From: Alphaproteobacteria bacterium
GTDB taxonomy: Bacteria; Pseudomonadota; Alphaproteobacteria; Rs-D84
Assembly (NCBI GenBank): GCA_017937735.1
Contig: JAGBCZ010000033.1
Coordinates: forward strand, 1 to 27,354
Direction: 5' to 3'
Length of the DNA stretch: 27,354 nucleotides
In this document: one piece after another, positions 1 to 27,354 of the stretch
Numbering within the stretch: position 1 is the stretch's first letter
Layout: every line of letters starts with the position of its first letter
Program-made: the position numbers and the translations under genes
The notes under the pieces: model-generated
Database searches by the model: none
What the model was told of the DNA's origin: nothing
Seen by the model: the letters and a program-made list of their open reading frames with translations, nothing else

Positions 1-172
1 CTGCCATACGTACAGCGTTTAATACAGAATCGCTGTCACTTAACAGTTCTTCTTTCTGTGCGTTTAAAATATTATAAAAGTATGCCAATTGTTCAGGACA
101 CATATATGGTTCTGTTTTCTTTGGCGTATATTTGGCAGGTAATTCAATGGTCTTGTAATCTGCGTTTGCCAT
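1..172 (-). CDS. dksA: DksA-family RNA polymerase-binding transcription factor (5' part, runs off the window)
   Basis: Only the first 57 codons are present; the gene continues beyond base 1. The visible part has the N-terminal layout of alphaproteobacterial DksA: a short lead, then a YMCPEQLAYF stretch (residues 23-32) matching the family's Y-M-x-P-x-Q-L-x-Y-F signature, followed by the start of the first coiled-coil helix (KEELLSDSDSVL). DksA proteins enter the RNA polymerase secondary channel and work with ppGpp to tune rRNA and amino-acid promoters. The acidic coiled-coil tip and C-terminal zinc finger lie outside the window and cannot be checked. The start ATG shares its A with the TAA stop of the thioredoxin gene (TAATG), with AAGGGG just upstream inside that gene, so the two are translationally coupled. 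Confidence 0.85.
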   Translation of the reverse strand, partial: MANADYKTIELPAKYTPKKTEPYMCPEQLAYFYNILNAQKEELLSDSDSVLNAVRMA

Positions 173-495
173 TACTGTACCCCTTTTAATTCATTTATCC
201 AATCTGTTAATGTATCTTCGTCCATCAGACCTGTGCGTGCTTCAACTAATTCACCGTTTTTGAATGCCAAAACACTTGGGATGCTGCGAATTCCGTATTT
301 TGCAGGTGTACGACGATTCGCTTCATCAATTTCAAATTTTATAAATGTTACATCTGGATGTTTGTTTGATGTGGCCTCAAATATAGGGCCAAACATACGG
401 CATGGTCCACACCATGTTGCCCAAAAGTCAACCAATGTTATGCCGTTACCAATTAATGTATCAATTGTTGTATCTTTTGCGTGTTCTAATGCCAT
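172..495 (-). CDS. trxA: Thioredoxin
   Basis: A 107-residue protein of normal thioredoxin size. The redox motif WCGPC is at residues 28-32 (Cys29 and Cys32), preceded by the family's VDFWATWCGPC context. The cis-proline is in SIPSV (Pro73), and Gly/Asp positions of the fold are conserved. It is a cytoplasmic dithiol reductant for ribonucleotide reductase, peroxiredoxins and similar partners. A longer open frame reaches 567, but the start is placed at 495 because AGAAGGAGAA lies seven bases upstream and the extra N-terminal residues do not resemble thioredoxin. It is cotranscribed with dksA (TAATG overlap) and divergent from sufS. DsbA/TlpA-type periplasmic proteins are unlikely because there is no signal peptide. 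Confidence 0.93.
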   Translation of the reverse strand: MALEHAKDTTIDTLIGNGITLVDFWATWCGPCRMFGPIFEATSNKHPDVTFIKFEIDEANRRTPAKYGIRSIPSVLAFKNGELVEARTGLMDEDTLTDWINELKGVQ

Positions 496-514
496 CTTTT
501 TTCTCCTTCTTTTA

Positions 515-542
515 TTGATATTCCAAGCGAGTGTATTATAAT
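515..542 (+). promoter_or_regulatory. Sigma-70-type promoter of sufS
   Basis: TTGATA (515-520), a 16-base spacer and TATAAT (537-542), 28 bases before the sufS start codon. The -10 lies in the palindrome ATTATAAT (535-542), so a TATAAT can also be read on the minus strand toward trxA, although no convincing minus-strand -35 is seen. Confidence 0.7.
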
Positions 543-569
543 CAACACAAAATGCAAGAGAAATCATAA

Positions 570-1658
570 ATGAATAAAATCATATACTTAGATGCTGCCG
601 CCAGTTACCAAAAACCAGAAACTGTTGTGCAGGCAGAAATGGACTTTTTAACGCATAATTATGCAAATGCAGGTCGTGGTATTTGCGCCCGTGCAAGTCA
701 TGTTGATTATTTGATTGAAGATAGTCGCAGGTCTGTGGCCAACTTTATCGGTGCAGCAGCAAATCAAATTGTTTTTACGTCTGGCACCACCGATTCGATA
801 AATAAAATAGTAGGGATGTTAAATTTAAATCCTGATTGTGTCGTGGCCGTATCTGATTTAGATCATCATAGTGCCAGGTTGCCTTTTATGATGAGTGATG
901 CAAAAATTGTCGTTTGTCCGCTGGATAAACAGTTAAATATAGATATTGATAATATCCCATACGCAGATGTTTTTGTTATAACAGCAATGTCAAATGTTGT
1001 TGGTTTACAGCAAGATGTTTGTGAAATTATTAAACGGGCAAAAACAAAAAATCCGAATGTTATAACAGTGGTGGATGCGGCGCAATCTGTCGTACACAGC
1101 GAAATAGATGTTGTAAAATGGAATTGCGATTTCTTGTGTTTTTCTGGGCATAAAATTGGTGCGGATACAGGTGTTGGTATAATGTATATCAAGAATCCAG
1201 AAAATTATGGTCCTGTGTTTTTTGGTGGTGGAATGGTAAACAAGATTATGGGTGATAAAATAATCTTTAATTCATCACCAGATGTTTTTGAGGCAGGAAC
1301 ATTGCCATTAACACAGATTGTCGGATTGAAACCCGCCATAGAAGGCATAAAAAAGAATCGTCCTGATTTAAATTTAATAAAATATATGTATGATGAATTG
1401 TCGCAGATTGATAAGATAAAAATTATATCAGCACGTGATTCTGCATTGTTGTCTTTTGTTGTTGATGGGATGCACGTTCTTGATTTTGGTGCGTTAATTG
1501 CTGCGCATAATGTTTGTTTGCGTGTAGGGAATATGTGTGCATCTTGGATTCATCAGTTGCTTGGGTGTGATGGCAGTATCAGAATTTCTGTGGGTGCATA
1601 TAATACGTTGCAAGAAATACAAACTGTGGTTAAATATATCAAAGAAATAATAAAATGA
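570..1658 (+). CDS. sufS: Cysteine desulfurase, SufS type
   Basis: A PLP enzyme of aminotransferase class V that takes sulfur from L-cysteine and hands it to SufE for Fe-S cluster assembly. The SGHKIG motif carries the PLP lysine at residue 195. DAAQSVVH (169-176) supplies the cofactor-ring Asp/Gln pair, and the His pair at 99-100 sits where the family has its His stacking on PLP. The persulfide cysteine is Cys323 in RVGNMCASW, which matches the short-loop group II (SufS/CsdA) arrangement. At 362 residues it is shorter than the usual ~405, mostly through a trimmed N-terminus and loops. It overlaps sufT by ATGA and is followed by sufE, which makes SufS a better call than IscS or CsdA. The start follows a weak AAGAG ribosome site. 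Confidence 0.92.
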   Translation: MNKIIYLDAAASYQKPETVVQAEMDFLTHNYANAGRGICARASHVDYLIEDSRRSVANFIGAAANQIVFTSGTTDSINKIVGMLNLNPDCVVAVSDLDHHSARLPFMMSDAKIVVCPLDKQLNIDIDNIPYADVFVITAMSNVVGLQQDVCEIIKRAKTKNPNVITVVDAAQSVVHSEIDVVKWNCDFLCFSGHKIGADTGVGIMYIKNPENYGPVFFGGGMVNKIMGDKIIFNSSPDVFEAGTLPLTQIVGLKPAIEGIKKNRPDLNLIKYMYDELSQIDKIKIISARDSALLSFVVDGMHVLDFGALIAAHNVCLRVGNMCASWIHQLLGCDGSIRISVGAYNTLQEIQTVVKYIKEIIK

Positions 1659-1969
1659 TGTGTGAAAAACAAGATATTATAGATGCGTTGAAAAAAGTTT
1701 ATGACCCAGAAATACCCGTCAATGTATGGGATATGGGGTTGATTTATGATATTGATATATCACCAGAAAATGTCGTTATAAAAATGACATTTACCAGTCC
1801 AACATGTCCAATGATGGAAGAATTATTGGAACAGGTACACAGTGCTGCGCAAAGTGTGTGTGGTGATGTGCCTGTGCGTGTAGATTTGGTTTGGGACCCA
1901 CCGTGGGATTTGTCGCGTATGTCTGATACGGCACGTCTTGAATTAGATTTGACGAATGAGGGGTGGTAA
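1655..1969 (+). CDS. sufT: SufT-like MIP18/DUF59 family Fe-S assembly factor
   Basis: A 104-residue single-domain protein of the MIP18 (DUF59, PaaD-like) family. Diagnostic motifs are visible: DPEIPVNVWDMGLIY near residues 18-32, a TSPTCP motif holding the conserved cysteine near residue 50, and VDLVWDPPW near residue 85. SufT-type proteins help mature [4Fe-4S] proteins, and the gene is commonly found inside suf operons. The start ATG overlaps the sufS stop (ATGATG), so translation is coupled; the second ATG, one codon on, is an alternative start. Phenylacetate-pathway PaaD is less likely because no paa genes are nearby. Confidence 0.9.
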   Translation: MMCEKQDIIDALKKVYDPEIPVNVWDMGLIYDIDISPENVVIKMTFTSPTCPMMEELLEQVHSAAQSVCGDVPVRVDLVWDPPWDLSRMSDTARLELDLTNEGW

Positions 1970-1970
1970 A

Positions 1971-2333
1971 ATGAATTTCAATGAAATAAAACATTTATTG
2001 AATTTAATGCCCAGCCCAATTGATAAATTAGAAATGGTTATGGATTTGGGAAAAAGTTTAGAAAATGTCCCAGATTCTGCCGTATGCAATGAAATCGTTG
2101 GCTGTTCTTCGTTTGTTGAAATTTGTCGTGATGGTAATCGGTTCTATGGTCGTGCAGATGCTGCGATTGTGCGTGGAATTGTTGCAATAATTATTTCAAT
2201 GGTTGATGGAAAAACTGCAACAGAAATAAAAAATATGGATTTATTATCAGATTTTAACAGTCTGGGTTTAAATCTGGGGGCGGGCAGGTTAAACGGTGTA
2301 AATTCTATGATTCGTTTTTTGCAGAATTTATGA
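1971..2333 (+). CDS. sufE: SufE sulfur acceptor
   Basis: SufE accepts the persulfide sulfur from SufS and passes it to the SufBC(D) scaffold. The protein is about 120 residues. The acceptor cysteine is in NEIVGCSSFVEI (Cys45 from this start), aligning with the E. coli SufE Gly-Cys-Gln motif around Cys51, and the C-terminal GLNLGAGRLNGVNSM block matches the family's L-S-x-x-R-x-N-G-x-x-x-M helix. An ATG 15 bases upstream (1956) is in frame, but GAGGGG lies between the two ATGs at good spacing for 1971, so the shorter form is preferred. The sufT reading frame ends just before it, which makes a tight sufS-sufT-sufE unit. Confidence 0.9.
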   Translation: MNFNEIKHLLNLMPSPIDKLEMVMDLGKSLENVPDSAVCNEIVGCSSFVEICRDGNRFYGRADAAIVRGIVAIIISMVDGKTATEIKNMDLLSDFNSLGLNLGAGRLNGVNSMIRFLQNL

Positions 2334-2373
2334 TAGAATATACATGTATTCTTGTATGGGGGGGATTGTAGAT

Positions 2374-2667
2374 ATGAGCGATGATGAAAAAATGCTGCAT
2401 ATTGGGTATTGGTCAATTGGTGTTGTGTTCTTTTTGACAGTTGTTTTAAGTGCAATGTCACGGACACAGAATAGGGAAATAAATCATGTTCGGCGCAGTA
2501 TTGTAAAAACACAGCAGGAAATCGCCTTGGCAGAGGCACAATTCGCATCATACGTCAGACCAGAAAGTTTAAGAAATATGGTCGTTACAATACAGCCGAA
2601 ATCCGAAGTAGTCAGTTTTAATAAATCTGTCGCAATAGAGAACTTGGAAAACAGGGAAGAAAAATAA
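2374..2667 (+). CDS. ftsL: FtsL-like divisome protein
   Basis: A small bitopic membrane protein (97 residues from this start): a short cytoplasmic tail, one transmembrane helix at about residues 13-30, then a helical, coiled-coil-like periplasmic part. The segment AEAQFASYVRPESLRNM resembles the L-x-A-E-W-a-x-L-x-x-P-E-R-L signature near the end of FtsL in proteobacteria. Position supports the call: it lies directly upstream of ftsI, as in the dcw cluster, with stop and start overlapping as TAATG. FtsL works with FtsB and FtsQ to recruit and activate FtsW-FtsI. The start at 2374 is chosen because GGGGGGGA lies just upstream; in-frame ATGs at 2344 and 2356 would put the ribosome site inside the gene. 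FtsL sequences are poorly conserved, so the call rests on both motif and context. Confidence 0.72.
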   Translation: MSDDEKMLHIGYWSIGVVFFLTVVLSAMSRTQNREINHVRRSIVKTQQEIALAEAQFASYVRPESLRNMVVTIQPKSEVVSFNKSVAIENLENREEK

Positions 2668-4304
2668 TGTTCGAAGTCGGTAAGGATATTGTTAATCATG
2701 ATTCTTTGTCGGGTAATTGTGACGCTAATACAAAAATTAGGCTGAAAATAATTTATGTCGTTTTCTTGGCTTTGTTTGCAGCGTTTGCAATACGAACATT
2801 GGGGCTGTGTATCCAAGGAACAGATAGATCCAGATTGGGACGGGCAGATAATGAATGGCAGGTTCATCGTGCAGATATCGTTGATAGAAATGGCGATATA
2901 TTGGCAAAAAATATTGAATCTGGACATATTATTCTGCGTAATCGTGCCGTACAGGAAAAAGATAAAGAACTGGTCGCACAGACGATTCATAATGCAATGC
3001 CGTACGAATATTCATTGGCCCAAGCGTTGGAACTGGTAAATTCGCCAAAACGCTTTATGTATTTGAAAAAATATGCCAGTGATAATCAGCGCAAAATTAT
3101 TCAGCAAGCAAGATTAGAGGGTTTGGAAATTGAAAAAGTACAAACCAGAAAATATCCAAAACGCAGGCTGTTTTCACATGTTGTTGGTTTTACAGGTGCG
3201 GATGGAACCGGACTGGAAGGTGCAGAACGTACATACGATGATTATTTAAAAGAAAATAAAGATCCATTACGCCTGTCTGTTGATTCTAGAATTCAGTCAG
3301 TGTTTTACGAACAGTTGTCATTTGCAATGCAAAAATATCAAACACGTGCAGCGATGGGGATGCTGATGAATTCACGAACAGGTGAAATGATTGCAATGGT
3401 GTCATTACCTGATTTTGACCCAGAAAACCTGCGTATAGACCCTGTTGCAAACCGTTTGTTTAAACCGATGAGAAGTGTTTATGAATTGGGGTCAATATTT
3501 AAAATATTTAATACGGCGTTAGCATTGGAAAATGGCATTGACGCCAAGAAGGAATATTATGTTGCAAAGCCATTTCCTATTTATGATAAACACGGCAGGA
3601 TTGCAAAAAAAATTACAGATATTCGCAGTTTTAAGCCACCACGTCCAAGTATAAATGTCGAAGAAATTATGGTGCATTCTTGTAATGTTGGCAGTGCGCA
3701 AATTGCACTGGAATTGCCAGATGGTGCGCAAAAAGAATTCTTTGAACGGTTGCACATGGATAAGGCGCTAAACCTTGAATTTGGCCGTACAGAGAATACC
3801 TTGCCACAACGCAAATGGGGACCTGTTGAACGTGCGACTGTTGCGTATGGCCAAGGATATGCTGTGACGCCAATGCATTTGATGTTGGGGGTAAATGCGG
3901 TTACAAATGGTGGTATTTATATATATCCAACATTGCAAAAAAGAAGTGTCGGTGTTGTGCATGGTGAACGTGTCTTGGCAGATGAAATTTCTGCAAAATT
4001 AAGACCGATTATGTTGCGTGTTGCCGAAGAAACAAGTGGGAAAAAAGCGCGTGTTGCAGGTGTTAAAATTGCAGGTAAGACAGCAACTGCTGAAAAATAT
4101 ACAAATGGTAAAATTGATACAAAACGAAACGTTACTGCATTTGTTGGGGTGTTCCCTGCAGATGCGCCACAATACACGATATTAGTTGTTTTGGATGAAC
4201 CACAGGGAACCAAAGAATCTTGGGGGTGGCGTACTGCTGCGTGGAATGCTGTGCCCGTGACTGGGAAAATATTGGATAGTATACTGCCGTTGCTATTTGA
4301 ATAA
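2667..4304 (+). CDS. ftsI: Septal peptidoglycan transpeptidase FtsI (class B PBP, PBP3)
   Basis: A 545-residue class B penicillin-binding protein that cross-links septal peptidoglycan with FtsW. One transmembrane helix (about residues 27-47) anchors it in the inner membrane. The PBP dimerisation domain follows (IVDRNGDILA, 71-80, and the GLEGAERTYDDYL block near 182-194), then the transpeptidase domain. The active site shows GSIFK (nucleophile Ser276, Lys279) and SCN (338-340). The third motif reads KTA (471-473) instead of the almost universal KTG, in the context AGKTATAEK. The gene overlaps ftsL by TAATG. The rest of a dcw cluster (mraW upstream; murE, murF and others downstream) is missing: suf genes precede it and recJ follows. 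The FtsI call is preferred over other PBP2-type enzymes because of length and the ftsL neighbour. Confidence 0.92.
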   Translation: MFEVGKDIVNHDSLSGNCDANTKIRLKIIYVVFLALFAAFAIRTLGLCIQGTDRSRLGRADNEWQVHRADIVDRNGDILAKNIESGHIILRNRAVQEKDKELVAQTIHNAMPYEYSLAQALELVNSPKRFMYLKKYASDNQRKIIQQARLEGLEIEKVQTRKYPKRRLFSHVVGFTGADGTGLEGAERTYDDYLKENKDPLRLSVDSRIQSVFYEQLSFAMQKYQTRAAMGMLMNSRTGEMIAMVSLPDFDPENLRIDPVANRLFKPMRSVYELGSIFKIFNTALALENGIDAKKEYYVAKPFPIYDKHGRIAKKITDIRSFKPPRPSINVEEIMVHSCNVGSAQIALELPDGAQKEFFERLHMDKALNLEFGRTENTLPQRKWGPVERATVAYGQGYAVTPMHLMLGVNAVTNGGIYIYPTLQKRSVGVVHGERVLADEISAKLRPIMLRVAEETSGKKARVAGVKIAGKTATAEKYTNGKIDTKRNVTAFVGVFPADAPQYTILVVLDEPQGTKESWGWRTAAWNAVPVTGKILDSILPLLFE

Positions 4305-4318
4305 TTTTAGATTATAAT
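4290..4318 (+). promoter_or_regulatory. Promoter of the recJ-nrnA-lolA-tatBC operon
   Basis: TTGCTA (4290-4295), a 17-base spacer and TATAAT (4313-4318). The -35 lies inside the last codons of ftsI, 30 bases before the recJ GTG. Confidence 0.72.
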
Positions 4319-4347
4319 ATACAACGATAATAAAAAAAGAGTATAGC

Positions 4348-6096
4348 GTGAGTAGAATAGTGGAAAAGTCCATGCTGGGTAAGGCATGGGTGTCGGCATA
4401 TAATGATGTTTGTAATACTGATGATTTGTTGAAAAGGGTTTTGGCAAGTCGTGGTATTGTGTCGGATGCAGATGTTGAAAAATTTTTATCGCCCAGTATC
4501 AAAGAATATATGCCTGACCCATCTGTGTTAAAAGATATGGATGTGGCTGCAAAGATAATTGCAGATGCAATAGAAAATCGTAAAAAAATTGCTGTTTATG
4601 GGGATTATGATGTTGATGGTATTACATCAACGGCTGTGTTTGTTAAATATTTACGTGCGTTGGGAATTGATGTTGTGTGGCACCTGCCGACACGTGAAGG
4701 TGAAGGTTATGGATTGAATAACGATGCAATTTCAGAAATTGTACGGGATAATGTTGATTTAATGATTACTGTTGATTGTGGTATCAGTGGCATTGAAGAA
4801 GTAAAATTTGCAAAAAATGCAGGATTGACGGTTGTTGTTACAGATCATCATTCGCCAGATTCAGTTATCCCAGATGCGGATGCGGTTGTAAATCCAAAAA
4901 GAACTGATGACGAATCGGGATTGTCTTATTTGGCGGGTGTGGGTGTTGCATTTTTAACGCTGGTTGCTGTTAATCGTGAATTAAAAACACGTAATTTAGA
5001 TGATGAATTATCCGCACGTGTTGGCGCAGAAAATTTATTAAACTATATGGACTTTGTAGCACTGGGGACAATTTGCGATACAATGCCATTGGTTGGATTA
5101 AATCGTGCGTTTGTTTCAACCGGTTTAAAGGTTTTAGGTTTGCGACAGAATTTGGGTTTGCGTGTACTGATGGATTTAGCGGCAATAAAAAAACCGTCTG
5201 TGTATGCGGCTGGGTTTGCGTTGGGACCACGTTTAAATGCAGCGGGTCGTCTTGATTCTGCATCACCTGCATTGGAATTGCTGTTAACAGATAATCCGCT
5301 GATTGCACATGACTTGGCAAATAAATTACATCAGATGAATCAAGAACGAATCGATATTCAAAATGCAATTATGTTATCGGCAACAGAAATGGCCGAAAAA
5401 TGTTGCCAGTCTGGCAGATGCAGTTTGTTTGTCTGTGGCGATAATTGGCATGGCGGTGTAATGGGAATAATTGCAGGTCGATTGAAAGATAAATTTAATT
5501 TACCATCATGTGTTGCAACGAAATCTGATGGTCAGATAAATGGTTCGGGGCGTTCTGTTGCGGGTGTTGATTTAGGAAAAATTATTCACGATGCGCTGGC
5601 CGCAGGAATCGTTAGCGAGGGTGGGGGACATGCCGCTGCTGCTGGATTTTCGTTGTCAGAAGATAAAGAAACGGAATTTTGTGAATTCTTGGAACGTGCT
5701 GTAAATGAACAGTTAAATGGTGTTGTTCCCCAGCCTGAAATCATTGTTGATGCACAAATGGATGCGGGTGGTGCAACGATGAAGTTGGTTAAACAATTAA
5801 ATGCGTTGGAACCATTTGGTCAGGGTAATCCAGAACCAACATTGGTGTTGCATGGGGCGGTATTGCGTCATGCTGTTGTAATGGGTAATGGGGCGCATTT
5901 GCGTGGAACTGTTATGACCAGTTCTGGCACACAGTTGGCATTTGTTGGGTTTAATCTGGTTGGAACACCTGTTGGTGATTTTTTACTAGACGATGCGAAT
6001 ACAAATACTAAAATAATGATGTTGGGTAAATTAAAAGAAAATGAATACAATGGCCGTATCAGTATACAATTTGTACTGGAAGACATTGCAATATAA
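4348..6096 (+). CDS. recJ: Single-stranded-DNA-specific 5'-3' exonuclease RecJ
   Basis: A 582-residue DHH-family nuclease used in recombinational and mismatch repair. Metal-binding motifs appear in order: GDYDVDG (85-91), VDCG (142-145) and TDHHSP (165-170). The DHHA1 domain contains HGGVMGIIAGRL and the GEGGGHA-like SEGGGHAAAAGFS loop near residues 425-437, and the C-terminal part with LNALEPFGQGNPEP matches the RecJ OB-fold domain. The start is GTG at 4348, since no ATG gives a full N-terminal helix; the ribosome site is weak (AAAAGAG). It has its own promoter overlapping the end of ftsI and is followed 11 bases later by a second DHH-family gene. Confidence 0.95.
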   Translation: MSRIVEKSMLGKAWVSAYNDVCNTDDLLKRVLASRGIVSDADVEKFLSPSIKEYMPDPSVLKDMDVAAKIIADAIENRKKIAVYGDYDVDGITSTAVFVKYLRALGIDVVWHLPTREGEGYGLNNDAISEIVRDNVDLMITVDCGISGIEEVKFAKNAGLTVVVTDHHSPDSVIPDADAVVNPKRTDDESGLSYLAGVGVAFLTLVAVNRELKTRNLDDELSARVGAENLLNYMDFVALGTICDTMPLVGLNRAFVSTGLKVLGLRQNLGLRVLMDLAAIKKPSVYAAGFALGPRLNAAGRLDSASPALELLLTDNPLIAHDLANKLHQMNQERIDIQNAIMLSATEMAEKCCQSGRCSLFVCGDNWHGGVMGIIAGRLKDKFNLPSCVATKSDGQINGSGRSVAGVDLGKIIHDALAAGIVSEGGGHAAAAGFSLSEDKETEFCEFLERAVNEQLNGVVPQPEIIVDAQMDAGGATMKLVKQLNALEPFGQGNPEPTLVLHGAVLRHAVVMGNGAHLRGTVMTSSGTQLAFVGFNLVGTPVGDFLLDDANTNTKIMMLGKLKENEYNGRISIQFVLEDIAI

Positions 6097-6107
6097 TAGA
6101 AAAAGAT

Positions 6108-7058
6108 ATGGACAAGAAAATACAAGAATTTTTGGAACGCGTCAGTTCTGCAAAATCTGCGGTTATTATGGGACATAAAAACCCAGATGGTGATTCAATT
6201 TGCAGTGTTTTGGCATTGGCGCATTTAATCGAACTTAATTTTGGATATCAGCCATTGTGTGTTTATGATGGCAATATTTCAGATAGTCTTGATTATATCC
6301 CACATCGTGGGCGAATAAAATATTTTGAACGTGTGGATATGACAACACCCATGGATATTGCAATTGTTATGGATTATGGAAATCCTGCGCATATTGGTGG
6401 ACCACAGGAAATGGTTGATAAGGCCGGATTTGTTATTGAAATCGATCATCATAAAAATGATAAACCAATCGCACAGTTGTGTGTTGATGATGATACTGCG
6501 GCAGCAACGGCGGTTATCGTTTATCAAATTATTCGTGCAGGTAATTTAAAATATGATTCAATTGTGGCTGATTTATTAGGGTTGGCAATTTTAACAGATA
6601 CTGGGAATTTTAAATTTTCAAGAAATGGTGATGCATTACGAATAATGGCTGATTTGGTTGATGGTGGTGTGAATATCCGTAATCTGATTGAATTGATGAA
6701 TAATAAACAGCGCAAGGCTGTTCAATTGGAGGCGCAGACAACTGCAAATGCAGAATTCTTTTATCATGGGCGTTTGGCATTGGCAACAGTTTGTAAGAAA
6801 GATTATAAATATCTGGATGGGCGTGGTGAATTGATATTAAGCCTGTTGGGACAAATCAAAGGCGTTGAATACGTAGTGCTATTAAAAGAACAAAAACCAG
6901 AACAGGTTGGAATTTCTATACGCAGTCGCAGAAAACCAATTGATTCAATTGCTGTTGCGCTGGGTGGCGGCGGTCATGAAAAGGCCGCTGGGGCGGTTGT
7001 TCGTGATAATCTAGAAAATGTTAAAAGACGTGTGTTGGAATTATTCAAGGGGGCATAA
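6108..7058 (+). CDS. nrnA: DHH/DHHA1 phosphoesterase, NrnA-type nanoRNase / pAp phosphatase
   Basis: A 316-residue protein with the compact NrnA arrangement. The first metal motif is GHKNPDGDS (22-30), followed by Asp89 (MDYGNP), DHH at 113-115 and LTDTGNFKFS. The DHHA1 part ends in the substrate loop GGGGHEKAAGA. NrnA enzymes remove nucleotides from very short RNAs, and many also hydrolyse 3'-phosphoadenosine 5'-phosphate; which activity dominates cannot be read from the sequence. A c-di-AMP phosphodiesterase (GdpP-type) is unlikely because the membrane, PAS and GGDEF parts are absent. It lies 11 bases after recJ and 2 bases before lolA, so it is part of the same transcript. Confidence 0.88.
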   Translation: MDKKIQEFLERVSSAKSAVIMGHKNPDGDSICSVLALAHLIELNFGYQPLCVYDGNISDSLDYIPHRGRIKYFERVDMTTPMDIAIVMDYGNPAHIGGPQEMVDKAGFVIEIDHHKNDKPIAQLCVDDDTAAATAVIVYQIIRAGNLKYDSIVADLLGLAILTDTGNFKFSRNGDALRIMADLVDGGVNIRNLIELMNNKQRKAVQLEAQTTANAEFFYHGRLALATVCKKDYKYLDGRGELILSLLGQIKGVEYVVLLKEQKPEQVGISIRSRRKPIDSIAVALGGGGHEKAAGAVVRDNLENVKRRVLELFKGA

Positions 7059-7060
7059 CC

Positions 7061-7678
7061 GTGTTTAAAAAAATAATATGTGCAGTTTTGGGACTCTTTA
7101 TATCTGTGACCGCAAATGCAGGTGTGGATGCAAAGTTGGTCACCAGTGCAGAAAAATATTTAAATTCTATTACTGGGTTAAATGGAAAATTTGTTCAAAC
7201 ATCAAATGGCAGACAAGAAAAAGGTATGTTTTCAATGTTGCGCCCAGGACGTGTCAGATTAGACTATGATAATATGCCAATTCAATTGATTTCAGATGGA
7301 CAAGATTTGTATTTTTTTGATAAGTCTTTGGACCAAATTACAACAGTACCATTGACCAGTACACCAGCAGGTATTTTGGTCAGAAAAAATATCGATTTAA
7401 AAAATGCTGATATCAGTGTTGTTGAAACAAATGATTTGAAAAATATGTTTTCGTTGAAATTAAATTTACGTGGCCAAGAAGGGTTGGGATATATGACAGT
7501 ATTTTTTGATAAAAGCCCAATAAAATTAAATTCTTGGTCTGTGGTTGATGCAACGGGGGCCACGACAGATGTAAAATTTCAAGGATTGGAACCCAAGACG
7601 AAATTTGCAAAAGATTTCTTTCAAATATCACGGCATAAAACAATCAGTACCAGTGGTGGTGATGACTTTTACGATTAA
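7061..7678 (+). CDS. lolA: LolA-like outer-membrane lipoprotein carrier
   Basis: A 205-residue periplasmic protein with a clear signal peptide (MFKKIICAVLGLFISVTANA, cleavage before GVDAK). The mature part shows the LolA pattern: FVQTSNGRQEKGMFSMLRPGRVRLDY (the family's F-x-Q-x-x...G-x-F-x-x-x-R-P-G-x-x-R-x-x-Y), then SDGQDLYFFDKSLDQITTVPL. LolA shuttles lipoproteins from LolCDE to LolB on the outer membrane. Several lipoprotein candidates occur in this window as possible cargo. The start is GTG at 7061 with AAGGGGG a few bases upstream, inside the end of nrnA; the previous stop is 2 bases away. Confidence 0.88.
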   Translation: MFKKIICAVLGLFISVTANAGVDAKLVTSAEKYLNSITGLNGKFVQTSNGRQEKGMFSMLRPGRVRLDYDNMPIQLISDGQDLYFFDKSLDQITTVPLTSTPAGILVRKNIDLKNADISVVETNDLKNMFSLKLNLRGQEGLGYMTVFFDKSPIKLNSWSVVDATGATTDVKFQGLEPKTKFAKDFFQISRHKTISTSGGDDFYD

Positions 7679-7680
7679 AA

Positions 7681-7980
7681 ATGTTTGGGATAAGTTGGTC
7701 TGAATTTTTTATAATTATATTGGTTGCGGTGTTGGTTATTCCATCACGCATGTGGCCAGATGTTGCACGGTTTTTGGCCAGGGTTGTGCGTGCTGTACGG
7801 CGGATTGTATGGCGTATAACAGATGTGTCTGAAAATATTAAACAGCAAATTGATTTAGAAAAACCAATTGATGATTTGGTTCGGACAACAACAAACGATA
7901 TGCTGAACGAATTTTCAACTGTTTTACCAAAACAGAAAAAAACAAAAAAGACAAGTGGCAAGACCAAAACATCAAAATGA
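7681..7980 (+). CDS. tatB: TatB-like twin-arginine translocase subunit
   Basis: A 99-residue protein with the TatA/TatB layout: MFGISWSEFFIIILVAVLVIPS forms the short N-terminal membrane helix, a hinge follows, then an amphipathic basic helix (ARVVRAVRRIVWRI) and a Lys-rich tail. The MF-x-I-x-W-S-E opening favours TatB over TatA. In TatB the helix-hinge is usually G-P; here the hinge reads PSRMWP. It sits between lolA (2 bases upstream) and tatC (ATGA overlap). No separate TatA is seen in the window, so this subunit may have to do both jobs unless tatA lies elsewhere. No good ribosome site is visible, suggesting coupled translation after lolA. Confidence 0.8.
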   Translation: MFGISWSEFFIIILVAVLVIPSRMWPDVARFLARVVRAVRRIVWRITDVSENIKQQIDLEKPIDDLVRTTTNDMLNEFSTVLPKQKKTKKTSGKTKTSK

Positions 7981-8684
7981 AAAAGATGACAATGATGCAA
8001 CATTTTTCTGAATTGCGCAGGCGCATATTATGGTGCGCTTTGGTATTTGTTGTCGCATTTGCCGCAGGATGGTATTTGTCGCCCTTGATGCAGATGGTGT
8101 TTACAGCGCCATTGTTAAATGTGTGGTCAGATGGCGTTTTGTTATACACAGGATTGTCAGATGGGTTGATGGTGCGTTTATCTTTGGCGGGACTGTTTGC
8201 GCTGTTTGTAATTGTGCCTGTGGTCTTGTGGCATGTGTGGATGTTTGTTCGACCGGGATTAAAACAAGGGGAACGAAATTTTATTTTCCCGATTTTAATT
8301 TTGTCGCCAATATTGTTTGTGTTGGGGGCGTGTTTTGCATTTTATTTCTTGTTACCAATTGTGTTTAAATTTTTTATTACGTTAAACCAGACAGCAGATG
8401 TTCCAAATATTATGTTGCCAGCAGTGCGTGATTATCTGCGATTCGCAATTGGTATGTTAAAAGTATTTGGTGTTGCGTTTCAGTTGCCACTGGTATTGGT
8501 TTTGCTGAATAGAATAGGTGTGTTGAAAAAATCATTGGTTATTAAATCTAGACGATATGCAATCGTATTTATTGTATTGTTGGCTGCGGTTTTAACGCCA
8601 CCAGATGTTGTGTCGCAAATTTTGCTGGCGATACCAATGTGGTTGTTGTTCGAATCAAGTATTTTATTTATGCGCCGTGACTAA
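7977..8684 (+). CDS. tatC: Sec-independent protein translocase TatC
   Basis: A 235-residue protein with six predicted membrane helices, the usual TatC number. Conserved spots are the N-terminal MQHFSELRRRI (matching HLxELRxR), FVRPGLKQGERN in the second loop region, and LTPPDVVSQ near the last helices (family T-P-x-D-x-x-S-Q). TatC recognises twin-arginine signal peptides of folded proteins. It overlaps the tatB-like gene by ATGA. The operon order recJ-nrnA-lolA-tatB-tatC is followed closely by an NlpD-like gene, which partly recalls the tatABC...surE-pcm-nlpD order known in other proteobacteria. Confidence 0.93.
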   Translation: MKKMTMMQHFSELRRRILWCALVFVVAFAAGWYLSPLMQMVFTAPLLNVWSDGVLLYTGLSDGLMVRLSLAGLFALFVIVPVVLWHVWMFVRPGLKQGERNFIFPILILSPILFVLGACFAFYFLLPIVFKFFITLNQTADVPNIMLPAVRDYLRFAIGMLKVFGVAFQLPLVLVLLNRIGVLKKSLVIKSRRYAIVFIVLLAAVLTPPDVVSQILLAIPMWLLFESSILFMRRD

Positions 8685-8692
8685 ATTTATGA

Positions 8693-8698
8693 TATAAT
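8693..8698 (+). promoter_or_regulatory. -10 element directly before the NlpD-like gene
   Basis: A perfect TATAAT only six bases before the GTG start. No good -35 is seen, only TTTATG-like bases around 8667. Transcription starting at the usual distance would begin at or next to the GTG. Confidence 0.5.
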
Positions 8699-8704
8699 TA
8701 GTCT

Positions 8705-9994
8705 GTGAAAAAAATCTTTTTAATTTTGTCTGGTATGTTACTGACGCAAAGTGCGTGTGATTTGCAACCACGTGTTGTGTCGTTGCCTGATACAGTTGGC
8801 GAATTTATTTCTGCACGATATCCTGCGTTGTTGGCAGATCCAAATACAGATCCTGAAATTTATAATTCTGCTGCAACAGATTATGGGGTGTATGCATCGC
8901 CTAATTTGTATGGGGGCGAATCAAATGATGATTATGTTATATATGCCAGTGTTGATGATTATATTGTGCCACCACAATCAGAAACAAATGTGGCCACACT
9001 GTACGGTCAAGAAATTGTTACAGATTCATCAACGGATGATTATTTAAGTGTGCCAGCATATACACAACAACAGCAAAGTGTACCTGATGCTGAAAATGTT
9101 GTAACGGTTAAATCGGGGGATACATTATATAGTTTGGCAAAAAAATATAATACGACAGTTCAAGAATTGGCAAAAATAAATTCTTTAAAAGAACCATATC
9201 AGTTGTCTGTGGGACAGAAATTATCTTTGAAAACGCAGGTGCAAACGGATGTTCCGTCTGATACATTACATGTAAATAAACCTGCCAGTGGGGTAAGAAC
9301 GACAACACGTGTTGAATTAAAAGAAATTGTTGTTGGACGTGGTGATACATTGTATTCAATATCAAGAAAATATTCGATTCCGGTAAATGATTTGGCTGTT
9401 ATGAATCGCTTATCAGCGCCATTTAATTTGTCTGTTGGGCAGAAATTGCGTGTGCCAAATTTGGCAACGGCACCCGTATCTGATAGTGTAAAAATAAATA
9501 CAGCCAAGACAGAAAATGTCACGGCAGAAAAGCAACCGGTTAAAATTGCAAAGGCGCCTGTAAAAAAGATTTCTTCGGATCCGTCAAAGAAATTACCATC
9601 GATTACTGCACGTTCTTCGTCTAAATTTGCGTGGCCTGTACGTGGTAAAATATTGTCTGCGTATGGTGCAAAGTCAAATGGGTTATTTAATGATGGAATA
9701 AATATTTCTGCATCCCGTGGTGCTGCGGTTCGGGCTGCTGAAAATGGTGTTGTTGCCTATGCTGGGAACGAAGTAAAGGGGATGGGAAATCTGGTAATTA
9801 TTCAGCACGCAGGTGGGTGGATGACTGTTTATGCACATCTAGATTTTATGACTGTTCGCCGTGGACACAAGGTGTCTGTTGGACAAAAAATAGGTGCTGT
9901 TGGCGAAACAGGTAAAGTAGATAGTCCGCAATTACATTTTGAAATCCGTAAAGGTACCAAGGCATATAATCCATCTGTATATTTGAAGAAATAA
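8705..9994 (+). CDS. NlpD-like LysM + degenerate M23 (LytM) protein, probable amidase activator
   Basis: A 429-residue envelope protein. The order is: signal peptide ending near LTQSAC (possible but imperfect lipobox at Cys18); a Tyr/Asp/Ser-rich linker; LysM 1 at about 131-175 (VKSGDTLYSLAKKYNTT); LysM 2 at about 207-252 (VGRGDTLYSISRKYSIP); a Lys/Pro linker; and an M23/LytM domain at about 308-428. The first zinc motif, normally H-x-x-x-D, reads N-D-G-I-N (329-333), so both ligands are lost, while the YAHLD (His378) and LHFEI (His411) histidines remain. Loss of the first motif is typical of NlpD/EnvC-class proteins, which activate periplasmic amidases instead of cutting the wall themselves. 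The start is GTG with no ribosome site. The tatC neighbour fits, because such amidases are often Tat substrates. Confidence 0.85.
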   Translation: MKKIFLILSGMLLTQSACDLQPRVVSLPDTVGEFISARYPALLADPNTDPEIYNSAATDYGVYASPNLYGGESNDDYVIYASVDDYIVPPQSETNVATLYGQEIVTDSSTDDYLSVPAYTQQQQSVPDAENVVTVKSGDTLYSLAKKYNTTVQELAKINSLKEPYQLSVGQKLSLKTQVQTDVPSDTLHVNKPASGVRTTTRVELKEIVVGRGDTLYSISRKYSIPVNDLAVMNRLSAPFNLSVGQKLRVPNLATAPVSDSVKINTAKTENVTAEKQPVKIAKAPVKKISSDPSKKLPSITARSSSKFAWPVRGKILSAYGAKSNGLFNDGINISASRGAAVRAAENGVVAYAGNEVKGMGNLVIIQHAGGWMTVYAHLDFMTVRRGHKVSVGQKIGAVGETGKVDSPQLHFEIRKGTKAYNPSVYLKK

Positions 9995-10076
9995 ATTCTA
10001 TGTGTTAAGAAAACTGTCATCTCTGATTTTGATAAAACTTGTGTTACAGTTTTGTTTGTATCAAAGGAGATGAATA

Positions 10077-11300
10077 TTGAAAAAATTAATTTTTATTTTA
10101 TGTGTTGTTTTAATTGTGCTGCTGGTTGTGTGGTTGGTGCTGAAATTTAATGGTGTTGATAGAAAAGAAAAATATAACGCATCTGAACTGGATACCCCTA
10201 TTACAATTTATGATATTGACGATTTAGAAAAACGTGCCGCTGTAATTATCCCCCAAGGCGGATTTGACTATATTTATGGTGGTGCAGATACAGAAAAAAC
10301 AATGCATGATAATATCGAATGTTTTGATAAGGTAGATATTTATCCACGTGTTTTAACAGGTGTTGATATGCCTGATATTTCAACAAGTGTTTTGGGGATA
10401 GATATATCTTTGCCTGTTATTGTTGCGCCAGCAGCGGCTCATGGATTGGCGCATATTTCTGCCGAGGCAGGCAGTGCACGTGGCGCCGCAGCAAGCGGCA
10501 CCATTATGAGTGTTAGTAACTATGCCAGCAGTACACTTGCAGAGATTGCTGCTGCTGGAAATGGCGCACCGCAATGGTTCCAACTGTATTTGAGTAAGGA
10601 TGATGAATTCAATCGTCAAATTGTGCGTCAGGCAGAAGAACTGGGGTATCGGGCAATAATATTAACAGTTGATGCACCAATTGGCGGAAACAGAATACGA
10701 GATGCTAAAAATAACTTTAAATTTCCATTGGCGTTACCAAATGTAGCACAAAAAAGTGGCCCGACCAAAGGGCAGGGAATTAGTAAAATATTTGCCGCAG
10801 CACAAAATAAATTGACCCCATACGATGTTATTCGTGTGAAGGGGATGACTAATCTGCCGGTGATTGTAAAAGGAATTCAACACCCAGATGATGCTGAAAT
10901 TGCAATTGCGGCAGGTGCAGATGCAATTTGGGTTTCTAATCATGGGGGCAGACAATTGGATGGCTCGTTTTGTGCATTTGATGTTCTGTCTGATGTTGCA
11001 CGCCGTGTAAATAAACGTGTGCCAATTATATTTGATAGTGGAATTCGCCGTGGTACGCATATATTCAAGGCAATCGCCAGCGGCGCAGATGTTGTAGCGA
11101 TTGGGCGACCTGTTATTTACGGATTGGCATTGGGTGGATGGCGTGGTGTTGTGTCTGTATTTGATTATTTAAAAAATGATTTGCGCCGTGTGATGACACT
11201 GGCGGGCGCACAGACAATAGAAGATATAAAACATATAAAATTGCGCATACCACAAAGTGATTGTGATAAAGACTTGCATTTGACAGAAAAAAGTCTATAA
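10077..11300 (+). CDS. Membrane-anchored FMN-dependent alpha-hydroxy-acid oxidase, lactate-oxidase-like
   Basis: A 407-residue protein. An N-terminal hydrophobic helix (about 3-23) is followed by a complete FMN alpha-hydroxy-acid oxidase TIM barrel. Catalytic residues are recognisable: Tyr65 (GGFDYIYG), Tyr171 (WFQLYLSKDD), Arg206 (GGNRIRD), Lys265 (VKGIQHP), and His289/Arg292 (SNHGGRQLDG), plus the FMN-phosphate loop FDSGIRRG. The detailed wording (GGFxYI, AHGLAH, GIQHPxDA, NKRVPIxFDSGxRRG, GLALGGWxG) is closest to the Lox-type lactate oxidases of lactic-acid bacteria, which reduce O2 to H2O2, rather than to LldD or GlcD. The substrate is inferred. The start is TTG at 10077: AAGGAGA lies seven bases upstream and the overlapping ATG is out of frame. 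It stands alone, and its last bases hold the promoter of the following tRNA. Confidence 0.85.
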   Translation: MKKLIFILCVVLIVLLVVWLVLKFNGVDRKEKYNASELDTPITIYDIDDLEKRAAVIIPQGGFDYIYGGADTEKTMHDNIECFDKVDIYPRVLTGVDMPDISTSVLGIDISLPVIVAPAAAHGLAHISAEAGSARGAAASGTIMSVSNYASSTLAEIAAAGNGAPQWFQLYLSKDDEFNRQIVRQAEELGYRAIILTVDAPIGGNRIRDAKNNFKFPLALPNVAQKSGPTKGQGISKIFAAAQNKLTPYDVIRVKGMTNLPVIVKGIQHPDDAEIAIAAGADAIWVSNHGGRQLDGSFCAFDVLSDVARRVNKRVPIIFDSGIRRGTHIFKAIASGADVVAIGRPVIYGLALGGWRGVVSVFDYLKNDLRRVMTLAGAQTIEDIKHIKLRIPQSDCDKDLHLTEKSL

Positions 11301-11301
11301 T
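11274..11301 (+). promoter_or_regulatory. Promoter of the AUU-anticodon tRNA
   Basis: TTGCAT (11274-11279), a 16-base spacer and TATAAT (11296-11301), located in the last codons and stop of the oxidase gene, 30 bases before the mature tRNA 5' end. A second TTGACA at 11280 is too close (10 bases) to pair with this -10. Confidence 0.7.
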
Positions 11302-11331
11302 TACCCCCGTTCTGAAAAGAATTTCGGTTCT

Positions 11332-11407
11332 GGATGCGTAGCTCAGTTGGTAGAGCAACTGACTATTAATCAGTGGGTCCAGGGTTCGAGTCCCTGCGCG
11401 TCCACCA
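11332..11407 (+). tRNA. tRNA with anticodon ATT (Asn codon AAU) on a Lys-like body
   Basis: A full 76-base cloverleaf with encoded CCA. The acceptor GGATGCG/CGCGTCC is closed with one U-G pair, the D-arm is GCTC/GAGC, the anticodon stem is ACTGA/TCAGT, and the T-arm is CAGGG/CCCTG. The anticodon loop is CTATTAA, so position 34 is A (11365) and the anticodon is ATT, formally reading AAU. Bacterial tRNA-Asn normally has GTT, U1-A72 and discriminator G73. This molecule has G1-C72 and A73, and a D-arm/anticodon-arm wording (TAGCTCAGTTGGTAGAGCA...CTGACT.TTAATCAG) that matches bacterial tRNA-Lys(UUU). It looks like tRNA-Lys with U34 changed to A34. Identity is therefore uncertain; a sequencing error is possible. 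Confidence 0.85.
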
Positions 11408-11438
11408 AAATAAATAAACCGCCATGTGCGGTTTTTTG
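11398..11438 (+). repeat. Direct repeat, copy 1: tRNA 3' end plus terminator
   Basis: Seventeen identical bases (from GCGTCC through CCA to AAAATAAA) followed by a nearly identical terminator hairpin recur at 11584-11624. Copy 1 is the real 3' end of the tRNA. Confidence 0.85.
11415..11438 (+). terminator. Intrinsic terminator after the AUU tRNA
   Basis: Hairpin AACCGC-CATGT-GCGGTT (11417-11433) running into a T tract that ends at 11437. Confidence 0.8.
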
Positions 11439-11455
11439 TTTTGTTAGGACAAGCC

Positions 11456-11593
11456 GGACGAGAACCCAAAAAGGGTTCGGAACGCCAGTTGGCGAGAACG
11501 AAAGAAAAGAAGTTCGAGCCATACGTAGTGAAAGGGGCCCATTGTGGCAACGTGCCACAAATGGGAATATACAGTCCATTGCTGCGTCCACCA
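11456..11593 (+). ncRNA. Candidate structured RNA / palindromic element with a tRNA-like 3' CCA end
   Basis: About 138 bases between the two terminators with three well-formed hairpins: GAACCC-AAAAA-GGGTTC (11462-11478), CGCCA-GT-TGGCG (11483-11494), and a 12-pair stem CCCATT/GTGGCA-ACG-TGCCAC/AATGGG with one bulged A (11538-11565). GGACG (11456-11460) can pair with CGTCC just before the final ACCA (11585-11589), which would close the whole element in an acceptor-like stem. It carries no convincing coding frame. It could be a transcribed RNA processed like a tRNA, a decayed second tRNA invaded by a palindromic repeat, or a small non-autonomous element inserted at the tRNA end. No family is recognised. 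Confidence 0.45.
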
Positions 11594-11624
11594 AAATAAA
11601 AAAACCGCCACGTGCGGTTTTTTT
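11584..11624 (+). repeat. Direct repeat, copy 2: tRNA-like 3' end plus terminator
   Basis: Second copy of the 17-base GCGTCCACCA... block and terminator, 186 bases after copy 1. Only the last few acceptor bases and the CCA are shared with the tRNA; no T-arm precedes it. The rest of the gap to the next gene (11625-11734) holds only a TTGACA at 11688 and a TATAAA at 11708 (spacing 14, too short to be a confident promoter). Confidence 0.85.
11598..11624 (+). terminator. Duplicated intrinsic terminator
   Basis: Hairpin AAAACCGC-CACGT-GCGGTTTT (11601-11621) plus T tract, near-identical to the terminator at 11415-11438. The stem differs in length, and the loop differs by one base. Confidence 0.8.
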
Positions 11625-11734
11625 GTGCTTTTTTAAAGGGATTCATACCTATGTAAATATTGTTATAACATTGATAGAATTATAGCGTTGACATGAAACT
11701 TTGAATCTATAAAAAAAAATTAAAAGGAGAACAA

Positions 11735-12346
11735 ATGAAAAAATTAGTTGTTTCAACATTGGCTGTGCTGATTGCGTGTCCTGCGTTCGCGATAAATCAC
11801 CCTGATCAGGGCAGCTCTTGGCAAATGTGGGGCATGGACCCATATATCGGATTAAGAGGTGGTTTAAGTTATACAAACTTGAATTATAAATATGATGGAA
11901 ATAAAGAATCTATTACAGATTGGATTTTTCAAGGTCGTGCAGCACTTGGTTTAGAAGTATGTGATACAGTACGTTCAGAAATTGAATGGACTTATTATGG
12001 AAAAACATCAGATGATGCAAATTTTGGTGCAGCAGGCAAGGTAGATGTTGACGCAAAATTGCAGACATTATTGTGGAATAATTATATGGAATTTGGTTCA
12101 TATAAAATAGTTCGTCCATTTGCTGGTTTAGGTGTCGGTATGGCATTTGCAGATGTTAGACGTGAAGGCGCATTGGTTCCACATCACAGCGAAAGCAAGA
12201 CTCGTTTCGCTGGTATGGGTACATTGGGCGTAACATTTGATATGGAACGTTTCGCAGTTGATTTGGCTGCACGTTATACCTATGTTGATATTCAATCAGG
12301 TATGCATAATTTTGGTGGCGATATCGGTATCAGATTTATGTTCTAA
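11735..12346 (+). CDS. Small outer-membrane beta-barrel protein
   Basis: A 203-residue protein with a textbook signal peptide (MKKLVVSTLAVLIACPAFA, cleavage before INHPD). Alternating beta strands with aromatic girdles follow: YIGLRGGLSYTNLNY, GRAALGLEV, RSEIEWTYYG, PFAGLGVGMAF, AVDLAARYTYVD. The C-terminal strand DIGIRFMF ends in Phe, the BAM-recognised signature. Size and layout fit an eight-stranded OmpX/Omp25-type porin-like barrel; function is not readable. A strong AAAGGAGAA ribosome site precedes the ATG. It is monocistronic, bounded by a terminator at each end. Confidence 0.85.
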   Translation: MKKLVVSTLAVLIACPAFAINHPDQGSSWQMWGMDPYIGLRGGLSYTNLNYKYDGNKESITDWIFQGRAALGLEVCDTVRSEIEWTYYGKTSDDANFGAAGKVDVDAKLQTLLWNNYMEFGSYKIVRPFAGLGVGMAFADVRREGALVPHHSESKTRFAGMGTLGVTFDMERFAVDLAARYTYVDIQSGMHNFGGDIGIRFMF

Positions 12347-12351
12347 ACAAA

Positions 12352-12377
12352 AAAACACCCCATCGGGGTGTTTTTTT
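12352..12377 (+). terminator. Terminator of the outer-membrane protein gene
   Basis: Stem ACACCCC-ATC-GGGGTGT (12355-12371) followed by six further T, six bases after the stop codon. Confidence 0.9.
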
Positions 12378-12383
12378 ATAATA

Positions 12384-12412
12384 TAAAAAATCCCACATTT
12401 GTGGGATTTTTA
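12384..12412 (-). terminator. Terminator of the minus-strand ferritin-like gene
   Basis: Stem AAATCCCAC-attt-GTGGGATTT with A/T tracts on both sides. It directly follows the stop at 12413 on the minus strand and can also act on the plus strand as a second stop. Confidence 0.82.
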
Positions 12413-12769
12413 TTATGAAAGTTTTGCAAGTGCCAGTTTGTTTAAAAAGCCTTCTTCGATTCCACTAAGCAGTGAATTGATACCTTCGTTTGTATCGTCA
12501 TCATTTTGTAGTTTTTCCAGTAATGAAATTATTTCTTCACAAGATTTTACTAAATCACAGACTACAAATTTTTCATTTAATATATTTGGCTTAAATACAG
12601 ATTTATTACCAGACGCCATGAAATAAGTTTCCGCAATCGCATCAACCCATGTGTCAATGTCTTCTGATAATCTGTCGAACAGTAAATGTTTAGAATATTT
12701 ATCTGTTGACCAGTGGTTCAATTTGCATGCGTATTTAAATGCAATTAAATGTTGAATCAGTTCATACAT
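12413..12769 (-). CDS. Small helical protein, possibly ferritin/Dps-like
   Basis: A 118-residue, mostly helical cytoplasmic protein. The first helix, HLIAFKYACKLNHWSTDKYSKHLLFDRLSEDIDTWVDAIAETYF in outline, resembles the Dps/ferritin-like pattern: an N-H-W motif, then a helix with a conserved His, then D-x-x-x-D-x-x-x-E spacing. Similar short proteins are known as uncharacterised Dps-like families in phages and large viruses. The usual full Dps length is ~160, so this is a reduced version, and iron binding or ferroxidase activity is an inference only. The start at 12769 has CGGAG seven bases upstream. It is the only gene on the minus strand in this stretch and is convergent with the outer-membrane protein. 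Confidence 0.55.
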   Translation of the reverse strand: MYELIQHLIAFKYACKLNHWSTDKYSKHLLFDRLSEDIDTWVDAIAETYFMASGNKSVFKPNILNEKFVVCDLVKSCEEIISLLEKLQNDDDTNEGINSLLSGIEEGFLNKLALAKLS

Positions 12770-12870
12770 GTTTTTCTCCGTTTGTTTGGTTAAACATATT
12801 TAATTTATCAGAAAGTTTTATGCCCGCACATAGGTGTGTATTCAAATTCGCTGTACGTTGTGTTTCTTGG

Positions 12871-12885
12871 GATTCCTAGGGAATC
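12871..12885. promoter_or_regulatory. Inverted repeat upstream of the SOD-like lipoprotein
   Basis: GATTCC-TAG-GGAATC, two perfect 6-base arms, in the divergent 188-base gap between the ferritin-like gene and the lipoprotein gene. It may be a regulator-binding site; no regulator family is recognised. The rest of the gap has a TATAAA at 12903 and a TATTAT at 12921 without clear -35 partners. Confidence 0.35.
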
Positions 12886-12957
12886 AAACCTGCGGAAAAA
12901 TGTATAAAACATAGTAAAATTATTATCGTACCAACAAAAACAAAGGAGAAAATAAAA

Positions 12958-13518
12958 ATGGCAAATTTAATCAAAAAAACAGTTGTGTTTGCATCTGTAT
13001 TGGGTGCGGCTGCAATCTTGGCTGGATGTACCACAGGATGTCCAACAAAACATCATAAAAAAACAATGAATCACAATAAGCAATATGTTCAACCTGTTGA
13101 AATGATTGAATCTGATGCAATCGTAGTGTATCAAACGTATGAAAATGCAGACGTTAATCACGTTTATGCAAAAATGTACACACACAGCAGCCGTGGTGGT
13201 GAATCAAAAATGGGACATATTAAATTCCGTGATACAGATAATGGTTTGAAAATGGAAGTTGATTTAAAAGATTTGCGTGATGGCGTGCCTTATACAGTAA
13301 AGTTATATCAATGCGGTTCTTGTTATAATGATGCAAAATGCTGTAATGCGTCTAATAGCATGAATGTTAAGTTGCCTATGTTAGAAACTGGTAAAAGCGG
13401 CAGATTAAATGAAACATATATGATTCAAGGTTTAAGTGCCGCACAGTTAAATGGCGCAAATATCTATCTGGAACGTGACGGTGGTTACAAAGCCGGATGG
13501 GGCAAACTAGAAAAATAA
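12958..13518 (+). CDS. Lipoprotein with a Cu/Zn-superoxide-dismutase-like fold lacking the metal ligands
   Basis: A 186-residue protein with a clear lipoprotein signal (lipobox LAGC, Cys23) followed by a His/Lys-rich stretch (KHHKKTMNHNK). The C-terminal ~130 residues follow the SodC strand pattern: MGHIKFRDTDNGLKMEVDLKDLRDGVPY, then QCGSC, LPMLETGKSGRLNETYMIQGLSAAQLNGANIYLER and GWGKLEK. Where SodC has H-G-F-H-I-H metal ligands, this protein has YTVKLYQ. A CGSCYNDAKCC cluster follows. It is therefore probably not a dismutase; it may be a structural, metal-chaperone-like or unrelated Greek-key lipoprotein. A strong AAAGGAG ribosome site precedes the start, and a terminator follows. Confidence 0.6.
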   Translation: MANLIKKTVVFASVLGAAAILAGCTTGCPTKHHKKTMNHNKQYVQPVEMIESDAIVVYQTYENADVNHVYAKMYTHSSRGGESKMGHIKFRDTDNGLKMEVDLKDLRDGVPYTVKLYQCGSCYNDAKCCNASNSMNVKLPMLETGKSGRLNETYMIQGLSAAQLNGANIYLERDGGYKAGWGKLEK

Positions 13519-13538
13519 AAAAGTTTTTTATTTGAAAT

Positions 13539-13564
13539 ACCCTGGAATGCCAGGGTGTTTTTTT
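13539..13564 (+). terminator. Terminator of the SOD-like lipoprotein gene
   Basis: Stem ACCCTGG-AATG-CCAGGGT (13539-13556) followed by G and seven T. Confidence 0.88.
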
Positions 13565-13619
13565 ATAGTTGTTTTAGGATTTATTTCTTATATCCTATGT
13601 TGGTGCAAGGAAGGATTAT

Positions 13620-15185
13620 ATGCGCCTGTTATTTTTGTTTTTATGTTGTATATCTTTTATAAATGCAGTATGTGCCGCAGATATTTATTCTGATATTGCA
13701 GATTCCGGCGTGCCAGAGGTTTTTGATGAATACGATTATTTTATCGCACCAAATACCAATGTGTTTCCATCAAAACTGATTATAGATATTGAATCTGGTA
13801 AAAATGTAGTAATAGAAAATCACGGTTTGTTTCAACCAGATGAATTAAATGTTTGTGAAAATTGTAATGTCTTTTTCGAAAACTATAATCAAGTAAATAT
13901 AGATTCTGTGGTACTAAATTCAGGGGCGCAGGTTTTTCAGATTATATCAAATTCAGATAATATGAACAGTCTGAATATCAATGCTGATTACACGACTTTG
14001 GTTCAAGGCATAAATAATTTATCATTGGCAGATATCGTTGATTTTTCAGATAATAACAACAAAATTGTTTTAAACGATGTTACGCTAAATATAGATAAAA
14101 TGCCTGTGGGCAGGTCTAAAAGCATAACGTTGGGTAATAATGTAACATTGGTTATCAGTGATTCTGCATACGGTGATACATCGATTGTTTTAGATGATGT
14201 GGTGGCAACATCTGCGGTTCGTTTTGTATCTGATAGCAGTGATGTTATGTTTGTAAATGTTGGTTTTGTACAAGATGGAAAATTAACCATAGAACGCGTT
14301 CGTGAAACTGATTACAGTATTATTTTTGATGATAATGTCGGGAATTTTATAAATTCATTACGTGATAGCGGTAAAAATGATAAATTGATGCTGGCATTAG
14401 ATTCTGCGCCAGATAAAGATTCGTTGTATTCTGTTATGTATGATTCTGTACTGTTTAATCCGTCTGTATTGTTGCGGCCGTTACAGATAGTAAATGCAAT
14501 TGATATGCAATCGAAATTTGTTGGATTTGCAAGTTCTGCAAATGCTGATGTGTTTGGTGTTATGTCAGATGATTTCATTTTGTATGGCACAGATATTAAT
14601 TTGTTTGGTGCATTTCGGGAAAAATTTAGATTTAATTTTGGTGCGCAAATTTCAGGACTAGATTATGCGTCTGATATCGATGATTTTTCAGGTAATATAT
14701 ATGGCGTAAATCTGGGGGCAGGGTGGCTGTTTGATAATAATATATTTGTTGACGTTAATGGGGCATTATCGATTGCAACATTTGATATTTCCAGTGTTAT
14801 GTATGATGATAAATTACAAGACGCACCCGATGCACTGTTTGGATATTTTGTTTCAGATGTTGGATATATGATAAAGAACGATTCGTATATGTTTGCACCT
14901 GTTGCAGGTTTTGCAGTTCAAGCATACGATTTGTCTGGATATAAATATAGTGATTATATGGTACGTGTGGGTGTTGTGTCAGAATATAAATATGTTGTAT
15001 CTGATTTAGAATATGTATATGGCGCATCTGTTATCGCAGATAGTTGCGGAACATTATCTGTATCCGGCAAAGTTGGATTTGTATCCCCAACGGACAAGAT
15101 TGGTGGTGATATTGGATTATCGATTATTCGTGCATACGACAGCCTGTCTTATAAAGCGTTCATTGATGCAAAGATAATGTTTTAA
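13620..15185 (+). CDS. Autotransporter-like secreted/outer-membrane protein
   Basis: A 521-residue protein with a signal peptide (cleavage after VCAA, near residue 20). Residues ~45-270 are rich in Asn/Asp/Val/Ile with repeating short strands, including LNVCENCNVFFENYNQVNIDSVVLNSGAQVF-type steps, as in beta-helix passengers. Residues ~310-521 look like a beta-barrel: FGAFREKFRFNFGAQISGL, IYGVNLGAGWLFDNNIFVDVNGALS, alternating strands and a C-terminal FIDAKIMF ending in Phe. This fits a small type V autotransporter. The passenger is short, and neither an adhesion motif nor a catalytic triad is seen. AAGGAAGGA precedes the ATG. Its TAA overlaps the miaB stop on the other strand in the palindrome TTAA. 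Confidence 0.65.
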   Translation: MRLLFLFLCCISFINAVCAADIYSDIADSGVPEVFDEYDYFIAPNTNVFPSKLIIDIESGKNVVIENHGLFQPDELNVCENCNVFFENYNQVNIDSVVLNSGAQVFQIISNSDNMNSLNINADYTTLVQGINNLSLADIVDFSDNNNKIVLNDVTLNIDKMPVGRSKSITLGNNVTLVISDSAYGDTSIVLDDVVATSAVRFVSDSSDVMFVNVGFVQDGKLTIERVRETDYSIIFDDNVGNFINSLRDSGKNDKLMLALDSAPDKDSLYSVMYDSVLFNPSVLLRPLQIVNAIDMQSKFVGFASSANADVFGVMSDDFILYGTDINLFGAFREKFRFNFGAQISGLDYASDIDDFSGNIYGVNLGAGWLFDNNIFVDVNGALSIATFDISSVMYDDKLQDAPDALFGYFVSDVGYMIKNDSYMFAPVAGFAVQAYDLSGYKYSDYMVRVGVVSEYKYVVSDLEYVYGASVIADSCGTLSVSGKVGFVSPTDKIGGDIGLSIIRAYDSLSYKAFIDAKIMF

Positions 15186-16486
15186 TCCGTAAATTTTCCA
15201 CGTAATGATGCCTTGTTTGCATCTGTTATACAAATGTTTGCCATTACAGGTGCAGGTGTATTTTCTGTGTTCGTAACAATACATTGCTGCATATATGGTG
15301 TACGATATATCAGATGTTTGCCGGTTTTATCTGGACCTTCCAGCAGGCATTCAAATGTCTTATCAATGCAACTGATGTTAAATTCACGTTGAACTTCATT
15401 TAAATATGTGTCCAGTTTTGCAAGACGTTCTGCCTTGATATTTTCTGGAATTTGATCTGGCATCAGTGCGGCAGCTGTATGTGGACGTGGTGAATATTTA
15501 AATGAGTACGAGTTTATGTATCTTATCTGTTCTGCGATTCGCATTGTTTGTTCAAAATCATTGTCCGATTCGCCTGGAAACCCAACAATAAAGTCAGAAG
15601 ATATCTGTATGTCAGGACGTGCAATACGTAATTTGCGAATTATATCTGTGTATAATTCCAGTGAATATGGTCTGTTCATGCGTGTCAGAACATTTTGTGA
15701 ACCACTTTGAATCGGCATGTTTAAAAATGGTAACAGTTTTGGTTCTATTGCAAACATTTCGATTAAGTCATCGGTCATTTCAGTTGGATAACTGGATGTA
15801 AATCTGATTCGTTTTACCGATTCGATTTTTGCTGCATGTTTAATTAAATCAGACAGACGATATGTTATGCCGTTTTCATCTGTGTATCTATATCCATTTA
15901 CATTTTGTCCTAAAAAGCATATTTCAACAGCGCCTGTACTTGCTGCGTGAACTGTATCACGAACACAGTCATCAAATTTACGTGATATTTCACGGCCACG
16001 TGTATATGGTACAATACAATATGTGCAGACATGGTTGCATCCTTCTTGAATTGGAATATATGCAACAGTTGGTGACTTTTCCATTTGTGGCAATTCATCA
16101 AATTTTTCCAGCCCGCCCAAATCAATATTAAATAGTTTTGCATCTGGATTTTCCAGAATTTGTGGCAGTTTATGATAACTCTGTGGTCCTAATACAAAAT
16201 TCAAATCAGGTATTCTGCGAAACGCATCAGTACCAGATTCGCGTGCAACACATCCAACAATACCGAACAGGGCAGATGGTTTTTTTGCACGTCTGATTCG
16301 TCCCAATGCGGAAAATACTTTATCGGTTGCCTTGGCACGTACAGCGCATGTGTTTAATATGATAATATCTGCATCAGAAATTTCGTCTGTACGTTGCATC
16401 CCACGGTGTTCCAGCATGGCAGCGATTCGCCAACCATCATACACATTCATCTGACAACCAAATGTTTGAATAAAGAATTTTTTCAT
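15182..16486 (-). CDS. miaB: tRNA-2-methylthio-N6-dimethylallyladenosine synthase MiaB
   Basis: A 434-residue radical-SAM methylthiotransferase that modifies A37 of tRNAs reading UNN codons; the tRNA-Phe in this window, with A36-A37, is a likely substrate. The N-terminal UPF0004 domain provides Cys11 (FGCQMN), Cys47 (NTCAVR) and Cys79 (VGCVA) for the auxiliary [4Fe-4S] cluster. The radical-SAM motif CNHVCTYC supplies Cys150, Cys154 and Cys157, followed by VPYTRGRE. A TRAM domain ends the protein. It needs two Fe-S clusters, linking it to the Suf genes here. It is the last gene of a minus-strand run (gatB, three small genes, miaB), starting 4 bases after the preceding stop. Confidence 0.95.
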   Translation of the reverse strand: MKKFFIQTFGCQMNVYDGWRIAAMLEHRGMQRTDEISDADIIILNTCAVRAKATDKVFSALGRIRRAKKPSALFGIVGCVARESGTDAFRRIPDLNFVLGPQSYHKLPQILENPDAKLFNIDLGGLEKFDELPQMEKSPTVAYIPIQEGCNHVCTYCIVPYTRGREISRKFDDCVRDTVHAASTGAVEICFLGQNVNGYRYTDENGITYRLSDLIKHAAKIESVKRIRFTSSYPTEMTDDLIEMFAIEPKLLPFLNMPIQSGSQNVLTRMNRPYSLELYTDIIRKLRIARPDIQISSDFIVGFPGESDNDFEQTMRIAEQIRYINSYSFKYSPRPHTAAALMPDQIPENIKAERLAKLDTYLNEVQREFNISCIDKTFECLLEGPDKTGKHLIYRTPYMQQCIVTNTENTPAPVMANICITDANKASLRGKFTD

Positions 16487-16490
16487 GATT

Positions 16491-16664
16491 TTATTTATGC
16501 TTTGTGTTGTTATATCTTGTTTGTAGGCGTTTTATTTGTGACCATTTGTTCGCACGCAGAATATAATTCTTTTTATAACGTTCTTCACGGTGAAGTATTT
16601 TTAGACGTGCTTCCCACTTTGTCATTTCTCGCATCATGCGAATGAAGTCATCATAAGTATGCAT
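16491..16664 (-). CDS. Small basic protein (57 aa), unknown
   Basis: A 57-residue protein, very rich in Arg and Lys, helical throughout (MREMTKWEARLKILHREERYKKN; ending QIKRLQTRYNNTKHK), with no Cys and no membrane segment. TGAGGT (the stop region of the previous gene) gives a ribosome site before the ATG. It ends 4 bases before miaB and begins 4 bases after the 118-residue gene. Nucleic-acid binding is a reasonable guess from charge alone; no family is recognised. Confidence 0.6.
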   Translation of the reverse strand: MHTYDDFIRMMREMTKWEARLKILHREERYKKNYILRANKWSQIKRLQTRYNNTKHK

Positions 16665-16668
16665 TTGT

Positions 16669-17025
16669 TTACCTCATTTTGTTTCTGTTATTATGATATT
16701 TTTGTCTGGCGTATCTTTGTTTTGCGATATTAAAACTTTTTATCATATTTTTTGTGTGATGCTTGCGTGCGTTTTGTTCAGTCAACGACAACCCAGATTT
16801 ATCTATTATTTGTCTGGGGGGATTTTTGTTCATTTCAGGAATGTTTTCTAATATCAATTCTTCCTCTGCCCGAAGTTTTTCAGTTGCAGTCAATAATTCT
16901 GTCTTTATATCCTCGGGTGTTTTTTGTGTAACTGTGACGCACATGCCTGGCCGAATGTTTTCGATTTCGGCCAGCAATTTTGTTTTTATATCGTCTGTTA
17001 ATTTATGTGCGAAGATAATAATCAT
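16669..17025 (-). CDS. Small protein with a basic tail (118 aa), unknown
   Basis: A 118-residue protein in two parts: an N-terminal half with an internal repeat (DDIKTKLLAE at 11-20 and EDIKTELLTA at 38-47), and a strongly basic C-terminal tail (about residues 80-118, rich in Lys, Arg, His, Asn and Gln). No signal peptide or membrane helix. It begins 3 bases after the stop of the 58-residue gene, so it is in the same transcript. Function unknown. Confidence 0.6.
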   Translation of the reverse strand: MIIIFAHKLTDDIKTKLLAEIENIRPGMCVTVTQKTPEDIKTELLTATEKLRAEEELILENIPEMNKNPPRQIIDKSGLSLTEQNARKHHTKNMIKSFNIAKQRYARQKYHNNRNKMR

Positions 17026-17028
17026 GTA

Positions 17029-17205
17029 TTATTTTATTCTTGCATGATGACGATTGCGTATTTGTTTTATGCGTGCTTTTGATTCTTTAAAGGATGTTTG
17101 TGCACGTTTTTGTGATGTTTGGTTTTGTATTTCTGGAATTTCAACAGTTCCATAAACAACGCCAGTGATATGATTGTTTTCAACGATTTTTATAGCTTTT
17201 ACCAT
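17029..17205 (-). CDS. Small basic protein (58 aa), unknown
   Basis: A 58-residue protein: a beta-like N-terminal half (MVKAIKIVENNHITGVVYGTVEIPE) and a basic helical tail (QKRAQTSFKESKARIKQIRN...HHARIK). AAAAAGGAAAA precedes the ATG. It lies 19 bases after gatB and 3 bases before the 118-residue gene. The basic C-terminal tail resembles in composition those of the two following small genes. Function unknown. Confidence 0.55.
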   Translation of the reverse strand: MVKAIKIVENNHITGVVYGTVEIPEIQNQTSQKRAQTSFKESKARIKQIRNRHHARIK

Positions 17206-17224
17206 GTTTTTTCCTTTTTGTTTT

Positions 17225-18745
17225 TTATGATAATTTTGTACGTAACATTTCGTTTACAACACTTGGGTTTGCGGTGCCACCTGTTGCCTTCATAACATTA
17301 CCAACAAAGAATCCAAGCAGCCCTGTTTTCCCAGATTTATATTGTTCAACCTGGGCTGGGTTAGATGCAATTACGTCATCGATAATTTTTTCGATTGCGC
17401 CTGTATCTGTCATTTGTTTCATGCCAAATTTGTCGGCGATGCTACGCGGTGTGCCACATTCACCATCCAGCATTTTGATAAAGATTTCTTTGGCTTGTTT
17501 CCCGTTGATTGTATTTTCGCCCAACATATCAACCAATTCAGCCAAATCAGATGGTGTGATGATACGCATATCATCAACGATACCAGACTTCACATTTTTT
17601 TCGTCCCAGTTTTCTGGGTGTGCGAACAGTTCACTTATCATCCAGTTTGCAATTGATTTTGCATTTTGTGCTTTGCCGTTTACGGCTGCATCGAACCAAT
17701 GTGAAATATCTGTTGATTCTGTTAAACGTGCTGCATCATATTCAGACAGCCCGAATTCTGTCGTATAGCGTGCGCGTGTCGCAGATGGCAGTTCTGGCAT
17801 TGTGCCGCGTATGCGTTCAATTTGTTCGTCTGTAATTTCGATTGGTAACAGGTCTGGATCAGGAAAATAACGATAATCCAGTGCATCTTCTTTGGAACGC
17901 ATAACAGATGTTGTACCGTCACCTTGGTTATAACGCATTGTGTCTTGTGAAACAGTGCCACCGTTTTCATAGATTTCAATTTGACGGCGTGCCTCGTATT
18001 CAATGGCAGACTTAATAAATTTGAACGATACCATATTTTTTGTTTCTGTTCTGGTGCGGAATTTTGTGTCGCCCACAGGCCGTACAGATACATTTACGTC
18101 TGCACGCATTGAACCTTCTTCCATGTTTGCACGGGATACGCCCAATGCACGTGCGATTTCACGAATTTCGCGCAGATATCGTTCTGCTTCGTCAGGGGAT
18201 GAAATGTATGAGTTGTTTTCTGGATTTTTTGTATCCAAGAACGTTACGATTTCTAATAATGCAACGCCTGTACGGTTATAGTCAGCAAAGGATTTTGTTG
18301 GGTGTACATCATGTTTTAATTTGCCTGCATCTTGTTCCAAGTGTGCACGTTCAATAAATATTTTCTTGGGATTGCCATCATCGCCCAAAATTTCAATCCA
18401 GCCACGACCAACCACAGGTGCTTCGTCTGCGGGCTGTGAAATCTGATACCCCTGGGGCAGGTCAGGGTAAAAATACTGTTTACGTGCAAAACGGCTGTGG
18501 CGGGATATTTCGGCGTTAATACCCAGACCAAATTTAATTGCCTGTTCAACACAGTATTTGTTTAATACAGGTAACATGCCAGGCATCGCAACGTCAACCA
18601 TTGAAACCTGGGTGTTAGGTGCAACTGTTGGGTTATAGTCTGCAGATGCGCCACTGAATAATTTTGATTCAGATAACACTTCGATGTGTGTTTCCAGTCC
18701 GATTACCAATTCCCAATCACACGTTTTGCCTTTTATTGTAAACAT
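17225..18745 (-). CDS. gatB: Aspartyl/glutamyl-tRNA(Asn/Gln) amidotransferase subunit B
   Basis: A 506-residue subunit that binds mischarged Glu-tRNA(Gln) and/or Asp-tRNA(Asn) and carries out the kinase/transamidation step. The family opening WELVIGLETHIEVLSESKLFSGAS is at residues 11-34, followed by PGMLPVLN, the RKQYFYPDLPQGYQISQ block (88-104), the Glu/His-rich ERAHLEQDAGK motif, RTETKNMVSFKFI and DYRYFPDPDLLP. The C-terminal GatB/YqeY tail ends in NPSVVNEMLRTKLS. It is separated from gatA by 318 bases that hold a plus-strand tRNA-Phe, although both genes are on the minus strand. A GGGAAAAAG site precedes the ATG. Confidence 0.95.
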   Translation of the reverse strand: MFTIKGKTCDWELVIGLETHIEVLSESKLFSGASADYNPTVAPNTQVSMVDVAMPGMLPVLNKYCVEQAIKFGLGINAEISRHSRFARKQYFYPDLPQGYQISQPADEAPVVGRGWIEILGDDGNPKKIFIERAHLEQDAGKLKHDVHPTKSFADYNRTGVALLEIVTFLDTKNPENNSYISSPDEAERYLREIREIARALGVSRANMEEGSMRADVNVSVRPVGDTKFRTRTETKNMVSFKFIKSAIEYEARRQIEIYENGGTVSQDTMRYNQGDGTTSVMRSKEDALDYRYFPDPDLLPIEITDEQIERIRGTMPELPSATRARYTTEFGLSEYDAARLTESTDISHWFDAAVNGKAQNAKSIANWMISELFAHPENWDEKNVKSGIVDDMRIITPSDLAELVDMLGENTINGKQAKEIFIKMLDGECGTPRSIADKFGMKQMTDTGAIEKIIDDVIASNPAQVEQYKSGKTGLLGFFVGNVMKATGGTANPSVVNEMLRTKLS

Positions 18746-18759
18746 TTTATCTTTTTCCC

Positions 18760-18788
18760 TTGCTTTTTTGTTTTTTGTATCTTATTAT
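18760..18788 (+). promoter_or_regulatory. Promoter of tRNA-Phe
   Basis: TTGCTT (18760-18765), a 17-base spacer and TATTAT (18783-18788), 12 bases before the tRNA 5' end. Confidence 0.68.
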
Positions 18789-18800
18789 TTGTCCCGCGTT

Positions 18801-18876
18801 GGCTAGGTAGCTCAGTTGGTAGAGCAAGGGACTGAAAATCCCTGTGTCGGCGGTTCGATTCCGTCCCTAGCCACCA
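18801..18876 (+). tRNA. tRNA-Phe (GAA)
   Basis: A full 76-base cloverleaf with encoded CCA. Acceptor GGCTAGG/CCTAGCC, D-arm GCTC/GAGC, anticodon stem AGGGA/TCCCT with loop CTGAAAA (anticodon GAA at 18834-18836), T-arm GGCGG/CCGTC with one G-U pair, and A73. It lies on the opposite strand between gatA and gatB. Confidence 0.97.
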
Positions 18877-18928
18877 TCATCTCCTTTCTGTCGGCCACTG
18901 CGGTCGATTTTTTATTTACAAAAGAGAT
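18846..18928 (+). repeat. Direct repeat, copy 1: tRNA-Phe 3' half plus terminator
   Basis: This 83-base segment (T-arm, acceptor 3' strand, CCA and terminator region) recurs at 18962-19045. The T-arm (20 bases) and the ~52 bases after CCA are identical apart from one base; only the acceptor strand differs. Confidence 0.9.
18890..18914 (+). terminator. Intrinsic terminator after tRNA-Phe
   Basis: Stem TCGGCC-ACTGC-GGTCGA (18891-18907, one G-U pair) followed by six T. Confidence 0.78.
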
Positions 18929-18940
18929 AATTTTAGAACA

Positions 18941-18993
18941 ATTCACCTTAAAATCCTTATGGTCGGCGGTTCGATTCCGTCTGCTCTCCACCA
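18941..18993 (+). pseudogene. Decayed tRNA remnant (3' half) with CCA end
   Basis: The segment contains an anticodon-loop-like CTTAAAA (TAA at the anticodon place, as in tRNA-Leu(UAA)), then a perfect copy of the tRNA-Phe T-arm, then an unrelated acceptor strand TGCTCTCC with one extra base, and ACCA. No D-arm and no good 5' acceptor strand are found upstream; AGAGAT at 18922 gives at most four pairs. It cannot fold as a normal tRNA. Confidence 0.55.
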
Positions 18994-19045
18994 TCATCTC
19001 CTTTCTGTCGGCCACAGCGGTCGATTTTTTATTTACAAAAGAGAT
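18962..19045 (+). repeat. Direct repeat, copy 2: decayed tRNA 3' half plus terminator
   Basis: Second copy of the tRNA-Phe 3'-half/terminator unit, 116 bases after copy 1, one base longer. The spacer 18929-18961 is unrelated to the upstream part of tRNA-Phe except around the anticodon loop. Confidence 0.88.
19007..19031 (+). terminator. Duplicated intrinsic terminator
   Basis: Stem TCGGCC-ACAGC-GGTCGA (19008-19024) plus six T, differing by one loop base from the tRNA-Phe terminator. It has no T tract on the minus strand, so gatA transcription toward gatB need not stop here. Confidence 0.78.
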
Positions 19046-19063
19046 GATATGTTTGTTCATATA

Positions 19064-20530
19064 TTATTTCCCCATAATTATTGTTGGGCGGTTGTCGATG
19101 GATGCTGCCGTTTCGATATGTTTTGCCAATTGCAGAACACGCATATCGTCAAAACGGCGACCCACAACCTGCATACCCAATGGCAGACCGTTTGTTGCCA
19201 GACCACATGGTACACTGCATGCTGGGATACCTGCCAGGTTCATTGCAACAGTGAATAAATCCAGTGCATAGAATTCCAGTGGTGATAATGATGCATCCAA
19301 TGGCATTGCAGTGCCAGCAGATGCAGGGCATACAATTAAATCACATTGTTCAAATGCAGAATTAAAACTGTCTGCAATCATGCGGCGAACACGTGCGGCT
19401 TGCATGAAATATACATCGTACGATTCACTGGACAGAACAGCAGTGCCAATAATCATACGGCGTTGTACTTCGTCACCAAAGCCTGCGGCACGTGTCTTTT
19501 TATATGTGTCAATTAAATCGCTGCCTTCGACACGCAGACCGTATCGCATGCCGTCATAACGCGCCAGGTTTGATGATGCCTCGGCTGGGGCGATGATGTA
19601 ATATGCCGCCAGTGCATCCAGAATATTTGGAATTGATACTTCGACAATTTCTGCGCCCATAGATTTTAAATCAGCAATACGCTTTTCAAATAATGATTTC
19701 ATATCAGATGAAATTTCAACATCTGCGAATTCTTTGATAATGCCAACACGTAATTTTTTGCCATCGCCCAAGGTTGCATCCAATGGCCCGTTGCATGTAA
19801 ATCCATTTGTGCTGCTTGTTGAATCTTTGGGGTCGTGACCTGCCATGGCAGATAACATTAACGCAGCATCATCAACAGTGCGTGTGATTGGACCAGGTGT
19901 ATCCAGTGAAGAAGCAAACGCAACACATCCCCAACGTGAACACAGACCGTATGTTGGTTTCATGCCAACCATACCTGTAATTGCGGCAGGGAAACGAATT
20001 GAACCGCCTGTATCTGTCCCTGTTGCGCACAGTGCCAGACCACCAGCAACAGCAGATGTAGAACCGCCAGATGAACCGCCGGCTGTTAAATGTTTTTCAA
20101 TTTGCCATGGATTTACAGGCGCACCAAAGTAACTGGTTTTGCTGAACGTTCCCATTGCGAATTCATCCAGGTTTGCCTTGCCCAGTAATACTGTTCCTGC
20201 ATTGATTAAATTTTGTGAAACAGTTGATTCATATTCTGGAACAAAATTTTCAAGCATCTTTGATGCCGCCGTTGTGCGAATACCACGTGTCGCAAACAAA
20301 TCTTTCATTGCCAATGGAATACCGTCCAAGGGCAGGGCGTTGCCAGATGCGCGTCTGGCATCAGATGCGGCCGCATCAGACAAGGCACGTTCTGGGGTTA
20401 CGGTAATATAACAGTTCAAGTCAGAACCATATTTTTCAATACGTTCCAGATAACTTTTTGTCAATTCAACAGACGAAATTTCGCCACTGTTTAATTTTTT
20501 TAATGCTTCAACTAATGTTAAATTTATCAT
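19064..20530 (-). CDS. gatA: Aspartyl/glutamyl-tRNA(Asn/Gln) amidotransferase subunit A
   Basis: A 488-residue amidase-signature subunit that releases ammonia from Gln for the GatB reaction. The Ser-cisSer-Lys triad is visible: Lys76 (LAMKDLF), Ser153 (GGSSGGS) and Ser177 (DTGGSIRFPA). The C-terminal MNLAGIPACSVPCG and GLPLGMQVVG blocks are typical of GatA. The ATG overlaps the stop of the preceding unknown gene (ATGA), so translation is coupled, and gatC lies one gene further upstream. GatCAB presence implies that Gln and/or Asn tRNAs are charged by the indirect route in this organism. Confidence 0.96.
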   Translation of the reverse strand: MINLTLVEALKKLNSGEISSVELTKSYLERIEKYGSDLNCYITVTPERALSDAAASDARRASGNALPLDGIPLAMKDLFATRGIRTTAASKMLENFVPEYESTVSQNLINAGTVLLGKANLDEFAMGTFSKTSYFGAPVNPWQIEKHLTAGGSSGGSTSAVAGGLALCATGTDTGGSIRFPAAITGMVGMKPTYGLCSRWGCVAFASSLDTPGPITRTVDDAALMLSAMAGHDPKDSTSSTNGFTCNGPLDATLGDGKKLRVGIIKEFADVEISSDMKSLFEKRIADLKSMGAEIVEVSIPNILDALAAYYIIAPAEASSNLARYDGMRYGLRVEGSDLIDTYKKTRAAGFGDEVQRRMIIGTAVLSSESYDVYFMQAARVRRMIADSFNSAFEQCDLIVCPASAGTAMPLDASLSPLEFYALDLFTVAMNLAGIPACSVPCGLATNGLPLGMQVVGRRFDDMRVLQLAKHIETAASIDNRPTIIMGK

Positions 20531-20946
20531 TTGCCTTTCCCATAAAGTTTTGGATACAACAATGCACCCAGTGTGTTTTTAATAAATTTGTCTTGGCATT
20601 TACCCTTGCGCAGGTTACGTGCACAGCATCTTACTTTTGTAACGTCTGAATCTTTACATTTCTCGCATTGTGGCATTGCATCTGGATAGAACATGCCATC
20701 AATATTTAGTGCGGTATAGCGTGGGTTCTTTTCCGATTTGTTACCAAACTGTGCCCAGTCGCTGAAATGTATGTTTGCAGATTGAATGCATGCTGTTTTT
20801 GATGGGTGATGTGCGGATAAAACGTCTATTAAATTATATGCTTCTTCCCGTGTTATTTTTCCCATCAAGAAAACATTTTGTGGATATTCTTCGTACATTT
20901 CGTGTGCGATAAAATATACAGGTATTTTTGTTGTTTGTTTGGGCAT
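20527..20946 (-). CDS. Unknown Cys-rich protein between gatC and gatA
   Basis: A 139-residue soluble protein with no signal peptide. The N-terminal two thirds have mixed alpha/beta character (VYFIAHEMYEEY; EEAYNLIDVLSAHHPSKTACIQ; ALNIDGMFYPD). The C-terminal part has a cysteine cluster, CEKC followed by CC and then another C within ~25 residues, next to many Lys/Arg (RNLRKGKCQDKFIKN), which suggests a zinc site near a basic surface. It is 3 bases after gatC and overlaps gatA by 4 bases, so its product is made together with the amidotransferase. A tRNA- or RNA-related role is inferred from position only; no family is recognised. Confidence 0.7.
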   Translation of the reverse strand: MPKQTTKIPVYFIAHEMYEEYPQNVFLMGKITREEAYNLIDVLSAHHPSKTACIQSANIHFSDWAQFGNKSEKNPRYTALNIDGMFYPDAMPQCEKCKDSDVTKVRCCARNLRKGKCQDKFIKNTLGALLYPKLYGKGK

Positions 20947-20949
20947 GTT

Positions 20950-21246
20950 TTATTCCCCTTCCATAACTTTTGGTACAGCGAAATAGCCACGTGATGTGCC
21001 TGCATTGTCTGGTGTGTTTGCCATAACCAAGTCACGAATGTTTCCGTCTGTGACAACATCATCACGCATTGGTAATTTGTGTTCAGATGGATTTAACATT
21101 GGTGTTACGCCAGTTGTATCGATTTTTTGTAATTTGTCCAGCCATTGAACAACAGAATCAATGTTCATGCTGGCCAGTTTTTCGTCAGATATTTCAATGC
21201 GAATTAAATCTGCAAATTTTTGTAATTGTTGCTTGCTAAATGCCAT
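20950..21246 (-). CDS. gatC: Aspartyl/glutamyl-tRNA(Asn/Gln) amidotransferase subunit C
   Basis: A 98-residue subunit that wraps around the GatA-GatB interface. Family features are an N-terminal helix (QLQKFADLIRIEIS), a central LDKLQKIDTTGVTPMLNP motif, and LPMRDDVVTDGN toward the C-terminus (family L-R-x-D-x-V), then a YFAVPKVME end. A TTG at 21252 is in frame, but ATG at 21246 is chosen: AGGA lies six bases upstream and the TTG falls in the spacer. Divergent from ruvX. Confidence 0.93.
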   Translation of the reverse strand: MAFSKQQLQKFADLIRIEISDEKLASMNIDSVVQWLDKLQKIDTTGVTPMLNPSEHKLPMRDDVVTDGNIRDLVMANTPDNAGTSRGYFAVPKVMEGE

Positions 21247-21261
21247 TTTCAATCCTATATT
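21233..21261 (+). promoter_or_regulatory. Promoter of ruvX
   Basis: TTGCTA (21233-21238), a 17-base spacer and TATATT (21256-21261), overlapping the first codons of gatC on the other strand, 22 bases before the ruvX ATG. Confidence 0.6.
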
Positions 21262-21283
21262 TATAAAGTAAAGGAATTATACA

Positions 21284-21733
21284 ATGATTTTGCCAGATTT
21301 CAAGGCTTTTCCACGCACAGGGCGTATTTTAGGTGTTGATTGGGGCTTGTCCCGAATTGGGGTCGCTGTATCTGATGCAACACGTGAATTTGTTTTTACC
21401 AGACCTGTGGTGACGGTGCCACGTGGTGCGACAAATCATGCGGATATTGTTGCGCAAATTGCGGGTGATGAATGCGTTGTCGGAATTGTTGTTGGGTTGC
21501 CTGTTCGTAATGATGGCAGTGAATCTGACACAACAAAAATGGTTCGTGATTTTGTTGGTGCATTGTCTGATAAAACAGATGTTCCAATTTGTATGATAGA
21601 AGAAAATTTAACATCTGTGGCTGCCCAAGAATCAATGGGGCGTGTTCGTGTGCATGATATAAAACAAAAACTTGATTCTGAATCTGCACGTGTAATCTTG
21701 GAAAATGCAATTGCAATAATAAAACGGGCATGA
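21284..21733 (+). CDS. ruvX: RuvX/YqgF family nuclease (putative pre-16S rRNA 5'-end or Holliday junction nuclease)
   Basis: A 149-residue RNase H-fold protein of standard YqgF length. Acidic active-site residues are Asp19 (GVDWGLSRIG), the Glu pair at 106-107 (MIEENLTS) and Asp131 (DSESARVIL). The GLPVRNDGSE block (71-80) is diagnostic. In E. coli YqgF is implicated in 16S rRNA 5' maturation. A good AAAGGAAT ribosome site precedes the ATG. It has its own promoter and its stop codon lies inside the terminator hairpin. Confidence 0.93.
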   Translation: MILPDFKAFPRTGRILGVDWGLSRIGVAVSDATREFVFTRPVVTVPRGATNHADIVAQIAGDECVVGIVVGLPVRNDGSESDTTKMVRDFVGALSDKTDVPICMIEENLTSVAAQESMGRVRVHDIKQKLDSESARVILENAIAIIKRA

Positions 21734-21746
21734 TGCCCGTTTTTTA
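21724..21746. terminator. Bidirectional terminator between ruvX and the AI-2E permease gene
   Basis: Stem ACGGGCA-TGA-TGCCCGT (21724-21740) with T tract on the plus strand and A/T tract on the other side. It overlaps the ruvX stop codon and abuts the convergent gene's stop. Confidence 0.85.
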
Positions 21747-22787
21747 GTCTTCGTTTTTATCTGGAATATTTCCGTCCGCAGACAGTAATACCGCAACCCA
21801 GCGTGTTGAATCAAACTGGGCGCAGATAATGTATATTGCAACCAACATTGGTACGCTGAAAAACATTCCGGCAATACCCCATATCATGCCCCAGAATACC
21901 AGGTTTATCAATATTGCCAGTGTTGATATATTTAATGTCTTTCCGGTTAATTTTGGTTCTAATAAATTGCCAAATATAATTTGTAATGCAATCAGACCAA
22001 CGGCTGTTAATATCGGCTGTTGCAGTGTTGGTGCCATAACCAATGAATATAATATTGGTAATGTGCATGCAATAATTGCACCGATTGTTGGAATGTAACT
22101 GGTTATAAAGACTATAAATGCCCATACGCCCGCGAATTCAACGCCGATTAATTGTAACCATACAAAAGATAAAACACCTGTAATGGCAGAAATAGTTGTT
22201 TTAATAAACAAGTATTTTTTCATGTTGTAATCAATGCTGTCCAAGATGTAACGTGACTTTTTATATTGTCGTTTGTTTGGAAACAGTGATGAAAACTTTT
22301 GATTAAATGTACTCTGTTCAATAAACATAAATATCATATATACAAATACCATGCCCATTGATGTTGCAGCCGATGCAATTGATGCGCCAATGTTGGCGGC
22401 AATTTTTGTTATGTTTGGTATCATGTTTGCATCAAATTTAAGCCCAACAGAATTTGATAAAAATTCACCAAATTGTGTTAACTTGTCTTGCAGGGCAGGC
22501 AGTATTGATACAAGTTCTGAAAACATAGGTCTGATTTGCGTTATAAATACGTATATTACAAGGGCAATAGTTACAATACTGGCAATAAAAGATGCCCAGT
22601 TAAATATATGCCAATATACTTTTTCAGATTTTGTAGTTGGGTTTTTAAATGGTAAAACCTTGCGATAATAATCAGATATAGCGTTTGTTAAATACCATAA
22701 AAACGCAGCAATTAATAGTGGTATCAATATTGAACGTCCCAACCATAAAAATAGGATAAGGCCTGCAAATACAATAATTCCGTTCAT
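21744..22787 (-). CDS. AI-2E (PerM/TqsA) family permease
   Basis: A 347-residue inner-membrane protein with about eight helices: two at the N-terminus (GLILFLWLGRSILIPLLIAAFLWYL), one at ~55-85, a long periplasmic/amphipathic central region (residues ~90-140, including LPALQDKLTQFGEFLSNSV), then the rest. The C-terminal half has the family pattern (ISAITGVLSFVWLQLIGVEFAGVWAFIVFITSYIPTIG, GNLLEPKLTGKTLNIS). Members export AI-2 or act as Na+/H+ antiporters; the substrate here cannot be told. It is the last gene of the minus-strand suf operon, 2 bases after the preceding membrane-protein gene. Confidence 0.88.
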   Translation of the reverse strand: MNGIIVFAGLILFLWLGRSILIPLLIAAFLWYLTNAISDYYRKVLPFKNPTTKSEKVYWHIFNWASFIASIVTIALVIYVFITQIRPMFSELVSILPALQDKLTQFGEFLSNSVGLKFDANMIPNITKIAANIGASIASAATSMGMVFVYMIFMFIEQSTFNQKFSSLFPNKRQYKKSRYILDSIDYNMKKYLFIKTTISAITGVLSFVWLQLIGVEFAGVWAFIVFITSYIPTIGAIIACTLPILYSLVMAPTLQQPILTAVGLIALQIIFGNLLEPKLTGKTLNISTLAILINLVFWGMIWGIAGMFFSVPMLVAIYIICAQFDSTRWVAVLLSADGNIPDKNED

Positions 22788-22789
22788 GT

Positions 22790-23692
22790 TTATTGTCCTT
22801 GGGTTGTGATAATTGTTGTGTCTGAAATGTTAATGTGAACATCTGGTTGTGGTGCAAATAAATAGAAACAACTGATTGCAATAATCATCGCAATATTAAT
22901 AATTACCGCAATGGTTGAATATGTCTTTGGCATTTGTGTTTCAAACTTTTTAGGTCCAATGTTTAATGACCATAAACCAAAGATTAACGCCAATACAAAT
23001 GTTAACAGTGTTGGCGCAAGACCTACAAAGAAACTGGATAATACAGTCATAAATGCAAACATTGATATTGTGTTTATGGTGTTTGCCAATGTCCAATTTG
23101 TAATTTTAGAATATATTTTTGATTTGATTTCTTGGGATGGTTTTTTTGGTAATTTTGTGTTTAATAAATATCCCGGTATCCACAACATGCCGAACCCAAA
23201 AGGCCAACTGAAAATGACTTTCCATGCTGGGATATTAAATTGCTGTATACGGCAGATTTTAACGTAAAAATTGATAAGCGCAGTTCCCATTAAGAAAAAT
23301 AGAAATAATGCAATAAACATGACGATAAATAAAAATCCGTTTGAATGCGATGCATCAAACATCATTAAACGAAACAGTAATGACTGCTGATTAGACATCA
23401 ACAAATATGTCGAAATTGTAAATAGTAAAAATAATAATATGGTCTGGGCATTGTGTATCGCAATAAAGGATGGTTTGTCCATTTTTATTTTTGGTAATTT
23501 ACGAATTGTCAGATATGTACACCATGCGATAGCCAGGGTTAATAATATAAATAATGGCATTGATGATACAGTATAATTTGATGCGGTCAGTGAGTATATA
23601 AATATAATAAACATTGTCATTATAAATGATATCACCGAGAATTTTAATGGTGCAGAAAATAGCCACGTTAATAATGTTGCATCTTTTTTCAT
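22790..23692 (-). CDS. Polytopic membrane protein, unknown
   Basis: A 300-residue inner-membrane protein with roughly seven hydrophobic helices and a central basic loop (YLLNTKLPKKPSQEIKSKIY). Candidate helices lie near residues 14-35, 43-60, 83-103, 120-145, 160-180, 207-243 and 259-281. No charged or Cys/His cluster suggests a catalytic site. It ends with a short periplasmic-looking tail (PQPDVHINISDTTI). AAAGGAAAG precedes the ATG. It lies between sufC (29 bases) and the AI-2E permease (2 bases). Not recognised as any transporter family. Confidence 0.78.
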   Translation of the reverse strand: MKKDATLLTWLFSAPLKFSVISFIMTMFIIFIYSLTASNYTVSSMPLFILLTLAIAWCTYLTIRKLPKIKMDKPSFIAIHNAQTILLFLLFTISTYLLMSNQQSLLFRLMMFDASHSNGFLFIVMFIALFLFFLMGTALINFYVKICRIQQFNIPAWKVIFSWPFGFGMLWIPGYLLNTKLPKKPSQEIKSKIYSKITNWTLANTINTISMFAFMTVLSSFFVGLAPTLLTFVLALIFGLWSLNIGPKKFETQMPKTYSTIAVIINIAMIIAISCFYLFAPQPDVHINISDTTIITTQGQ

Positions 23693-23721
23693 GTTTCTTT
23701 CCTTCCTTTGTATTGTATGGT

Positions 23722-24399
23722 TTATTGTATCACAATCTGTCCGTCAGATAAAGTGATTGTATCTGTTGGTGATATCATATCGGTAAATGATTGTTGATGA
23801 CTGATGAATAAAAATGTAGTGTTCGACATGGTTTTTATTGTGTCTGCAATTAATTGTTGTGTTTGACTGTCTGCCCCAGAATCAGGTTCGTCCAGTATTG
23901 CAAATTTTGGTTGTGTCATTATTAGTTGCAGTAACATTATTTTTTTTCGTTCGCCACCAGAAAATCCGACATTAACACTGCGATTCATCCATTGTTCTGG
24001 GATGTTTAATTGTGTGCGTGCGGATGCAAGTTTTTCAAGAAATTCGCCCATGGATAAGTCATGCCCCGACTGAAAATGCGTATGTGCAATACATGAATGT
24101 TTTAAAAAGTTGATAATACTTAATCCTGGTATTTCGGGTACATGTTGCGAACCTAAAAATATGCCCATCAATGCACGTGTTGTGGCGTTTTCGTTTGTAA
24201 TGTCCGTGTCGTTGAATTTTATGTTGCCTGATTCTATTGTATACAAAGGATTCCCGGCGATTACGTTCGCCAATGTTGATTTGCCAGAACCGTTATGCCC
24301 AGATAGTAATACACGGGCGCCACTATCAATTTTAAATGATATATTTTTCAGTAATTGGCGGTCTGATAATGTTACGTTTAAGTTGTTTATTTCAAGCAT
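23722..24399 (-). CDS. sufC: Fe-S assembly ATPase SufC
   Basis: A 225-residue ABC-type ATPase of the SufBCD scaffold. Walker A is GHNGSGKST (34-42), the signature is FSGGERKK (146-153), Walker B is FAILDEPDSGAD (166-177), and the switch His is in FISHQQ. SufC usually has DEIDSGLD after Walker B; here it is DEPDSGAD, still with the DSG that marks the SufC branch. It lies 2 bases after sufB, and the pair share a transcript. The protein is somewhat short (family ~250). Confidence 0.93.
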   Translation of the reverse strand: MLEINNLNVTLSDRQLLKNISFKIDSGARVLLSGHNGSGKSTLANVIAGNPLYTIESGNIKFNDTDITNENATTRALMGIFLGSQHVPEIPGLSIINFLKHSCIAHTHFQSGHDLSMGEFLEKLASARTQLNIPEQWMNRSVNVGFSGGERKKIMLLQLIMTQPKFAILDEPDSGADSQTQQLIADTIKTMSNTTFLFISHQQSFTDMISPTDTITLSDGQIVIQ

Positions 24400-24401
24400 T
24401 G

Positions 24402-25730
24402 TTAATCCTTTGATAATGCCATTTGTATTAATTGTTTTGATTCAACCAAGAATTCCATTGGTAACCTTGATAGTACTGGGGTTGCTGTCGCACCGATAAT
24501 CAATGCGATTGCTGTATCTGTTTCGATGCCAGCCATGTTTAGGTAGTTTAAGGTTGCTGCATCAATTGTGCCTGTGGATGCCTCGTGCGATTGTTTGTTG
24601 TCTGTGCCATTGTGAATAATGCGGGGCAGGGTGTTGGCAACGGCTGTGTCGTTAATAAGCCTGCTGTCGCATTTAGATGCGTTTGTACATCCGTTCCCAG
24701 AAAAGGATACAAGACTGCGAAATGTTTGATTTGATATATCTGATGCAACACCGTATGAAACAATATTTGATTTACTGTTATCACCAATGTGAATCATTTT
24801 TGTTCCTGTGTCTGCCATTTGGGCGCCACCAGTGATAGATAATGAATAAAAATCACTGAATGAATTTTTACCAAATAATATGGTTGATGGATATTTCCAG
24901 GTTAGCGCAGATCCAACCTCGACCTGGGTCCATAACAGTTTTGCGTTTTCGTCACACCGTCCACGTTTTGTTACAAAATTCAATATGCCACCAACATTTT
25001 TTTTGCCATCAAATTTACCGGCATACCAATTTTGTACAGTTGCGTATTTAACAGTTGCATCTTTACAAACAACGATTTCAACAACGCCGCTGTGCAGTTG
25101 ATGTTTTGTTCTGCGTGGGGCGCTGCACCCTTCCATGTATGATAATTCTGAACCGGTGTCTGCGATTATTAGGGTGCGCTCAAATTGACCTATCTTGGCG
25201 GTTTCAATTCTGAAAAAACTGGCCAAGTCAATTGGGCATTTTGTGTTTGGTGGAATATATACAAATGTTCCATCAGAAAATACTGCGGCGTTCAGTGCAG
25301 CGAAAAAATTGTCGGTTTTTGGCACGACTGTGCCCAGATATCTTTTTACTAATTCAGGGTGTTGTTTTACTGCGTCCGAAAATGGCAGAAAGATTATGCC
25401 GTGTTTTTTTAACTCTTCTGTGTATGATGTATGAACAGAACGACTGTCAATAACAGTGTCTGTTGCCATGCCCATCAGTGCGTTCTTTTCACTTTCTGAC
25501 AGTCCCATTTTGTCGTATGTTTGGGACAGATCAGAATTATCAATAGGTCTAGGTTCGTTATAATAATTTAAAGTATCATAATCAATTGGCTGATATTCTA
25601 TTTCGCCCCAATGTGGTTCAGACATTTTCAGCCATGCCCGATATGCATCCAGACGCCATTGTAATAACCAGTTTGGTTCGTCACGCTGTTTTGATATTTC
25701 TGTGATAAGCGTTTCTGATAATCGTGTCAT
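24402..25730 (-). CDS. sufB: Fe-S cluster scaffold SufB
   Basis: A 442-residue SufB, slightly shorter than the usual 470-495. It shows the N-terminal SufB-specific region (EPNWLLQWRLDAYRAWLKM), FVYIPPNTKCPI (157-167), YMEGCSAP (198-205) and the SufBD beta-helix. The catalytic cysteine corresponding to E. coli Cys405 is Cys354 in SKCDSRLI, and His382-Glu383 (QSHEAST) match His433-Glu434. It assembles [2Fe-2S]/[4Fe-4S] clusters with SufC. SufD, its usual partner, is not in the window. The YMEGC and KCDS motifs show that this protein is SufB rather than SufD. It lies 5 bases after the upstream coiled-coil gene and 2 bases before sufC. Confidence 0.95.
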   Translation of the reverse strand: MTRLSETLITEISKQRDEPNWLLQWRLDAYRAWLKMSEPHWGEIEYQPIDYDTLNYYNEPRPIDNSDLSQTYDKMGLSESEKNALMGMATDTVIDSRSVHTSYTEELKKHGIIFLPFSDAVKQHPELVKRYLGTVVPKTDNFFAALNAAVFSDGTFVYIPPNTKCPIDLASFFRIETAKIGQFERTLIIADTGSELSYMEGCSAPRRTKHQLHSGVVEIVVCKDATVKYATVQNWYAGKFDGKKNVGGILNFVTKRGRCDENAKLLWTQVEVGSALTWKYPSTILFGKNSFSDFYSLSITGGAQMADTGTKMIHIGDNSKSNIVSYGVASDISNQTFRSLVSFSGNGCTNASKCDSRLINDTAVANTLPRIIHNGTDNKQSHEASTGTIDAATLNYLNMAGIETDTAIALIIGATATPVLSRLPMEFLVESKQLIQMALSKD

Positions 25731-25735
25731 TGGCC

Positions 25736-26278
25736 CTAGTTATTTTGTGTTGCAAGTTGCTTTGCCTGGGCAAAAAAGGTTAATGATTGTCCAAGCAGTC
25801 CATCTGTGAAAGTCGTGGCCAACAGACCGTCTGTTTCTGTTGTTGTCAGGTGTTGTAAAAAAGTTTCTGCCCGATGCATATAGTTGTCAATGTTGCGGGC
25901 AACTTCGGAATCTAGTTTGATGCAACGGCGTAATTTTTCCAATGTAAATGGATTTTTTGCATATTCGTCCATTATTCCGCCCAGTGCACGCCACAGTGGA
26001 TGTTCGGATGTGTTGCGTGGCATGATATCAACAGCCGCCATAATCGGAATTAAACTTTGCAGTAAGTCTTGATAAATCATTTCTGCGTTTTCTGCAACCG
26101 CATTTGTTGCAGATTTGTTCTTTAATACAGATTGAATTTTTATAATCAGACTGTGCTGTAATTCCAGTGTTTTTGTAATTTCTGAAATTCGATTGTTCAT
26201 TTTTTGTGCGAATACAATTACGCTGATTGTCAGTACTAAAATTGTGCCCAATGTAATAAAAATAATAGCATCTTGCAT
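25736..26278 (-). CDS. Membrane-anchored coiled-coil protein, unknown
   Basis: A 180-residue protein: an N-terminal transmembrane helix (about residues 3-24, IIFITLGTILVLTISVIVF), then a coiled coil (NRISEITKTLELQHSLIIKIQSVL) and further helices to the end. No Cys ligands are grouped; a single Cys lies in RRCIKLDSE. It heads the sufBC operon (5-base gap), so it is made together with the scaffold. Similar layout is found in generic membrane coiled-coil proteins, so no function is assigned. A TATACT on the minus strand (26320-26315) is a candidate -10. Confidence 0.7.
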   Translation of the reverse strand: MQDAIIFITLGTILVLTISVIVFAQKMNNRISEITKTLELQHSLIIKIQSVLKNKSATNAVAENAEMIYQDLLQSLIPIMAAVDIMPRNTSEHPLWRALGGIMDEYAKNPFTLEKLRRCIKLDSEVARNIDNYMHRAETFLQHLTTTETDGLLATTFTDGLLGQSLTFFAQAKQLATQNN

Positions 26279-26314
26279 GAATTTACCCCTGAAAAAATTA
26301 GTTTAATCGTAGAT

Positions 26315-26320
26315 AGTATA
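26315..26320 (-). promoter_or_regulatory. Candidate -10 of the sufBC operon
   Basis: TATACT on the minus strand, 36 bases before the start at 26278. No convincing -35 is seen upstream, so the call is weak. The shared 187-base gap with the plus-strand gene otherwise holds only the promoter at 26394-26422. Confidence 0.35.
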
Positions 26321-26393
26321 GCACCTTTTTGCGATTCGTGCGATTTTATATTGGTGTATATTTTTTTTAGTTGTCTTTGGTGCGTTTTAGGTC

Positions 26394-26422
26394 TTGCACA
26401 GATTCGGTCAAATTGTTATAAT
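26394..26422 (+). promoter_or_regulatory. Promoter of the TcpQ-domain gene
   Basis: TTGCAC (26394-26399), a 17-base spacer and TATAAT (26417-26422), 43 bases before the ATG. Confidence 0.75.
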
Positions 26423-26465
26423 AATAACTAATTAAAGGAATATAACAGGGAAAGGAAGTCGGAGT

Positions 26466-27354
26466 ATGTTTCGTAAAATTTTAATTTGTGCAATGTTTGC
26501 AACGGCGGCGGGTTATTGCTTTGCCGCAGAAAGTCTGCCACAGGTCGTCACGTCAGAGGTTTTTTATGAACAAGAAAAAGTCGTTGACGAAGGTCAGTGG
26601 GAACAAGTCGATACGACAACATACGATGTTGTCGAAACGTATGAGACATACAGGGAAATACCTGCATGGCCATTGGCTGGTTCCGAAGCTGATGTTGATG
26701 TGTCTTGCACTGGTGGTGTTGCATCCAAGAAAAAACAAAGTGATAATATTCGGATTGTTTCAAAAATTGGCACTGATTTAGTTGTTGAAAATAATTTCAA
26801 CCTGGGCGTTCGTGGTGATGAATGGTCTGGTGGGGCAAATATGTTACATGGCACACAGATTCCTGTTGGCTTTGCAGATGAATGCAGTGATGAATCTGAA
26901 ATGCCTCTGTTGCATCGCGAAGTTTTAGAGGATGACGGTGGTAATGTTTTGGCTGTATCACGCAGTGGGCGTAAAAACTGTGGCAAATATGCAGATGGAT
27001 ATGAAGCGTTTGCAACAAAAATGGGTATGAAGGTTGAAAACGTTACCGAAGATACAGAAATTGTCGAAGAAGAAACAGAAATAGAAGTTGCAGAATCTGC
27101 CGATGCCCAGGCGCCGGTTGTTTTGACAGACCAGGTGCGTTCGTGGGTTGTTGCAAATGGCCAAACATTACGTGAAGTTTTACAAAATTGGTGTAACAAA
27201 GAAGGATGGGATTTGGTTTGGGCGACATCTCGTGAATATCCGATTGAGGCCAGTGCGGTATTCAAAGGACGTTTTGTTGATGTTGCATCTGCCTTGGTTC
27301 GTAACTTTGGACGTGCAACACCAATTCCGTATGCAAAATTCTATAAGGGGAACA
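26466..27354 (+). CDS. Secreted protein with a TcpQ/PilL-type C-terminal domain (runs off the window)
   Basis: The open frame runs from ATG 26466 to the end of the window without a stop (296 codons seen). A signal peptide (MFRKILICAMFATAAGYCFA, cleavage before AES) is followed by a Cys-containing low-similarity region (residues ~25-195), an acidic Glu-rich linker (~195-215), and a domain beginning at about residue 225: SWVVANGQTLREVLQNWCNKEGW in outline, then DLVWATSREYPIEASAVFKGRFVDVASALVRNF, ending KFYKGN. This fits the TcpQ/PilL C-terminal family of type IV pilus and conjugative secretion systems (W-x-x-x-x-G-x-T-L-R-x-x-L-x-x-W ... F-x-G-x-F). Upstream of the ATG, GGAAGTCGGAG gives a ribosome site. 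Other pilus genes would lie to the right, outside the window. Confidence 0.78.
   Translation, partial: MFRKILICAMFATAAGYCFAAESLPQVVTSEVFYEQEKVVDEGQWEQVDTTTYDVVETYETYREIPAWPLAGSEADVDVSCTGGVASKKKQSDNIRIVSKIGTDLVVENNFNLGVRGDEWSGGANMLHGTQIPVGFADECSDESEMPLLHREVLEDDGGNVLAVSRSGRKNCGKYADGYEAFATKMGMKVENVTEDTEIVEEETEIEVAESADAQAPVVLTDQVRSWVVANGQTLREVLQNWCNKEGWDLVWATSREYPIEASAVFKGRFVDVASALVRNFGRATPIPYAKFYKGN

What the first reader, a model, noticed from the sequence alone, without database searches (positions are those of the whole stretch)
11332..11407. tRNA with anticodon AUU (A34) on a tRNA-Lys-like body
Seen: a perfect 76-base tRNA whose anticodon loop is CTATTAA, giving ATT. Known: bacterial tRNA-Asn uses GUU with discriminator G73; A34 in bacteria is almost limited to tRNA-Arg(ACG), modified to inosine by TadA. 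This tRNA's G1-C72, A73, D-arm and anticodon-arm match tRNA-Lys(UUU). Bacterial LysRS relies mainly on U35, U36 and A73, all kept here. Inference: it may be a one-base tRNA-Lys variant that LysRS still charges and that reads AAU, or AAU/AAC/AAA if A34 is deaminated, giving possible Asn-to-Lys misreading. In this window AAT encodes the invariant Asn of the FtsI SxN motif (3684-3686), so wholesale reassignment is not supported. A tRNA-derived regulatory role or an assembly error are alternatives.
Basis: partly seen in the sequence, partly recalled or inferred. Interest (0 to 1): 0.75.

Follow-up and report, generated by a model that had tools for sequence, protein, structure and literature searches.

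The report
Lysine tRNA with asparagine anticodon
A spare lysine tRNA gene of an uncultured bacterium carries one changed letter that turns its reading head toward an asparagine codon; it is probably a private mutation or an assembly slip, but right behind it sits a copy of what looks like an undescribed family of folded RNA elements that borrow the tail of the tRNA gene they follow.

Summary
The tRNA is real: 11332-11407 (+), intact cloverleaf, anticodon ATT, A73. Relatives show its origin. The window belongs to a family of small (0.5-1.1 Mb) unnamed alphaproteobacterial genomes, 183 held. The orthologous gene is tRNA-Lys(CTT) in 30 of 30 and 25 of 25 loci read (overlapping sets); in 18 and 23 of these the other 75 bases are identical. 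The ATT form is in 0 of 183 genomes. So it is C34A of the spare tRNA-Lys(CUU), not of tRNA-Lys(UUU), which the relatives checked keep as a separate gene; the change is survivable. Codons speak against reassignment: AAT stands at 97 of 155 invariant Asn columns and 0 of 185 invariant Lys columns. Best reading: a private, recent variant that, if real, is charged with Lys and misreads a little AAU. An assembly error cannot be excluded without reads.

The more novel thing lies next door. At 11446-11593 is one copy of a covarying structured RNA without an Rfam family; its model matches 151 of 183 family genomes. Of 30 high-scoring copies fetched, 27 lie directly behind tRNA genes, nine kinds in all, mostly ending in a copy of that tRNA's own 3' tail.

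The parts
11296..11301 (+). Promoter -10 box TATAAT of the tRNA gene (TTGCAT upstream as inferred -35)
   Evidence: Of the 21 relatives' loci printed, TATAAT is present in 21 and TTGCAT in 17; G508 (L051) has the same core. The mechanical consensus scan called no promoter here, so this is my reading.
11332..11407 (+). tRNA-Lys(CUU) orthologue with C34A, anticodon AUU
   Evidence: ARAGORN, Rfam, relatives
11365..11365 (+). The variant base: position 34, A here, C in every relative's locus read
11416..11434 (+). Intrinsic terminator of the tRNA, first copy
   Evidence: direct repeat 11398-11437
11446..11593 (+). Structured RNA element ending in a tRNA-like tail GTCCACCA
   Evidence: Model R1 141.8 bits (the window copy is one of the 12 sequences R1 was built from); fold z -5.2; covariation
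11596..11626 (+). Second copy of the terminator
   Evidence: direct repeat 11584-11623, 95%
10077..11300 (+). FMN-dependent alpha-hydroxy-acid dehydrogenase, syntenic upstream neighbour
   Evidence: PF01070; in 15 family loci one match runs from this gene through the tRNA

Best explanation
The gene is the orthologue of the family's tRNA-Lys(CUU) in which C34 has become A, private to this strain or contig. Shown: origin, synteny, intact cloverleaf, a promoter core like that of relatives, absence of the variant pattern in the 183 family genomes, normal use of AAT for Asn. Inferred: tRNA-Lys(UUU), a separate gene in the relatives checked, takes over AAG, so the change is not lethal; class II LysRS still charges the tRNA through U35, U36 and A73; A34 stays unmodified and the tRNA competes with tRNA-Asn(GUU) for AAU, putting Lys at a small fraction of AAU codons. 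It is young or weak, since codon usage shows no response.
For: Relatives: 30 of 30 loci fetched carry CTT (18 differ from the window at position 34 only); of 30 loci fetched, the 25 that hold the tRNA all carry CTT (23 differ at position 34 only). ATT pattern in 0 of 183 family genomes, CTT pattern in 165 of 183. Nearest relative G508 has both Lys(TTT) and Lys(CTT); G433, with 42 tRNAs called, has one Lys(TTT), one Lys(CTT), one Asn(GTT). LysRS of G433 and G469 passes the bacterial class II models NF001756 and TIGR00499. Identity literature: U35, U36, A73 for Lys, all three anticodon bases contribute (PMC9976931, passages). A34 with AUU read AAU only (PMC11066159). Codons: AAT at 97 of 155 invariant Asn columns, 0 of 185 invariant Lys columns; AAT share 97/152 against 975/1507 pooled in ten relatives, Fisher p 0.86.
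Against: No reads, no second genome of the species and no own assembly were available, so the base itself is unverified. The window's own tRNA-Lys(UUU) and LysRS were not seen. A hit of LysRS size appears in 21 of 23 relatives but not in G508 or G429; G508 is an incomplete assembly with 27 tRNA matches. AAG share at invariant Lys columns (36/184) is below the ten-relative pool (450/1826) but not significantly (p 0.15), so loss of the AAG reader leaves no clear trace. Base 34 also contributes to Lys charging, so A34 may weaken it.
Confidence: 0.55

Rival explanations
1. Sequencing or assembly error: the true base at 11365 is C and the gene is an ordinary tRNA-Lys(CUU).
For: The base is unique to this record: 0 of 183 family genomes, and none of the 8 loci found in genome contigs is of this family by its title. 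A parallel singleton, L006 in a Bacillota MAG, also sits in a lineage where 19 of 19 fetched relatives differ (TTT there), which fits a low rate of errors or private mutations across assemblies. Such anomalies are also what a reader picks out (inference).
Against: The 29 genes used are open frames and 28 of them found a relative, so the consensus is not obviously poor. The change falls in the one Lys isoacceptor that can be spared.
Confidence: 0.33
2. A fixed, functional mistranslating tRNA: the species puts Lys at AAU on purpose or at a selected rate, comparable to the Streptomyces tRNA-ProX family.
For: Body and anticodon disagree, A34 present, promoter core kept. tRNA-ProN of Streptomyces and Kitasatospora has the same AUU anticodon (PMC11415595, section 17 read).
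Against: No relative shares it; no aminoacyl-tRNA synthetase among 29 window proteins scanned, 8 of which had no Pfam match; no depletion of AAT at conserved Asn sites; lacks A33, G21 and A15-A48 of tRNA-ProX.
Confidence: 0.05
3. The tRNA no longer works in decoding; it is a dying spare gene.
For: The isoacceptor is dispensable where tRNA-Lys(UUU) exists (inference).
Against: 75 of 76 bases match the family form and the promoter core is kept; a decaying tRNA would be expected to lose stem pairs as well (general knowledge).
Confidence: 0.07

Closest known systems
tRNA-Lys(CUU) of the same alphaproteobacterial family
   Same: Locus, promoter core, 75 of 76 bases in the closest cases
   Different: C34 replaced by A, so the anticodon pairs with AAU rather than AAG
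tRNA-ProX (tRNA-ProN, anticodon AUU) of Streptomyces and Kitasatospora
   Same: Bacterial tRNA with A34 and an Asn anticodon on a body of another amino acid (PMC11415595, section 17)
   Different: Lys body; U33, A21 and G15/C48 are ordinary; no synthetase among the 29 window proteins scanned; not found in relatives
Bacterial A34 tRNAs modified by TadA (tRNA-Arg ACG, tRNA-Leu AAG)
   Same: A34
   Different: In E. coli an orthogonal AUU tRNA behaved as unmodified A34, reading AAU only (PMC11066159, passages)
Integrative elements with attachment sites in tRNA genes (compared with the neighbouring element; this kind is recalled)
   Same: Direct repeat of the tRNA 3' end, starting in the T-loop, with the intact tRNA kept
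   Different: About 148 bp, a folded RNA with compensatory changes; no integrase among the 29 window proteins scanned
tmRNA and other RNAs with tRNA-like ends (compared with the neighbouring element)
   Same: Predicted basal helix closed on a tail that ends in CCA
   Different: The tmRNA hits lie on, or (permuted model, 13.6 bits) start on, the tail of the tRNA itself; two other copies give no tmRNA hit

Membership tests
tRNA-Lys | Orthology to a tRNA-Lys gene | tested here: met
   CTT gene in synteny, 75/76 identity in the closest cases
tRNA-Lys | Lys determinants U35, U36, A73 | tested here: met
   Sequence; determinants from PMC9976931 passages
tRNA-Lys | Anticodon that pairs with AAA or AAG | tested here: not met
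   Anticodon ATT
tRNA-Lys | Charging by LysRS | not testable with these tools
   Only the presence of class II LysRS in two relatives was shown
tRNA-Asn | GUU anticodon and G73 | tested here: not met
   AUU and A73; relative G433 keeps a separate tRNA-Asn(GTT)
Mistranslating tRNA (tRNA-ProX type) | Anticodon of another amino acid than the body, with A34 | tested here: met
   definition from PMC11415595
Mistranslating tRNA (tRNA-ProX type) | A33, A15-A48, G21 | tested here: not met
   T33, G15, A21, C48
Mistranslating tRNA (tRNA-ProX type) | Dedicated synthetase encoded with it | tested here: not met
   Within the window only: 29 proteins scanned with Pfam, none an aminoacyl-tRNA synthetase, 8 without any match; the stretch beyond 26278 was not scanned
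Codon reassignment AAU to Lys | AAT at conserved Lys sites | tested here: not met
   0 of 185 invariant Lys columns; AAT at 97 of 155 invariant Asn columns
Inosine-34 tRNA | A34 deaminated by TadA | not testable with these tools
   Literature on the same anticodon in E. coli speaks against it
Rfam families (for the element 11446-11593) | Match at the gathering score | tested here: not met
   None at gathering score. Below it the window copy overlaps CsrC at 21.1 bits (gathering 61, E 1.3e-4) and Pab19 at 23.6; CsrC does not recur in two other copies, Pab19 recurs in one at 19.1 bits
Integrative element in a tRNA gene (for the element) | Integrase gene with it | tested here: inconclusive
   About 148 bp; no integrase among 29 window proteins scanned; one elsewhere in the genome was not sought

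The most novel reading that the evidence does not exclude
The locus holds one copy of an undescribed, multi-copy family of tRNA-coupled structured RNA elements. In the copies examined each sits 35-54 nt behind a tRNA gene, has a conserved covarying body, and closes its basal helix on a copied 3' tail of that very tRNA; bodies have moved between tRNA genes of different kinds within this alphaproteobacterial family. It would be a mobile RNA element, or a regulatory tRNA mimic, that takes its acceptor end from its neighbour.
Probability: 0.65. Interest if true: 0.77.

Novelty: new variant of a known kind. Interest (0 to 1): 0.58.

Why it matters
If the base is real, this is a natural Asn-to-Lys missense tRNA made by one step from a spare isoacceptor, and it shows why such steps are open: where tRNA-Lys(UUU) can read AAG, tRNA-Lys(CUU) is free to mutate. 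It would let the cost of AAU misreading in a wild bacterium be measured. The neighbour matters more: a folded RNA whose model matches 151 of 183 genomes of one bacterial family, seen behind tRNA genes of nine kinds and mostly matched to each one's own tail, bears on how RNA elements spread and on what may act on tRNA ends besides tRNAs.

Tried and rejected
tRNA-Asn with a G34A change: rejected, since A73, the body and synteny are Lys. Variant of tRNA-Lys(UUU): rejected, relatives carry CTT here; G433, G508 and G469 have TTT elsewhere. Reassignment of AAU: rejected. Class I LysRS: PF01921 gave only partial stretches in 22 of 23 genomes, 4 over the cut-off, mostly inside frames of 477-512 aa that I take to be other synthetases (not identified further); the two LysRS tested are class II. 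A wider family of A34 Lys/Asn tRNAs: the genome-contig scan gave 8 loci, and ARAGORN calls an ATT tRNA at 4 of them (L002, L005, L006, L008); the viral scan gave 4, one with an ATT tRNA (L012). Only L006 was followed: also a singleton (19 of 19 fetched relatives TTT). Element on phages or plasmids: no match; the single viral pattern hit (L188) does not match the RNA model and has no tRNA, so I take it as chance. Element outside the family: one match of 10.1 bits (E 0.94), at a tRNA-Met, in 220 kb of one out-of-family genome, G375; this is only part of one genome. Literature: searches; I saw no tRNA-Lys(AUU) and no such element in their listings, which is not proof that none is in print. Searches were those aimed at the element. 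A control that does not favour the element's structure: the number of further pair types (37) is within the shuffles (mean 35.2, 127 of 500 as high).

Full report
WHAT IS THERE. The tRNA at 11332-11407 (+) is real. ARAGORN gives anticodon ATT and Rfam RF00005 scores 72.2 bits against a cut-off of 29. Read directly it has U33, A34-U35-U36, A73 and an encoded CCA. No whole genome is held for the window, so the base could not be checked against its own assembly.

PLACING THE WINDOW. GatB from the window (17228-18745) was searched in 385 genomes of the class of a Parvibaculum genome. The three best, G364, G192 and G072, are 84-86% identical and lie in 0.9 Mb genomes; the next best is 56%. Three of the 120 listed relatives of the upstream dehydrogenase carry the source name Alphaproteobacteria bacterium.

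THE PARENT IS tRNA-Lys(CUU). Of 113 family genomes, 107 have a match to the tRNA. All 30 fetched loci carry CTT; 18 are identical to the window in the other 75 bases. A longer query (10077-11660) found nearest relative G508 at 84% nucleotide identity, and in 15 loci one match runs from the dehydrogenase through the tRNA. Of the 30 loci fetched then, 25 hold the tRNA, and all 25 carry CTT, 23 with position 34 as the only difference; the two sets overlap. As exact patterns, the ATT form is in 0 of 183 genomes and the CTT form in 165 of 183; the 18 without it may be incomplete or differ in the arms, which I did not check. The change is therefore C34A in tRNA-Lys(CUU). In the 21 relatives' loci printed, TATAAT lies upstream in 21 and TTGCAT in 17; G508 has the window's core. 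The mechanical promoter scan found none, so the promoter is my reading.

WHY IT COULD BE SURVIVED. Relative G433 has 42 tRNAs called in the stretches fetched, with one Lys(TTT), one Lys(CTT) and one Asn(GTT); nearest relative G508 has Lys(TTT) and Lys(CTT). tRNA-Lys(UUU) normally reads AAG too (established wobble rule, recalled), so the CUU gene is spare. Had the UUU gene been hit, AAA would lose its reader. That the window's own genome has a UUU gene is inferred.

CHARGING AND READING. A hit of LysRS size is present in 21 of 23 relatives, not in G508 or G429; the two tested, of G433 and G469, pass bacterial class II models. Class I gave only partial stretches. The identity review names U35, U36 and A73 for Lys and adds that all three anticodon bases contribute (PMC9976931, passages); A34 might therefore weaken charging. 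The same review says Asn identity was transferred into a tRNA-Lys by the Asn anticodon plus G73; this tRNA has neither. On reading, an orthogonal tRNA with AUU in E. coli reassigned 7.2% of AAU, with AAC, AAA and AAG below detection; inosine was seen in three of 15 A34 tRNAs and in none of the eight evaluated from the group to which AUU belongs (PMC11066159, abstract and passages).

CODON TEST. Twenty-nine window genes were compared with ten relatives over syntenic stretches plus pieces of G508; 28 found a relative, three of them at low identity. At 155 columns where at least seven relatives are aligned and all are Asn, the window has AAT 97 times, AAC 55 times and another codon three times. 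At 185 invariant Lys columns it has AAA 147, AAG 35, other 3, and AAT never. Without G508, AAT share at invariant Asn is 97/152 against 975/1507 pooled (Fisher p 0.86), and AAG share at invariant Lys is 36/184 against 450/1826 (p 0.15); columns within a genome and related genomes are not independent. So AAU still means Asn, and no clear codon shift has followed the change: it is young, weak or not real.

ERROR OR MUTATION. Nothing here decides between them. A scan of genome contigs (84,980 species) for Lys or Asn bodies with ACTATTAA found 8 loci, of which ARAGORN calls an ATT tRNA at 4. One, L006 in a Bacillota MAG, also has a Lys body; 19 of 19 fetched relatives have TTT there. Such forms are very rare, as both private mutations and errors would be. 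I give a real private variant 0.55 and an error 0.33.

COMPARISON. The closest known kind is the mistranslating tRNA. Streptomyces tRNA-ProN has the same AUU anticodon on a Pro body and causes Pro at Asn codons when expressed in E. coli (PMC11415595, section 17 read). The present gene shares the mismatch and A34 but lacks A33, G21 and A15-A48, has no synthetase among the 29 window proteins scanned (8 of them without any Pfam match), and is not found in relatives. It may work like that kind; it is not a member of that family.

THE NEIGHBOUR. A 40-nt direct repeat of tRNA tail plus terminator (11398-11437 and 11584-11623) led to the stretch between them. The RNA 11446-11593 folds at -54.5 kcal/mol, z -5.2, none of 200 shuffles as low. 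Twelve copies from ten genomes (the window and nine others, G433 three times) gave a consensus with 31 pairs, 11 of them with compensatory changes. The covariance model R1 from these (146 positions, tail included) matches 151 of 183 family genomes at E <= 0.001, 1 to 11 matches each. The weaker of these were not examined, and a shared tRNA tail could lift some. On 33 distinct copies 95.6% of cells pair; 17 of 31 pairs show changes on both sides; the covariation score is 0.330 against 0.137 shuffled and at most 0.064 when slid; the count of further pair types does not exceed the shuffles. That alignment was fitted to the model, which leans towards the structure.

Of 30 fetched copies (high-scoring ones, one per genome, 8 of them among the model's own 12), 27 have a tRNA gene directly upstream on the same strand: Lys CTT, Lys TTT, Gly CCC, Glu TTC, His GTG, Ser GGA, Arg TCT, Pro GGG, Leu CAA; among the 22 not used for the model it is 19. 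Of the other three, two show a tRNA 3' tail just upstream and one (L184) is unclear. With the window there are 28 tRNA-element pairs. In 24 of 28 the element's last 19 nt equal the last 19 nt of that tRNA, from A58 to CCA (19 of 19 among pairs not used for the model); the mean match to other kinds of tRNA is about 11 of 20. The four exceptions, all Lys CTT or ATT and including the window, keep only the outer GTCCACCA. The 5' strand of the elements pairs better with their own tails than with tails of other kinds (mean -15.3 against -10.7 kcal/mol over 31 copies; 4 of 20000 permutations of ten representatives, three of them Lys, as good); 4 of 31 (L158, L161, L180, L186) pair worse than their mean for other kinds. 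Nearest relative G508 has no element at this locus, though it has six model matches elsewhere; L159 holds two copies in tandem. In a quick tree without support tests many bodies group by tRNA kind, but some kinds interleave, such as Lys TTT of G428 among Lys CTT copies, which suggests movement between tRNA genes as well as descent. No Rfam family reaches its gathering score; the window copy has a sub-threshold overlap with CsrC (21.1 bits, gathering 61) that does not recur in two other copies. No phage or plasmid record matches. What the element does is open: a mobile element that takes its tail from its target, or an RNA that mimics the acceptor end of its tRNA. I lean to the first.

VERDICT. 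The finding as given is confirmed and corrected, and by itself of modest interest (about 0.35). The locus is worth more because of the element, hence 0.58 overall.

Noticed in passing
window 11446-11593 (+); L158-L187; model R1: Multi-copy structured RNA element behind tRNA genes, mostly ending in a copy of the upstream tRNA's own 3' tail; in the window a copy of the terminator follows. Model matches 151 of 183 family genomes, no Rfam family.
   Followed up: yes
window 18801-19045 (+): Behind tRNA-Phe lies another tandem unit: a partial tRNA 3' half (GTCGGCGGTTCGATTCCGTC...CCACCA) and a second copy of the terminator. The tRNA-Phe loci of G508 and G433 lack it. Model R1 does not match it.
   Followed up: partly
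L105:631-715 (G433), L190:181-265 (G469): tRNA-Leu with anticodon AAG (A34) in two family genomes, besides tRNA-Arg(ACG) in G433; the family may use an extended set of inosine tRNAs.
   Followed up: partly
L006:2056-2131 (-), Bacillota MAG: A second, independent Lys-body tRNA with anticodon ATT; 19 of 19 fetched relatives have TTT.
   Followed up: yes
L002, L005, L008 (genome contigs) and L012 (viral contig): Other tRNAs that ARAGORN calls with anticodon ATT; not examined further.
   Followed up: no
23 family genomes; L104 (G433), L116 (G515): G433 has a bacterial AspRS and G515 an archaeal-type aspartate-tRNA(Asn) ligase; of the four class II synthetases tested none was AsnRS, and gatA-like amidase, gatB and gatC lie in the window, so Asn-tRNA is probably made by transamidation.
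   Followed up: partly
G499, G562, G401: Two or three copies of the tRNA-Lys(CTT) pattern in one genome, against one in the other genomes that have it.
   Followed up: no
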